Under the pieces are notes generated by a model that worked only from the letters and a program-made list of their open reading frames with translations, was not told the origin of the DNA and did no database searches. Both the position numbers and the translations under genes were made by a program. From positions 1-46,793 of the forward strand of contig JAKBZO010000003.1 in NCBI GenBank assembly GCA_021839985.1: a stretch of DNA of 46,793 nt. The letters run 5' to 3'. The stretch comes from a bacterium (GTDB taxonomy: Bacteria; Patescibacteriota; Minisyncoccia; Phycocordibacterales; SBAW01). Shown piece after piece: positions 1-46,793 of the stretch; position 1 is the stretch's first letter, and each line of letters opens with the position of its first letter.

Positions 1-73
1 AGACGAGATGGTATATGAGCACGCTCACGTTGTGGCTTTTGTGCAGGTAGATGCTCACAGCTCTACTCTAACA

Positions 74-100
74 CCGCAGCAAGCTGCGGGGTATTTACCC
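74..100. repeat. Two adjacent small hairpins in the left-edge non-coding region
   Basis: Positions 74-89 form a perfect 6-bp stem (ccgcag-caag-ctgcgg), and 89-100 a second 5-bp stem (gggta-tt-taccc). From memory the first resembles REP-like hairpins found near Y1-type transposases, but no transposase is in the window. An open frame from the left edge to the taa at 101-103 would encode 33 residues matching no family I know. I therefore treat 1-243 as non-coding apart from these hairpins. Confidence 0.4.
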
Positions 101-243
101 TAAGAGGGAATAAAAGGTCCTCGCAGTAGCCAAGTGCCGTAGTAGGCTTTTCATTCACGATTTATTTTGAGATAGGTTCTAAGCACCAAACACCGCACCG
201 CCGACGTATACATAGACATTAAACAGATCCTTAGTTCATAACT

Positions 244-669
244 ATGCAAAAAATAAATAACACGACAAAGTGGGTCGCCGGTCTCATCGTGGTCGCTCTT
301 ATTTCCTTCTACGCCGGCACCATGTCTGCCTCTAAACCCGCACCTCAGGCAGGCTTCGGCGGTCAGTATGGCGCGGGTCAGAATGGCGGTGCGCGCAGCG
401 CGAGCCGCGGCGGCATGGGAGGTTTCGTGAGCGGCTCGATCGTCTCGATCGATCAGAACAGCATGACCCTCAACACGCAGAACGGCAGCTCGAAGGTCGT
501 CTTCTTCGCCACATCGACCGAGGTGATGAAGAGCGCAACCGGTTCGATCTCCGATCTTTCGGCAAATACGAACGTGGTCGTCACCGGCTCGGCGAACGCC
601 GACGGCAGCGTCACCGCGCAATCGATCCAGATCCGCCCGGCTCGGCCGCAGCAGCCAGCTGGTCAATAA
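244..669 (+). CDS. Membrane-anchored DUF5666-like protein
   Basis: A 141-residue protein of unknown function. Residues about 11-28 form one hydrophobic N-terminal segment (signal anchor or signal peptide), so the rest should be outside the cytoplasm. Residues 30-60 are Gly/Ala/Gln/Arg-rich and look disordered. Residues 60-131 have the pattern of the small beta-barrel DUF5666 family: G-x-I-x-S-I-D near the start, then V-V-V-T-G and D-G-S-V-T-A-x-x-I. No clear Shine-Dalgarno site precedes the ATG, as for most genes here. It converges on the leftward redox cluster across a shared terminator. The same fold seems to form the external domain of the membrane protein at 9120-9833, which suggests a related role. 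Function is inferred only weakly. Confidence 0.75.
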   Translation: MQKINNTTKWVAGLIVVALISFYAGTMSASKPAPQAGFGGQYGAGQNGGARSASRGGMGGFVSGSIVSIDQNSMTLNTQNGSSKVVFFATSTEVMKSATGSISDLSANTNVVVTGSANADGSVTAQSIQIRPARPQQPAGQ

Positions 670-685
670 CTTCTCTTCACTCTCT

Positions 686-718
686 AAAAAAGAACCGCCT
701 GCAGGGGCGGTTCTTTTG
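686..718. terminator. Bidirectional terminator between convergent genes
   Basis: Stem aagaaccgcc (690-699) pairs with ggcggttctt (706-715), flanked by an A-run on the left and a T-run on the right. It can therefore end transcription from the rightward gene at 244 and the leftward gene ending at 720. Confidence 0.9.
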
Positions 719-719
719 T

Positions 720-2366
720 TTACAGATCCAAATGCTTCATCGATTCTTCCCACGTCGTCCCGACTTTTTTCCCGGGGTTGAATATGTTGAGGGGGTCGAA
801 CATGTGTTTGATATCGCGAAAGAGCTCGGTCATATCGGGACCGAACATTTTCTCGACATACGGCGTGCGGATCATGCCGTCATTGTGCTCGCCGGTGATC
901 GAACCGTGATACGAAAGCACAAGGTCGTACACGCGATGCGAAAGCTCATCGATGATATGCATGTCGTCCTTTCGCTTCGGATCCATAAGCGGAATGATAT
1001 GGAAATTGCCGTCGCCGACATGCCCCGCGATCGTTTCGAACAGATCATAGTTCTTGAGGATCGCTTGCAGCTTCGGCAGAAATTCCGGAAGCGAGGCAGG
1101 TGGCACTACGAAATCGTCGATGAACGGTGCGGTGCGCATATTGCGAACCTTCTTGCGCAGAAGGTTGAAACTCTCGCGGCGGATGACCCAGTACTTGCGT
1201 GCCGCCTGCTCATCTTTTGCCACGCGCACTCTCACGTGCGGGCGCATGGTATGGATATCGTCGGCGAGTTTTTGCGCGCGCGCCGTCGCCTCTTCTTGCC
1301 TATCCGCGCGGAACTCGACCATGAGCACGAGCTTGGGAATACCGCCGGAGAGAAGCATCCACACCTCGGGCAAGAACGCGAGACCGAGTTTGAGAAGACC
1401 CATCTTCATTTGCAGTGCGAATTCGGGGAAATATTTTGCGGCAAGCTTGAAGGTATTATCGTCGTATGACTCGAAACTATCCGGCTTGTACGTGAGCACG
1501 TCCGGAATGATCGCACCGAGATCGTTCAGATCCTTGAGCATGATGATGGTCATCGCGGAATACTTCTCCGGTTGCACGAGTCTGAAGTCGATCTTCGTGA
1601 TGATGCCAAGCGTACCCTGTGCGCCGCACATGAGACGCGCGAGATCGAGCGAGCGCACGCCGTCGCCGATGTCCCACAGCGCATAACCGGATGAATTCTT
1701 CGACACGGCCGGCCGTGCATGTTCGATGACCGGGCCATGGCTCGTGAGCAGCTTCGACACGCGGCGATACAGATCGCCCTCGAATGAGAGTTCCTTCAAC
1801 TTCGCCACCAGTGCGTCGCCTTCGAGCCGCTTGAGCGTGTGCACCTCGCCGTCGGCAAGCACGACATCGATCGACTCGAGGTACCGGCTGGTCTTGCCGT
1901 ATTTGAGATTCTTCTCGCCACCCGAATCGTTGGCGACCATGCCGCCAACGGTATTGATCTCGCGAGAGGCGGTGTAGCTCGGCAGCTCAAGTCCGTGCGC
2001 CTGCGTCGCTTTGTCGAAGTCGCGGAAATACACGCCGGGCTCGACGATCGCAGAATCCTTCCCCACCTCGATGATGCGGTTGAAATGCGGCGTCATATCG
2101 AGCACGATCGAATCGGTGAGCGGACCGCCCGACATGTCAGTACCGGCGGATCGCGCCGTAAGCGAGACATGCGCCTGCGGGTCGGCCGTCTTCTTTGCCG
2201 ATGCAAACTTCACGAGCGCACAGATATCCTCGGCGTCCTGCGGCGCCACGACCGCTTCCGGCTTCACCACAAACAAACTTGCGTCGCGGCTCGCGCGCGT
2301 GAGCGTCGCGTCGTCGGTCTCGACTTCACCGCGCACGATACCTCGCAATTCGTCTGCAAAAGACAT
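720..2366 (-). CDS. FAD-linked oxidase / FAD-binding dehydrogenase (GlcD, D-lactate dehydrogenase type)
   Basis: A 548-residue flavoprotein of the vanillyl-alcohol-oxidase fold. The PCMH-type FAD-binding domain spans about 30-220, with ARSAGTDMSGGPL at 71-83 and TVGGMVANDSGG at 139-150, both typical FAD-contact loops. The C-terminal substrate domain carries HVGDGNFHI at 449-457 and GSITGEHNDG at 488-497, the signatures of glycolate and D-lactate dehydrogenases. There are no 4Fe-4S cysteine clusters, so it is the short form without the fused C-terminal ferredoxin domain. It is the last gene of the leftward cluster, 33 bp after the MFS gene. It probably oxidises a 2-hydroxy acid such as D-lactate, but substrate and electron acceptor cannot be read from the sequence. 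In context it could feed electrons to the neighbouring flavin system. Confidence 0.88.
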   Translation of the reverse strand: MSFADELRGIVRGEVETDDATLTRASRDASLFVVKPEAVVAPQDAEDICALVKFASAKKTADPQAHVSLTARSAGTDMSGGPLTDSIVLDMTPHFNRIIEVGKDSAIVEPGVYFRDFDKATQAHGLELPSYTASREINTVGGMVANDSGGEKNLKYGKTSRYLESIDVVLADGEVHTLKRLEGDALVAKLKELSFEGDLYRRVSKLLTSHGPVIEHARPAVSKNSSGYALWDIGDGVRSLDLARLMCGAQGTLGIITKIDFRLVQPEKYSAMTIIMLKDLNDLGAIIPDVLTYKPDSFESYDDNTFKLAAKYFPEFALQMKMGLLKLGLAFLPEVWMLLSGGIPKLVLMVEFRADRQEEATARAQKLADDIHTMRPHVRVRVAKDEQAARKYWVIRRESFNLLRKKVRNMRTAPFIDDFVVPPASLPEFLPKLQAILKNYDLFETIAGHVGDGNFHIIPLMDPKRKDDMHIIDELSHRVYDLVLSYHGSITGEHNDGMIRTPYVEKMFGPDMTELFRDIKHMFDPLNIFNPGKKVGTTWEESMKHLDL

Positions 2367-2399
2367 GCTTTCAGTATAGCAGGTGTTTTCAGTTGCGCT

Positions 2400-3905
2400 C
2401 TACTCCGCCATGAGCAGTTGTTCTTCTTGTTCCTGTGTGATCGGCAGATCATGATCGAGTTTCATAAAGAGCGCCGCGAACGCGCCGACGGCGACAAGCA
2501 TTGAAGCTATCAAAAACACGTCTGAGTATGCCGCAACCTGCGCTTTCAGTTCGATAAGAGCGATGCCTTGCTGTATGACCTCTGGATTGGTGCTTCGAAT
2601 AACGCTGTTCTGTGCGATCGAGAGCACACGCACCTTTTCTGAATATTGCAGGATCGTGCCGAAGAGCGCGATGCCGAATGCGCCCGCCGTGTTACGCACA
2701 AGCGCGAGGATCGCTGAGGCGATGCCGATCTCGCTCTGAGGAACCGCGGCCGCAACAACGGCGGTGCGCTGTGCCATGCCGAAGCCCATCGTGAGCGACA
2801 TGATCGCCAGCGGTATCGAAAGTTCAAGCACGGTCGATTTCGCATCAATGAACGTGTACAGATAGATGGCAAAAGCGGCACCGAGCGTACTCCAGAAGAT
2901 GACGATGTTCGCTCTCACGCGGCCGATGAGTGAGCCGCCGATCGGCGCAGCAAGCATGAGGCCGACCGCCATCGGAATGAAAAGCATGCCGGTCTGTGTC
3001 GCGTTGTAACCGAGGAATGTCTGCGCGAAGATCGGGATCAGGAAAATACTTCCCATGAGTCCGACGAACATGATGAAGTTGTTCGCAAGCGCGTTCACGA
3101 AAAGCGGTATCGTGAAGAATTTAAGATCGATGATCGGCTCGGTATGATCGCGCTCGATCGTATAAAAGATCCATGAAAAGACCGCGATCGTACCGTAACA
3201 CAGCAGACTGTTCACCGAGAGCCAGCCCCAGTCCATACCCTTGTCGAGCACGAGCACCATCGCAGAGAGCACGATGCCGAGCGTCGTGGCGCCCCACCAA
3301 TCGAACACGACGGTCTTCTTTTCGGAAGTCGATTCATGGATGAACGTGAGCGCCATCGCAAGGCCGATAAGACCGACCGGCAAGTTGATAAGGAAGACGG
3401 AGCGCCAGCCGAACAGGTCGATCATGGGGCCGCCAATGAGCGGGCCGAAGACCGATGCGGCTGCGAACGAGCTCGACCAGATGCCGAGCGCCTGCGCGCG
3501 TTCTTTTCCCGCCGGAAAGGTCACGGCTATGATCGCCATCGCGGTCGGATAATCCGCCGATGACGCGATTGCTTGAATGATGCGGAAGACGATCATCGAA
3601 CCGAAGTTCCACGCGAATCCGGCGAGCACGGAACCGAAAATGAAAATGGAGAACCCGAGAACATAGATCTTCTTACGGCCGATCGTGTCGCCGAGTTTGC
3701 CCCAGATCGGCACGAAGATCGCATTGGCAAGAATATACGCGGTCGCGATCCAGCCGGCGGTCGAGACCGTGATGCCGAAATCACTGATCATCTTCGGCAG
3801 CGCCAGGTTGACGATGTTCTGGTCGATACGACCAAGAAAGGTGCCGACGATCACGGTCGCCAGCACCCACCATTTGAGTGAAGGATTTTCGTTTGTGTTC
3901 GTCAT
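2400..3905 (-). CDS. MFS drug:H+ antiporter, DHA2 (EmrB/QacA) family
   Basis: A 501-residue integral membrane protein with about 14 predicted hydrophobic segments, the size and layout of DHA2 exporters. Residues 24-38 (LGRIDQNIVNLALPK) match the TM1 motif of the family, with an acidic Asp in the membrane. The loop G-K-L-G-D-T-I-G-R-K-K is the MFS motif A. It follows two HlyD-type adaptor genes, the usual EmrA-EmrB arrangement, although 135 bp containing a palindromic element separate it from the nearer adaptor. It likely exports a hydrophobic compound by proton exchange. Linkage to electron-transfer genes hints that the substrate could be a redox-active small molecule, which is inference only. 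Confidence 0.9.
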   Translation of the reverse strand: MTNTNENPSLKWWVLATVIVGTFLGRIDQNIVNLALPKMISDFGITVSTAGWIATAYILANAIFVPIWGKLGDTIGRKKIYVLGFSIFIFGSVLAGFAWNFGSMIVFRIIQAIASSADYPTAMAIIAVTFPAGKERAQALGIWSSSFAAASVFGPLIGGPMIDLFGWRSVFLINLPVGLIGLAMALTFIHESTSEKKTVVFDWWGATTLGIVLSAMVLVLDKGMDWGWLSVNSLLCYGTIAVFSWIFYTIERDHTEPIIDLKFFTIPLFVNALANNFIMFVGLMGSIFLIPIFAQTFLGYNATQTGMLFIPMAVGLMLAAPIGGSLIGRVRANIVIFWSTLGAAFAIYLYTFIDAKSTVLELSIPLAIMSLTMGFGMAQRTAVVAAAVPQSEIGIASAILALVRNTAGAFGIALFGTILQYSEKVRVLSIAQNSVIRSTNPEVIQQGIALIELKAQVAAYSDVFLIASMLVAVGAFAALFMKLDHDLPITQEQEEQLLMAE

Positions 3906-3918
3906 ACCATGCTCAGGG

Positions 3919-4044
3919 ATAAGGCTTTCATTTTCGGATGCAGTGCAAGAAGAGCGCGAGGAGCGAAGCGAGCCTTACTTCGTCGTAAGGTGAGCGAGCC
4001 CCGGAGCGCTCGACGACGCAATACGCCGAAAATGGAAGCCTTAT
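3919..4044. repeat. Palindromic intergenic element, copy 1 (88-nt core with 19-bp arms)
   Basis: Left arm ataaggctttcattttcgg (3919-3937) is complementary with one mismatch to the right arm ccgaaaatggaagccttat (4026-4044). The 88-nt core (3938-4025) contains a hairpin ccttac/gtaagg and the motif gagcgaagcgag. The core aligns end to end with that at 26339-26426, also 88 nt, while the arms differ. The right arm covers the stop codon of the upstream adaptor gene, so the element sits inside the operon and could act as a processing or attenuation hairpin. Confidence 0.75.
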
Positions 4045-4682
4045 TTGGTGTAGATCCACATTCTCGCACTCATCCCATTCTTAAGTTCCGGATGCGCCGC
4101 GACATCGAAGCGTGCCTTCACTGCGAATTGTTTCACTTCGCGCTGATCCGAGATATTGAACACGACGCCCGATTCATTCGACGACGGTGCAACTTCGTCG
4201 ACCACGCCCTGGAATTGTTCGCTCCCAAACGCGTCGACCGTGAAGACGACCGTATCGCCGACCGCGATCCGCGAGAGTCCCTTGTCTTCATCGACATTGC
4301 CGACCACGCGCAGCGCCGAAGGATCGATCATGTCGACCACCGCTTCGCCCGGCGCCACCGCCGCGCCGATCTTATCCGGCACGCTTACGATGACACCCGA
4401 TACTTTCGTTTTGATCAGCTCATTCCCGACCTGCGCCACGGCCTCATCCGCTCTGACCGTGTCACCCTCCTGTACGAAGATCTCCTGCAGCGTCCCGCTT
4501 CCCTGCGGCGAAAGTTCGATGATGGGCGCCGCGATCGACGCCTTGTCGGTATACACGCGTGAGCCTGAAATAATGAGGTACGCGATAAGACCAGCTCCTG
4601 CCGCGATCACGAAGACGGCCGCCAGCGTTTGTATCCACACGCGGCGTGAAAATGTTTTTGAAGTGTTCGTTGGTGAGTCCAT
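4041..4682 (-). CDS. HlyD/EmrA-type membrane fusion (adaptor) protein, short form
   Basis: A 213-residue protein with one N-terminal membrane segment (about 16-39) and an external remainder. Residues 45-110 hold the lipoyl/biotinyl-like half motifs (I-F-V-Q-E-G-D-T-V-R-A-D-E and V-S-V-P-D-K-I-G-A-A-V-A-P-G-E). A beta-barrel domain (about 115-205) follows, ending in G-M-S-A-R-M-W-I-Y-T-K. It lacks the long coiled-coil hairpin of classical EmrA, so it is unusually short. It starts 8 bp after the stop of the larger adaptor and precedes the DHA2 exporter. Two adaptors in tandem for one exporter are odd for a cell presumed to lack an outer membrane. They may make a cell-surface or periplasm-like conduit. 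Confidence 0.82.
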   Translation of the reverse strand: MDSPTNTSKTFSRRVWIQTLAAVFVIAAGAGLIAYLIISGSRVYTDKASIAAPIIELSPQGSGTLQEIFVQEGDTVRADEAVAQVGNELIKTKVSGVIVSVPDKIGAAVAPGEAVVDMIDPSALRVVGNVDEDKGLSRIAVGDTVVFTVDAFGSEQFQGVVDEVAPSSNESGVVFNISDQREVKQFAVKARFDVAAHPELKNGMSARMWIYTK

Positions 4683-4690
4683 AAAAATAA

Positions 4691-6187
4691 TTACTGTGCG
4701 CTAGTGCCGAACGCCGCGACGCGATCTCCCTCCGAGATACCGGAGACGATCTGCGCGTTGCCAGAATTGTCGATCGTGCCGACCACCACCGGCGTCAGCG
4801 TGCGCACGCTACCCTTGATGACGAGCACGTACGTCTGCGTGCCTTGCGTGATGATCGCGCTCTGCGGAACAACGAGCGTATCATTCGCACCGCCGATGTC
4901 GATCGAGAGATTCGCCGTCAGCCCCGCCTTGATGCGCGCATCGGCATCGGTGAATTGAACGGTCACCTTATATGCCGGCACGCCGCTCGTGATCGTGGCC
5001 GAGGGATCGATCGCAACGACCGTCGCACTGAAGGTGCTGTCCGGATACGCGTCGAGGCGCACGGTTGCCGTTTGTCCCACCTTTATCTTCGCCATGTCGA
5101 CTTCCGACACCAGCGTCTTGACCTCGAAGTGAGCGTTTGAGTTGAGTGATATGAATGATTGTCCGGCCGCGACTACTTCTCCCGTGTTGCCGTCCTGTCG
5201 TACGATCGTACCTGCGATCGGCGCGCGGATGACCGAGTGTGCTAGATCGACGTTCGCTGCGTCGAGTGACGCCTGCGCCGCCGCGACCGCAGCCTCTTGT
5301 GCGGCGACCTGATCCGACGTAGCTCCAGCAACATCGAGCGCCAAATGGCCTTCGGCGCTATTGAGCGTTGCGAGCGCTGCAGAAACATTCGCGCGCGCCG
5401 CCGCGATATTCGTCTGATATCCGTAAAGGACCGCGCTTGAGTTGGTGTTCGCCGGGATCGCGGAGGTGAGCGATGCAGCGGCAGCATCAAGCAGCGCATT
5501 CACGTCATCAAGATGGTCGCGTGCCGTCTTGGCGTCCGCGATCAGATCCGTGTCGAGCACGTTCGAAAGTTCTGGGAGCGTATCATGCCATGACGAAAGC
5601 ATCGACTCAGCTGACACCCGCAGCGCAAGCGTATCCGTCGTGATCTGTTGGTTGGTCGTCAAGAAAGTGAGCGTTGGCTGCACCGTGCGCGGATTGTTGA
5701 TGAACTGATCGACTTTGTTATGAACGGCGTCATCGGCAGCGATGTAGCCGCTTTCGATCGCCTGTTCGACCGCGATGCGCGCCGTCGCGAGTTCTTCCGG
5801 TCGCGCACCCGCCTGAAGATCGGCGAGCTTTGCCTGCTGCGCCTCAAGCGCGGCCTGCGCTCCATCGCGCGCTGCCACGAGATCACCGTTTGAAAGCGTT
5901 GCGAGCACTTGCCCTGTCGCAACCTGAGAACCGACGCTAACCGGCAGCGTGCCGATCGTACCACCGCGGCTAAATCCGAGATCGATACTCTCCGTTGCTG
6001 AAACCGTTCCGGTCGTCTCGACCGCTCCCGTGACCGAGCCGCGCGTCACGACCACGGTCTGTGCGCTCGGCGTGCGCGAAGCATATATAGAGACGAACAA
6101 GATCGCCAGACACGCCAAACCAAAAGCCGACCCGATAACCACGGGCGGCGTCAAGAATGTCTGAGCTTTCGACAAAATACCTTTCAT
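4691..6187 (-). CDS. Efflux periplasmic adaptor, HlyD/MacA-like
   Basis: A 498-residue protein from the ATG at 6187; an in-frame GTG at 6211 would add eight residues but has no better ribosome site. One membrane segment lies at about 12-36, after a short Lys-containing cytoplasmic start. A first lipoyl half follows (G-S-V-T-G-A-V-E-T-T-G-T-V and V-G-S-Q-V-A-T-G-Q-V-L-A-T-L). A long alpha-helical, Ala-rich hairpin (about 95-320) comes next, then the second lipoyl half (S-V-I-R-A-P-I-A-G-T-I-V), a beta-barrel and a membrane-proximal domain ending in I-S-E-G-D-R-V-A. This is the complete RND/MacA adaptor plan. No MacB, RND pump or TolC gene is nearby; the only exporter in the cluster is the DHA2 protein. 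A 66-bp gap separates it from the reductase gene upstream. Confidence 0.87.
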   Translation of the reverse strand: MKGILSKAQTFLTPPVVIGSAFGLACLAILFVSIYASRTPSAQTVVVTRGSVTGAVETTGTVSATESIDLGFSRGGTIGTLPVSVGSQVATGQVLATLSNGDLVAARDGAQAALEAQQAKLADLQAGARPEELATARIAVEQAIESGYIAADDAVHNKVDQFINNPRTVQPTLTFLTTNQQITTDTLALRVSAESMLSSWHDTLPELSNVLDTDLIADAKTARDHLDDVNALLDAAAASLTSAIPANTNSSAVLYGYQTNIAAARANVSAALATLNSAEGHLALDVAGATSDQVAAQEAAVAAAQASLDAANVDLAHSVIRAPIAGTIVRQDGNTGEVVAAGQSFISLNSNAHFEVKTLVSEVDMAKIKVGQTATVRLDAYPDSTFSATVVAIDPSATITSGVPAYKVTVQFTDADARIKAGLTANLSIDIGGANDTLVVPQSAIITQGTQTYVLVIKGSVRTLTPVVVGTIDNSGNAQIVSGISEGDRVAAFGTSAQ

Positions 6188-6253
6188 ACCACAGCGATTT
6201 GACAAAATCACTGTAGCATATTATTTCATGTTTCGCAAGGAATACGCGGCTTC

Positions 6254-7795
6254 TTATGCCAAGCCCGGGAAGAAATCTTTTTTGATGCGACGGCGCGGCA
6301 CACCCATAGAACGAAGCGTTGCGTCCATTGCGGAGACCATGCCGTGCGGACCGGAGAGATAGAATGTGCGCTGCGCATGGTCTGGTATTCGTTTCTCTAT
6401 GAAATTACGATCGATAGTACCCATATACGTATCACCTGGCGTCGACAGTGAAGCCACCTCCCCCGAAAGCACGTAAGTGGTCTTCATGCCGAAGAGCTCT
6501 GCAGCTCGATCGAACACGTCGCGATATGCGATCTCGTCGGCTTTTTTGTTCGAGTACAGCATGACCACATCACGCGATTCTCCCGAATCGATCATGTGGC
6601 GCGTCATGCTCGCAAAGGGCGTCACGCCGATGCCGCCTGCAATGAAGGCCAGCTTGCGTTTCGGATCACGCGGCATAACGAAGTCGCCCGAGAGATGCGA
6701 CGCGGAGATCACTCCGCCGATCGGCAGCTTGAAGATCGCTTTTTTGAAAGAACTCGGCGCGTCGTACACTTTCACGCCGATGCGTATGTACTCGTCCTCA
6801 GGCGATGACGCGATCGTAAAGTAGCGCCGATTGCCGCGCGAGTCAGGGCGCGAATGACCGAGTGTCCATTCGATATATTGCCCCGGCGTGAACGCGAACG
6901 CTTCCCGTCTATCGCTTGAGAAGACGAATTCATATACGCCGTTTCCAAGCTTGTTGCGCTCGACGAGCGTGAGCATGAATCGCTCTTTCGGACTCATCAG
7001 GAATGAGAAGATGTTGCCCGCAAGAAGCGCGAGCTCCGGCGTGAAGAAGAAGCCGAAGATGTTCACGGCGGGGGCAAGAAGAACGCCAACAAACCCTCCA
7101 TAGAGCACGCGTCGGAGTGCGGTCGGTGGCGTCGTGAGCGGCTCCGAGAGCATCGCGAATGCAAAGAAAAGCACCGGCGTGTAGAGCAGCGCTTGCACTG
7201 AGGTGGTCACGGCATCACTCGACGTGAGCGCTATTGCGGCAAAGAGGGCGCCAAAGAAACCGAACATGAGATCGAAGCGGCGGATCTTGCGGACCACGAG
7301 CAGACCGCCGACCGTGACGAACGGCAAGAGCCAAAGACTGCCACCGATCCACCACGTCGCCGATTGACCGATCATGAACGATGAAATCGCCACGCCGAAG
7401 GCGGCGGGGTTGAAGATATGCTTGCGCCGATAGGCAAAGATGAATTTCGACGCCATCGCCCACACGGAAGCGAAGACGAGTCCGGCGACACCCGCCGCGT
7501 CGGTCCACGATACCGGGTTCATGATGAGCACTATGACCAGCGCGGTGATATAGGGCGACTCGACATTCGCTGGCGCATCAAAGCCCCACGCAAAGACCCA
7601 ATTCGCGAGTGCCGAAACCGCGAGGATGAGCGCTGTCGAAAAGAGAAGTTGGAGCGGAGAGAACGCCAATAGTCCGAAGAAGCTCAGAGCGAATGCGACG
7701 ACGATCAGCAAGGCGGCATAGTAGAGCACCACGCGATACATAGTGATGCGATCGAGCTCGCTGTCGATGGTCTTAAATAGTTGCAACATGGTCAT
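6254..7795 (-). CDS. NqrB/RnfD-like membrane domain fused to a ferredoxin-NAD(P)H reductase domain
   Basis: A 513-residue fusion. Residues 20-265 form about eight to nine membrane segments of the NQR2/RnfD/RnfE family, recognisable by K-H-I-F-N-P-A-A-F-G (125-134), S-A-T at 145-147 where RnfD/NqrB carry a covalently bound FMN on Thr, and M-L-S-E-P-L-T-T-P (215-223). Residues 272-513 are a flavin reductase module: F-T-P-G-Q-Y (302-307) and R-Y-F-T-I-A-S-S-P (324-332) for FAD, A-G-G-I-G-V-T-P-F (386-394) and Y-L-S-G-P-H-G-M (479-486) for NAD(P). The reductase would face the cytoplasm, take electrons from NAD(P)H and pass them across the membrane through flavins. Its start overlaps the apbE stop by 4 bp (translational coupling). 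Such fusions are known from flavinylated extracytosolic electron-transfer loci. Confidence 0.88.
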   Translation of the reverse strand: MTMLQLFKTIDSELDRITMYRVVLYYAALLIVVAFALSFFGLLAFSPLQLLFSTALILAVSALANWVFAWGFDAPANVESPYITALVIVLIMNPVSWTDAAGVAGLVFASVWAMASKFIFAYRRKHIFNPAAFGVAISSFMIGQSATWWIGGSLWLLPFVTVGGLLVVRKIRRFDLMFGFFGALFAAIALTSSDAVTTSVQALLYTPVLFFAFAMLSEPLTTPPTALRRVLYGGFVGVLLAPAVNIFGFFFTPELALLAGNIFSFLMSPKERFMLTLVERNKLGNGVYEFVFSSDRREAFAFTPGQYIEWTLGHSRPDSRGNRRYFTIASSPEDEYIRIGVKVYDAPSSFKKAIFKLPIGGVISASHLSGDFVMPRDPKRKLAFIAGGIGVTPFASMTRHMIDSGESRDVVMLYSNKKADEIAYRDVFDRAAELFGMKTTYVLSGEVASLSTPGDTYMGTIDRNFIEKRIPDHAQRTFYLSGPHGMVSAMDATLRSMGVPRRRIKKDFFPGLA

Positions 7796-8511
7796 TGAAA
7801 TGAGGAGGTCATCGTCGCGACCCCGTCAGTATCTATCATATACGCTTCGAGCCCCGGGAGCGACTCGATGAATGCTGCGCCACGCTTCCCCATCGCGAAT
7901 GCTGCGGTCGCAAAACGATCCGCTTCAAGGATATCCGGACCGATGACCGTGATACTCGCAACATCGTGCGCTGCCGTATGAGACGCGCGCGGATCATAGA
8001 TATGACCGCCGCGCATGGAGGAGCCGGAGGTGGCGACGCCGCGGCCGCGCGGCACGACGACCTTCACGATCTGCTCGAAGTCGAACGGGTTGCGAATGCC
8101 GATCCGCCACTCTTCCCCTTCGGCGCTGCGTCCTTCCGTGTGAATATCTCCGCCTGCGTCGATAAGAAAATCATGGTAGCCGCGAGCGCGCACGATATCC
8201 GCCGCTTTTTTTATCGCCCAGCCTTTGGTGATGCCGGAGGGATCAATGCGCCCATCCGCGCGCACGATATCGAAGTAGCCGTCCGTCTCCTGTTTTGTCT
8301 TTTCTGCGATGATGAGGATCTCCTGAAGCTCAGCGCTCGTGGCGCTCTCGCCGCGGTTGAGTGCGGCGACCTCGCTATCATCGCGGAAGAAGCTGAATCG
8401 TTTTTCGACTTCGGTGAGGAACGCGAACACCTCATTGAGTGCGTCCGCGTTATGCGCGTCGACGATATCGACGACGATCGGCATGGTCATGATGACGCGC
8501 GTTTCTTTCAT
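7792..8511 (-). CDS. apbE: ApbE-type FAD:protein FMN transferase
   Basis: A 239-residue flavin transferase that attaches FMN from FAD to Thr in FMN-binding and NqrB/RnfD proteins. Family motifs are present in order: D-P-S-G-I-T-K-G-W-A (90-99), I-D-A-G-G-D-I (117-123), G-V-A-T-S-G-S-S (158-165), H-I-Y-D-P-R (170-175) and A-D-R-F-A-T-A-A-F-A-M-G (197-208, Mg and catalytic region). Unlike most bacterial ApbE proteins it shows no signal peptide or lipobox: the chain begins almost directly with the first beta-strand. It is therefore either cytoplasmic or has an unusual start; no upstream in-frame extension looks better. It lies 11 bp after the FMN-binding protein gene and overlaps the reductase gene, whose products are its likely substrates. 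Confidence 0.92.
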   Translation of the reverse strand: MKETRVIMTMPIVVDIVDAHNADALNEVFAFLTEVEKRFSFFRDDSEVAALNRGESATSAELQEILIIAEKTKQETDGYFDIVRADGRIDPSGITKGWAIKKAADIVRARGYHDFLIDAGGDIHTEGRSAEGEEWRIGIRNPFDFEQIVKVVVPRGRGVATSGSSMRGGHIYDPRASHTAAHDVASITVIGPDILEADRFATAAFAMGKRGAAFIESLPGLEAYMIDTDGVATMTSSFQ

Positions 8512-8522
8512 AGCAGATCAGT

Positions 8523-9092
8523 TTAGTTAAGACCGGCTTTCGTCAGCGCAGATGCCAGCGATTGTATGAACGCCCTGCTGGTGTGTGTCGCGCCGGAGAC
8601 CGCATTGACCTGCGCGCTCTGCGCTGCGATCGCTTCTTGCGTGAGGATCGGCATCGCGTAGTCGTTGATCTGCTGCGACGTACTGCGATCGCTTGGATAC
8701 TGCAAGAATTGCACGTCAGTGAGTTTTCCGCAGGAGACGGTCGCTTGTACCTGTACGGTGCCGTAGTACGCATCGGCCGTAGCGCCGGTATACGTGCCGC
8801 TTGTGCCGCAGCTGTTCATCATGCCTCCGCCCATTCCCATGCCGCTTCCAGTTTGAGTTTGTACCTGTGTCTGAGTTTGCGTCTGGATTCTCGTTTGGGT
8901 TTTCGTCGGAGTGCTCGCGGCTTTTCGGGACACAATAATAATAGAAGAAGATGTGGGTTGCGACACGGCGGGCGGTATCGTCCGAGTAGGCAGATTATCT
9001 GCCACATACGTCAGCGTATTGCCGGCATACTGATAGATCGCATAGACGATCGATGCGACTATAAGAGAACCCGATATGAAAAATCGCTTCAT
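8523..9092 (-). CDS. Membrane-anchored FMN-binding domain protein (flavinylation target)
   Basis: A 189-residue protein with an N-terminal membrane anchor (about 4-22), a long low-complexity linker and a C-terminal FMN_bind domain (about 100-187). The linker holds alternating Gln-Thr residues at 64-81 and a Gly/Met-rich stretch at 82-92. The domain ends in the flavinylation motif V-S-G-A-T-H-T-S (165-172); Thr169 is the expected covalent FMN site by analogy with NqrC and RnfG. The typical Y-x-G/Y-Y-G entry and V-Q-V-Q-A-T-V strands are visible at 109-119. With ApbE and the reductase fusion next door, it should act as an extracytosolic one-flavin electron carrier on a flexible tether. Cys95 and Cys121 could form a disulfide. 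Confidence 0.9.
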   Translation of the reverse strand: MKRFFISGSLIVASIVYAIYQYAGNTLTYVADNLPTRTIPPAVSQPTSSSIIIVSRKAASTPTKTQTRIQTQTQTQVQTQTGSGMGMGGGMMNSCGTSGTYTGATADAYYGTVQVQATVSCGKLTDVQFLQYPSDRSTSQQINDYAMPILTQEAIAAQSAQVNAVSGATHTSRAFIQSLASALTKAGLN

Positions 9093-9119
9093 AATAGTAG
9101 GTACGCGCTCGCGCCGAAA

Positions 9120-9833
9120 TTATTTCATGTCGCGCGCCTCTTCCTGCACGCCATAGGCATGTACGACGCCCTGCTGATCGACATCGCCAGCGACGAACAA
9201 TTCCTCGCCGACGCGAAGCGCGCTCAGGTCGAACCCGGAAGGCGGCATGACCACATGGGAAAGATCGTCAGCGTCGGCGTCACTATCGTTATGGACGAGC
9301 ACGAAGGTCGAGGTCGCGACCGACTGGACCGCTCCTTGGAATACGCCCTTGTCCTCATGCTTAGCATGGATGTCTTCGTACCAATCGCCGATGAACGGCA
9401 GTGCGTGTTCGTCCGCCTGCGAGAGAAGCGTGGCATGAAGCGGCGTTCGATCGACCACCATACCAGCAAGGATCGTAAGCGCCACGACGCCGCCGAAGAG
9501 ATAGAGAAGCGGCATGCGATACGCGAAGCGCAGAGAGCGCAGCGCCCATTCAAGCGCGACGACCAGCACCACCATGATCGCAAAGAGGGTCCACGGGAAA
9601 AGCGCCGCGAACGTTTCAAATCCGCGCAGACCGAATCCGAGCAGCATCTGTTCCCCGCTTTCCCGCAGTGCGAACATGATGCCGCTTGCAAGAAATGCCG
9701 CGAGCGCAAGGATCACCAGCACAAGCGCCGCGACACCGACCACGCGCAGCGCGAAATACCAGCGCGGCAAAGGAGCAACCTTTCCGCGATGGATCTTCTC
9801 AAGTACCTGCTGTTGTAGTTCGTTCTTCTCCAT
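9120..9833 (-). CDS. Four-TM membrane protein with external DUF5666-like domain; putative anti-sigma partner
   Basis: A 237-residue protein from the ATG at 9833; the longer frame upstream lies inside the sigma gene. A short helical, charged cytoplasmic start (M-E-K-N-E-L-Q-Q-Q) is followed by about three to four membrane segments between residues 25 and 130. An acidic external domain (about 150-237) has the beta-barrel pattern G-V-F-Q-G-A-V-Q-S-V, then F-V-A-G-D-V-D-Q-Q-G-V-V-H-A, like the protein at 244-669. It begins 16 bp after the ECF sigma gene, the usual place for an anti-sigma factor. No zinc-binding anti-sigma motif (HxxxCxxC) is present, so the role is inferred from position and topology. 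It could sense an external redox or envelope cue. Confidence 0.7.
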   Translation of the reverse strand: MEKNELQQQVLEKIHRGKVAPLPRWYFALRVVGVAALVLVILALAAFLASGIMFALRESGEQMLLGFGLRGFETFAALFPWTLFAIMVVLVVALEWALRSLRFAYRMPLLYLFGGVVALTILAGMVVDRTPLHATLLSQADEHALPFIGDWYEDIHAKHEDKGVFQGAVQSVATSTFVLVHNDSDADADDLSHVVMPPSGFDLSALRVGEELFVAGDVDQQGVVHAYGVQEEARDMK

Positions 9834-9849
9834 AGTGTTATCAAAATGA

Positions 9850-10422
9850 TCAATACTCCGGCTGAGTCTCCGCAAGTGTCTTCTTGAGCGCTTCGCGCGC
9901 GCGGCGCAATCGCACACCGACCGTCCCGACCGGAATATGCAGTACGTCGGCGATGTCCTGATATCCAAGCTCCTGCATATAATAAAGGATCACGATCTCG
10001 CGATATCGCGGCGAGAGCGATGCCACGCCGTCCTCGACCATCTGTCGCATGCGCTCTTCCTCGATCACATCGCGCTCCGGCTCAGGCGACGGGAACGCGA
10101 CCATCGCATCAAGATCAAGCAGAACGATCGGATCACGCTCGCGCTCTCTGATCACGTCCATGAACGCGTTGTGTGCGATGCGATAGATCCAAGGTGAGAA
10201 TCGGCGCGTCGTGTCGAAGCTGTTGATATTGCGATAGACCGAGATGAAGATATCCTGCACCGCGTCATCGACCTGTTCGTCTCGTTTAAGGAACTTTCTG
10301 CCATAGCGCGTCATCGCCGCTTGGTACCGATTCATGAGCGCGGTGAACGCATGTTCATCTCCTCTCTGAACAAGCGCGGCGAGCGCTTCATCGGAGATAT
10401 CATTAACTGATTCGGACGGCAT
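9850..10422 (-). CDS. ECF-type RNA polymerase sigma factor (sigma-70 family)
   Basis: A 190-residue extracytoplasmic-function sigma factor. Region 2 spans about 22-92, with the core-binding and -10 recognition segment D-D-A-V-Q-D-I-F-I-S-V-Y at 52-63 and F-S-P-W-I-Y-R-I-A-H-N at 75-85. Region 4, a helix-turn-helix, spans about 135-182 (L-S-P-R-Y-R-E, then Q-D-I-A-D-V-L-H-I-P-V-G-T-V). There is no region 1.1 or 3, as expected for ECF factors. It starts 12 bp after the glutamate dehydrogenase stop and is followed by a membrane protein and the flavin electron-transfer genes, so it very likely controls this cluster, probably autoregulated. The signal is unknown. Confidence 0.95.
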   Translation of the reverse strand: MPSESVNDISDEALAALVQRGDEHAFTALMNRYQAAMTRYGRKFLKRDEQVDDAVQDIFISVYRNINSFDTTRRFSPWIYRIAHNAFMDVIRERERDPIVLLDLDAMVAFPSPEPERDVIEEERMRQMVEDGVASLSPRYREIVILYYMQELGYQDIADVLHIPVGTVGVRLRRAREALKKTLAETQPEY

Positions 10423-10434
10423 ATCACCATGATA

Positions 10435-11673
10435 CTACCTCCGCGGCGTCTCCTGCATCATGGCGCTCTCGAGCCGCTCCAGCGCGATCACGAACGCGCC
10501 GCGACGCAGATCGGTGTGAAGCTCGCCTGCGCGCGCCAGCACGGCGCGCGCCTCGCGCGACATGATCTCCTCCAATCGCGCGTTCACGTCCGCCTCGCTC
10601 CAATGCTCGCCCTTAAGATTCTGCTCCCACTCGAAGGTCGAGACGATCACGCCGCCTGCATTGGCGAGAATGTCGGGCACGACCGGAATGCCGCGCGCAA
10701 AGAGTGCGTCATCAGCCTCTGGCGTCGTCGGACCGTTCGCCAATTCGAGGATCATGCGTGCATGGATGCGGCCGACATTCTCTCCCGCGATCTGATCCTC
10801 AAGCGCCGCGGGGATCAGAACATCGACCGGAAGCTCAAGCAGGTCTTCATTGCCGATCGGCTGCGCGTTCGGGAATCCGTCGAGCGTTCCGTGTTCTTGT
10901 TTGTATGATTCGACCGCGTCGACATCAAGACCATCCATATTGACGATGCCGCCACGAGAATCCGACATCGCGACGATGCGCGCGCCGTGCTTTGCGAAGA
11001 TACGCGCCGCATTACCGCCCACGTTACCCATTCCCTGTATCGCGACCGTCGGCTGAGCCGGCACGCCAAGCGCCTCTCGGAGCACATCGAATACGAACCA
11101 GCCGCCGAGACTCGTGGCAAGCATGCGACCTTCCGAGCCGCCGCGATCAAGCGGCTTGCCGGTGAACGTCGCGCCGGTCGTGTCGCCGGTGAGTTTTGAG
11201 TATTCATCGGTCATGATCGCCATGATCGCCGGGTTGGTGTTCACGTCGGGCGCCGGTACATCGATATGCGGACCGAGTATCGGATAGAGTGCTCGCACCC
11301 AGCCGCGCGACAGCGCTTCCAGTTCTCGCGGCGACAGCTTCTTCGGATCGACGGTGATGCCGCCCTTGCCGCCGCCCATCGGAATATTTGCCACCGCGGT
11401 CTTGATCGTCATCCACAGCGCCAGCGCCCGCACTTCATTTTTATTGGTGTCTGGATGAAAACGGATCCCGCCCTTGTACGGACCGCGCGCATGATCGTGC
11501 TGCACGCGATAGCCTTCGAATAGCTGCGTCGATCCGTCATCCATGACGACCGGTATCGCGACCGACACTTCGCGCTCGGGAGTTTGGAGCCGCAGGAGGA
11601 CATCTTCGCGGATCGGCCGCAGTGCTACCGCACGAGTAAGTTGTAACAGAGCGTCTTCAAATGGGTTGTTCAT
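10435..11673 (-). CDS. gdhA: Glutamate dehydrogenase (Glu/Leu/Phe/Val family)
   Basis: A 412-residue enzyme converting glutamate to 2-oxoglutarate and ammonia with NAD(P). The dimerisation/substrate domain contains G-P-Y-K-G-G-I-R-F-H (64-73), the catalytic Lys103 in P-M-G-G-G-K-G-G-I and Asp143 in V-P-A-P-D-V-N-T. The Rossmann domain starts near 208 with I-Q-G-M-G-N-V-G-G (212-220). Length is normal for the hexameric about 410-residue class. It is the first gene of the leftward cluster and only 12 bp from the sigma gene, so both are probably cotranscribed. In this setting it may supply NAD(P)H to the reductase fusion (inference). Amino-acid dehydrogenases are uncommon in CPR genomes, which makes the link notable. 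Confidence 0.95.
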   Translation of the reverse strand: MNNPFEDALLQLTRAVALRPIREDVLLRLQTPEREVSVAIPVVMDDGSTQLFEGYRVQHDHARGPYKGGIRFHPDTNKNEVRALALWMTIKTAVANIPMGGGKGGITVDPKKLSPRELEALSRGWVRALYPILGPHIDVPAPDVNTNPAIMAIMTDEYSKLTGDTTGATFTGKPLDRGGSEGRMLATSLGGWFVFDVLREALGVPAQPTVAIQGMGNVGGNAARIFAKHGARIVAMSDSRGGIVNMDGLDVDAVESYKQEHGTLDGFPNAQPIGNEDLLELPVDVLIPAALEDQIAGENVGRIHARMILELANGPTTPEADDALFARGIPVVPDILANAGGVIVSTFEWEQNLKGEHWSEADVNARLEEIMSREARAVLARAGELHTDLRRGAFVIALERLESAMMQETPRR

Positions 11674-11676
11674 AGT

Positions 11677-11862
11677 TAGTAACTGTCTAACATCTCACCG
11701 CATATAATTAATAAAACGACGCTTGCTGTTCAGAACAATGAAATTTCGGCTGCAAAACTTCGCTTCGACGCTCGCCATATCTCGATATGGTTCGGTCCCC
11801 ATCTCGTTTTTCGCCTGATATTTCATTGTTTTGATTCGGCATGAGATCTTAGACAGTTACTA
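11677..11862. repeat. Nested inverted-repeat element upstream of the gdhA cluster (palindromic family, divergent copy 3)
   Basis: Outer arms 11677-11697 and 11842-11862 are 21 bp with one mismatch (tagtaactgtctaa against ttagacagttacta, then catctca against tgagatc with the single mismatch). Inner arms 11730-11747 and 11817-11834 share aacaatgaaat/atttcattgtt with two mismatches. The centre has a ccatat/atatgg hairpin and, on the minus strand, gaagcgaag motifs recalling the cores at 3938 and 26339. The element fills the whole gap between the helicase stop and the gdhA start, so it would be the gdhA 5' leader and the helicase 3' trailer. Confidence 0.7.
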
Positions 11863-11876
11863 TTGTTACGCTGCCG

Positions 11877-13628
11877 CTACTCTTTTATTTCAAAGAGCAG
11901 CCGTGCGAGACGGATCGTGTCGTAGGTGTAGGTGCCGCCGAGTCGCTCGAAGATCGGCGTGAGTTTCTCGTGTCCGACCTTCTCCATGGCATGGTGGATC
12001 TCCTCGATCCCGTCTTCGGTGCCGTCTTTAAGATGTGCGACGTCGCGCAGATTGAGCAAGCCTTCGGTGCGCAGATCTTCGAGATGTTTGAAAATAGTGC
12101 CGACCGTCTTGTTCTGTTTTTTCGCCGCTTCTTCTATCGTGCCGCCTTCGCGGATGAAGGCGAGCGTTTCAAGGCACGGATGGGTCTTTGGCGCCGCGGT
12201 CGGGCGCGCGGGGCTTCGCCCCGCGCGCCCCTTTGCGCCCCTCTTCACGCCTCCATCCACAGTGCCTCCGCACGCCCGAATGAAATTCTCATGCATCACC
12301 TCGATCTCGCGCGGCGGCAGCGCCATGAACGCCTCAACTGCCGCATCCGACTGCTCGCGGAACTCTGCATCGCGCGCGCGGATGTCCGGGTGCACCTGAA
12401 GCGCGCGTTCATTGAGTCCGAGCAGGTGCAACCCTTCAAGCGAGCGCACGCGCGAAAGCGCCACGTATCCTTGTCCATATTCAAATGCGCCGGAGAGATC
12501 GATGACCGCGCTGTCGAGCGACATGCCCTGGCTCTTATGCACCGTGATCGCCCACGCAAGCCGCAGCGGCACCTGCAGCACGCGCGCCGCTTTCTTGCCA
12601 TCGTTCTCTATCGACCACTCCGCCACTTCCGCCTCCACCGTGCGGCCCTCTCGCGTGCGCACAACCGGCGTACCGTCGGAACGGCGGAATTGCGTCACCT
12701 CGCCGGTCGTCCCATTCACATACCTGCCCTCAAGATGATTGCGCGTGAACATCACCTTCGCACCGGTCTTGAGCTCGAGCCGCTCCGGCGAAAGACAGTT
12801 GCGCCTGAGCGCTTCGATAAGAGGCGGCGCGCCGTATCCCTGCATGGTGAACACACGCGACGCGCCAGAGAGTTTCGCGAGCGCCGCATCATTCACGCGA
12901 TCGACGTTCACATTATGTGGGAAAAGCCTCGTCGTGTTCTCGAGCTCGATCGAGTCTTCATTGATGCGCCTTCCTTCAAGCAGCGCTCGATGCTCGCGAT
13001 CGACACTCCCCGAGCGCAGCGCTGAAAGCATGCGCAAAAAATCTGCATCTTCCTGGCGATGTTGTTCAGAGAGATAACACACGATCGGATTGATCGTGTT
13101 CCAAACTGATGACTGATACGCGAACACTGCGCCGCCCATTTCGGGCGAACCTGTGTCATCAAACGACATCTGCGCGCTTTCCTCGCGCTTGACGATCGGC
13201 GGCAATTGGAAGAAATCACCGACCAGCACCACCTGCAGACCGCCGAACGCTTTGCTTGAGCGGCGCACGCTGCGGCATACCGCCTCTACCATCGCGAGCA
13301 CATCGGCGGAGAGCATCGAAACCTCATCAATAATGAGTACGCGCGCGTTTTGGATGCGGCGCACCGTGCGCTCGTTCTGCGCGATCTGATCGAGATCATA
13401 GTCGGTGAGTTGTTTGCGCACGCCGATACCGCTCCACGAATGAATGGTCGTGCCGCCGACATGCGTCGCCGCGATGCCGGTCGATGCGGTGATCGCCGGT
13501 TCAACGCCGTGATCGCGCAAATACGCGACGTATTCGTTGATCGTATACGTCTTACCACTCCCCGGCTCGCCGGTGAGAAATACATTCGCTCCCGTCTTGA
13601 GAATGGTCAGCGCCTCATCCTGCGTCAT
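11877..13628 (-). CDS. PIF1/RecD-like ATP-dependent DNA helicase with C-terminal HTH domain
   Basis: A 583-residue SF1B helicase. Walker A is G-E-P-G-S-G-K-T (20-27), Walker B is I-I-D-E-V-S-M (99-105), motif III is V-G-D-F-F-Q-L-P-P, and the UvrD-C2 part carries T-V-H-K-S-Q-G-M-S-L and Y-V-A-L-S-R-V. This is the PIF1 signature set, with 5'-3' DNA unwinding expected. Residues about 490-583 form a helicase-associated winged-helix domain (E-E-A-A-K-K-Q-N-K-T-V-G-T-I-F-K-H-L). The Arg/Ala/Pro-rich linker before it is encoded partly by a perfect GC palindrome at 12202-12230. It is transcribed leftward, 42 bp after the cyclophilin start region, and probably is not part of the gdhA operon because of the inverted-repeat element. 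Confidence 0.9.
   Translation of the reverse strand: MTQDEALTILKTGANVFLTGEPGSGKTYTINEYVAYLRDHGVEPAITASTGIAATHVGGTTIHSWSGIGVRKQLTDYDLDQIAQNERTVRRIQNARVLIIDEVSMLSADVLAMVEAVCRSVRRSSKAFGGLQVVLVGDFFQLPPIVKREESAQMSFDDTGSPEMGGAVFAYQSSVWNTINPIVCYLSEQHRQEDADFLRMLSALRSGSVDREHRALLEGRRINEDSIELENTTRLFPHNVNVDRVNDAALAKLSGASRVFTMQGYGAPPLIEALRRNCLSPERLELKTGAKVMFTRNHLEGRYVNGTTGEVTQFRRSDGTPVVRTREGRTVEAEVAEWSIENDGKKAARVLQVPLRLAWAITVHKSQGMSLDSAVIDLSGAFEYGQGYVALSRVRSLEGLHLLGLNERALQVHPDIRARDAEFREQSDAAVEAFMALPPREIEVMHENFIRACGGTVDGGVKRGAKGRAGRSPARPTAAPKTHPCLETLAFIREGGTIEEAAKKQNKTVGTIFKHLEDLRTEGLLNLRDVAHLKDGTEDGIEEIHHAMEKVGHEKLTPIFERLGGTYTYDTIRLARLLFEIKE
12202..12230. repeat. In-frame GC palindrome in the helicase linker
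   Basis: A 29-bp near-perfect palindrome (gggcgcgcgggg-cttcg-ccccgcgcgccc type) lies inside the helicase gene. It encodes part of the Arg/Ala/Pro linker between the motor and the HTH domain. Nearly the same sequence recurs as the centre of the hairpin at 32620-32660, so it is probably a dispersed short palindrome that entered the gene without breaking the frame. Confidence 0.75.
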
Positions 13629-13670
13629 GTCCTCTACTCTATCACGCCAACAACTCTCGAAGAATGAGCT

Positions 13671-14150
13671 CTATTCACTGATGGTCACGCTCTCAATCGT
13701 CATCGGTTCAACAGGCCGATCATTCATGCCGGTCGCCGTGCCCTCGATAGCACTCACCGCTTCCATACCTGCGACCACGCGTCCGAAGACCGTGTGCTTA
13801 GGATCAAGAAAATTGTTATCGGCAGTATTGATGAAGAACTGACTACCGTTAGTGTTCGGACCGGCATTTGCCATTGCGATCGTACCGATCGCATTATTGT
13901 TCTGCGGCGTGATCTCATCGGCAAAGGTATAACCCGGACCGCCGGTTCCCCAGCGCGCTATGAGCGTGTCGTCCTTGCTCTGCGGATCGCCGCCCTGGAT
14001 CATGAAGCCTGCGATAACGCGATGGAACTTGGTGCCATCATAAAAACCATTCTTTGCGAGTTTGATGAAATTCGCAACCGTGTTCGGCGCCAGCTCCGGC
14101 AAAAACTCGATAACGATATCTCCCTTCGTGGTGTGTAGTGTCGCGTGCAT
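13671..14150 (-). CDS. Peptidyl-prolyl cis-trans isomerase, cyclophilin type
   Basis: A 159-residue cyclophilin that speeds up proline isomerisation in folding proteins. F-H-R-V-I-A-G-F-M-I-Q-G-G-D-P (41-55) holds the catalytic Arg, and G-T-I-A-M-A-N-A-G-P-N-T-N-G-S-Q-F-F-I (89-107) the substrate groove. There is no signal peptide, so it is cytoplasmic (PpiB class). The length equals the minimal family domain. It stands alone, 42 bp before the helicase gene in the same direction, and could be cotranscribed with it. Confidence 0.95.
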   Translation of the reverse strand: MHATLHTTKGDIVIEFLPELAPNTVANFIKLAKNGFYDGTKFHRVIAGFMIQGGDPQSKDDTLIARWGTGGPGYTFADEITPQNNNAIGTIAMANAGPNTNGSQFFINTADNNFLDPKHTVFGRVVAGMEAVSAIEGTATGMNDRPVEPMTIESVTISE

Positions 14151-14206
14151 AGTGTTAATTATTTATTTAAATGAACTGAGAGCTAAACGCTTCCAGATCA
14201 GTTGTT

Positions 14207-14224
14207 TGTGACCCTACCGGGATT
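14207..14224. repeat. Exact 18-bp copy of the tRNA-Glu 3' end
   Basis: The sequence tgtgaccctaccgggatt is identical to 14425-14442, which is the 3' end of tRNA-Glu plus two flanking bases. The copy lies 218 bp to the left, downstream on the tRNA strand. After it the sequences diverge at once. The 200-bp interval between the copies has several hairpins, including one next to the tRNA (about 14384-14425) with T-runs that may end tRNA transcription, and no gene. It is compatible with att-like or target-site duplication. Confidence 0.8.
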
Positions 14225-14426
14225 GTCCCAGAATCACGGGTCCTTTGTTCGCGCTCTGCGCTCCAAAGTGATCTCGTGTTCCTGGACGGCGCCTCGTATT
14301 TCCCTCGCTGTGATCGCTCGGAAAATATACTGCGGCGCTTCAAATCCCGACAGAAAGCGCGCAGGCGCTTTCTTGTAAGTTCACTCACAGAAAAACGGCG
14401 CTCATCGCGCTCATTTTTTCTGCGTG

Positions 14427-14499
14427 TGACCCTACCGGGATTTGAACCCGGGTTACCGCCGTGAGAGGGCGATGTCCTAGACCACTAGACGATAGGGCC
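14427..14499 (-). tRNA. tRNA-Glu (anticodon CUC)
   Basis: A 73-nt cloverleaf on the minus strand: acceptor GGCCCTA/TAGGGTC with discriminator A, anticodon stem TCGCC/GGCGG with loop CTCTCAC giving CUC, and T arm with TTCAAAT. CCA is not encoded; the next bases are CA then CG. A degenerate copy of the 5' end (ctaggatatagggcc) occurs at about 14615-14629, and an exact copy of the 3' end at 14207. Confidence 0.95.
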
Positions 14500-14705
14500 G
14501 CTATCGCGACCATATATTCGTTGCTCGCTCGGAAATCCGCACTGCGCTCGTCGGAATATGAAAACGAGTTTTCCATTCCTCCTCACTTGTGCTCACATTT
14601 CTCTCGCTTCGCTAGGATATAGGGCCGATGAAAATAAAATAGCATAGAAAATTCCATTTGGAAAATCGTTTGTTTTATCGTAGTATTGAATTTGTTCGCA
14701 AATAC
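14500..14705. other. Non-coding gap upstream of tRNA-Glu
   Basis: No gene is supported in this interval or in 14724-14894. The first part has GC-rich imperfect hairpins (around 14515-14580) and a degenerate copy of the tRNA-Glu 5' end near 14615-14629; 14630-14700 is AT-rich and may hold promoters. Short open frames here have no recognisable product. Confidence 0.5.
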
Positions 14706-14723
14706 GGAGAGGTGGCTGAGTGG
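14706..14723. repeat. Exact 18-bp copy of the tRNA-Ser(CGA) 5' end
   Basis: The sequence ggagaggtggctgagtgg equals the first 18 nt of tRNA-Ser at 14895-14912. It is followed at once by a perfect hairpin, 14722-14753 (arms ggatgaaaagcaaa and tttgcttttcatcc), and then by unrelated sequence, so it is not a functional tRNA. The 171-bp interval up to the true tRNA contains no gene. Confidence 0.8.
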
Positions 14724-14894
14724 ATGAAAAGCAAACTTCTTTGCTTTTCATCCGGTCCCGAGGCTTTGCGAGGGAAAACCCGTTGTTGAGCGAATGCGAA
14801 ACAGGGCTTAGGTGGACGAACTTGTTCGATCACGGAGTTGAAGATCTTGCTATCTGTTCAGTGTGGCGCGCGGTTGGTACAATCACATAAACAT

Positions 14895-14981
14895 GGAGAG
14901 GTGGCTGAGTGGTCGAAGGCACCTGACTCGAAATCAGGCGTACTCGAAAGGGTACCGAGAGTTCGAATCTCTCCCTCTCCG
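14895..14981 (+). tRNA. tRNA-Ser (anticodon CGA)
   Basis: An 87-nt class II tRNA: acceptor GGAGAGG/CCTCTCC with discriminator G, anticodon stem CCTGA/TCAGG with loop CTCGAAA giving CGA, a long variable arm (GTACTCGAAAGGGTACC) and T loop TTCGAAT. CCA is encoded at 14982-14984, unlike the Glu, Phe, Gly, Val and Arg tRNAs here. Confidence 0.95.
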
Positions 14982-15020
14982 CCAACACAAAATAGCGCTT
15001 CCGGGCGCTTATTTTGTTGG
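14982..15020 (+). terminator. Terminator of tRNA-Ser(CGA)
   Basis: Arms ccaacacaaaatagcgc (14982-14998) and gcgcttattttgttgg (15005-15020) pair around a short ttccg-type loop, starting at the encoded CCA. The T-rich right arm suits transcription ending. Confidence 0.75.
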
Positions 15021-15042
15021 TTGGTGTATAGGACATCCGCCC

Positions 15043-15085
15043 TGTGGATAAGTATGTTGACGACTTGTCAATAAACTGGGGATAA
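15043..15085. other. Pair of DnaA-box-like sites
   Basis: Positions 15043-15051 read tgtggataa, the exact complement of the consensus DnaA box TTATCCACA. Positions 15077-15085 (tggggataa) differ at one base. They are separated by an AT-rich segment. The site lies where leftward genes (720-14499) meet rightward ones (14895-16532), as around a replication origin, but dnaA and dnaN are not here. The rest of 15086-15340 contains no gene or RNA that I recognise. Confidence 0.35.
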
Positions 15086-15344
15086 TTATCATCAGACGCT
15101 CAAAAAACAGGGATTCGGTCAATATTGTGATGGTCTGTTGAAAAACAGCCGGCCGCAGGGGTGGTCAATAAAACGACGCCCCCATAACGTAGGCGAGAGC
15201 CGTAGACCAGAAGAACAGTTTTGGAAGGAAGGATGGGCGCCCCGTATTCAAAACCGAGGGCGCTATTCTTTTGCCTGGCAAGACCCGCCCACACGTCACC
15301 AACCCCTTTATTTACAACGTAAATCGTACTAAATCACTATAGAC

Positions 15345-15373
15345 TTGACATACCGTCAATAATCTGATAACGT
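15345..15373 (+). promoter_or_regulatory. Sigma-70-like promoter
   Basis: TTGACA (15345-15350), a 17-bp spacer and TAACGT (15368-15373). The -10 hexamer TAACGT recurs in the promoter at 38001-38029. The transcript would start near 15380. Confidence 0.55.
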
Positions 15374-15379
15374 TTAAAT

Positions 15380-15533
15380 AGGTAGCAACGACGGAAGAAG
15401 TAGATTCATCGTGAGGGTTCATAGGTGACCCGTTGAAGTCGATCGAAAGATGGCTTCCATAGATAGAATATCAACTCTTCCCCACTGAACATGCGGGCGC
15501 CAGCGGAATTCAAACGCGGCGCCCCTTTTGTTT
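15380..15533 (+). ncRNA. Candidate small RNA or attenuated leader ending in a terminator
   Basis: Between the promoter at 15345-15373 and a terminator (gggcgcc 15495-15501 pairing with ggcgccc 15518-15524, then cctttt) there is a structured, non-coding stretch of about 150 nt. It has small stems (gggtt/gaccc near 15415-15431; gttga/tcaac enclosing gaag/cttc at about 15433-15475). It stops 90 bp before the strong-SD gene at 15623, so it is either a free sRNA or a regulatory leader for that gene. It does not match 6S, tmRNA or SRP RNA by eye. Confidence 0.35.
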
Positions 15534-15622
15534 GTATGCATGAACCTATACTTTTGGTCTTCTTGCTATCTGCCCGCGACTACGAGACACTTAAAGGAGT
15601 TGTTCTCGCTCAAGGAGGCATC

Positions 15623-15979
15623 ATGAGTCAAAATGTCCTGCAACATCTCGCTGCGGGCGTGACGGTGCGGATCACCTGCGACGGTACGGTCATCAGCACG
15701 ACGCAAAAGACAAAAGAGGGGCGACCTTTTAAGATAGTCTGCAAAAGGTCGATCGTCGATGAAGGGATGATCCGATACGTCGGATCACTCCCCCAACCTC
15801 GCATCAAGATACAAGTCTTTTCAGGACACTCCAAGGGTAACTTTGAATTCGTCTTCATTAGGTCAGACGATCTGGCACAGCGAGGGTGGCGCATGCTCCT
15901 GAAAGATTCAAATGGCGGGAAGGACCCCTGCTTCCGCATCAACTCCCCCACCTACCGGTTCGAAGTCATCGAGACGTGA
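15623..15979 (+). CDS. Orphan protein with strong ribosome-binding site
   Basis: A 118-residue protein of unknown function. I choose the ATG at 15623 because it follows a perfect aaggagg five bases upstream, which is rare in this genome; the frame is open further upstream but that part overlaps the terminator at 15495-15524. The chain is mixed alpha/beta, with basic residues, cysteines at about 20, 40 and 104, and no membrane segment or signal peptide. It is a lone unit: a promoter/terminator pair lies upstream and a terminator 12 bp downstream. Three other orphans here (37317-37916, 40430-40759, 45228-45503) share this strong-SD single-gene layout but no obvious sequence similarity. Confidence 0.65.
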   Translation: MSQNVLQHLAAGVTVRITCDGTVISTTQKTKEGRPFKIVCKRSIVDEGMIRYVGSLPQPRIKIQVFSGHSKGNFEFVFIRSDDLAQRGWRMLLKDSNGGKDPCFRINSPTYRFEVIET

Positions 15980-15991
15980 ACCACCTCAGGT

Positions 15992-16019
15992 AACCGGCTG
16001 CTTCTCGCAGCCGGTTTTT
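15992..16019 (+). terminator. Terminator after the orphan gene
   Basis: Stem aaccggctgc/gcagccggtt with a ttctc-type loop and a T-run to 16019. It isolates the orphan from the methyltransferase gene downstream. Confidence 0.9.
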
Positions 16020-16055
16020 CCTTGCTGCATATCGCGTGTATAGTATATGCACATC

Positions 16056-16532
16056 ATGCAGCCGATCGAGCTCATACTCATCCTCCACGATATCCGCAGC
16101 GTGCACAACGTCGGCTCGCTCTTTCGTACCGCCGACGGTGCTGGGGTCGCGCGCATCATACTCTCCGGCTGCACGCCGACGCCGATCGATCGGTTCGGCC
16201 GCGAGCGTCAGGACTTCGCTAAAGTATCGCTCGGCGCGGAAAAGACCATGCCGTGGTCGTATGCGAACAACGTCCACACTGAACTCGATAGACTCAAAGA
16301 AGATACCTATACGATAGCGGCACTTGAGCAAGACGCTCGATCGTCTTCCCTTCTGGGGTGGCGGCCAGAGAATGCTCGCGTTGCACTGATCCTTGGCAAT
16401 GAGGTGGGCGGTATCGCACCGGACCTGCTTGATCGCGCTGACGTCATTCTTGAGATCCCGATGTATGGCCTCAAAGAATCACTCAACGTCTCGGTCGTCG
16501 GCGGTATCGCGCTTTTTGGCATGAGATTCTAA
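16056..16532 (+). CDS. SpoU/TrmH-family tRNA/rRNA 2'-O-methyltransferase
   Basis: About 158 residues from the ATG at 16056 (an in-frame ATG at 16047 would add three). It is a SPOUT-fold enzyme that methylates ribose 2'-O groups using SAM. Motif 1 is D-I-R-S-V-H-N-V-G-S-L-F-R-T-A-D, with the catalytic Arg. Motif 2 is L-I-L-G-N-E-V-G-G-I, and motif 3 near the C-terminus is I-P-M-Y-G-L-K-E-S-L-N-V-S-V, forming the knot and SAM site. There is no RNA-binding N-terminal domain, as in TrmL-like short forms. The exact RNA target cannot be assigned. It sits between two terminators as a single gene. Confidence 0.93.
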   Translation: MQPIELILILHDIRSVHNVGSLFRTADGAGVARIILSGCTPTPIDRFGRERQDFAKVSLGAEKTMPWSYANNVHTELDRLKEDTYTIAALEQDARSSSLLGWRPENARVALILGNEVGGIAPDLLDRADVILEIPMYGLKESLNVSVVGGIALFGMRF

Positions 16533-16542
16533 AAAGATCGCA

Positions 16543-16577
16543 AACAAAAACCGCCCCTGACGAGCGGTTTTTGTTTT
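16543..16577. terminator. Bidirectional terminator
   Basis: Arms aaacaaaaaccgc (16543-16555) and gcggtttttgttt (16565-16577) form a stem with A- and T-runs on both sides, between the rightward methyltransferase and the leftward gene ending at 16596. Confidence 0.9.
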
Positions 16578-16595
16578 TCAACTCAGAGAGATGGA

Positions 16596-17405
16596 TTACT
16601 GCGTTGAGGTCGTGGCGGTCTCCTGCGTCGTCGTTGCTTCGCGAGCCGGCTTCGGAAGGGACTTGCGGATCGTGTCGATGTCTTTGCGCGCGGCATTGAG
16701 ATCGTGCTGCGCCGCAACGATCTTGCTGCGCGCATCTTTGAGCGCCGCGAGATTGGACTGCAAAATGGTCTTATCGCCATTGTCCGGCTGCAATCCTGAC
16801 ACTTCACTCTGTGCTGCCTGTGCTTGCGTCTGCGCATCGGCGACCTTTGTCTGGTAGTCAGCGAGCGCCGCCTCAGCCGCAGTCACATTCGCACCTGATG
16901 TGGATGCGTTGGTAATGAGCGTCTGAAGCTTGGTGCCAACGGTCTGCATCGCCTGAACCAGTCCGGTGATGCGGCTTGTCGCTGCCATGATATTCACCCT
17001 CGGCTCAAGAAGCGCATACGTTCGGAACGACTTGGTGATCGACTGAAGGTCGGTCTTGAGGGTCGTCGACGCGTCAGTGCCGATCTTACCTTTCAGATCG
17101 GAAAGTTCCTGGATCTGCGCCTGCACCTCACTGCCGAGGGTGTCTTTGGTGGTTGATGATATGCGCATCGACGCGATGCGCGTGTCGAAATTCTGGAGAG
17201 AAGTAAGACGATTATCGATCTCCTTGTTTGCCTGGTCCTGTTCCTTCGTCATGCGCAGCGCCGTAGTCGACGCTATGCGCGCCTGGATAGCTTCTGCGCG
17301 CGTTCGCGCATTCGCGCCTGACTCTTGAGCTAGAGCCGGAAGTGCAGCGCCACAAAGGATCGCGATCGCCGCAATACTGGAAATACGAGTTGCTATTTTG
17401 TTCAT
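16596..17405 (-). CDS. Secreted coiled-coil protein
   Basis: A 269-residue protein from the ATG at 17405; the longer open frame runs back through the neighbouring gene and is not used. Residues 1-26 are a clear Sec signal peptide (basic start, hydrophobic core, A-L-P-A-L-A followed by Q). The mature part is almost entirely helical, rich in Ala, Thr, Gln, Lys and Asp with heptad-like spacing, and has a Thr/Ser-rich tail. No enzyme motif is seen. It follows a one-TM protein gene (17440-17727) by 34 bp in the same direction. Both may make part of a surface structure, and the function is unknown. Confidence 0.8.
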   Translation of the reverse strand: MNKIATRISSIAAIAILCGAALPALAQESGANARTRAEAIQARIASTTALRMTKEQDQANKEIDNRLTSLQNFDTRIASMRISSTTKDTLGSEVQAQIQELSDLKGKIGTDASTTLKTDLQSITKSFRTYALLEPRVNIMAATSRITGLVQAMQTVGTKLQTLITNASTSGANVTAAEAALADYQTKVADAQTQAQAAQSEVSGLQPDNGDKTILQSNLAALKDARSKIVAAQHDLNAARKDIDTIRKSLPKPAREATTTQETATTSTQ

Positions 17406-17439
17406 GATGTCGTGCGTTAAGTTACGTCTGGTAATGATC

Positions 17440-17727
17440 TTACTGCTGAGCGGCTGCGCTCGTGACGCTCTGATCCACTGCTGATGCGTCTGAATTAAGA
17501 CCATTGAGTTGTGCGTCAATAGCCGCGGTGTCGGAATCAAGCGCTGCGCTCGACGTGTCGGTTGCCGCCGTCGAGAGGATCGGTTGTGCCGTCGCGCTCG
17601 ACTGCTGCACGCCGCCGTGATCGGCCTCGCGAACTCCACCCTGCTGCTTATCCCAAACGACCCACACCACACCAATGATCACGAGCACAATGACAACCCA
17701 CATGACCGTTTTATTGGCAGATGACAT
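17440..17727 (-). CDS. Small one-TM membrane protein with Ser/Ala/Asp-rich tail
   Basis: A 95-residue protein from the ATG at 17727. Residues 8-24 (V-M-W-V-V-I-V-L-V-I-I-G-V-V-W-V-V) form a single membrane helix. The rest is a low-complexity, Ser/Ala/Thr/Asp-rich external tail ending in A-A-A-Q-Q. It belongs to no family I recognise. It is immediately upstream of the secreted coiled-coil protein, and their similar composition and tight spacing suggest one transcript. Confidence 0.72.
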   Translation of the reverse strand: MSSANKTVMWVVIVLVIIGVVWVVWDKQQGGVREADHGGVQQSSATAQPILSTAATDTSSAALDSDTAAIDAQLNGLNSDASAVDQSVTSAAAQQ

Positions 17728-17872
17728 GTTATGAATGTAATTATTGGTAACTTCCGCTTCATTATACCTCGACCTGTGAACCGTCGATAACAGCATCCTG
17801 TGGACGGGTAGCACGTGGAATGAAAATACGGTATATTCTTAAATACGTTCGGTTCTTGTAGATATTTCATAT

Positions 17873-17945
17873 GCGCGGTTAGCTCAGTTGGTAGAGCATT
17901 CCCTTGACGTGGGAAGGGTCGCAGATTCGAGTTCTGCACCGCGCA
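17873..17945 (+). tRNA. tRNA-Val (anticodon GAC)
   Basis: A 73-nt cloverleaf: acceptor GCGCGGT/ACCGCGC with discriminator A, D arm GCTCAGTTGGTAGAGC, anticodon stem TTCCC/GGGAA with loop TTGACGT giving GAC, and T loop TTCGAGT. CCA is not encoded (next bases CATT). Confidence 0.95.
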
Positions 17946-18003
17946 CATTGCTTTTAAAAACCTCACAGCCGCAAACGATAAGCGACTGTGATATCATGAC
18001 GCC

Positions 18004-19092
18004 ATGCGCGTACTCGCCATTGAAACTTCCTGCGACGAGACCGGCGTCGCCATCCTTGAAGGCAGCTCCTTTGCCGACAGTTTTTCATTTACGGTCCTTG
18101 GCGAAGCATTGCTCTCGCAAGCGGAGCTTCATCGCGACTACGGCGGCGTGTATCCGACCCTCGCCAAGCGCGAACATGAAAAGAATCTTCCGGCCATTCT
18201 CGCCGAAGCGCTGAAGAAGGCAGGCATGAAAGAGCCTGCTGATGTCGACGCGATCGTCGTCACATCCGGACCCGGGCTTGAACCGGCGCTGTGGACCGGC
18301 ATCACGTTCGCGCAAGATCTTGCAAAGAAATGGAGGAAGCCGCTCTTTGCGTCTAATCATATGGAGGGTCACTTGGTCGCTTCGCTGGTGCAGGACGGGC
18401 TGCTCTCCGGCATATCCTTCCCTATTCTTGCGCTCCTCGTCTCCGGCGGGCACAGCGAGTTCGTTCGTGTTGATGATTGGTTCAAGTATTCGATCGTCGG
18501 ACAGACGCTCGACGACGCGGTCGGCGAATGTTTCGACAAAGTTGCGCGCATGCTCGGGCTTCAGTATCCAGGCGGACCGGAGATCTCGCGGCTTGCCAAG
18601 CACGCGCGCGACAACGATCTCCCGCAATCCACCGCGGCGCTCCCGCGCCCAATGATCCACACCGACAACTGCGACATCTCTTTCTCCGGACTCAAGACCG
18701 CGGCACTCTACGCGCTGCGCGACATGGGCGGCATCGAAACACTCTCGGAGAACGACAAGGCGGCGTTCGCGCGCGAGTTCGAAGATAGCGTTGCTGAAGT
18801 ATTCGTGCACAAAGCGCGCCGCGCGCTCGTGGAAACCGGAGCGAGCATGTTCGCACTCGGCGGCGGTGTGGCGGCAAACAAGCACCTGCGCGAAGCGCTC
18901 GCCGACGCGATCAAAAAAGATTTTCCCGATGTCGAGATCCGCGTACCAGATCCATCTATGACTGGTGACAATGCGATCATGATCGCGCAAGCAGCACTCT
19001 TACACCTCCTCATCGGCGGCTGGAAACTCGACCGCCCTCACGCCGACATAAAAGCAAACGGTAACCTCAGTCTAGAACCGTCAGATATCTAG
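18004..19092 (+). CDS. tsaD: tRNA N6-adenosine threonylcarbamoyltransferase
   Basis: A 362-residue TsaD (Kae1/Gcp family) protein, the catalytic subunit that transfers threonylcarbamoyl to A37 of ANN-decoding tRNAs, with TsaB and TsaE elsewhere. The start I-E-T-S-C-D-E-T-G-V-A-I is diagnostic. Metal-binding His119 and His123 lie in N-H-M-E-G-H. S-G-G-H-S-E-F and D-P-S-M-T-G-D-N-A-I-M-I complete the ASKHA fold. Length is slightly above the usual 335-345 because of the insert F-A-D-S-F-S-F-T near residue 25. It starts 58 bp after tRNA-Val and precedes valS by 33 bp in the same direction. Confidence 0.97.
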   Translation: MRVLAIETSCDETGVAILEGSSFADSFSFTVLGEALLSQAELHRDYGGVYPTLAKREHEKNLPAILAEALKKAGMKEPADVDAIVVTSGPGLEPALWTGITFAQDLAKKWRKPLFASNHMEGHLVASLVQDGLLSGISFPILALLVSGGHSEFVRVDDWFKYSIVGQTLDDAVGECFDKVARMLGLQYPGGPEISRLAKHARDNDLPQSTAALPRPMIHTDNCDISFSGLKTAALYALRDMGGIETLSENDKAAFAREFEDSVAEVFVHKARRALVETGASMFALGGGVAANKHLREALADAIKKDFPDVEIRVPDPSMTGDNAIMIAQAALLHLLIGGWKLDRPHADIKANGNLSLEPSDI

Positions 19093-19125
19093 CCAGGGCA
19101 TCGATCTTGGACTATAGTCTATGAT

Positions 19126-21276
19126 ATGGTCCCCGAAAAATTCCTTAAGCCGTACGATCCAGCCGCGACGGAGCCCTCTTTATATACACAGTGGGAGCAA
19201 AGCGGGTTTTTCAACCCTGACAAACTCCCCGACCAGATCGAGCGCACCGAGCCGTTCACGATCATCATGCCGCCGCCGAATGCCAACGGCTCACTCCATG
19301 CCGGCCATGCGCTTTTCGTCACGCTTCAAGACATTATGATCCGATTCGCGCGCATGCGCGGCAACAAGGCGCTCTGGCTTCCGGGCGCGGATCACGCCGG
19401 CTTCGAGACGCAGGTCGTGTATGAAAAGAAGCTGGAGAAAGAAGGTCGCTCGCGCTTCGAGATGGAGCCGCGGCAACTCTACAACGAGATCCTTGAGTTC
19501 ACGCTCGCCAACAAATCCTTCATGGAAGGACAGCTCCGCCAGCTCGGCGCATCGTGCGATTGGTCGCGCGAGCTTTTCACGCTCGATGAACGCGTTATCA
19601 AGACCGTATACGGAACATTCAAGAAACTCGGCGAAGACGGTCTCCTCTATCGCGGCAAACGCATCGTCAACTGGTGTCCGAAGCATCAGACCTCCCTTTC
19701 AAATCTCGAAACGATCTATCAGACGCGCACCGAGCCGTTCTACTATTTTCAGTACGGTCCGTTCGTGATCGGCACCTCGCGCCCCGAAACCAAGTTCGGC
19801 GACAAGTATGTCGTGATGCATCCTGATGATGAACGCTACGCGCAATATTCAGAGGGTCAGAAGATCGATCTTGAGTGGATAAACGGGCCGATCACCGCGA
19901 CCGTGCTCAAAGACGAAGCGATCGACATGTCCTTCGGTACCGGCGTCATGACCATCACCCCATGGCATGACGCGACCGACTTCGAGATCGCCAAACGTCA
20001 CACCCTGGATTACGAACAGATCATCGACTGGCGCGGCAAACTCCTTCCTGTCGCAGGCGAGTTCGCGGGCATGAACATCAAAGAAGCGCGCCCGAAGATG
20101 GTCGAGAAACTCAAAGAAAAGGGGCTTCTCGTGAAGATAGATGAAAAGTACACCCACGAAGTACCGGTATGCTACAAGTGCGAGCGCGAGATCGAGCCGC
20201 AGATCAAGGCGCAGTGGTTCGTGACGATGGAGCCGCTTGCGAAGAAAGCCCTTGCCGCCGTCGATGCGGGAGACGTGCGCATACTCACCGAAAACCACAA
20301 CAAGATCTTCCACAACTGGCTTGAGAACATCCAAGACTGGAACATATCTCGCCAGATCGTTTGGGGTATCCCGATACCAGCTAAGCTCTGCAGTAAGTGC
20401 GACGGGGGCTTTGTCGATATCGATGACACGATGCATGGTGTATGCCCGAAATGCGGCGGCAAGCTTGTGCAAGACCCTGACACCTTCGACACGTGGTTCT
20501 CATCCGGCCAGTGGCCGTTCGCAACCCTTGGCTATCCTGACTCACCCGATTTCAAGGAGTTCTACCCGACCTCGGTCATGGAAACAGCCGCTGATATTCT
20601 TTTCTTCTGGGTCGCGCGCATGATCATGCTCGGCCTCTACCGCACGGGCGACGTGCCCTTCAGAAACGTCTATCTCCACGGAATCGTGCGCGACGCCAAA
20701 GGCCGGAAGATGAGCAAGAGCAAAGGCAACGTGATCTCACCGCTTGAGGTCTCGAACGAATACGGTACCGACGCGCTGCGCATGGGACTCATCGTCGGCA
20801 ATACCGCCGGCACCGATATGAACCTTGACCCGCGCAAGATCGGTGCGTACAAAAAGTTCGCCAACAAGATCTGGAATATCGCGCGCTTCCTGCTTGAGAA
20901 TATCGATGAGATCGACATCACCGCACCTTTCACTGCGACCGACTCAGAGCGACGCGCCCAAATGCAAGCGATCGCACAGGACGTGACCGACGATCTCGAG
21001 AACTATCGTCCGTACCTCGCCGCCGAAAAGCTCTATCATTATCTGTGGGATGTCTTTGCAAGCGACCTTCTTGAAGAAAGCAAACCGATCTTCAAGACCG
21101 GCACGCCGGAAGAGGTTGCGTCTCGGAAGCGCCTTCTGATGCAAAACTTTGCCGATTCGCTCAAACTCCTTCATCCATTCATGCCGTTCGTCACTGAAGA
21201 GATCTGGCAGAGCCTGCCTGCGGTGCTCCGCACGCAAGACATGCTCATGGTCGAGCGTTGGCCGATCGTGAAATAG
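19126..21276 (+). CDS. valS: Valine--tRNA ligase, compact form
   Basis: A 716-residue class Ia synthetase. The HIGH-type motif is P-N-A-N-G-S-L-H-A-G-H-A (51-62) and the KMSKS motif is exact at 528-532. L-P-G-A-D-H-A-G-F-E-T-Q (85-96) is typical of ValRS. The editing (CP1) domain lies at about 170-320, with a Cys4 zinc insertion (C-Y-K-C, and C-S-K-C with C-P-K-C). An anticodon-binding helical domain ends the chain; the C-terminal coiled-coil arm of longer enzymes (about 880-950 residues) is missing. This shortening is common in reduced genomes. It is likely cotranscribed with tsaD. Confidence 0.93.
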   Translation: MVPEKFLKPYDPAATEPSLYTQWEQSGFFNPDKLPDQIERTEPFTIIMPPPNANGSLHAGHALFVTLQDIMIRFARMRGNKALWLPGADHAGFETQVVYEKKLEKEGRSRFEMEPRQLYNEILEFTLANKSFMEGQLRQLGASCDWSRELFTLDERVIKTVYGTFKKLGEDGLLYRGKRIVNWCPKHQTSLSNLETIYQTRTEPFYYFQYGPFVIGTSRPETKFGDKYVVMHPDDERYAQYSEGQKIDLEWINGPITATVLKDEAIDMSFGTGVMTITPWHDATDFEIAKRHTLDYEQIIDWRGKLLPVAGEFAGMNIKEARPKMVEKLKEKGLLVKIDEKYTHEVPVCYKCEREIEPQIKAQWFVTMEPLAKKALAAVDAGDVRILTENHNKIFHNWLENIQDWNISRQIVWGIPIPAKLCSKCDGGFVDIDDTMHGVCPKCGGKLVQDPDTFDTWFSSGQWPFATLGYPDSPDFKEFYPTSVMETAADILFFWVARMIMLGLYRTGDVPFRNVYLHGIVRDAKGRKMSKSKGNVISPLEVSNEYGTDALRMGLIVGNTAGTDMNLDPRKIGAYKKFANKIWNIARFLLENIDEIDITAPFTATDSERRAQMQAIAQDVTDDLENYRPYLAAEKLYHYLWDVFASDLLEESKPIFKTGTPEEVASRKRLLMQNFADSLKLLHPFMPFVTEEIWQSLPAVLRTQDMLMVERWPIVK

Positions 21277-21318
21277 ATGATCGAATAGACAGGTGTATTT
21301 CTGGGTTACAATGACTTC

Positions 21319-22005
21319 ATGGATTCTCTGCATTTGATCGGCTATTCCGTGATCGGCGGCTTTGTTCCCGCACTGATTTGGCTCGCCTTCTGGCTCACCG
21401 AAGACCGCTGTCAACCGGAACCGAAACTCCGTCTCCTCCTCACGTTCCTCGCAGGCATGGTCACCGTCGCGATCGCGATACCGCTTGAGAACGCGGCGTC
21501 TTCTTTTACGACAGGAGCTCCTCCGCTCTTGATATGGGCGAGTATCGAAGAGATCCTAAAACTTCTCGCCGCAGCGACCTTTGGCCTTCTTAGCGCGGAC
21601 TTCGACGAACCGATCGACGCGGTCATCTACATGATCACCGCAGCACTTGGTTTCGCCGCCGCTGAAAATATTCTTTTCTTGTTCGGCACCATGTACCAAG
21701 GTGACATACTGCAAGGTCTCATCCTTGGCGATACGCGCTTCGTGGGCGCGACGCTTCTTCACTCTCTGTCATCGGCGACGGTCGGTCTCTTTATGGCACT
21801 CGCATTCTATCGCAGCGCGACGATGAAGAAGATCGCGCTCGCCGCCGGAGTTATCCTCGCTATTTTCTTGCATACCCTCTTTAACTTTTTTATACTGGCA
21901 CAAGGAGGCAGTTTGGCGGTGTCCGTTTTCCTGTCCATATGGGCAGGCATCATCGTTCTGCTCTTTCTTCTGGAGCGTGTCAAAAACGCGAAAGATTACT
22001 GTTGA
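21319..22005 (+). CDS. PrsW-family intramembrane metalloprotease
   Basis: A 228-residue membrane protein with seven to eight hydrophobic segments. PrsW signatures are visible: E-E-I-L-K (about 80-84), G-F-A-A-A-E-N-I (about 112-119), H-S-L-S-S-A (about 149-154) and H-T-L-F-N-F near the C-terminus. These Glu and His residues make the presumed zinc site in the membrane. In Bacillus PrsW cuts an anti-sigma factor; here the substrate is unknown, but the genome has an ECF sigma/membrane partner pair at 9120-10422 that it could serve (inference). It starts 42 bp after valS. Confidence 0.88.
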   Translation: MDSLHLIGYSVIGGFVPALIWLAFWLTEDRCQPEPKLRLLLTFLAGMVTVAIAIPLENAASSFTTGAPPLLIWASIEEILKLLAAATFGLLSADFDEPIDAVIYMITAALGFAAAENILFLFGTMYQGDILQGLILGDTRFVGATLLHSLSSATVGLFMALAFYRSATMKKIALAAGVILAIFLHTLFNFFILAQGGSLAVSVFLSIWAGIIVLLFLLERVKNAKDYC

Positions 22006-22055
22006 TGGTACCCCGTTTCTTTTCCTGACTACTAACCACTAATAATCAAACCTTC

Positions 22056-22580
22056 ATGGCGCGCGATAAAAGATCACTGTTCGAATGGCTCACCGGCTCC
22101 AGCAACACCTCAGACGATTTTTCTTTTGATGATCTTGAGAGCGGCACTGCCTTTTCTCGAAACATACCGGCGACTCATTCCGAACCTCAGCGCACCATCT
22201 CTCCAACCATCGCGGCAGACGACGCAGAATCGAAACCGGTCGAAGAACCGGCCGGTGAGCTCGCGGTCGACGTATACCAAACCCCAACCCACATTGTCGT
22301 GAAGGCAATGATCGCCGGCGTACGGCCTGAAGATCTTGAGGTCTCGATCACTCGCGACATGGTTACGATCCGCGGCAAACGCGAACGACACACCGAAGGC
22401 GGTTCCGATGACTTTTTCTTCCAGGAGCTGTATTGGGGCGCATTCGCCCGCACTGTCGTTCTTCCTCAAGAAGTCGACATCGAGGGCGCCGAAGCTATGG
22501 AAAAGCACGGCCTTTTGGTCATCCGACTTCCGAAACTTGATAAGGGGCGGCAGGCGAAATTGAAGGTCAAATCAAATTAG
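22056..22580 (+). CDS. Small heat shock protein (Hsp20/alpha-crystallin)
   Basis: A 174-residue holdase chaperone. The alpha-crystallin domain spans about 68-170: E-L-A-V-D-V-Y-Q-T at its start, I-A-G-V-R-P-E-D-L-E-V, then the G-x-L motif as G-L-L-V-I-R-L-P-K. The N-terminal 65 residues are acidic and probably disordered. It is a single unit between prsW and the tRNA-Phe region. Confidence 0.93.
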   Translation: MARDKRSLFEWLTGSSNTSDDFSFDDLESGTAFSRNIPATHSEPQRTISPTIAADDAESKPVEEPAGELAVDVYQTPTHIVVKAMIAGVRPEDLEVSITRDMVTIRGKRERHTEGGSDDFFFQELYWGAFARTVVLPQEVDIEGAEAMEKHGLLVIRLPKLDKGRQAKLKVKSN

Positions 22581-22618
22581 AGATTCGGTCACGCAAACAC
22601 CCCCTATTTCACTTTATA

Positions 22619-22635
22619 GCTCAGGGCCGGGCTCG
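22619..22635. repeat. Exact 17-bp copy of the tRNA-Phe 3' end
   Basis: The sequence gctcagggccgggctcg is identical to 22832-22848, the 3' end of tRNA-Phe, and lies 213 bp downstream of it on the tRNA strand. The 196 bp between contain imperfect hairpins (about 22630-22695; gtcttgt/acaagac at about 22709-22734) and a strong terminator, but no gene. The layout matches that at tRNA-Glu. Confidence 0.8.
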
Positions 22636-22785
22636 GGGTCAAGTTTCTAAACTCATCGTTCGCGCTTCGCGCTCAAATTCGTTAAGAACTTCCTCCCCGG
22701 ACTCGCGGTCTTGTTCGCTGAAAAGCTCACAAGACAACGCTCCGTCTTTCGAGCCCGGACGGAATGTGCGCAGGCACATTCCTCC

Positions 22786-22836
22786 CTGAGCACAAATGTA
22801 AAGGCCGCTCTTAAGCGGCCTTTACATTTGTGCTCA
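22786..22836 (-). terminator. Long terminator hairpin behind tRNA-Phe
   Basis: A near-perfect inverted repeat of more than 20 bp per arm (tgagcacaaatgtaaaggcc against ggcctttacatttgtgctca). The right arm runs into the tRNA-Phe 3' end (ctcaggg), so the mature tRNA terminus is part of the stem. Confidence 0.85.
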
Positions 22837-22903
22837 GGGCCGGGCTCGAACCGGCGACCCCCTCCTCTTCAGGGAGATGCTCTACCAACTGAGCTACCTG
22901 AGC
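22831..22903 (-). tRNA. tRNA-Phe (anticodon GAA)
   Basis: A 73-nt cloverleaf on the minus strand: acceptor GCTCAGG/CCTGAGC with discriminator A, D arm GCTCAGTTGGTAGAGC, anticodon stem TCTCC/GGAGG with loop CTGAAGA giving GAA, and T arm GCCGG-TTCGAGC-CCGGC. CCA is not encoded (next bases CAAA). Confidence 0.96.
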
Positions 22904-22943
22904 GTAGCAATAGAATAGCATGGAGACGCCTCTAACTCAACGA

Positions 22944-23261
22944 TCACAGCGCCGGTATTTTCTTGACGGCGTTCTGTACATTTTGCAGATAATTCTGCGC
23001 ACCGGTCGTCGTGGTCTGCGCCTTATTGAGATTTGATTGTAGGCTGCTGTAAGCCTGTTCAAGTTGCGTCAGATACGGAGTGACGAATGTATACGAAACA
23101 CCAAGAATGCCGAGTATGATGATCCAATAAATAACACGGGATACCATCTCGAAACGCGCGCTTCGGCGCAGTGAATGCACGGCCTTATTCGTATCTTTCG
23201 CGATCTCCAAACTTTCCGCGACCATGCGCTTGAGTTCGGCAATATCCTGATCTGTATCCAT
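22944..23261 (-). CDS. Small one-TM protein with flanking helices
   Basis: A 105-residue protein with an acidic, helical N-terminus (about 1-30), a basic patch S-L-R-R-S-A-R-F, one membrane helix at about 43-63 (Y-W-I-I-I-L-G-I-L-G-V-S-Y) and a Gln/Asn/Thr-rich helical tail. Similar small TM proteins are common in CPR genomes without known roles. It lies between two leftward tRNA genes. Confidence 0.75.
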   Translation of the reverse strand: MDTDQDIAELKRMVAESLEIAKDTNKAVHSLRRSARFEMVSRVIYWIIILGILGVSYTFVTPYLTQLEQAYSSLQSNLNKAQTTTTGAQNYLQNVQNAVKKIPAL

Positions 23262-23283
23262 ACAAGAATAGTAACACGATCTG

Positions 23284-23354
23284 TGCGGGTAGGGAGAATC
23301 GGACTCCCGCTTGTTGCTTGGGAAGCAACTGTCCTACCACTAAACGATACCCGC
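23284..23354 (-). tRNA. tRNA-Gly (anticodon CCC)
   Basis: A 71-nt cloverleaf on the minus strand: acceptor GCGGGTA/TACCCGC with discriminator A, anticodon stem GTTGC/GCAAC with loop TTCCCAA giving CCC, and T loop TCCGATT. CCA is not encoded (next bases CAGA). Confidence 0.95.
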
Positions 23355-23440
23355 AGCGCACGACACATCTTGATTTGAAGCAAGCCGTGCTCTCTATGGT
23401 ATACTGAAGCGACTACTACTAGCAATAGCGCTTACTATAT

Positions 23441-23677
23441 ATGGAACACATCATCACTATCTACACGACGCCGACTTGCCATTTCTGTCACATGGCAAAA
23501 GATTTTTTCAATTCGAAAAATATCAAATATACCGAACACGATGTCGTCTCCGATATCGCCAAGAGACAGGAAATGATCCAGCTTACCGGACAGCTCGGCG
23601 TCCCGGTCATCGTGATCGATGGCGAGCCGGTTGTGGGTTTCAATCAGGCTGTCGTCGCCCAGAAACTGGGTTTATAA
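23441..23677 (+). CDS. Glutaredoxin-like thiol-disulfide protein
   Basis: A 78-residue thioredoxin-fold protein. The redox motif is C-H-F-C (13-16) after Y-T-T-P-T, the cis-Pro is in G-V-P-V-I-V-I (53-59), and G-E-P-V-V-G-F-N follows. The length and spacing fit NrdH/glutaredoxin-type proteins that reduce ribonucleotide reductase or other disulfides. It is a single gene followed by a strong terminator. Confidence 0.92.
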   Translation: MEHIITIYTTPTCHFCHMAKDFFNSKNIKYTEHDVVSDIAKRQEMIQLTGQLGVPVIVIDGEPVVGFNQAVVAQKLGL

Positions 23678-23691
23678 CAACCAAGTGCGAC

Positions 23692-23727
23692 AAAAAAGAA
23701 GACGAGCTTTAGCTCGTCTTCTTTTGT
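23692..23727 (+). terminator. Terminator of the glutaredoxin gene
   Basis: Arms aaaagaagacgagc (23694-23707) and gctcgtcttctttt (23712-23725) form a perfect stem with a 4-nt loop and a T-rich end. Confidence 0.93.
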
Positions 23728-23761
23728 TTGATATGATACCGTGGTGAGGTGTAGACCTATA

Positions 23762-23833
23762 GCCTCGATAGTTCAATGGATAGAACAGCTCCGTCCTAAG
23801 GAGTAGATGTAGGTTCGATTCCTACTCGAGGCA
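23762..23833 (+). tRNA. tRNA-Arg (anticodon CCU)
   Basis: A 72-nt cloverleaf: acceptor GCCTCGA/TCGAGGC with discriminator A, anticodon stem GCTCC/GGAGT with loop GTCCTAA giving CCU, and T loop TTCGATT. CCA is not encoded (next bases CAAC). Its 3' end (ctcgaggcaca) recurs inverted with one mismatch just downstream (tgtgtctcgag), making a hairpin around acgagcgaagcgag that may terminate or process the transcript. Confidence 0.95.
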
Positions 23834-23934
23834 CAACGAGCGAAGCGAGTGTGTCTCGAGAGCATGCCAACTGCTTGGCTGGCATGCGCCCTGCGTCTTT
23901 TCACCACGATCTACACGTTCTACGTACTTACACA

Positions 23935-24330
23935 TCACCACGGCCAGAGCGTGTGGATGAGATCGCCCCAAAAGCCGGTGGATGATGTGGTGGTGGCATC
24001 GGACGGCGCGCTGGAGCGATCGACGATCTGGATGACCCCCTCGCCCGGTTTCACCACACCGTAGCGCGATCGCAGCGCCGCTTCCACCCCAAGCGACGAA
24101 GAAAGCTCTGCCATGTCTGTCTTTGCCTTGGCGTCTTGCGCTGAGACGAGAGAAAGCTGACGTTTCGCTGTGTCTGCGTCGCTTGTTGCCGATTGGAGAC
24201 GGCCATACATGCGCCACGCCGCAAGTATCGCGCTAACGGCAAAAAAGAGGATGAGGAGCGCGCCGAATACGAGCAGCGTGGTGCGTACGAACAATTCTGC
24301 TCGAGTCTTATACTTCCCACCCGGAGGCAT
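23935..24330 (-). CDS. FtsB/DivIC-like one-TM coiled-coil protein
   Basis: A 131-residue bitopic protein: basic cytoplasmic start, one membrane helix at about 17-38, then an external coiled coil (about 40-85) and G-V-V-K-P-G-E-G-V-I-Q-I-V. This plan and the terminal P-G-E motif fit the septum-formation initiator family that links early and late divisome parts. A short tail (W-G-D-L-I-H-T-L-W-P-W) ends in a Trp-rich amphipathic stretch. Assignment rests on architecture rather than strong motifs. Confidence 0.65.
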   Translation of the reverse strand: MPPGGKYKTRAELFVRTTLLVFGALLILFFAVSAILAAWRMYGRLQSATSDADTAKRQLSLVSAQDAKAKTDMAELSSSLGVEAALRSRYGVVKPGEGVIQIVDRSSAPSDATTTSSTGFWGDLIHTLWPW

Positions 24331-24349
24331 ATGCCGTATTATACCATGT

Positions 24350-24466
24350 ATGGTTCATATGTTTGGAAAAAATAGAGAGCGCGGCATGCGTATCGTTGGC
24401 TGGCTCTTTGCCATCTCTGCGATCGCTGGCATGTTTGCACTCTACTTCCCTGTTCTGTGGAGATAA
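24350..24466 (+). CDS. Possible 38-residue one-TM small protein
   Basis: A short rightward frame between two leftward genes encodes a basic start (K-N-R-E-R-G-M-R) and one strong hydrophobic segment (residues 16-36) ending in F-P-V-L-W-R. A second start is possible at 24386. No ribosome site is seen. The basic-then-hydrophobic pattern makes a real micro-protein plausible but unproven. Confidence 0.4.
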   Translation: MVHMFGKNRERGMRIVGWLFAISAIAGMFALYFPVLWR

Positions 24467-24507
24467 ACGTTGGTATGGCGTTGGTATGGCGAATGAATGC
24501 ACTTGAA

Positions 24508-26301
24508 CTACTCGCTCTTCACCATCTTCATAAACACCTCCTCGGGGATCTCTACCTTGCCGGTAGCTTGCATGCGCTTCTTGCCGCGCTTCTGTTTCGC
24601 CCACAATTTCATTTTTCGCGTTCTGTCGCCGCCGTAGAGATAGCCGGTCACGTCTTTAGAAAGCGCTGGGAGTGTGCGTGAGGAGAGGATGCGGCCGAGC
24701 GCGATGCCATGTATCTTGGTGGCGAACATCTGCCGCGGCAAGATCTTATAGAGTTTTTCGACCGCCGCGACCGCTTCCTCGTACGCGCGCCCTTTCGCTA
24801 CAATGCGCGAGAATGCCGGCTGCACTTCTTCGGCGACCGCAATGTCGAGACGCGCCACATCGGCCTGCCGCATGTCGCGCATCTCATACGAAACCGACGC
24901 ATAGCCCGACGACACGGTCTTTATCTTGTCGAAGAAATTGCGCATGAGTTCGCGCAGCGGCATGATGACGCGGATGATGACGCGACCTTCAGAGAAATTC
25001 TCCGTCGCCTCTGCCACTCCTTCATGATCGAACAAAAGCTGCATCACCTGGCTTACATAGTCGGTCGGCACCACGACGCGAGCCTCCACATACGGCTCCC
25101 AGATCGTTTGGATGTTGCCGAAGTCCGGGAATTGCGACGGCGAATAGACCGTGTGCCGCTCCCCGTCGCGCGTTTCGACTTCATAGGTGATGGTCGGCGT
25201 GGTGACCACGAGCGCAAGACCGTGTTCGCGTCGCAAGCGCTCGACGATGATCTCAAGATGGAGCATGCCGAGGAATCCGCAGCGAAACCCGCGGCCGAGC
25301 GTGCCGGAAGATTCTTCTTCGAACGAGAATGACGCGTCGGAAAGACGTAAGCGGCCGAGCGCTGAGCGCAGTTTGGGAAAATCATCTTGGCTCTCCGGAT
25401 AGATACTCGCCCAGACGACTGGCTTCGGCTCTGCATAGCCTTCGAGCGCCGGCGCACGCGAGAGTGCGGTGCGCACCGTATCACCGACGCGCGCGAAGCC
25501 CGACTCTTTGATACCAGTGACGACATAGCCGATCATTCCCTCCTCCAATCGATCGATCACTTGCGGCTGCGGCGCAAAGACGCCGACCTCAAGCGCGGCG
25601 AATGATCTGCCGCTCGCGGCGAACTCGAGTTTGTCGCCCTTCCCGATCGCGCCGTTCATGAGACGGATGAAAACGATCACTCCTTGATGATCGGAGTATT
25701 GGAAGTCAAAAATGAGCGCGCGAGTGCCGGCGACCGACACGCTGGACGCAGGCGCCTCCGGCGGTGGCACCTTCTCCACCACCGCGCGCAGTACATCCTC
25801 AACGCCTTCGCCGGTGCGTCCTGAACAGCCGTAGATCTCGTCGGGCGCAACGCCAAGCAGCTTACTCATTTCTTCTTTTACGTCGTCGATGCGCGCGAGC
25901 GGCGAATCGATCTTTGAAATGACCGGAATGATCACGAGACCTTGTTCTTGCGCGGCGCGCAGCGTGGTAAGCGTCTGCGCCTGCACGCCCTGCGTGCCAT
26001 CCACCAGCAAGATCGTGCCCTCCACCGCGGTGAGTGCGCGCGACACTTCGTATGAGAAATCGATATGGCCAGGGGTGTCGATAAGATTGAGCAGATAATC
26101 TTTTCCGTCCGAGTGCCACACCATACGGACCGGCTGCATCTTGATGGTAATGCCGCGCTCGCGTTCAAGCTCCATGGAGTCGAGCACCTGCTCTTTCATT
26201 TTGCGCTTCTCGATCGTGCTGGTCACCTCAAGAAAACGGTCGGCAAGCGTCGACTTGCCGTGATCGATATGAGCGATAATGGAAAAATTGCGGATGTTCA
26301 T
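24508..26301 (-). CDS. lepA: Elongation factor 4 (ribosomal back-translocase)
   Basis: A 597-residue translational GTPase from the ATG at 26301; the longer frame upstream lacks conservation. G1 is A-H-I-D-H-G-K-S-T (10-18), switch II is D-T-P-G-H-I-D-F, and G4 appears as S-K-I-D rather than the common N-K-I-D. Domains II, III and V and the LepA-specific C-terminal domain are complete, ending in L-W-A-K-Q-K-R-G-K-K-R-M. LepA helps initiation and stalled or mistranslocated ribosomes. It ends a leftward unit, with a palindromic element covering its leader. Confidence 0.96.
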   Translation of the reverse strand: MNIRNFSIIAHIDHGKSTLADRFLEVTSTIEKRKMKEQVLDSMELERERGITIKMQPVRMVWHSDGKDYLLNLIDTPGHIDFSYEVSRALTAVEGTILLVDGTQGVQAQTLTTLRAAQEQGLVIIPVISKIDSPLARIDDVKEEMSKLLGVAPDEIYGCSGRTGEGVEDVLRAVVEKVPPPEAPASSVSVAGTRALIFDFQYSDHQGVIVFIRLMNGAIGKGDKLEFAASGRSFAALEVGVFAPQPQVIDRLEEGMIGYVVTGIKESGFARVGDTVRTALSRAPALEGYAEPKPVVWASIYPESQDDFPKLRSALGRLRLSDASFSFEEESSGTLGRGFRCGFLGMLHLEIIVERLRREHGLALVVTTPTITYEVETRDGERHTVYSPSQFPDFGNIQTIWEPYVEARVVVPTDYVSQVMQLLFDHEGVAEATENFSEGRVIIRVIMPLRELMRNFFDKIKTVSSGYASVSYEMRDMRQADVARLDIAVAEEVQPAFSRIVAKGRAYEEAVAAVEKLYKILPRQMFATKIHGIALGRILSSRTLPALSKDVTGYLYGGDRTRKMKLWAKQKRGKKRMQATGKVEIPEEVFMKMVKSE

Positions 26302-26320
26302 ACAATGAGAGTGGTACGGA

Positions 26321-26444
26321 TGGATGCGGTGAAGATCGATGACATGCAAGGCGCGAGCGAGGAACGAACCGAGCCTTACCTAGACGTAAGGTGAGGGAGT
26401 ACCGGAGCTCGCAACACAGCAGGTCGCGATCTTCACCGCATCCA
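26321..26444. repeat. Palindromic intergenic element, copy 2 (88-nt core with 18-bp arms)
   Basis: Arms 26321-26338 and 26427-26444 are perfectly complementary (tggatgcggtgaagatcg against cgatcttcaccgcatcca). The 88-nt core (26339-26426) has the hairpin ccttac/gtaagg and aligns along its whole length with the core at 3938-4025. The arms have no similarity to those of copy 1. It lies between the MFS gene ending upstream in transcription terms (27725 to 26475) and lepA, so it would be in the lepA 5' leader. Confidence 0.8.
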
Positions 26445-26474
26445 CCACAAGACACTGTACGTTAAAAACGTCCT

Positions 26475-27725
26475 TTACGGAAGCATCATGATCGGCGGCA
26501 GTGACGCTTCATCCGGCACGCGTCGCGAGATGGGGTGATGATAGACATACGCGGCCGTCACGATCGTTACGAAACACACGACCGCGAACATGCCTTGCAG
26601 GCCTGCCATATCGGCGACCGCACCGGCGATGACCGGCGTTATCATCGCGCCGAACTCTTTGATGCCGTCTATCGCGCCGGTCACACTGCCATACTGCTGC
26701 CGCGGACTGATCACGGTGATATACGCCTGCACAATGAGATCGACGCACACGACGATCACCTGCATGACGAATGCAGCAAGCACCTCTATCTCATAGGACG
26801 GCATCAGCGCCACCGCCAAGAATGAGAGCGGAAGTGTCGCGAGCAGCACGATCAGGGCACGGTGTTTATCTATGCGATCGACCACGTTCGCGATCGACCA
26901 CGCACCAAGCGCCGGAATGGTGAAGATGACGGTCATGAGAATGACCTGCTGAAGGTTAGCGCCATTCTCATACGCAGCGATCGGCAAGAAAAATGAGCTC
27001 ATCGTCGAGACGATCGAGATGAGCAGTGCGATCCAAGCCGCACGATACTGTCCCGTGTGCCAGGTGCGCATACCTTCAAAGAAGACCTGATAGGAGTGGA
27101 ACACGTGGGCTGCGCGAGTCGTATTCGGTTTGCCGTCGCGAAGATGAAGGATCGGGAGAAATGCGAGCAGCGACGTGGGCACTATCATAAAAAGCAGCCA
27201 GTGGATCGGCACGAATTGAATGAGAAAGAAACCGATTATCGCCGCCAATAGCCAGCCGAAATTGCCCAGCGACTCAACGTAACCGAACGCCGCTGCCTCC
27301 GAGTGAACTCCAGCGGAGCGGCGCAGATAGGTATCGATGCCGATCGTATCAAGACACCACGCCAGGCCATTGAGACCGCGCGCAATGATGATGAAAAGCG
27401 CCAAACCGGTCAAACCAGCGAACAAATAACTTGCGCCGGTGAAGAGATACGCGACAAGTGCAAGCACGAGAAGCACCTTACTTGAAAGTTCATCAGCGAA
27501 CATGCTGACAACCGGCAGCGAGACGAGGAAGATCACGTCATAGATCGACTTAAGCATGCCGGTCTCAGTGAACGAATGCGAGAAAGATAGCAGAAAGATC
27601 GGGATCAGTGATTCGCCGAATCCCCACCCTATCCAACGGATCGTGCGCGACCAAGCTACTTTCTTGATGCCACGCGGCACTTCGCGAAGATGATCAAAAG
27701 CGAGAAATCGGTTGAGTGGTTCCAT
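26475..27725 (-). CDS. MFS transporter of unknown substrate
   Basis: A 416-residue protein with about 12 hydrophobic segments in two halves of six, the plan of the major facilitator superfamily. A partial motif A is visible in the first half (S-M-F-A-D-E-L-S-S-K), and the second half shows N-V-V-D-R-I-D-K-H-R. There is no strong substrate motif. It starts 15 bp after murJ in the same direction, so it may be cotranscribed with cell-envelope genes. Confidence 0.82.
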   Translation of the reverse strand: MEPLNRFLAFDHLREVPRGIKKVAWSRTIRWIGWGFGESLIPIFLLSFSHSFTETGMLKSIYDVIFLVSLPVVSMFADELSSKVLLVLALVAYLFTGASYLFAGLTGLALFIIIARGLNGLAWCLDTIGIDTYLRRSAGVHSEAAAFGYVESLGNFGWLLAAIIGFFLIQFVPIHWLLFMIVPTSLLAFLPILHLRDGKPNTTRAAHVFHSYQVFFEGMRTWHTGQYRAAWIALLISIVSTMSSFFLPIAAYENGANLQQVILMTVIFTIPALGAWSIANVVDRIDKHRALIVLLATLPLSFLAVALMPSYEIEVLAAFVMQVIVVCVDLIVQAYITVISPRQQYGSVTGAIDGIKEFGAMITPVIAGAVADMAGLQGMFAVVCFVTIVTAAYVYHHPISRRVPDEASLPPIMMLP

Positions 27726-27740
27726 GGAAAGCTGAGGGAG

Positions 27741-29435
27741 CTAGATCGCTGATTCGATATCGGTCGGTTCGAGCGCGACGCGCTCAGTTCGCATGAAGCG
27801 TTGTCGCAAGGCTCTCCAGATCTCAGGGAGCTCTTCGTTGCCCAGCAGATGCAAGAGTACGGCAACCACTGCAAGACCGACAACGCCCGCCGCGAATCCT
27901 TGCGCAAAAACGCCGAACACTTTGTTCATATTCACGAATGTGCCCGTGAACGCCAGGACCCAATACGCAACCGTACCGCCGACGATCGAGGCGGAAAGAC
28001 TCTGGAACGTCAGCCGACCGATCCGAGCAAGCGGTATCGAAAAATCTTTGACGAAATAGATGAACGCGATGATCGCTTCAGCGGTGGAGCCAAGCGCATA
28101 GCCGAGCGCGAGCATGAGCACGGTCGTGCCGCCCGCAACGCTATCGACGCGCAGCAGCGACTCCACGAACATACGCACGAAAAGATATTTGTGGAAGAGA
28201 CCGGCGAGTGCGAGCGCCGAAGAGATCGATACGACAATGTCGGCGATACCGAAATACAGCGGCTTGCGCGAGTTCCCTGCCGCATAATACGCGCGCGAAA
28301 TGAGCAGTGTAAGATTTTGCGCGGCGAGCGAGATGATGAACAGCGCAAGCGCTGCCGCGGTGAGTTTGGTTGCGGTCCAATCGAACACGCCCGCGCCGAG
28401 AATGACACGCACCAGCTGTGCGCGCAGTACGATGACGAATATCGTCGCGGGGATCGACCAAAAAAGAATATGGCGTATGGCTGCTTCGATGTACGTGACC
28501 AGCGCGCCATTCTCACGCTTTGCGTAAAGCCGCGCCAGAGTCGGAAACGCCGCGACCGAATACGACACGCCGATGATCGTGAGCGGCACCGCCTGCAGGT
28601 TGTAGGCAAAGGAAAATATCGTGATCGAACCTTTGGCGAAGTACGACGCGATCGCCACAAGCGCGACCAGTGATATCTGTGTGCTCGCAAGAGCGAGCGT
28701 GCGTGGGATCGAAAGAGCGAGCACTTCGCGCAGATGCCGCAGTGCTTGCGAAAGCGGCATGCGCGTGCCCCTCGGCTCCTGCGCAAAAAATGGCACCTGG
28801 ATGAGTGCGTGGAGCGCGGCGCCGAGCACCACGCCGACGCCGAGACCCATGATCCCCATGTGCGGATACAATGCGACGATGCCAATGATGATGCCGATAT
28901 TGTAGAGGAGCGGACTGATCGAGTAGAGCAGGAATCGATGCCGCATCTGGGTGAGGTTGGCCAAGATATTCGAAGCGCCGAGCAAGATCGGCTGCAGCAA
29001 AAGAACGCGCGTCAGGAGCAAAAGCTGCGCATACTCCGGTGTTCCATGCACAAAACCAGGAGCGAGAAGCGCGAGGATCTGAGGCGCGAATACGAATACG
29101 ATACCGGAGATCAGGCCCATGCCAACAAAGAATAGCAGGAGCATCTGACGCATGAACGACATCATCGTGTTCTCGCTCTCCTCCTCAAGGCGCGAGAGCG
29201 TCGGCATGAGCGCGTACAGCGAGAGCAGCGACGCAACGGTCGCAAAAAGAAAATCCGGCACGCGGAACGCGGCGTAATAGATATCGAGCGTACTGCCGGC
29301 ACCGAACGTGCCCGCGAGAAGTCGATCGCGCACCAAAGCGAGCATCTGCGACAAGAACGCGAATATCGCTACAAGATACGCGGCCTCATGGAGACCGCGC
29401 ACTTCAAGCCCGACCACCGCGAACAAGCGACGCAT
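27741..29435 (-). CDS. murJ: Lipid II flippase MurJ (MviN)
   Basis: A 564-residue MOP-superfamily protein from the ATG at 29435; an upstream frame runs through the terminator and is rejected. It has 14 or more membrane segments, with the family features R-D-R-L-L-A-G-T-F-G-A-G (near 30-42), F-R-V-P-D-F-L-F and F-V-F-A-P-Q-I-L-A-L-L-A-P-G-F. MurJ moves the peptidoglycan precursor lipid II across the membrane, which shows that this organism builds its own wall. It is followed by the MFS gene and preceded by a strong terminator. Confidence 0.95.
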   Translation of the reverse strand: MRRLFAVVGLEVRGLHEAAYLVAIFAFLSQMLALVRDRLLAGTFGAGSTLDIYYAAFRVPDFLFATVASLLSLYALMPTLSRLEEESENTMMSFMRQMLLLFFVGMGLISGIVFVFAPQILALLAPGFVHGTPEYAQLLLLTRVLLLQPILLGASNILANLTQMRHRFLLYSISPLLYNIGIIIGIVALYPHMGIMGLGVGVVLGAALHALIQVPFFAQEPRGTRMPLSQALRHLREVLALSIPRTLALASTQISLVALVAIASYFAKGSITIFSFAYNLQAVPLTIIGVSYSVAAFPTLARLYAKRENGALVTYIEAAIRHILFWSIPATIFVIVLRAQLVRVILGAGVFDWTATKLTAAALALFIISLAAQNLTLLISRAYYAAGNSRKPLYFGIADIVVSISSALALAGLFHKYLFVRMFVESLLRVDSVAGGTTVLMLALGYALGSTAEAIIAFIYFVKDFSIPLARIGRLTFQSLSASIVGGTVAYWVLAFTGTFVNMNKVFGVFAQGFAAGVVGLAVVAVLLHLLGNEELPEIWRALRQRFMRTERVALEPTDIESAI

Positions 29436-29477
29436 GCGTATAAGTATACGGGGGAAAGGAAAAAGTAGAAAGTCATA

Positions 29478-29519
29478 AAAACCGCGCAGCTCCGCCAGTT
29501 GGCGGAGCTGCGCGGTTTT
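29478..29519 (-). terminator. Terminator between the ligase/TPR gene and murJ
   Basis: A perfect inverted repeat (aaaaccgcgcagctccgcca against tggcggagctgcgcggtttt) with a 2-nt centre. It ends the leftward transcript of 29534-31975 before murJ; murJ must have its own promoter in the short gap. Confidence 0.9.
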
Positions 29520-29533
29520 ACTTCTCGTCCGAT

Positions 29534-31975
29534 CTACCTCGATAGCGGAGTGGCGCTGGCTGTCGCCGGCTTGATGTAACTCTTTGAACCAGCGAACGGG
29601 TCGATCCCCCACCGCATGTTCTGAAGAATATGCGCTACATCGGTATTGGTCGGATTATCATTTTGTATCTGAGTGAAAATAGTTATCGCGTCCTGCGCGC
29701 GTCCTTGCTTGTAATACGCAAGGCCAAGGAAGTATTTTGCGTTCGCATACGACGGAACGAGCGCCACCGCCTGTTCGAGTGCCGGGATCGCATTCTGCAT
29801 ATTCCCCGCTGAATAATTGAGCAGACCGAGTTCAAGCCATAGCGGCGCTTGGTCGGGGGCGGATTGCACCGCTGCCTCGATCGCTCGCGTTGCTTCCGGA
29901 AGATTGTTTTGGGCTACCTCAACTTGTTCGGCCAGCAAGAATGCGTCGGTGTAATTACTCTTGAGCTGAAGCGACTGAGTAATGAGCTTTTGCACCTCGT
30001 TCAAATTTCCTTTGAGATCATCCGTTGCCTCAAGACGCGCGAGAAGGAGCGGTAGAGTCGGATTGGTCGGATCACGCATGATCGCCTGCTGGTATGCTTG
30101 ATACGCACCATCATACGCGCCTTGTATCTTGAGCGGGTACAAGAACTCATAGATCCGCGCAAGGTCGACATACGGACGATAATCATTGACGCTCAGCTGT
30201 GCGGCCGTCTGTCCTTGCTGGATCGCGCTGACCAGTGTCTTCTGGAAGTTATTGCGGATCTCGGTAATATTGGACGGTGAGCTTGATGCTTCATTTGCCA
30301 ATTGCTGCAATTGTGCGAGGCTTATTTCAGCTCCCGTGCGCATGTTGTCGGTCGTGCGCTCAATGCCTTGAGATGCCGCGATGGCTTGTGCCGCTCCATC
30401 GACATCATTCTGAGAGACTGCATTCAATGCTAGGCCCTGATACGCAAGCGCCACGAACCGGCGGACCGCTAAGAACGCCGGAATGATCACCGCGATAATG
30501 ACAAGCACCATCAAAACCTTACCGACTGAACGGATCGGTTTGAGCTCAGACGCTCTCATGACATGCTGCGTTGAGACGAAGCCTGCAAGCGCACCGAAGA
30601 GCGCGAATGCCAACAGCACCATGCTCTGACTTGAAGAGTAGCCGGCCAACACCGCCCACACGAAAGCCGCCGCGATCCACAGTTCGATAATAAGAGATCG
30701 ATCGTCTGACTCCGATCCCAGCCAGGTGCGCCACACTCGCACGAACATAAGACAAAGCAGGAGGAGCGGAAGCGCCCACACGATAATACCAACGAAACCG
30801 ACCGAGACAAGGGCTGTCGACATGACACTGAAGCCGGTAACAAAGTCGACGCTCCAGAACTGCGTTGTGTTCACATCGACCGGTTTGAAGTGCAGCCAGG
30901 CAGTGCCGAACGTATTGGGTCCAGTGCCGAACAGAGTGTGCTGCATACTATCGCTCGTCGCACTGCGTGCAATATCATACGTGGTCGACATCGAAGGACG
31001 GACGTCGAGTGACGTCACCGACACCGTCGAAGGAAGTTTGGCACCGATCGTAGTGCCCCACATGATGAAGATCGCTGAAATAACGATCACACCATAGGCA
31101 TACCATGCCGCCTCAGGAACTGCCTCCGTTGAGACTGCGGCAACGCTCAAGGATGCTTTTTTCCATACTCGAGCACGGAAATATTTTATGAGTGCGATCA
31201 CGAATGCGCCAACACCTAAGAACCACCAGATCAGAGAGAAACCGATAACAACGAGGAGACCGAGAAGAAGCAGTGCGCCGATGAAGCAAGTGACCATACG
31301 CCACTTTTTCTGTTGTGATTTACCGAACTCTGCGCGCACGAGCATGAGCAGCACGACCAAAGCGACCGCCATACCGAGATCGTTCCACTTGCCAATGAGG
31401 TTGACGGTCTTATCCGAGAACACAGTATTTTGCCACAGAGTACTGCCGAATAAGATGTTCACATATTGGAATACTGCCGCCAGAGTGATCGCTGCTACCA
31501 CAAAGCGAAGTAGCGTTCGTGCACGCTCAGCCGAATGAACAAAGATAAGACCGAGCACGAACGCCACATATGCGATAACCATGAAGAACACGGTGTCAAC
31601 TTCGCTGCCCACTCCCATAAAGCCGAGATATCGGTCAGACGCTAAAGCGTAAGACACAAGATAGGCCAGAGGCAGAAGCCCGACGAGAGCGGCATACACG
31701 CGCGATGAGCGCAGCGGTTCGAATACCGGTGCGCCACAGAAGCGCGCCAATGCCAGAGAGACGACCGACAAAGCAATGCCGACCGCAACGATAGCAAGTT
31801 TCAAAGGCGCAAAGGGCATCCACGAAAAGGGCGTCGACGCAATGATCGCGAGCGCTATAGAAGCGACGAACACCACCCAGCCGATGCGCTCGAACATAAA
31901 AGCCCATCGCGCTTTTTTCTCTCCCGAAGAAGGAGTGTGCACGTGCGTCTCTACTGATGGTTCTGTTGGTGGCAT
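29534..31975 (-). CDS. O-antigen ligase-like membrane protein with C-terminal TPR repeats
   Basis: An 813-residue protein. Residues about 28-490 contain some twelve membrane segments with a large external loop (about 290-360), as in the WaaL/Wzy_C superfamily. W-N-D-L-G-M-A (about 195-201) and G-T-G-P-N-T-F-G (about 340-347) are typical loop residues. Residues about 560-800 carry tandem tetratricopeptide repeats (for example N-Y-S-A-G-N-M-Q-N-A-I-P-A-L-E-Q-A-V and A-Y-Y-K-Q-G-R-A-Q-D-A-I). This ligase-plus-TPR form is common in Gram-positive-like and CPR genomes and probably joins glycans to a lipid or protein carrier at the surface. The exact acceptor is unknown. Confidence 0.85.
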   Translation of the reverse strand: MPPTEPSVETHVHTPSSGEKKARWAFMFERIGWVVFVASIALAIIASTPFSWMPFAPLKLAIVAVGIALSVVSLALARFCGAPVFEPLRSSRVYAALVGLLPLAYLVSYALASDRYLGFMGVGSEVDTVFFMVIAYVAFVLGLIFVHSAERARTLLRFVVAAITLAAVFQYVNILFGSTLWQNTVFSDKTVNLIGKWNDLGMAVALVVLLMLVRAEFGKSQQKKWRMVTCFIGALLLLGLLVVIGFSLIWWFLGVGAFVIALIKYFRARVWKKASLSVAAVSTEAVPEAAWYAYGVIVISAIFIMWGTTIGAKLPSTVSVTSLDVRPSMSTTYDIARSATSDSMQHTLFGTGPNTFGTAWLHFKPVDVNTTQFWSVDFVTGFSVMSTALVSVGFVGIIVWALPLLLLCLMFVRVWRTWLGSESDDRSLIIELWIAAAFVWAVLAGYSSSQSMVLLAFALFGALAGFVSTQHVMRASELKPIRSVGKVLMVLVIIAVIIPAFLAVRRFVALAYQGLALNAVSQNDVDGAAQAIAASQGIERTTDNMRTGAEISLAQLQQLANEASSSPSNITEIRNNFQKTLVSAIQQGQTAAQLSVNDYRPYVDLARIYEFLYPLKIQGAYDGAYQAYQQAIMRDPTNPTLPLLLARLEATDDLKGNLNEVQKLITQSLQLKSNYTDAFLLAEQVEVAQNNLPEATRAIEAAVQSAPDQAPLWLELGLLNYSAGNMQNAIPALEQAVALVPSYANAKYFLGLAYYKQGRAQDAITIFTQIQNDNPTNTDVAHILQNMRWGIDPFAGSKSYIKPATASATPLSR

Positions 31976-32079
31976 ATACCTAAAAATTAACTGATACGAA
32001 TGAAATCATTATAAACGAAAAACTAAAAATCAATACCGGTCATGTGTGAAGAGCGCACGTATAAATGTGCGCGAAAAAG

Positions 32080-32108
32080 AAAAGGTGCCGCTGTTCGCGA
32101 CACCTTTT
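32080..32108 (-). terminator. Terminator of rnpB
   Basis: Arms aaaaggtg (32080-32087) and cacctttt (32101-32108) enclose a GC-rich inner stem; the T-run lies on the minus strand side, just past the rnpB 3' end. A second hairpin (gcgcac/gtgcgc, 32053-32072) follows. Confidence 0.8.
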
Positions 32109-32118
32109 CATACTGCTA

Positions 32119-32590
32119 TGCGCCGATAAGCCGAATTCTGTTGAAGCTGAAGCTTCATGACAACTATTTATCTGGGCGATGTGTCGCCACATCGCTCGAG
32201 CGGCACTCCCCGCGCGCAGCGCGCAAGTTGAAAGTTCATAAAGTTCAGAAGTTCATAAAGTCATGCAGCGCGTTCTTATCCTTACCGTAACCGCTGAGTT
32301 CTGCAACTTTACGAACTTTTTAACTTTACAAACTGCGCGCTACGCGCGGGGCACGGCCTTGCACTCAAGTAAGGGTTTTGCCGTTTCACCTCTCGTGTTA
32401 CCACAAGAGCTATTCCCGAAGGAATCCGAGAACCTTTCGGACTCGGCGTCTCTGCTCGCACCTCTGCCGCGGCAGTCGCGGCGACAGGCGTTACCTGCTA
32501 CTCCTGCGATATCCGAAGACATCGCTGAGTGTTCGGACTTTCCTCCCCATCACTACCCTATAGACAATGACAGAGCAGTTGTCTGGCGCA
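32119..32590 (-). ncRNA. rnpB: RNase P RNA with an inserted AT-rich hairpin
   Basis: The catalytic RNA that matures tRNA 5' ends. On the minus strand P1 pairs tgcgcc (from 32585-32590) with ggcgca (from 32119-32124). The conserved GAGGAAAGTCCG core, AGGTAACGCCTG (P10/11 region), GGTGAAACGGCAAA and the 3' segment ACAGAATTCGGCTTATCG are all present. At about 472 nt it is longer than the usual 350-400, because one peripheral helix carries an extra hairpin of some 110 nt at 32229-32336. The promoter and terminator are both visible. Confidence 0.95.
32229..32336. repeat. AT-rich hairpin insertion in rnpB (ttcataaag repeat family)
   Basis: The left arm holds two units of agttcataaagt-type sequence (32233-32261), and the right arm their imperfect complements (32299-32335). 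The same units build the groES-groEL spacer at 39790-39897. It sits on top of a GC stem (gcgcgc) between the tRNA-recognition and core parts of RNase P RNA, so the core fold should survive. Confidence 0.75.
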
Positions 32591-32597
32591 CGAAAAC

Positions 32598-32626
32598 ATT
32601 GTGCCATACCATTATGAAGAAGGCAA
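32598..32626 (-). promoter_or_regulatory. Promoter of rnpB
   Basis: On the minus strand TTGCCT (32626-32621), a 17-bp spacer and CACAAT (32603-32598); the start would fall at about 32591, next to P1. The -35 box lies inside the arm of the terminator palindrome of the gene upstream. Confidence 0.6.
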
Positions 32627-32660
32627 GGGCGCGCGGGCTTCGCCCGCGCGCCCTTGCCTT
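32620..32660 (-). terminator. GC palindrome ending the alternative-oxidase-like gene
   Basis: A perfect palindrome of about 41 bp (arms aaggcaagggcgcgcggg and cccgcgcgcccttgcctt) directly after the leftward gene ending at 32680. Its centre matches the palindrome inside the helicase gene at 12202-12230. Confidence 0.75.
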
Positions 32661-32679
32661 ATGTCTCCCATTTCGATCT

Positions 32680-33372
32680 CTACGCCTTGAACTGATGGAT
32701 CGACGTATTGCGATGGATGATCTCGTCATTGCGCACCGACATGAAGAAATCGTACTGGTCGATCGGATTGCGGCCGTACCAATTCAGATACTCACTCTCT
32801 ACTTTTCTGCGCTTGAGCACTTCCCCGCGCAGTTTCAAGAAGAGCGAGTACTGATCGAACGCATGCTGCTCGAACATATAATTGAGTTCGAACGACCACC
32901 TCGAGTTGATGAGGTACAGGAAGTAGGACATCCAGAAATAGAAGAATGCGAACAGGAGCGGGATGATCGTGTGGCGGATCACGCCAGCTTTTTCTTCGCG
33001 GCGCGTCAACTCCGATATGACAACCACGTGCATGGTCTCGTTGTCGCGAGCGAAGCGAGCGAACTCGGAGGTCTTGGAGAATCGCAGTGCGCGATCCGCG
33101 TCGGTATAGAACATGGTGAGCAGCGTGAACGACGCCGACTCCCACGAATGATACGGCACGCGCGCGATCACTTCGACGGCGCGAAATTTCAGATACGATG
33201 GAGTGCGGCCGTACACAAAGTTGCCGCACACCACCAGCAACTTACCGAGCAAGCGCGGCAAAAGCGACACGCGATAGGTATCGAGCGGTTTCTTATACGT
33301 CTCGAGGGTCTCCGGATCATTCAACTGCGCGACCAGTGTTTCGTATTCTCGATCATCGCCTGATATCTTCAT
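32680..33372 (-). CDS. Alternative-oxidase (AOX)-like di-iron quinol oxidase
   Basis: A 230-residue protein with the full metal-binding pattern of alternative oxidases: Glu67 in A-V-E-V-I-A-R-V-P (AOX L-E-T-V-A-A-V-P), Glu112 and His115 in N-E-T-M-H (AOX N-E-R-M-H), Glu168 in F-E-Q-H-A (L-E-E-E-A), and Glu217 with His220 in R-N-D-E-I-I-H-R (R-A-D-E-A-H-H-R). The redox Tyr is conserved at the right spacing (Tyr175, seven after Glu168). A hydrophobic helix (about 134-156) fits the monotopic membrane-binding surface. AOX moves electrons from quinol to O2 without pumping protons. It is shorter than the 280-330-residue eukaryotic enzymes because it lacks an N-terminal extension. No quinone-synthesis gene is in the window, so the donor is unknown. 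It is a single gene between promoter-proximal and terminator elements. Confidence 0.87.
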   Translation of the reverse strand: MKISGDDREYETLVAQLNDPETLETYKKPLDTYRVSLLPRLLGKLLVVCGNFVYGRTPSYLKFRAVEVIARVPYHSWESASFTLLTMFYTDADRALRFSKTSEFARFARDNETMHVVVISELTRREEKAGVIRHTIIPLLFAFFYFWMSYFLYLINSRWSFELNYMFEQHAFDQYSLFLKLRGEVLKRRKVESEYLNWYGRNPIDQYDFFMSVRNDEIIHRNTSIHQFKA

Positions 33373-33426
33373 GGTAAAGATTTAATAACTAGTGCTTTTA
33401 GTATACTAGAGTATACTGCTTTCACT

Positions 33427-34197
33427 ATGACCGTACGCACAAAAACTGCAAAAAGGCGAGCGCCAGCGCCCAAAAAAGACGCCGACGTCTTCCCCATGCG
33501 CATCAACAAATATCTGGCGCTCCAGAATTACGCCACCCGCCGCGGCGCCGATGAGCTCATCGAAAAAGGGTTCGTCACGATAAACGGCAAGAGGGCAAAG
33601 CTCGGCGACATCGTGCATGAGAAAGATGAAGTCGCGGTAAAGAGCAGCGCACCGAAAAAGAATTACGTGTACTTCGCGTACAACAAACCGCGCGGCATCG
33701 TCACCCACGGCGCACAAGGGCACGAAGAAGAGATCGGCGAAGTGGTGGAGAAAGTACCGGAGCTGCGCGGCACCTTCCCGGTCGGGCGGCTCGACAAAGA
33801 CTCGCACGGACTCATCATTCTCACCAACGACGGACGCGTCACCGACCGACTCCTCAATCCGAAATTCGATCACGACAAAGAGTACGAGGTTATGGTGCAT
33901 AAACCGCTACGCAACAATTTCAAAGAGCGCATGGAGAGCGGCGTGAACATCGAAGGATACCTGACGAAAGAATGCCATGTCGACGTGGTCGGTGCCATGA
34001 AATTCCGCGTCACGCTCCATGAGGGCAAACGACATCAGATCCGCCGCATGGTCGCCGCGCTCTACAATACCGTCGCCGACATCAAGCGCGTACGCGTTCT
34101 CAACATCAAGCTCGGCAAGACGCCCTCAGGCGGCTTCGCCGCGATCAAAGGCGACGACCTCAAGATCTTTTTACAGAAGCTCGGGTTGGAGAGGTAG
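33427..34197 (+). CDS. rRNA pseudouridine synthase, RsuA/RluB family
   Basis: A 256-residue enzyme that isomerises uridine in rRNA. After a basic tail (1-22), an S4 RNA-binding domain lies at about 24-70 (R-I-N-K-Y-L-A-L-Q, then G-F-V-T-I-N-G-K-R). The catalytic domain has Y-N-K-P-R-G-I-V and the active-site Asp in G-R-L-D-K-D-S-H-G-L-I-I-L-T-N-D-G. K-R-H-Q-I-R-R-M is the family motif near residue 205. Whether it acts on 16S or 23S rRNA cannot be decided. It is divergent from the AOX-like gene across about 54 bp. Confidence 0.94.
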   Translation: MTVRTKTAKRRAPAPKKDADVFPMRINKYLALQNYATRRGADELIEKGFVTINGKRAKLGDIVHEKDEVAVKSSAPKKNYVYFAYNKPRGIVTHGAQGHEEEIGEVVEKVPELRGTFPVGRLDKDSHGLIILTNDGRVTDRLLNPKFDHDKEYEVMVHKPLRNNFKERMESGVNIEGYLTKECHVDVVGAMKFRVTLHEGKRHQIRRMVAALYNTVADIKRVRVLNIKLGKTPSGGFAAIKGDDLKIFLQKLGLER

Positions 34198-34227
34198 GGG
34201 TCGGTGAGTAAAGCAGTTCGCTCGCTC

Positions 34228-34280
34228 GTCTCCGCCAACAAAATATGCGCCCGAAGGCGCTATTTTTTGTTGGCGGAGAC
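34228..34280 (-). terminator. Terminator hairpin behind tRNA-Ser(GGA)
   Basis: Inverted repeat gtctccgccaacaaaat against attttttgttggcggagac around a gcgcc/ggcgc stem. The right arm includes the encoded CCA and the last acceptor bases of the tRNA, as in the tRNA-Ser(CGA) and tRNA-Phe hairpins. Confidence 0.8.
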
Positions 34281-34358
34281 GGCGAGATTCGAACTCGCGA
34301 GAGGTTTCCCCCTACTCGCTTTCCAAGCGAGCGCACTCGACCGCTATGCGACGTCTCC
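34274..34358 (-). tRNA. tRNA-Ser (anticodon GGA)
   Basis: An 85-nt class II tRNA on the minus strand: acceptor GGAGACG/CGTCTCC with discriminator G, anticodon stem CTCGC/GCGAG with loop TTGGAAA giving GGA, a variable arm of about 13 nt and T loop TTCGAAT. CCA is encoded at 34273-34271. Confidence 0.95.
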
Positions 34359-34428
34359 AATATGTACGAACACAACATGAGCGACCGGAGTCGCTCAATT
34401 GTTATACCAAAAAAATAGTAGTGGCGCA

Positions 34429-35343
34429 CTATTTGGCGGCAACGACCGCCTGAGATCGACCCTCCCCGTCGGAATCATCCTCATCGTCCGGGAACACCTC
34501 CTCGTATGACTTGATCGTATGTCGTCCGCCACGTTTCGCCTCGTACATCGCCGCATCGGCACGCTCGATAAGCTTCTCATGCGTCTCCCCTTTGCGCAGC
34601 GCCGCAAATCCGATGCTCGCTGACACGTTGTGATCTGCTGCAGGGTATATCTCTTGGTATTTCTTCGAACACTCCTCCTTCGCTTTTTCTGATCCGCGAT
34701 CGATCGCGGCTATCAACTTCTCCGCCAAAAGACGCGCATCTCGTTCTTCGACATCAGAAAGCACGACTGCAAACTCGTCGCCGCCGAGGCGCGCCAAGAC
34801 GTCGGTCGGACGATGAAGCACGCTTCTCATTTCATGAGCGACCGTCTTAAGATAGATGTCGCCCGCTTCATGGCCGAGTTTATCGTTCACCGACTTGAAC
34901 TTGTCGAGATCGATGAACAGGACGAATATCTTAGGCACATATTCGTCAGGACCCGCCGCGTGCCCGACCTTCTTCTCGACGTTTTTCTCAAAACGATGCA
35001 CGCGCGACACTTCAGCATATGCCTTTTCCATGAAATCAGCGCGGTTCGAAAGACCCGTAAGAAAATCGAACTTTGCACGAGACTCGATCGACCGCACCTC
35101 CTCAAGCAAAACCTTGAAGTGCGTCCTCATCATGCGCTGATCTGCGACTGCTTCAGCTATGCGTCCGGGGTCGCCGCTTTCAAGTGCGTTAAGAGTGTCG
35201 TTGTATTCGAGCCAAAAATCATGAAGATGTCCGGATACCGAGTTTGGATCATAGACGAATATCTCTCGATGCGGCGCCTCAAGGTGCTTTGATGGCTTCA
35301 AACCCGCTTCTTTTGTATGTTTTTGACCGCCTTCCATATTCAT
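34429..35343 (-). CDS. Diguanylate cyclase (GGDEF domain)
   Basis: A 304-residue cytoplasmic protein. Residues about 30-90 are a helical N-terminal segment of unknown role. The GGDEF domain spans about 88-285, with D-F-L-T-G-L-S-N-R (93-101), F-I-D-L-D-K-F-K (143-150) and an intact active site G-G-D-E-F at 187-191. An inhibitory I-site R-x-x-D (Arg178, Asp181) lies exactly five residues before it, so both catalysis and product feedback look functional. The acidic tail is disordered. It makes c-di-GMP from GTP. Such proteins are sparse in CPR genomes, and no EAL, HD-GYP or PilZ partner is in the window. Confidence 0.94.
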   Translation of the reverse strand: MNMEGGQKHTKEAGLKPSKHLEAPHREIFVYDPNSVSGHLHDFWLEYNDTLNALESGDPGRIAEAVADQRMMRTHFKVLLEEVRSIESRAKFDFLTGLSNRADFMEKAYAEVSRVHRFEKNVEKKVGHAAGPDEYVPKIFVLFIDLDKFKSVNDKLGHEAGDIYLKTVAHEMRSVLHRPTDVLARLGGDEFAVVLSDVEERDARLLAEKLIAAIDRGSEKAKEECSKKYQEIYPAADHNVSASIGFAALRKGETHEKLIERADAAMYEAKRGGRHTIKSYEEVFPDDEDDSDGEGRSQAVVAAK

Positions 35344-35382
35344 GGTTTTTATTGTACACCCATGTTCGAAATGTGCCAGGCG

Positions 35383-36273
35383 TTAGCCGACGAGCGCTTT
35401 GATGCGGTCCTCGATCGGCGGATGGGTTGAGAAAAGCCGCATAAGAGTATTTTTTGCAGCATGTGAACCGAATGGGTTGCTGATGAAGAGATGCGCGGTG
35501 GCGTTGCTCGCGTGCTGCATCGGTGCGCTATACGCTTCGAGTTTGCGCAATGCTGAGGCAAGACCCTCCGGATAGCGCGTGAGAAGCGCGCCGGATGCGT
35601 CGGCGAGAAATTCACGCCGGCGCGAGATCGCAAGTTGCAGGAGCGTCGCGACGATCGGCGCGAGGATCATCACCACGATCACCATCGCCGCCGCGATCGG
35701 ATTCTGACGTTCTTCGCTGTCACCACCTCCCCACCACATCGAGCGCAACGCGATGTCGGAGAGCATAGCGATGAAGCCGACCAGTACGACCGCGATCGTC
35801 GATACCAGGATGTCGCGATTGCCGACGTGCGAGAGCTCATGCGCAAGCACGCCCTCAAGCTCGGTTTTGTTCATGATCGCAAGCAAGCCGGTCGTGACCG
35901 CGATCGCCGCATGTTCTTTGTCGCGGCCGGTCGCGAAGGCATTGGGTGCCGGATCATTGATGATGTACACACGCGGCTTGGGGAGCCCTGCGGTGATCGC
36001 AAGATTTTCGATCGTGTTGTGGAGATCATGATACTCACGCTCATCCGCTGGCTGTGCGCGCGAGAGCGAGAGTGCTACCTTGTCCGAGTTCCAGTAGCTC
36101 CAAATGTTGGTGAGGAGCGCGAAAACGACCGCGATGTACAGAATGCCGCGCGCGTTGAAGTACCACGATGCCGCAAAACCGACCGCCACCACCACGCACA
36201 AGAATACCGCCATGATAAGCCATGTCTTGGCAACGTTTTCGTCTTGATGTGTGTAGAGATTTTGTGTAACCAT
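35383..36273 (-). CDS. htpX: HtpX-type membrane zinc metalloprotease (M48)
   Basis: A 296-residue protease for membrane-protein quality control. Two N-terminal membrane segments (about 18-36 and 42-60) are followed by the zinc motif H-E-L-S-H at 145-149, in V-L-A-H-E-L-S-H-V-G-N-R-D. The third ligand is probably the Glu in R-R-R-E-F-L-A-D-A, and two further membrane segments lie between. It starts 2 bp after the MazG-like gene and follows lemA, a pairing also seen in other bacteria. Confidence 0.95.
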   Translation of the reverse strand: MVTQNLYTHQDENVAKTWLIMAVFLCVVVAVGFAASWYFNARGILYIAVVFALLTNIWSYWNSDKVALSLSRAQPADEREYHDLHNTIENLAITAGLPKPRVYIINDPAPNAFATGRDKEHAAIAVTTGLLAIMNKTELEGVLAHELSHVGNRDILVSTIAVVLVGFIAMLSDIALRSMWWGGGDSEERQNPIAAAMVIVVMILAPIVATLLQLAISRRREFLADASGALLTRYPEGLASALRKLEAYSAPMQHASNATAHLFISNPFGSHAAKNTLMRLFSTHPPIEDRIKALVG

Positions 36274-36275
36274 AA

Positions 36276-36653
36276 TTATTTTTCTGGAATACCTTGCGGC
36301 GTTTCATTGCTGGTATATCCAGAATCGCTCGACCAATGAAGGAACAGTCGTTTAGCAAACCCTCCCTTTCTCTCCTTATTCTGAGCGCGCGCCGCACGAA
36401 TGTCTTCTTGAGAAATTCCCTCATGCTCCACAAGCGTATCGAGTACTTCAAGGAGATCCGCCATTTCATCAAGCAATGCCTCCTTACTGCGCACCCGAGA
36501 AAGACCGATCGCTTCTTCAGCTACTTTCTTGAGAAGCTCCTGACCGAATTCAGCGTCATCTTCGATGCGGCGCGTGTCATACTCTCCGCCACCCTTCCGG
36601 ATCTTGTCCGGAATGGCGTCACCGATGAGTTTGTTGTAATAGACGCGTTTCAA
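36276..36653 (-). CDS. MazG-like nucleotide pyrophosphohydrolase
   Basis: A 125-residue all-alpha protein. It has the paired acidic motifs of the MazG/HisE superfamily: E-L-L-K-K-V-A-E-E-A (39-48) and D-E-M-A-D-L-L-E-V-L (62-71, ExxD at 63-66), which would bind Mg and hydrolyse NTPs to NMP and PPi. The opening Y-N-K-L-I-G-D-A-I-P-D is typical of the house-cleaning form. The C-terminal 40 residues are basic and poorly ordered. It is embedded between lemA and htpX with 2-bp gaps, indicating tight cotranslation. Confidence 0.82.
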   Translation of the reverse strand: MKRVYYNKLIGDAIPDKIRKGGGEYDTRRIEDDAEFGQELLKKVAEEAIGLSRVRSKEALLDEMADLLEVLDTLVEHEGISQEDIRAARAQNKERKGGFAKRLFLHWSSDSGYTSNETPQGIPEK

Positions 36654-36655
36654 GG

Positions 36656-37216
36656 TTAGAAGCTTACTTTCACTGGCTCTCTTTCCGCACTGTCGCCCTC
36701 TCCAAGTTCAAAGAATTCCATCTTTGAGAAATTGAACGTACCGGCGATCATATTGTTCGGGAAGACCGCGAGTGAGGTATTGAGGTCGCGCACGTTGGTG
36801 TTGTAGAAACGGCGCGCCGCCTGGATCTTGTTCTCAGTGTCGGAAAGCTCGCCCTGAAGCGCAAGGAAGTTCTGATTGGCTTTGAGCTCCGGATACGCTT
36901 CAGCGACCGCAAAGAGCGACTTGAGTGTTGAAGAGAGTGCGTTCTCTGCCTGACCTTTGTCGGCGAGAGACGTTGCGCCCATTGCCGCTGCGCGCGCCTG
37001 CGTCACATTTTCGAATGCCGTCTTCTCGTGCGTCGCGTATCCCTTCACGGTCTCGACGAGATTCGGGATGAGATCGTAGCGGCGCTTGAGCTGAACATCG
37101 ATATCCGCCCATGCCTCCTTCGCACGCTGTGTCATGCGCACCAAATGATTGAACGCACCGATCGCCCAAAGAATAATCACTACCAGAACACCAAGAACGA
37201 TATAGAAGGTCGTCAT
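36656..37216 (-). CDS. lemA: LemA family membrane protein
   Basis: A 186-residue protein from the ATG at 37216. An N-terminal membrane helix (about 3-20) precedes a four-helix bundle. R-A-K-E-A-W-A-D-I-D-V-Q-L-K-R-R-Y-D-L-I (32-51) and N-L-V-E-T-V-K-G-Y-A are the family hallmark, and F-P-N-N-M-I-A-G near 150 completes it. Function is unknown in detail, but LemA genes are often next to htpX and membrane proteases, as here. It leads the lemA-mazG-htpX unit. Confidence 0.94.
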   Translation of the reverse strand: MTTFYIVLGVLVVIILWAIGAFNHLVRMTQRAKEAWADIDVQLKRRYDLIPNLVETVKGYATHEKTAFENVTQARAAAMGATSLADKGQAENALSSTLKSLFAVAEAYPELKANQNFLALQGELSDTENKIQAARRFYNTNVRDLNTSLAVFPNNMIAGTFNFSKMEFFELGEGDSAEREPVKVSF

Positions 37217-37257
37217 ATGGCGCTCATTATATAACACACCACGAATTTATAAAAAGA

Positions 37258-37295
37258 ACCCCACGGTCCGTACAGTGGATACGGAACGTGGGGTT
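37258..37295 (-). terminator. Terminator of the orphan gene 37317-37916
   Basis: Stem aaccccacg (37258-37266) with cgtggggtt (37287-37295), followed on the minus strand by a T-rich stretch. Confidence 0.85.
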
Positions 37296-37316
37296 TGCGA
37301 CATGACGTCGCGAAGA

Positions 37317-37916
37317 CTAGGCCTTCGGAGAGAGCGGCTTGAGAGCGATGGTGCCGAGAAGCGGCGCGGGCGTGAGGATGTAGTACCCTTCGCCTGCCGC
37401 AAGCTTCTTCGGACGGTGATTGCCGTCGCTGATGGCGAGCCGATGATCCGGCGTCGCATTCGCGGTCTTGAGGGGATGGAGATCGACGAAGAGGAACGCG
37501 GCCATGCTACCATCCGCCCGCTTGATCGTCTTCTCCCACACGCGGACGCGCGCGACCACCGTCTTGCCGGCATAGCGACTCGCCGTAGCGCCGCGAAGGT
37601 AGATGTTCACCAGACCTCCCTTCACCGGCCTGCAGAACTGCAGGAAGTGCACGTCTTCACCGGTCTTCTCGTCCTTCGCCTGACCCGACTTGGCGCCGTG
37701 CGGGATCTTGATCTCGGCGATCGGGCCCTCAAGACGGAGCGCGCGGCTGATCGGCGGTTCGTCAGGTTTCGACACCTTCGGCTCCGCAGTCTTCGCCGGC
37801 GTCGTATCGACCAACGTAAGCTTGGTCGGCGCTATCGGCTTCTTGTGGAGCTGCTTTCCCTTAACGACCGGCCCTTGAGCGAGCGCGGTCTCCAAGGCTT
37901 GAGCAAATGCATTCAT
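37317..37916 (-). CDS. Orphan soluble protein with strong ribosome-binding site
   Basis: A 199-residue protein, started at the ATG at 37916 because ggaagg lies upstream at a suitable distance. Residues 15-60 are Lys/Pro/Thr-rich and probably disordered. The rest is beta-rich (V-N-I-Y-L-R-G-A, V-V-A-R-V-R-V-W-E-K-T, F-L-F-V-D-L-H-P), which could be an OB-like or single-stranded nucleic-acid-binding fold; I cannot name a family. It has its own sigma-70-like promoter and terminator, so it is a one-gene unit. The T-T-P-A-K-T style linker and the basic charge suggest nucleic-acid contact (weak inference). Confidence 0.7.
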   Translation of the reverse strand: MNAFAQALETALAQGPVVKGKQLHKKPIAPTKLTLVDTTPAKTAEPKVSKPDEPPISRALRLEGPIAEIKIPHGAKSGQAKDEKTGEDVHFLQFCRPVKGGLVNIYLRGATASRYAGKTVVARVRVWEKTIKRADGSMAAFLFVDLHPLKTANATPDHRLAISDGNHRPKKLAAGEGYYILTPAPLLGTIALKPLSPKA

Positions 37917-38000
37917 GGCTTTTTCCTTCCATAGATCAGTGCTTCGAGGAAAACACATCGCCCAACAGACCACGATACTGTGTGGTACTGTCTGCGCAAG

Positions 38001-38029
38001 ACGTTACCATGTTTTTAATTGAAAGTCAA
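38001..38029 (-). promoter_or_regulatory. Sigma-70-like promoter of the orphan gene
   Basis: On the minus strand TTGACT (38029-38024), a 17-bp spacer and TAACGT (38006-38001). The -35 box begins within the last bases of the groEL terminator palindrome. Confidence 0.6.
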
Positions 38030-38067
38030 CAGGCGCGGATCCGTGAGCTCACGGATCCGCGCCTGTT
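38028..38067 (-). terminator. Perfect 40-bp palindrome behind groEL
   Basis: Arms aacaggcgcggatccgtgag and ctcacggatccgcgcctgtt, without a loop gap. It ends the leftward groES-groEL transcript and abuts the promoter of the next gene. Confidence 0.88.
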
Positions 38068-38134
38068 ATTTTGCTTGGGTTTTCGGTCTTGGTTTCCCTA
38101 ACACCTACAACCTATTCCCTACAACCTTGGCTTA

Positions 38135-39784
<1,650 letters not shown>

Positions 39785-39789
39785 TTAGA

Positions 39790-39897
39790 AAGTTTATAAA
39801 ATCTACGGAGTTTATAAAGTTCATAAAGTTTGTAAAGTTCATAAAGTATCCCGGATTTCTACTTTACGAACTTTATGAACTCGGAACTTTATGAACT
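39790..39897. repeat. ttcataaag repeat hairpin in the groES-groEL spacer
   Basis: Several units of agttcataaag-type sequence on the left (39808-39847) face their complements on the right (39861-39897), forming a long AT-rich hairpin. The last two sense codons and the stop of groES (AGT TCA TAA on the minus strand) are themselves part of a repeat unit, so the repeat has supplied the gene's end. The same units occur in the rnpB insertion. Confidence 0.8.
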
Positions 39898-40296
39898 AAT
39901 TTTTGCCAGAACATTACTCTCACTGATGATGTAATATTCGACGCCGCCGACCTTCACTTCATCGAAACCATATTTGGAGAACATCACGCGGTCGCCTTCT
40001 GAGACCTCGACCGGACGCACCGAGCCGTCGTCGAGAAGCTTGCCATCGCCAACCGCCACCACAATACCCTGCTCCGGTTTCTCCTTCTGAGCGGTGTCCG
40101 GAATGATGATACCGAAGCTCGTGGTCGTTCCCATCTCCTCAGATGAAAGTGGGCGCACGAGAACGCGATCCGCGAGCGGCTGGACGCCGACGCCGGTCTT
40201 CACCGTAGAGGTTTTTGCGGCAGCTCCTTTTTTGACCGCTTTCTTAGCTGGCTTCTTCGCAACCTTTTTTGTAGTCTTCTTCACTTTCTTCTTCAT
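39889..40296 (-). CDS. groES: 10-kDa co-chaperonin GroES with lysine-rich N-terminal tail
   Basis: A 135-residue protein. Residues about 38-135 are a normal GroES: V-Q-P-L-A-D-R-V-L-V-R-P at the start, G-I-I-I-P-D-T-A-Q-K-E-K-P for the mobile loop region, G-D-R-V-M-F-S-K-Y and E-Y-Y-I-I-S-E at the end. Residues 1-37 form an added tail dominated by Lys, Ala, Thr and Val (K-K-V-K-K-T-T-K-K-V-A-K-K-P type), like the tails of histone H1-like bacterial proteins. GroES is normally about 95-100 residues, so the tail is an extension, not a different start; the first internal Met is far inside the core. The tail could bind nucleic acid or an acidic surface. Confidence 0.95.
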   Translation of the reverse strand: MKKKVKKTTKKVAKKPAKKAVKKGAAAKTSTVKTGVGVQPLADRVLVRPLSSEEMGTTTSFGIIIPDTAQKEKPEQGIVVAVGDGKLLDDGSVRPVEVSEGDRVMFSKYGFDEVKVGGVEYYIISESNVLAKISS

Positions 40297-40391
40297 ATAT
40301 AAAAGACGTTAGAACTAATAAAGACGGGTCCAAAAGCCCTTTCATGGAGATACTATAATCGCGCGGCGGGTAGCATGCAAGGGCAGAAGAA

Positions 40392-40412
40392 AAGCCGACG
40401 CATGGTCGGCTT
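40392..40412 (-). terminator. Terminator of the orphan gene 40430-40759
   Basis: Stem aagccgac (40392-40399) with gtcggctt (40405-40412), and a T-rich stretch following on the minus strand. Confidence 0.8.
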
Positions 40413-40429
40413 GTACAGCTCAGTTCGGG

Positions 40430-40759
40430 TCATTCATTGGTGACGAGAACCGACAGGGCGGGCGGGAACACCTCGCGGGTGATCTTCTCCCAGTCGATGC
40501 CGAGATCTTGATCGTGCACAAAGATCACGACCCTCCACGGTTCGCCTTCACTCCCCTGCACCTTGATCGAGATGATCGACCGTCCCCGGTCGAAGATCGG
40601 GTACAGGGTGACACGTCCCTTTGCTCGGTTGAATGAAAAAGCGATGATGCGCCCCGTTCGCACCGTGAGGATCCTCGCAAATCGCGCGATATCGCGGATG
40701 AAGCGTGCGATGTAGTGAGCGGGCGTGATCCCAAACCACAGTTCCACTGCTGTCAGCAT
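40430..40759 (-). CDS. Orphan basic protein with strong ribosome-binding site
   Basis: A 109-residue protein started at the ATG at 40759, which has an acggaggca site upstream; the frame is open further but lacks such a site. It begins with a helical, Arg-rich segment (I-A-R-F-I-R-D-I-A-R-F-A-R) and continues as beta-strands (V-T-L-Y-P-I-F-D-R, W-R-V-V-I-F-V-H-D). No family is recognised. It is a single-gene unit: a promoter-like pair (TTGCTC at 40836-40831, 17 bp, TATGGT at 40813-40808) and a terminator frame it. Confidence 0.65.
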   Translation of the reverse strand: MLTAVELWFGITPAHYIARFIRDIARFARILTVRTGRIIAFSFNRAKGRVTLYPIFDRGRSIISIKVQGSEGEPWRVVIFVHDQDLGIDWEKITREVFPPALSVLVTNE

Positions 40760-40807
40760 AAGATGCCTCCGTTTGTTTGTGAACCACGAAATGTAACCTC
40801 TGCGCAG

Positions 40808-40836
40808 ACCATACCACTCACGACCACTCCGAGCAA
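40808..40836 (-). promoter_or_regulatory. Putative promoter of the orphan gene 40430-40759
   Basis: On the minus strand TTGCTC, a 17-bp spacer and TATGGT. The -35 match is weak; the spacing and position support it. Confidence 0.4.
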
Positions 40837-40859
40837 GTGTTTGCACCTAAAAGCTACCC

Positions 40860-41108
40860 ATGCTACTATGGGACGCAATGACAGGGAGCGGTATATTACC
40901 GTATGTACAGATAGTGTTGTCGATCCTCCTTATCGTGTCGGTGCTCTTGCAACAGACCGGCGCATCTCTTGGAGGCGCTTTTGGCGGTGACAACTTTACG
41001 GCCGGCTATCACACGCGCCGCGGTCTTGAGAACGTCTTGTTCTACACGTCCATCATTCTTGGCATCCTTTTTGGCATCTCTGCATTTCTTGCACTCATAC
41101 TTAAATAG
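40860..41108 (+). CDS. secG: Preprotein translocase subunit SecG
   Basis: An 82-residue (or 76-residue from the ATG at 40878) protein with two membrane helices (about 12-32 and 57-80). Between them lies the SecG hallmark loop S-V-L-L-Q-Q-T-G-A-S-L-G-G-A-F-G-G. It assists the SecYEA export channel. It is first in a rightward run leading to the peptide-binding protein and RNase J. Confidence 0.9.
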   Translation: MLLWDAMTGSGILPYVQIVLSILLIVSVLLQQTGASLGGAFGGDNFTAGYHTRRGLENVLFYTSIILGILFGISAFLALILK

Positions 41109-41171
41109 CTTTTAGCTGGCAGGTGTTAGCGGGCAACCCCGACCTCCAAAGCTTGTTGGCTGTTCATCTTC

Positions 41172-42962
41172 ATGCTCTCTAAACTCACCACTCCACTCCG
41201 CACCCTTTTTGTGCGCGCGAAAGAGATCGTCCGCTTATTCAGTGCAAGCGGCCGCGCGCTCTTTTACCTGCTCGCGTTTCTCATCATCGGCAGCTCGCTT
41301 GGTCTTTTGTTCATTCTCAATGAGAGTCTCAAGGTCGACGTGCCGGTGCGCGGCGGCTCATACTCAGAGGGTGTGATCGATACGCCGCGATTCATCAATC
41401 CCGTTCTCGCGATCTCCGATGTCGATCAGGATCTCGTCGCGCTCACCTACGCTGGTCTCCTCAAACAATCGCCGGACAACACGATGGTGCCCGACATGGC
41501 GGAAAGTTATGACGTATCGCAGGACGGCAAGACCTATACCGTGCACATCGACCGCACGGCGCGCTTCCAAGACGGCACGCCCGTTACGGCCGACGACGTG
41601 GTCTTTACCATAAACAAAGCGCTCGATCCGGCGATCAAAAGTCCGCGGCGCGCTGATTGGGAAGGCGTGCAGGTCTCCGAGGTCGATCCCTACACCGTAC
41701 AGTTCACGCTCGCCAAACCGTATGCGCCGTTCGTCGACAATCTTTCGATGGGCATTCTTCCCAAACACCTGTGGCAGAACGTGAGCGCAGAAGAATTTCC
41801 TTTCTCCGAACTCAACACGACGCCAGTCGGCTCCGGCCCGTACCAAGTGACGTCGATCTCTCGCACGTCGTCAGGCATTCCGTCGTCGTACACGCTGACC
41901 GCCTTCGCGAACTACACGCTCGGCGCGCCGTACATCACCACGATCACGCTTCGTTTTTATCAGAATGAAAGTTTGCTGGTCTCCGCACTCATGCACGGCG
42001 ACGTCGAGGCCGGCAGCGCCATCTCCCCCGCATCTCTTACCAACCTGCGCAGTCTCTCGGGCTCGCACGCGGTCTCCATTCCTCTCAATCGCGTGTTCGG
42101 TGTATTCTTCAATCAGAATCAAAGCGCCGTGCTACGCGACAAGACCGTGCGCCAGGCGCTCTCCGCCGCGATCGACCGCAATGCGCTCGTGGCGCAAGTA
42201 CTCGGTAATTACGGAAGCCCGCTCACCGGACCGATCCCACCATCGCTTCTCGGACAGACCGGCATCACACAAGATGGTTCAAATGCCACGGCAGCGTCTG
42301 CGCCCGCTCAACCCGACGCGAGCACGACCGATCCGGTCGCCGCAGCGCGCGCCATGCTTATCAACGCCGGATGGAAACCGGGCCCTGATGGCGTCCTGCA
42401 GAAGAGCGTCAACAACGGCAAGTTCACGCAGACCGTTCGACTCGCTTTCTCACTTGCGACCGGCAATGTCGACGAACTCACCTCAGCCGCACAATTCGTG
42501 AAAGACGCGTGGACCCGCATGGGCGCCGACGTCACCGTCAACGTGTACGATCAGGGCGACCTCTCGGAGAACGTCATCCGTCCGCGCAAATACGATGCGC
42601 TGCTCTTCGGCGAGATCGTCGGACGCGGTCTCGATCTGTACGCGTTCTGGCATTCAAGCGAGCGCAACGACCCAGGACTGAACATCGCCATGTACGCTAA
42701 CCCGACCGTCGACGCGCTTCTTGAAAAGTTGCGCGCGGCAGACGACGACAGTACACGCCAGTCGATCCTCTCAAGCATCGCAACGCAGATCAACAATGAT
42801 CAGCCGGCCGTATTTTTGTACTCTCCCGACTTCGTGTATGTGACGCCCGACACCGTGAAAGGCATGTCGTTCGGCATCATCGAAGATCCGAGTGACCGCT
42901 TTGCAACCGTCGCTTCCTGGTACAACCAGACGGATAGCGTATGGAGAGTGTTTGCACGTTAG
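41172..42962 (+). CDS. ABC-type peptide/oligopeptide substrate-binding protein (family 5)
   Basis: A 596-residue protein. A membrane helix (about 29-50) follows a basic cytoplasmic stretch, so it is anchored by a TM segment rather than a lipid. The external part has the SBP_bac_5 signatures: G-G-S-Y-S-E-G-V, F-I-N-P-V-L-A, L-T-Y-A-G-L-L and D-G-K-T-Y-T-V-H-I. Towards the end come V-R-Q-A-L-S-A-A-I-D-R and L-L-F-G-E-I-V-G-R-G-L-D-L. A Thr/Ala/Pro/Ser-rich insert lies near residue 375. It probably captures peptides for uptake, but no permease or ATPase gene is next to it. Confidence 0.9.
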   Translation: MLSKLTTPLRTLFVRAKEIVRLFSASGRALFYLLAFLIIGSSLGLLFILNESLKVDVPVRGGSYSEGVIDTPRFINPVLAISDVDQDLVALTYAGLLKQSPDNTMVPDMAESYDVSQDGKTYTVHIDRTARFQDGTPVTADDVVFTINKALDPAIKSPRRADWEGVQVSEVDPYTVQFTLAKPYAPFVDNLSMGILPKHLWQNVSAEEFPFSELNTTPVGSGPYQVTSISRTSSGIPSSYTLTAFANYTLGAPYITTITLRFYQNESLLVSALMHGDVEAGSAISPASLTNLRSLSGSHAVSIPLNRVFGVFFNQNQSAVLRDKTVRQALSAAIDRNALVAQVLGNYGSPLTGPIPPSLLGQTGITQDGSNATAASAPAQPDASTTDPVAAARAMLINAGWKPGPDGVLQKSVNNGKFTQTVRLAFSLATGNVDELTSAAQFVKDAWTRMGADVTVNVYDQGDLSENVIRPRKYDALLFGEIVGRGLDLYAFWHSSERNDPGLNIAMYANPTVDALLEKLRAADDDSTRQSILSSIATQINNDQPAVFLYSPDFVYVTPDTVKGMSFGIIEDPSDRFATVASWYNQTDSVWRVFAR

Positions 42963-42990
42963 TTTTAACTCAGTTTTAAGTTCGTTTTAA
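42962..42990 (+). promoter_or_regulatory. Three helically phased gttttaa repeats
   Basis: The heptamer gttttaa starts at 42962, 42973 and 42984, exactly 11 bp apart, just upstream of the RNase J gene. Same-face spacing suggests a protein-binding site or UP-like element; no factor is known. Confidence 0.4.
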
Positions 42991-43018
42991 AAATTACTCA
43001 TTATTAACCATTCATTAT

Positions 43019-45103
43019 ATGGAACATCAGAATAATCATCAGGGCGGCGATCGATCGAGAGGCCGCAGCGGCAGCGCACGAGGAGGCTCTTCAGGAGCGC
43101 GCCCAGCTCACCGTCCGAACGTTCTTGCGTCTGCTTCAGGCGACGGCAAGACCGAACTCTCCGGCGCCGGCGCGCGCATTGCACGGCACACGCCGTCCCC
43201 GCGCCCCGCGCACGCGCCGCGAAGACGACCTCTCGCACGAGGCGGTGGCGCAGGTAGTACAGCGCCCGCACAAGCTCGCCCGCACACGGGCGCGCGTCCG
43301 GCCTCGCGCAGCGTCGCCGGAACCGGATCTCCGCGCCGCGGCAAACAAGCCCGCATGTTCACCATGCCGCCCGCACCGAAATCACTGCGCGAGGTTGAGC
43401 GAAAAACTCCGGGGAAGCCGCTTTCAGAACTCGCCGCAGGCGACGTACGCATCGTGCCGCTCGGCGGTGTTGAAGAGGTCGGCCGCAACATGATCGCCGT
43501 CGAATACAACGGCGACATCATCATCTCCGACTGCGGTTTCCAATTCGAAGACGAAGACACGCCCGGCATCGACTACACGCTTCCCAACACGTCGTACCTC
43601 GAAGTGAATAAACATAAGATCCGCGCGATCTTCATCACGCACGGCCACCTCGACCACATCGGCGGTATCCCCTACATCATGGATCGTATTGGCAATCCGC
43701 CGATCTACACGCAGTACGTCACGTCGCTGATGATCAAGAAACGCCAGGAGGAATTCCCTCATCTGACGCCGCTTGGTCTCAACATCATCGAAGCAGGTCA
43801 GCGCATCAAGATCGGCAACACGTACGTGGGGACTTTTCCGGTCACCCACTCGATCCCCGACTCAATGGGTATCGCGATCGAAACCGTGCATGGCCGCGTC
43901 GTAATTTCAGGCGACTTGCGCCTCGAACATGAAGGCGGCGTTCCGACGGAGAAAGAAAAGAAGAATTGGAGTGAGGTCGGCAAAGAAAAGAATCTTATTC
44001 TCATCAGCGACTCGACCAACGCCGAACAGCAAGACTTCTCCGTGCCGGAGAATCGCGTGTACGAAACGATCGAAGGCATCATCAAGAACACCAAGGGTCG
44101 TCTTATCATCGGCACCTTCGCCAGCCAGTTCGAACGCATGATCCACATCATCATGCTCGCAGAGAAATACGGCAAAAAAGTGGTCGCTGAAGGACGCTCC
44201 GTGAAGACCAACTTGGACATCGCGCAGTACGCGAAGCTTCTCACGCCGAAGCCGGATACCTTCATTCAGGGCCAGGACATCAGCAGCTATCCGCCCGATA
44301 AGATCCTCATCATCGCGACCGGCGCACAGGGCGAAGAGAACGCGGCGCTCATGCGCATCGCAACCAAGCGTCACAAGTTCATCACCTTCAATGAGCGCGA
44401 TACGATCATGCTTTCGTCGTCGGTCATTCCGGGCAATGAAGTTTCCGTGCAGCGCCTCAAGGACAACTTGTATCGCTATAATCCGACGATCATCCATTAC
44501 CGCACCAGCGACGTGCATACCAGCGGTCATGGCAATATCGGCGAACTGATCTGGATCAGAGAGCAGGTGAAGCCGAAATTCTTCATGCCGGCGTACGGCT
44601 ATCACTCGATGCTTCGCTGCCACGCCAACGCGCAGATCGCATCCGGTTTCCCCAAGGAGAATGCCATCGTGCCGGACAACGGCATGGCGATCGACATCCT
44701 GGGCGGCACCAAGCTTCACATTCAGAAAGACGCTGTGCCGTCCGAGCCGGTAGCGGTCGACGGTTTCAGTGTCGGTAATGTGCAAGAAGCGGTCGTGCGC
44801 GATCGCAAGACGCTCGCACAGGAAGGCATGTTCGTGATCATTGCGACCGTCGATCCGAAGACCGGCAAACTGCGCAAGAGTCCCGACATTATTTCGCGCG
44901 GCTTCATCTATCTGCGCGAAAATCAGGAGACGCTTCAGCAGGCGCGCATCATCATCAAAAAGACGATCGAGGACACGACGCGCAATATGCATCCGGTCAA
45001 CTTCGATTATGTGAAGAACAATGTCACTGATGCGGTAGCACGTTTCCTCTTCGAGAAAACCAACAAGCGTCCGCTCGTCATTCCAGTCATCTTGGGGCTG
45101 TAA
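43019..45103 (+). CDS. rnj: Ribonuclease J with a long disordered N-terminal extension
   Basis: A 694-residue metallo-beta-lactamase/beta-CASP nuclease for mRNA decay and rRNA maturation. The zinc motif H-G-H-L-D-H is at 208-213; D-L-R-L-E-H and G-T-F-A-S-Q-F-E-R follow in the beta-CASP part, and V-H-T-S-G-H-G near residue 500 closes the active site. The C-terminal domain is complete. Residues 1-130 are an Arg/Gly/Ser/Pro/Ala-rich extension (for example G-G-D-R-S-R-G-R-S-G-S-A-R-G-G) absent from the about 555-residue Bacillus enzymes; it may bind RNA. The start has no SD site. Confidence 0.95.
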   Translation: MEHQNNHQGGDRSRGRSGSARGGSSGARPAHRPNVLASASGDGKTELSGAGARIARHTPSPRPAHAPRRRPLARGGGAGSTAPAQARPHTGARPASRSVAGTGSPRRGKQARMFTMPPAPKSLREVERKTPGKPLSELAAGDVRIVPLGGVEEVGRNMIAVEYNGDIIISDCGFQFEDEDTPGIDYTLPNTSYLEVNKHKIRAIFITHGHLDHIGGIPYIMDRIGNPPIYTQYVTSLMIKKRQEEFPHLTPLGLNIIEAGQRIKIGNTYVGTFPVTHSIPDSMGIAIETVHGRVVISGDLRLEHEGGVPTEKEKKNWSEVGKEKNLILISDSTNAEQQDFSVPENRVYETIEGIIKNTKGRLIIGTFASQFERMIHIIMLAEKYGKKVVAEGRSVKTNLDIAQYAKLLTPKPDTFIQGQDISSYPPDKILIIATGAQGEENAALMRIATKRHKFITFNERDTIMLSSSVIPGNEVSVQRLKDNLYRYNPTIIHYRTSDVHTSGHGNIGELIWIREQVKPKFFMPAYGYHSMLRCHANAQIASGFPKENAIVPDNGMAIDILGGTKLHIQKDAVPSEPVAVDGFSVGNVQEAVVRDRKTLAQEGMFVIIATVDPKTGKLRKSPDIISRGFIYLRENQETLQQARIIIKKTIEDTTRNMHPVNFDYVKNNVTDAVARFLFEKTNKRPLVIPVILGL

Positions 45104-45119
45104 TAATTCCTCTGGGTGT

Positions 45120-45168
45120 TCAACAACAAATGCGGCTCCGCCTTATGACGGAGCCGCATTTGTTGTTG
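45120..45168 (+). terminator. Terminator of the RNase J gene
   Basis: A perfect inverted repeat (caacaacaaatgcggctccg against cggagccgcatttgttgttg) around a short loop. The promoter of the next gene starts inside its right arm. Confidence 0.9.
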
Positions 45169-45194
45169 ACAGAATCTCACCGCAAGTGCATGAT
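45166..45194 (+). promoter_or_regulatory. Sigma-70-like promoter of the orphan gene at 45228
   Basis: TTGACA (45166-45171), a 17-bp spacer and CATGAT (45189-45194), placing the start about 25 bp before the ATG. The -35 box overlaps the RNase J terminator. Confidence 0.6.
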
Positions 45195-45227
45195 CACAGT
45201 CAGCGGTACATTACAGGAGGAGACCTC

Positions 45228-45503
45228 ATGGCTAAAGTTTTGATCATCATCGAACCAGCTGAAGAATACCGCGAGAAAAGAAGGCGCATATCGCGCGCCG
45301 CGTACATGGAACATCTGCCGCCGATCGGCTATAGCATGGCTCCGTCAGCGTTCATGTACACGCTTCCGGTGATCCGAGCAGCCATGTTGCTGCAAGGCGA
45401 TGGGCCGGAGGAGACAACGATCTTTCTCTCCGCCCCGTCAGGGATAATCGACCGCATCATCGAAGGAGATCGAATCAACCAGTGGATCGTCGAAGACCTG
45501 TAG
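45228..45503 (+). CDS. Orphan small protein with strong ribosome-binding site
   Basis: A 91-residue protein. The ATG at 45228 follows caggaggagacct, a strong SD; an upstream in-frame ATG at 45186 lacks one and precedes the predicted transcript start. It opens with a hydrophobic strand (A-K-V-L-I-I-I-E-P), then a basic helix (Y-R-E-K-R-R-R-I-S-R-A), and ends with acidic residues. It belongs to no family I know. Its own promoter and terminator make it a single-gene unit. Confidence 0.65.
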   Translation: MAKVLIIIEPAEEYREKRRRISRAAYMEHLPPIGYSMAPSAFMYTLPVIRAAMLLQGDGPEETTIFLSAPSGIIDRIIEGDRINQWIVEDL

Positions 45504-45532
45504 TCCGCCGACCGCCTCAGTCTGCCGCCAAG

Positions 45533-45563
45533 AACCGTCCCGCATCACCGGACGGTTTTTTCT
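45533..45563 (+). terminator. Terminator of the orphan gene at 45228
   Basis: Stem aaccgtcc (45533-45540) with ggacggtt (45550-45557) and a T-run. Confidence 0.92.
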
Positions 45564-45567
45564 TTTC

Positions 45568-46380
45568 TCACACTACCGAGTATGCACCGCGTGCAGCAGT
45601 GATAAGTTTATCCTTTTTAAGACTCGCGAGCTCGCGATCGATGTCTTCTTTCTTGCGCTCAAGCAAGCGCGTAAGTTGCGCTAGTGTTGCCGGTGCCTTG
45701 AGAAGCTCTCGCAAAATAGCGGCGCGAAGCTGGCGCGTCGAGCCTTCGAATTTTGTCTGCTTGGCGTAGTGGGCACTCTTATGATTGAGCCGCACACCGA
45801 TCTTTTTCAGATATGCGCCGTAGTCCATCCATCGCGCATAGAGATCGCGTGGCTCCACGTGTGCGCTAGCGAGAACATCCGCAACGATCGGCATCAATTC
45901 ACGGTCGTTTAGTTTTGTCGCTCCATGCGCGCGATGATGAAATATGACCGTGCGGATGTTGGTCTCGACGAACACTTCCTTGCTGTTGAACGCGAATGTG
46001 GCGACCGCGCGCGCCGTGTAGGGTCCGACGCCGGGCAGTGTCTCGATCGCCGCCGCCTCGCGCGGGAATCTTCCGCCAAAGTCCGCGGTGATCATCTTCG
46101 CTGCCTCATGCAGATATCTGGCGCGACGGTTGTAGCCAAGTCCCTGCCACGCATGCAGCACATCGGCGAGTTTCGCGCGCGCAAGCGCCTGCGAGGTCGG
46201 GAACTTTTTCAAGAACGCGCGGTAGAACAGCACCACGCGATCGACCTGCGTTTGCTGAAGCATTATCTCTGAAACGAGGATCTTGTAGGGATCCTTCGTC
46301 TTTCGCCACGGCAAATGATCCCGGCGGGGATAGATACCGCTCTCCAGCGCTGCGATGATGTTGTGCACCTCTTTGGACAT
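45568..46380 (-). CDS. MutY/Nth-like HhH-GPD DNA glycosylase lacking the Fe-S cluster
   Basis: A 270-residue base-excision repair enzyme. L-P-W-R (23-26), V-S-E-I-M-L-Q-Q-T-Q-V (36-46, with catalytic Glu38), W-Q-G-L-G-Y-N-R-R-A-R (78-88) and L-P-G-V-G-P-Y-T-A (115-123) are MutY signatures. The position of the catalytic Asp carries Glu139 (V-E-T-N-I-R). The four cysteines of the C-terminal Fe-S loop are absent, and instead of the MutT-like domain there is a helical tail like a small winged helix (about 205-270). It may excise adenine opposite 8-oxoguanine, or a different base; specificity is uncertain. Confidence 0.85.
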   Translation of the reverse strand: MSKEVHNIIAALESGIYPRRDHLPWRKTKDPYKILVSEIMLQQTQVDRVVLFYRAFLKKFPTSQALARAKLADVLHAWQGLGYNRRARYLHEAAKMITADFGGRFPREAAAIETLPGVGPYTARAVATFAFNSKEVFVETNIRTVIFHHRAHGATKLNDRELMPIVADVLASAHVEPRDLYARWMDYGAYLKKIGVRLNHKSAHYAKQTKFEGSTRQLRAAILRELLKAPATLAQLTRLLERKKEDIDRELASLKKDKLITAARGAYSVV

Positions 46381-46392
46381 GCACGTATCATA

Positions 46393-46424
46393 ACAAAAAG
46401 CCCCGCACGAAGCGGAGCTTTTTG
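46393..46424 (-). terminator. Terminator of the RRM protein gene
   Basis: Arms acaaaaagccccgc and gcggagctttttgt with one mismatch, between the leftward RRM and glycosylase genes. Confidence 0.85.
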
Positions 46425-46437
46425 TGAGAGAGACAGC

Positions 46438-46695
46438 CTATCGCTGCTCCTTCGGACGTGCTTCAGAGACGGAAAGCATGCGGCCGCCGAAATCCTTGCC
46501 ATTCCACATAGCAATTGCATTCTGCATACCTTCTGCTGTCGCCATCTCGACGAAACCGAAACCGCGTGAGCGGCCCGTTTCGCGCTCGATAACGATCGAA
46601 GCGGAAGTCACTTCGCCCGCCTTCGCGAACGAATCGCGGAGCTCATCGTTGGTCGTCGAGTACGGAAGACCGCCGACAAAGAGTTTATTTGGCAT
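46438..46695 (-). CDS. RRM-type RNA-binding protein
   Basis: An 85-residue protein that is essentially one RNA recognition motif. RNP2 is L-F-V-G-G-L-P-Y (5-12), and RNP1 is R-G-F-G-F-V-E-M (44-51), with the aromatic residues that stack on RNA. A short tail (E-A-R-P-K-E-Q-R) follows. Such single-RRM proteins in bacteria are often cold-induced RNA chaperones. Its leader has a cgcgaa/ttcgcg inverted repeat (about 46707-46733), which could form a thermosensitive hairpin (inference). Confidence 0.95.
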   Translation of the reverse strand: MPNKLFVGGLPYSTTNDELRDSFAKAGEVTSASIVIERETGRSRGFGFVEMATAEGMQNAIAMWNGKDFGGRMLSVSEARPKEQR

Positions 46696-46793
46696 AATAC
46701 GCGAAAACTCTTAACTGTTAACAATTCGCGTAAGCCGACCTTCCCTCTTATTATGCGCAAAGCACACAAACATGGAGATACTTAGCACGAACG

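Follow-up and report, generated by a model that had tools for sequence, protein, structure and literature searches.

How does a bacterium that shows no sign of making quinones come to carry an alternative oxidase (AOX), and what would such an enzyme oxidise? The question was raised by a 46,793-nucleotide stretch of DNA (the window; Table 1), in which the original prediction had placed an AOX with all its metal ligands. The host genome, G000, measures 736 kb, is 94.6% complete and has one AOX copy; the genomes of its relatives range from 0.4 to 1.3 Mb. We refer to the host as CPR-like, a placement that is based on genome size and gene content. An oxidase encoded by a single gene makes it easier to test in what way CPR cells that make no quinones employ quinol oxidases.

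Table 1. Features of the 46,793-nucleotide window, in window coordinates
Feature	Position	Strand	Remarks
FAD-linked 2-hydroxyacid dehydrogenase-like protein (GlcD/YdiJ type; FAD-oxidase)	720..2366	(-)	
NqrB/RnfD-like membrane domain fused to FNR-type reductase	6254..7795	(-)	Pfam; NQR2_RnfD_RnfE match below cut-off
ApbE flavin transferase, same module as NqrB-FNR	7792..8511	(-)	PF02424
813-aa membrane/TPR protein	29534..31975	(-)	TPR families
rnpB, RNase P RNA class A	32111..32594	(-)	RF00010, 98.6 bits, E 2.7e-30
AOX-superfamily gene	32680..33372	(-)	230 aa, ATG start; di-iron ligands Glu67, Glu112, His115, Glu168, Glu217, His220; tyrosines Tyr153, Tyr175, Tyr199
RluB-like pseudouridine synthase, divergent neighbour of AOX	33427..34197	(+)	PF00849 + PF01479

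Identity and predicted structure of the AOX protein

When the 230-residue protein was searched against Pfam, AOX (PF01786) was the sole match, covering residues 110–224 with 33.5 bits (E 4.3e-8). The curated cut-off of the family is 22.7 bits, so that the profile search proposed along with the original prediction supported it; the proteins of the relatives scored 31.6–49.5 bits. The stretch around Glu67 lay outside the Pfam alignment of the window protein, but it was covered in the relatives (profile from position 52–58) and in an alignment of 27 sequences. All 11 aligned homologues also matched the PHROG family of the plastoquinol terminal oxidase (phrog_4235). NCBIfam held no model matching the protein, and a scan of IMG/VR gave no match for the clade.

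In the 27-sequence alignment, the six predicted ligands and the catalytic Tyr175 shared their columns with the AOX/PTOX ligands of cyanobacteria, cyanophages and proteobacteria. All seven residues were invariant in the 11 CPR homologues, as were the other two tyrosines, Tyr153 and Tyr199; loss of ligands in close relatives was looked for, and every ligand was found to be kept. The gaps between the ligands were 45, 3, 53, 7, 42 and 3 residues in the window protein, compared with 39, 3, 48, 7, 44 and 3 in the Azospirillum AOX, and 39, 3, 48–49, 7, 44–62 and 3 when the Azospirillum, Nostoc and f86 proteins were taken together. The spacing is close to that of AOX but not identical to it. For close pairs, dN/dS of AOX was 0.02–0.09, synonymous changes prevailing; the gene is under strong purifying selection.

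The best named protein matches, obtained with the G007 homologue as query, were cyanobacterial AOX/PTOX at 25–30% identity (E down to 2e-13), and proteobacterial AOX appeared in the same search only at E 0.09. Identity of the clade to any characterised AOX was low.

An AlphaFold2 model built on an alignment of 11 sequences had a mean pLDDT of 83.6 and placed E67, E112/H115, E168/Y175 and E217/H220 on four separate helices. When this model was compared with the PDB by Foldseek, the best 14 matches were all to the trypanosome AOX (TAO), with probabilities of 0.98–1.00 but a TM of only 0.50–0.58 and an rmsd of 8–10 Å. Beyond TAO the PDB fold search gave no credible match (bacterioferritin, probability at most 0.14), and in a viral fold library the named good matches were cyanophage PTOX. 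Read off the alignments, Tyr198, Tyr220 and Tyr246 of TAO correspond to Tyr153, Tyr175 and Tyr199. Phmmer and profile searches of PDB sequences, for which both the window protein and the homologues served as queries, yielded chance GPCR matches only; hence the structural link to TAO rests on the predicted fold. The strongest hydrophobic windows of the protein were residues 35–53 and 136–155, and the model suggests a helical monotopic fold whose hydrophobic helices would attach it to the membrane.

Open reading frame 32680–33372 thus encodes a genuine but divergent protein of the AOX superfamily with every metal ligand in place. A phylogeny with bacterial and organelle AOX had been proposed as a check; in the tree obtained, the clade formed a single group with full support and a very long stem. 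The tree gave the clade a deep branch of its own, but grouping with proteobacterial AOX was not rejected (p-AU 0.37), the clade standing on its long stem. The clade can best be described as a third deep branch, which by its sequence matches and motifs stands nearer to PTOX.

Distribution and gene neighbourhood

AOX was present in 10 of 99 genomes (G000 and its relatives), namely in 9 of the 41 family genomes examined and in one of another family. When 380 genomes of the phylum were drawn, four had a match: G000, another member of the order, and two distant genomes of another family, f86 (loci L066 and L067; G178 and G146). The f86 proteins were PTOX-like with the classical FVLETIARIPY motif, and apparently represent a second, separate acquisition in the phylum. 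Within the order, the distribution of the AOX clade is patchy.

In four genomes (G000, G002, G007 and G023), AOX was found near the same lepA-murJ-TPR block and near the 813-residue membrane/TPR protein (cluster c3). This synteny shows that the gene belongs to its genome. Other genes flanked it in G004 and G016, and in G123 it lay between uvrC and ddl. The helicase c13, uvrC and ddl, which adjoin AOX in some genomes, were set aside as housekeeping genes with no visible functional link. Both flanking genes named in the original prediction, the pseudouridine synthase and rnpB, were real. It may be noted that rnpB scored just below the RF00010 cut-off of 100 bits, and automatic annotation at the Rfam gathering threshold would overlook it.

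Between family f1 and G091, AOX (56–65%) and GroEL (64–65%) were about equally similar; within f1, GroEL was more similar than AOX. An old presence of AOX in the family, with loss and some transfer, fits these observations.

Terminal oxidases, quinones and electron donors

Synthesis of ubiquinone, menaquinone and plastoquinone each requires a UbiA-type prenyltransferase. In G000 no prenyltransferase of the UbiA family was detectable, which agrees with the earlier remark that no quinone pathway was visible; quinone synthesis was judged here by the UbiA family alone. Among the ten AOX genomes of the relative set, UbiA was found in one (G015) and was absent from nine. Without the prenyltransferase, the cell would have to scavenge quinol or use a different reductant. 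The search for other oxidases, also proposed earlier, detected neither a haem-copper oxidase (COX1) nor cytochrome bd (CydA) in G000.

A CPR cell had been called an unexpected host for AOX. The surprise is lessened by precedents: CPR genomes with bo or bd quinol oxidases but without quinone synthesis are already published (PMC8407418, PMC6031116, PMC9166423), and a single AOX hit in CPR, regarded there as probably acquired from proteobacteria, has been mentioned (PMC9540462). The quinol oxidases of CPR have been explained by scavenging or by O2 removal (PMC8407418, PMC6031116, PMC9166423, PMC5220378).

Of the 41 family genomes examined for terminal oxidases, 9 encoded AOX, 15 the haem-copper subunit I and 4 the cytochrome bd subunit I, and none had two of them; in 13 no AOX, bo or bd oxidase was detectable. 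The zero overlap had a p of ~2e-4 with genomes treated as independent. In an exclusion test for AOX and bo on the GroEL tree, only 3 independent pairs lay on well-supported branches, and significance was out of reach. Mutual exclusion of AOX, bo and bd is thus observed across the 41 family genomes but not proven, and it could stem from shared ancestry or chance. In many family genomes the COX1 genes lay in cyoABCDE-like operons (L048–L053), with cyoA and cyoE beside COX1; CyoE was detected as UbiA at ~1–2.5 kb from COX1. Zero overlap is as expected if AOX, bo and bd are interchangeable quinol oxidases, and AOX probably takes the place of the missing bo and bd enzymes.

According to the original prediction, AOX might terminate an electron path that the flavin module, 22 kb away, supplies. 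In this module the gene of the NqrB-FNR fusion, with its FNR-type NAD(P)H reductase part, overlaps that of ApbE, and the fusion is widespread in the order. It was found in 6 of the 9 AOX genomes versus 10 of the 32 others (p 0.12); among the 15 bo genomes, a single one had it (p 0.002). Co-occurrence therefore gave no support to the module as a dedicated partner of AOX, and we rejected it as such. The GlcD/YdiJ-like flavoprotein fared no better as a specific partner, being present in 38 of the 41 family genomes whatever the oxidase; it is a possible quinone-reducing donor. A protein combining NQR domains has been noted in a soil Saccharibacterium (PMC6031116).

The Pyr_redox_2 proteins of G000 comprised one TrxB-like, one HI0933-like (by sequence reading) and one SQR-like protein (G000:C14:2559-3842, the same as locus L120 1489-2772). 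The best solved relative of the last was 3h8i/3h8l, deposited as an NADH oxidase, which we take to be the sulfide:quinone oxidoreductase of Acidianus; the SQR-like protein keeps two of the three catalytic cysteines of that enzyme. Within the family it occurred in G000 and G002 only. The sequence makes it a candidate electron donor to AOX. Its gene is preceded by an open reading frame that combines an FNR-like domain with PAS domains and a histidine kinase, and the two possibly form a redox-sensor pair. In CPR of acid mine sediments, sqr has been reported (PMC12153355). The same paper lists DBS and WY as mining areas with abundant CPR, and these codes appear in the names of three of the four related MAGs.

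Proposed function and relation to known systems

The reading that we favour, with reasonable but not strong confidence, is that the protein acts as a quinol:O2 oxidoreductase of the PTOX type, which does not pump protons and stands in the terminal-oxidase slot. Attached to one leaflet of the cell membrane by two hydrophobic helices, it would use its Glu4-His2 di-iron site and Tyr175 to pass electrons from quinol to O2, forming water without pumping protons. In the single terminal-oxidase slot it would replace cytochrome bo or bd at low cost and without haem, and its turnover would recycle reduced carriers and lower O2. The quinol would probably come from the membranes of a host or neighbour, and flavoproteins, for instance the FAD-oxidase or the SQR-like protein of contig C14, may be where electrons enter. 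More tentatively, and with odds that we put somewhat against it, the clade may be a CPR-specific deep branch of AOX with a remodelled reductant site. In cells that make no quinone it would then be the only terminal enzyme to reduce O2, driven by quinol stolen from a host or by a non-quinone reductant, and the lineages of one family would swap AOX, bo and bd and keep one per genome.

Residues of the substrate pocket bear on the choice of reductant. Arg118, Leu122 and Thr219 of TAO, which we take to be quinol-pocket residues, correspond to Lys62, Val66 and Gln174 in the clade, Leu being kept only in G123. The other aligned AOX/PTOX sequences had Arg, Leu and Thr/Ser at these positions, except for a divergent Chelatococcus protein. 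His75 was found clade-wide, compared with mostly Phe/Met in other AOX/PTOX; G123 deviated at two of these four positions.

As a separate observation, the gene annotated as alternative oxidase on plasmid pTAD1 of Chelatococcus daeguensis (L071) encodes Gln in the Glu112 column and Ala in the Glu168 column, and adjoins a pseudoazurin gene. With two ligands lost, its product may be non-functional or repurposed.

Since the pocket positions are replaced, a changed reductant was kept open for the clade: the chemistry of AOX may be retained with a shifted substrate (a non-isoprenoid quinol, or a flavin-type or other small reductant) in a quinone-free cell. Such a shift would agree with the clade-wide pocket residues, with the long stem in the tree and with the lack of UbiA in nine of ten AOX genomes. 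However, AOX takes turns with two enzymes whose characterised relatives oxidise quinol, G000 and G002 have a possibly quinone-linked SQR-like protein, and the pocket assignment itself is carried over from TAO structures. We consider a shifted substrate unlikely, if worth keeping in mind.

It is distinctly improbable, in our judgement, that the enzyme is a device for O2 removal only, shielding an anaerobic fermentation without any role in redox balance or energy. O2 scavenging has been proposed for CPR terminal oxidases (PMC9166423, PMC5220378) and AOX conserves no energy, but its low O2 affinity fits pure scavenging poorly (PMC6431628). Moreover, any turnover of AOX re-oxidises a reductant as well, so that this proposal overlaps with a quinol oxidase in the terminal slot.

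That the protein belongs to another ferritin-like di-iron family (COQ7-like, ferritin or hydroxylase), as its general four-helix architecture might allow, or is a non-catalytic relic, is very improbable, because no profile or fold in Pfam or the PDB matched better than AOX, which was the sole Pfam match, with TAO the only credible PDB fold match; the ligands are invariant and dN/dS is low. Misbinning of the contig from another organism could be suspected in a MAG of 38 contigs with a contamination estimate of 1.1%, but we discount it almost entirely: AOX is flanked by rnpB and rluB within a contig of 46.8 kb, the same clade occurs in nine family genomes, the closest AOX pairs are the closest GroEL pairs, and the neighbouring genes common to G000, G002, G007 and G023 contradict it.

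Taken as a PTOX-like quinol oxidase, the protein is small, haem-free and alternates with bo and bd, and it lends itself to expression and to assays with various quinols. It also adds a deep bacterial lineage, with altered substrate-pocket residues, to the range of AOX/PTOX. Among the open-licence papers searched, we found none that describes this AOX clade or the way in which AOX, bo and bd replace one another.

Among known systems, cyanobacterial and cyanophage PTOX (PF01786, phrog_4235) share with the clade the six ligands, the three tyrosines, the IARxPY motif after the first ligand Glu and the HAxxxY motif at the third helix. At about 25–30% identity to them, the clade differs in an extra N-terminal helical part of ~35 residues, in insertions of ~4–6 residues on either side of Glu112/His115, in its altered quinol-pocket positions and in lacking the 20-residue insertion that precedes the last ligand pair of cyanobacterial PTOX. 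In the parts examined, its CPR-like host showed no trace of photosynthesis.

TAO (PDB 3vv9) and the mitochondrial and proteobacterial AOX have their fold and ligand set in common with the clade, but TAO gave no significant sequence match to the clade by phmmer or profile. Their motif AxVPGM is replaced by AxVPYH in the clade, and their typical hosts produce their own quinone. The CPR AOX hit mentioned above (PMC9540462) is of the same superfamily and likewise from a CPR genome, but it was reported to branch with proteobacterial AOX, with which our clade does not appear to group closely. The cytochromes bo3 and bd of CPR (PMC8407418, PMC6031116, PMC9166423) resemble AOX in being terminal oxidases of CPR genomes without quinone synthesis, and they occur in sister genomes. 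In contrast to AOX they are haem-dependent and energy-conserving, the proteins are unrelated, and they shared none of the 41 genomes with it.
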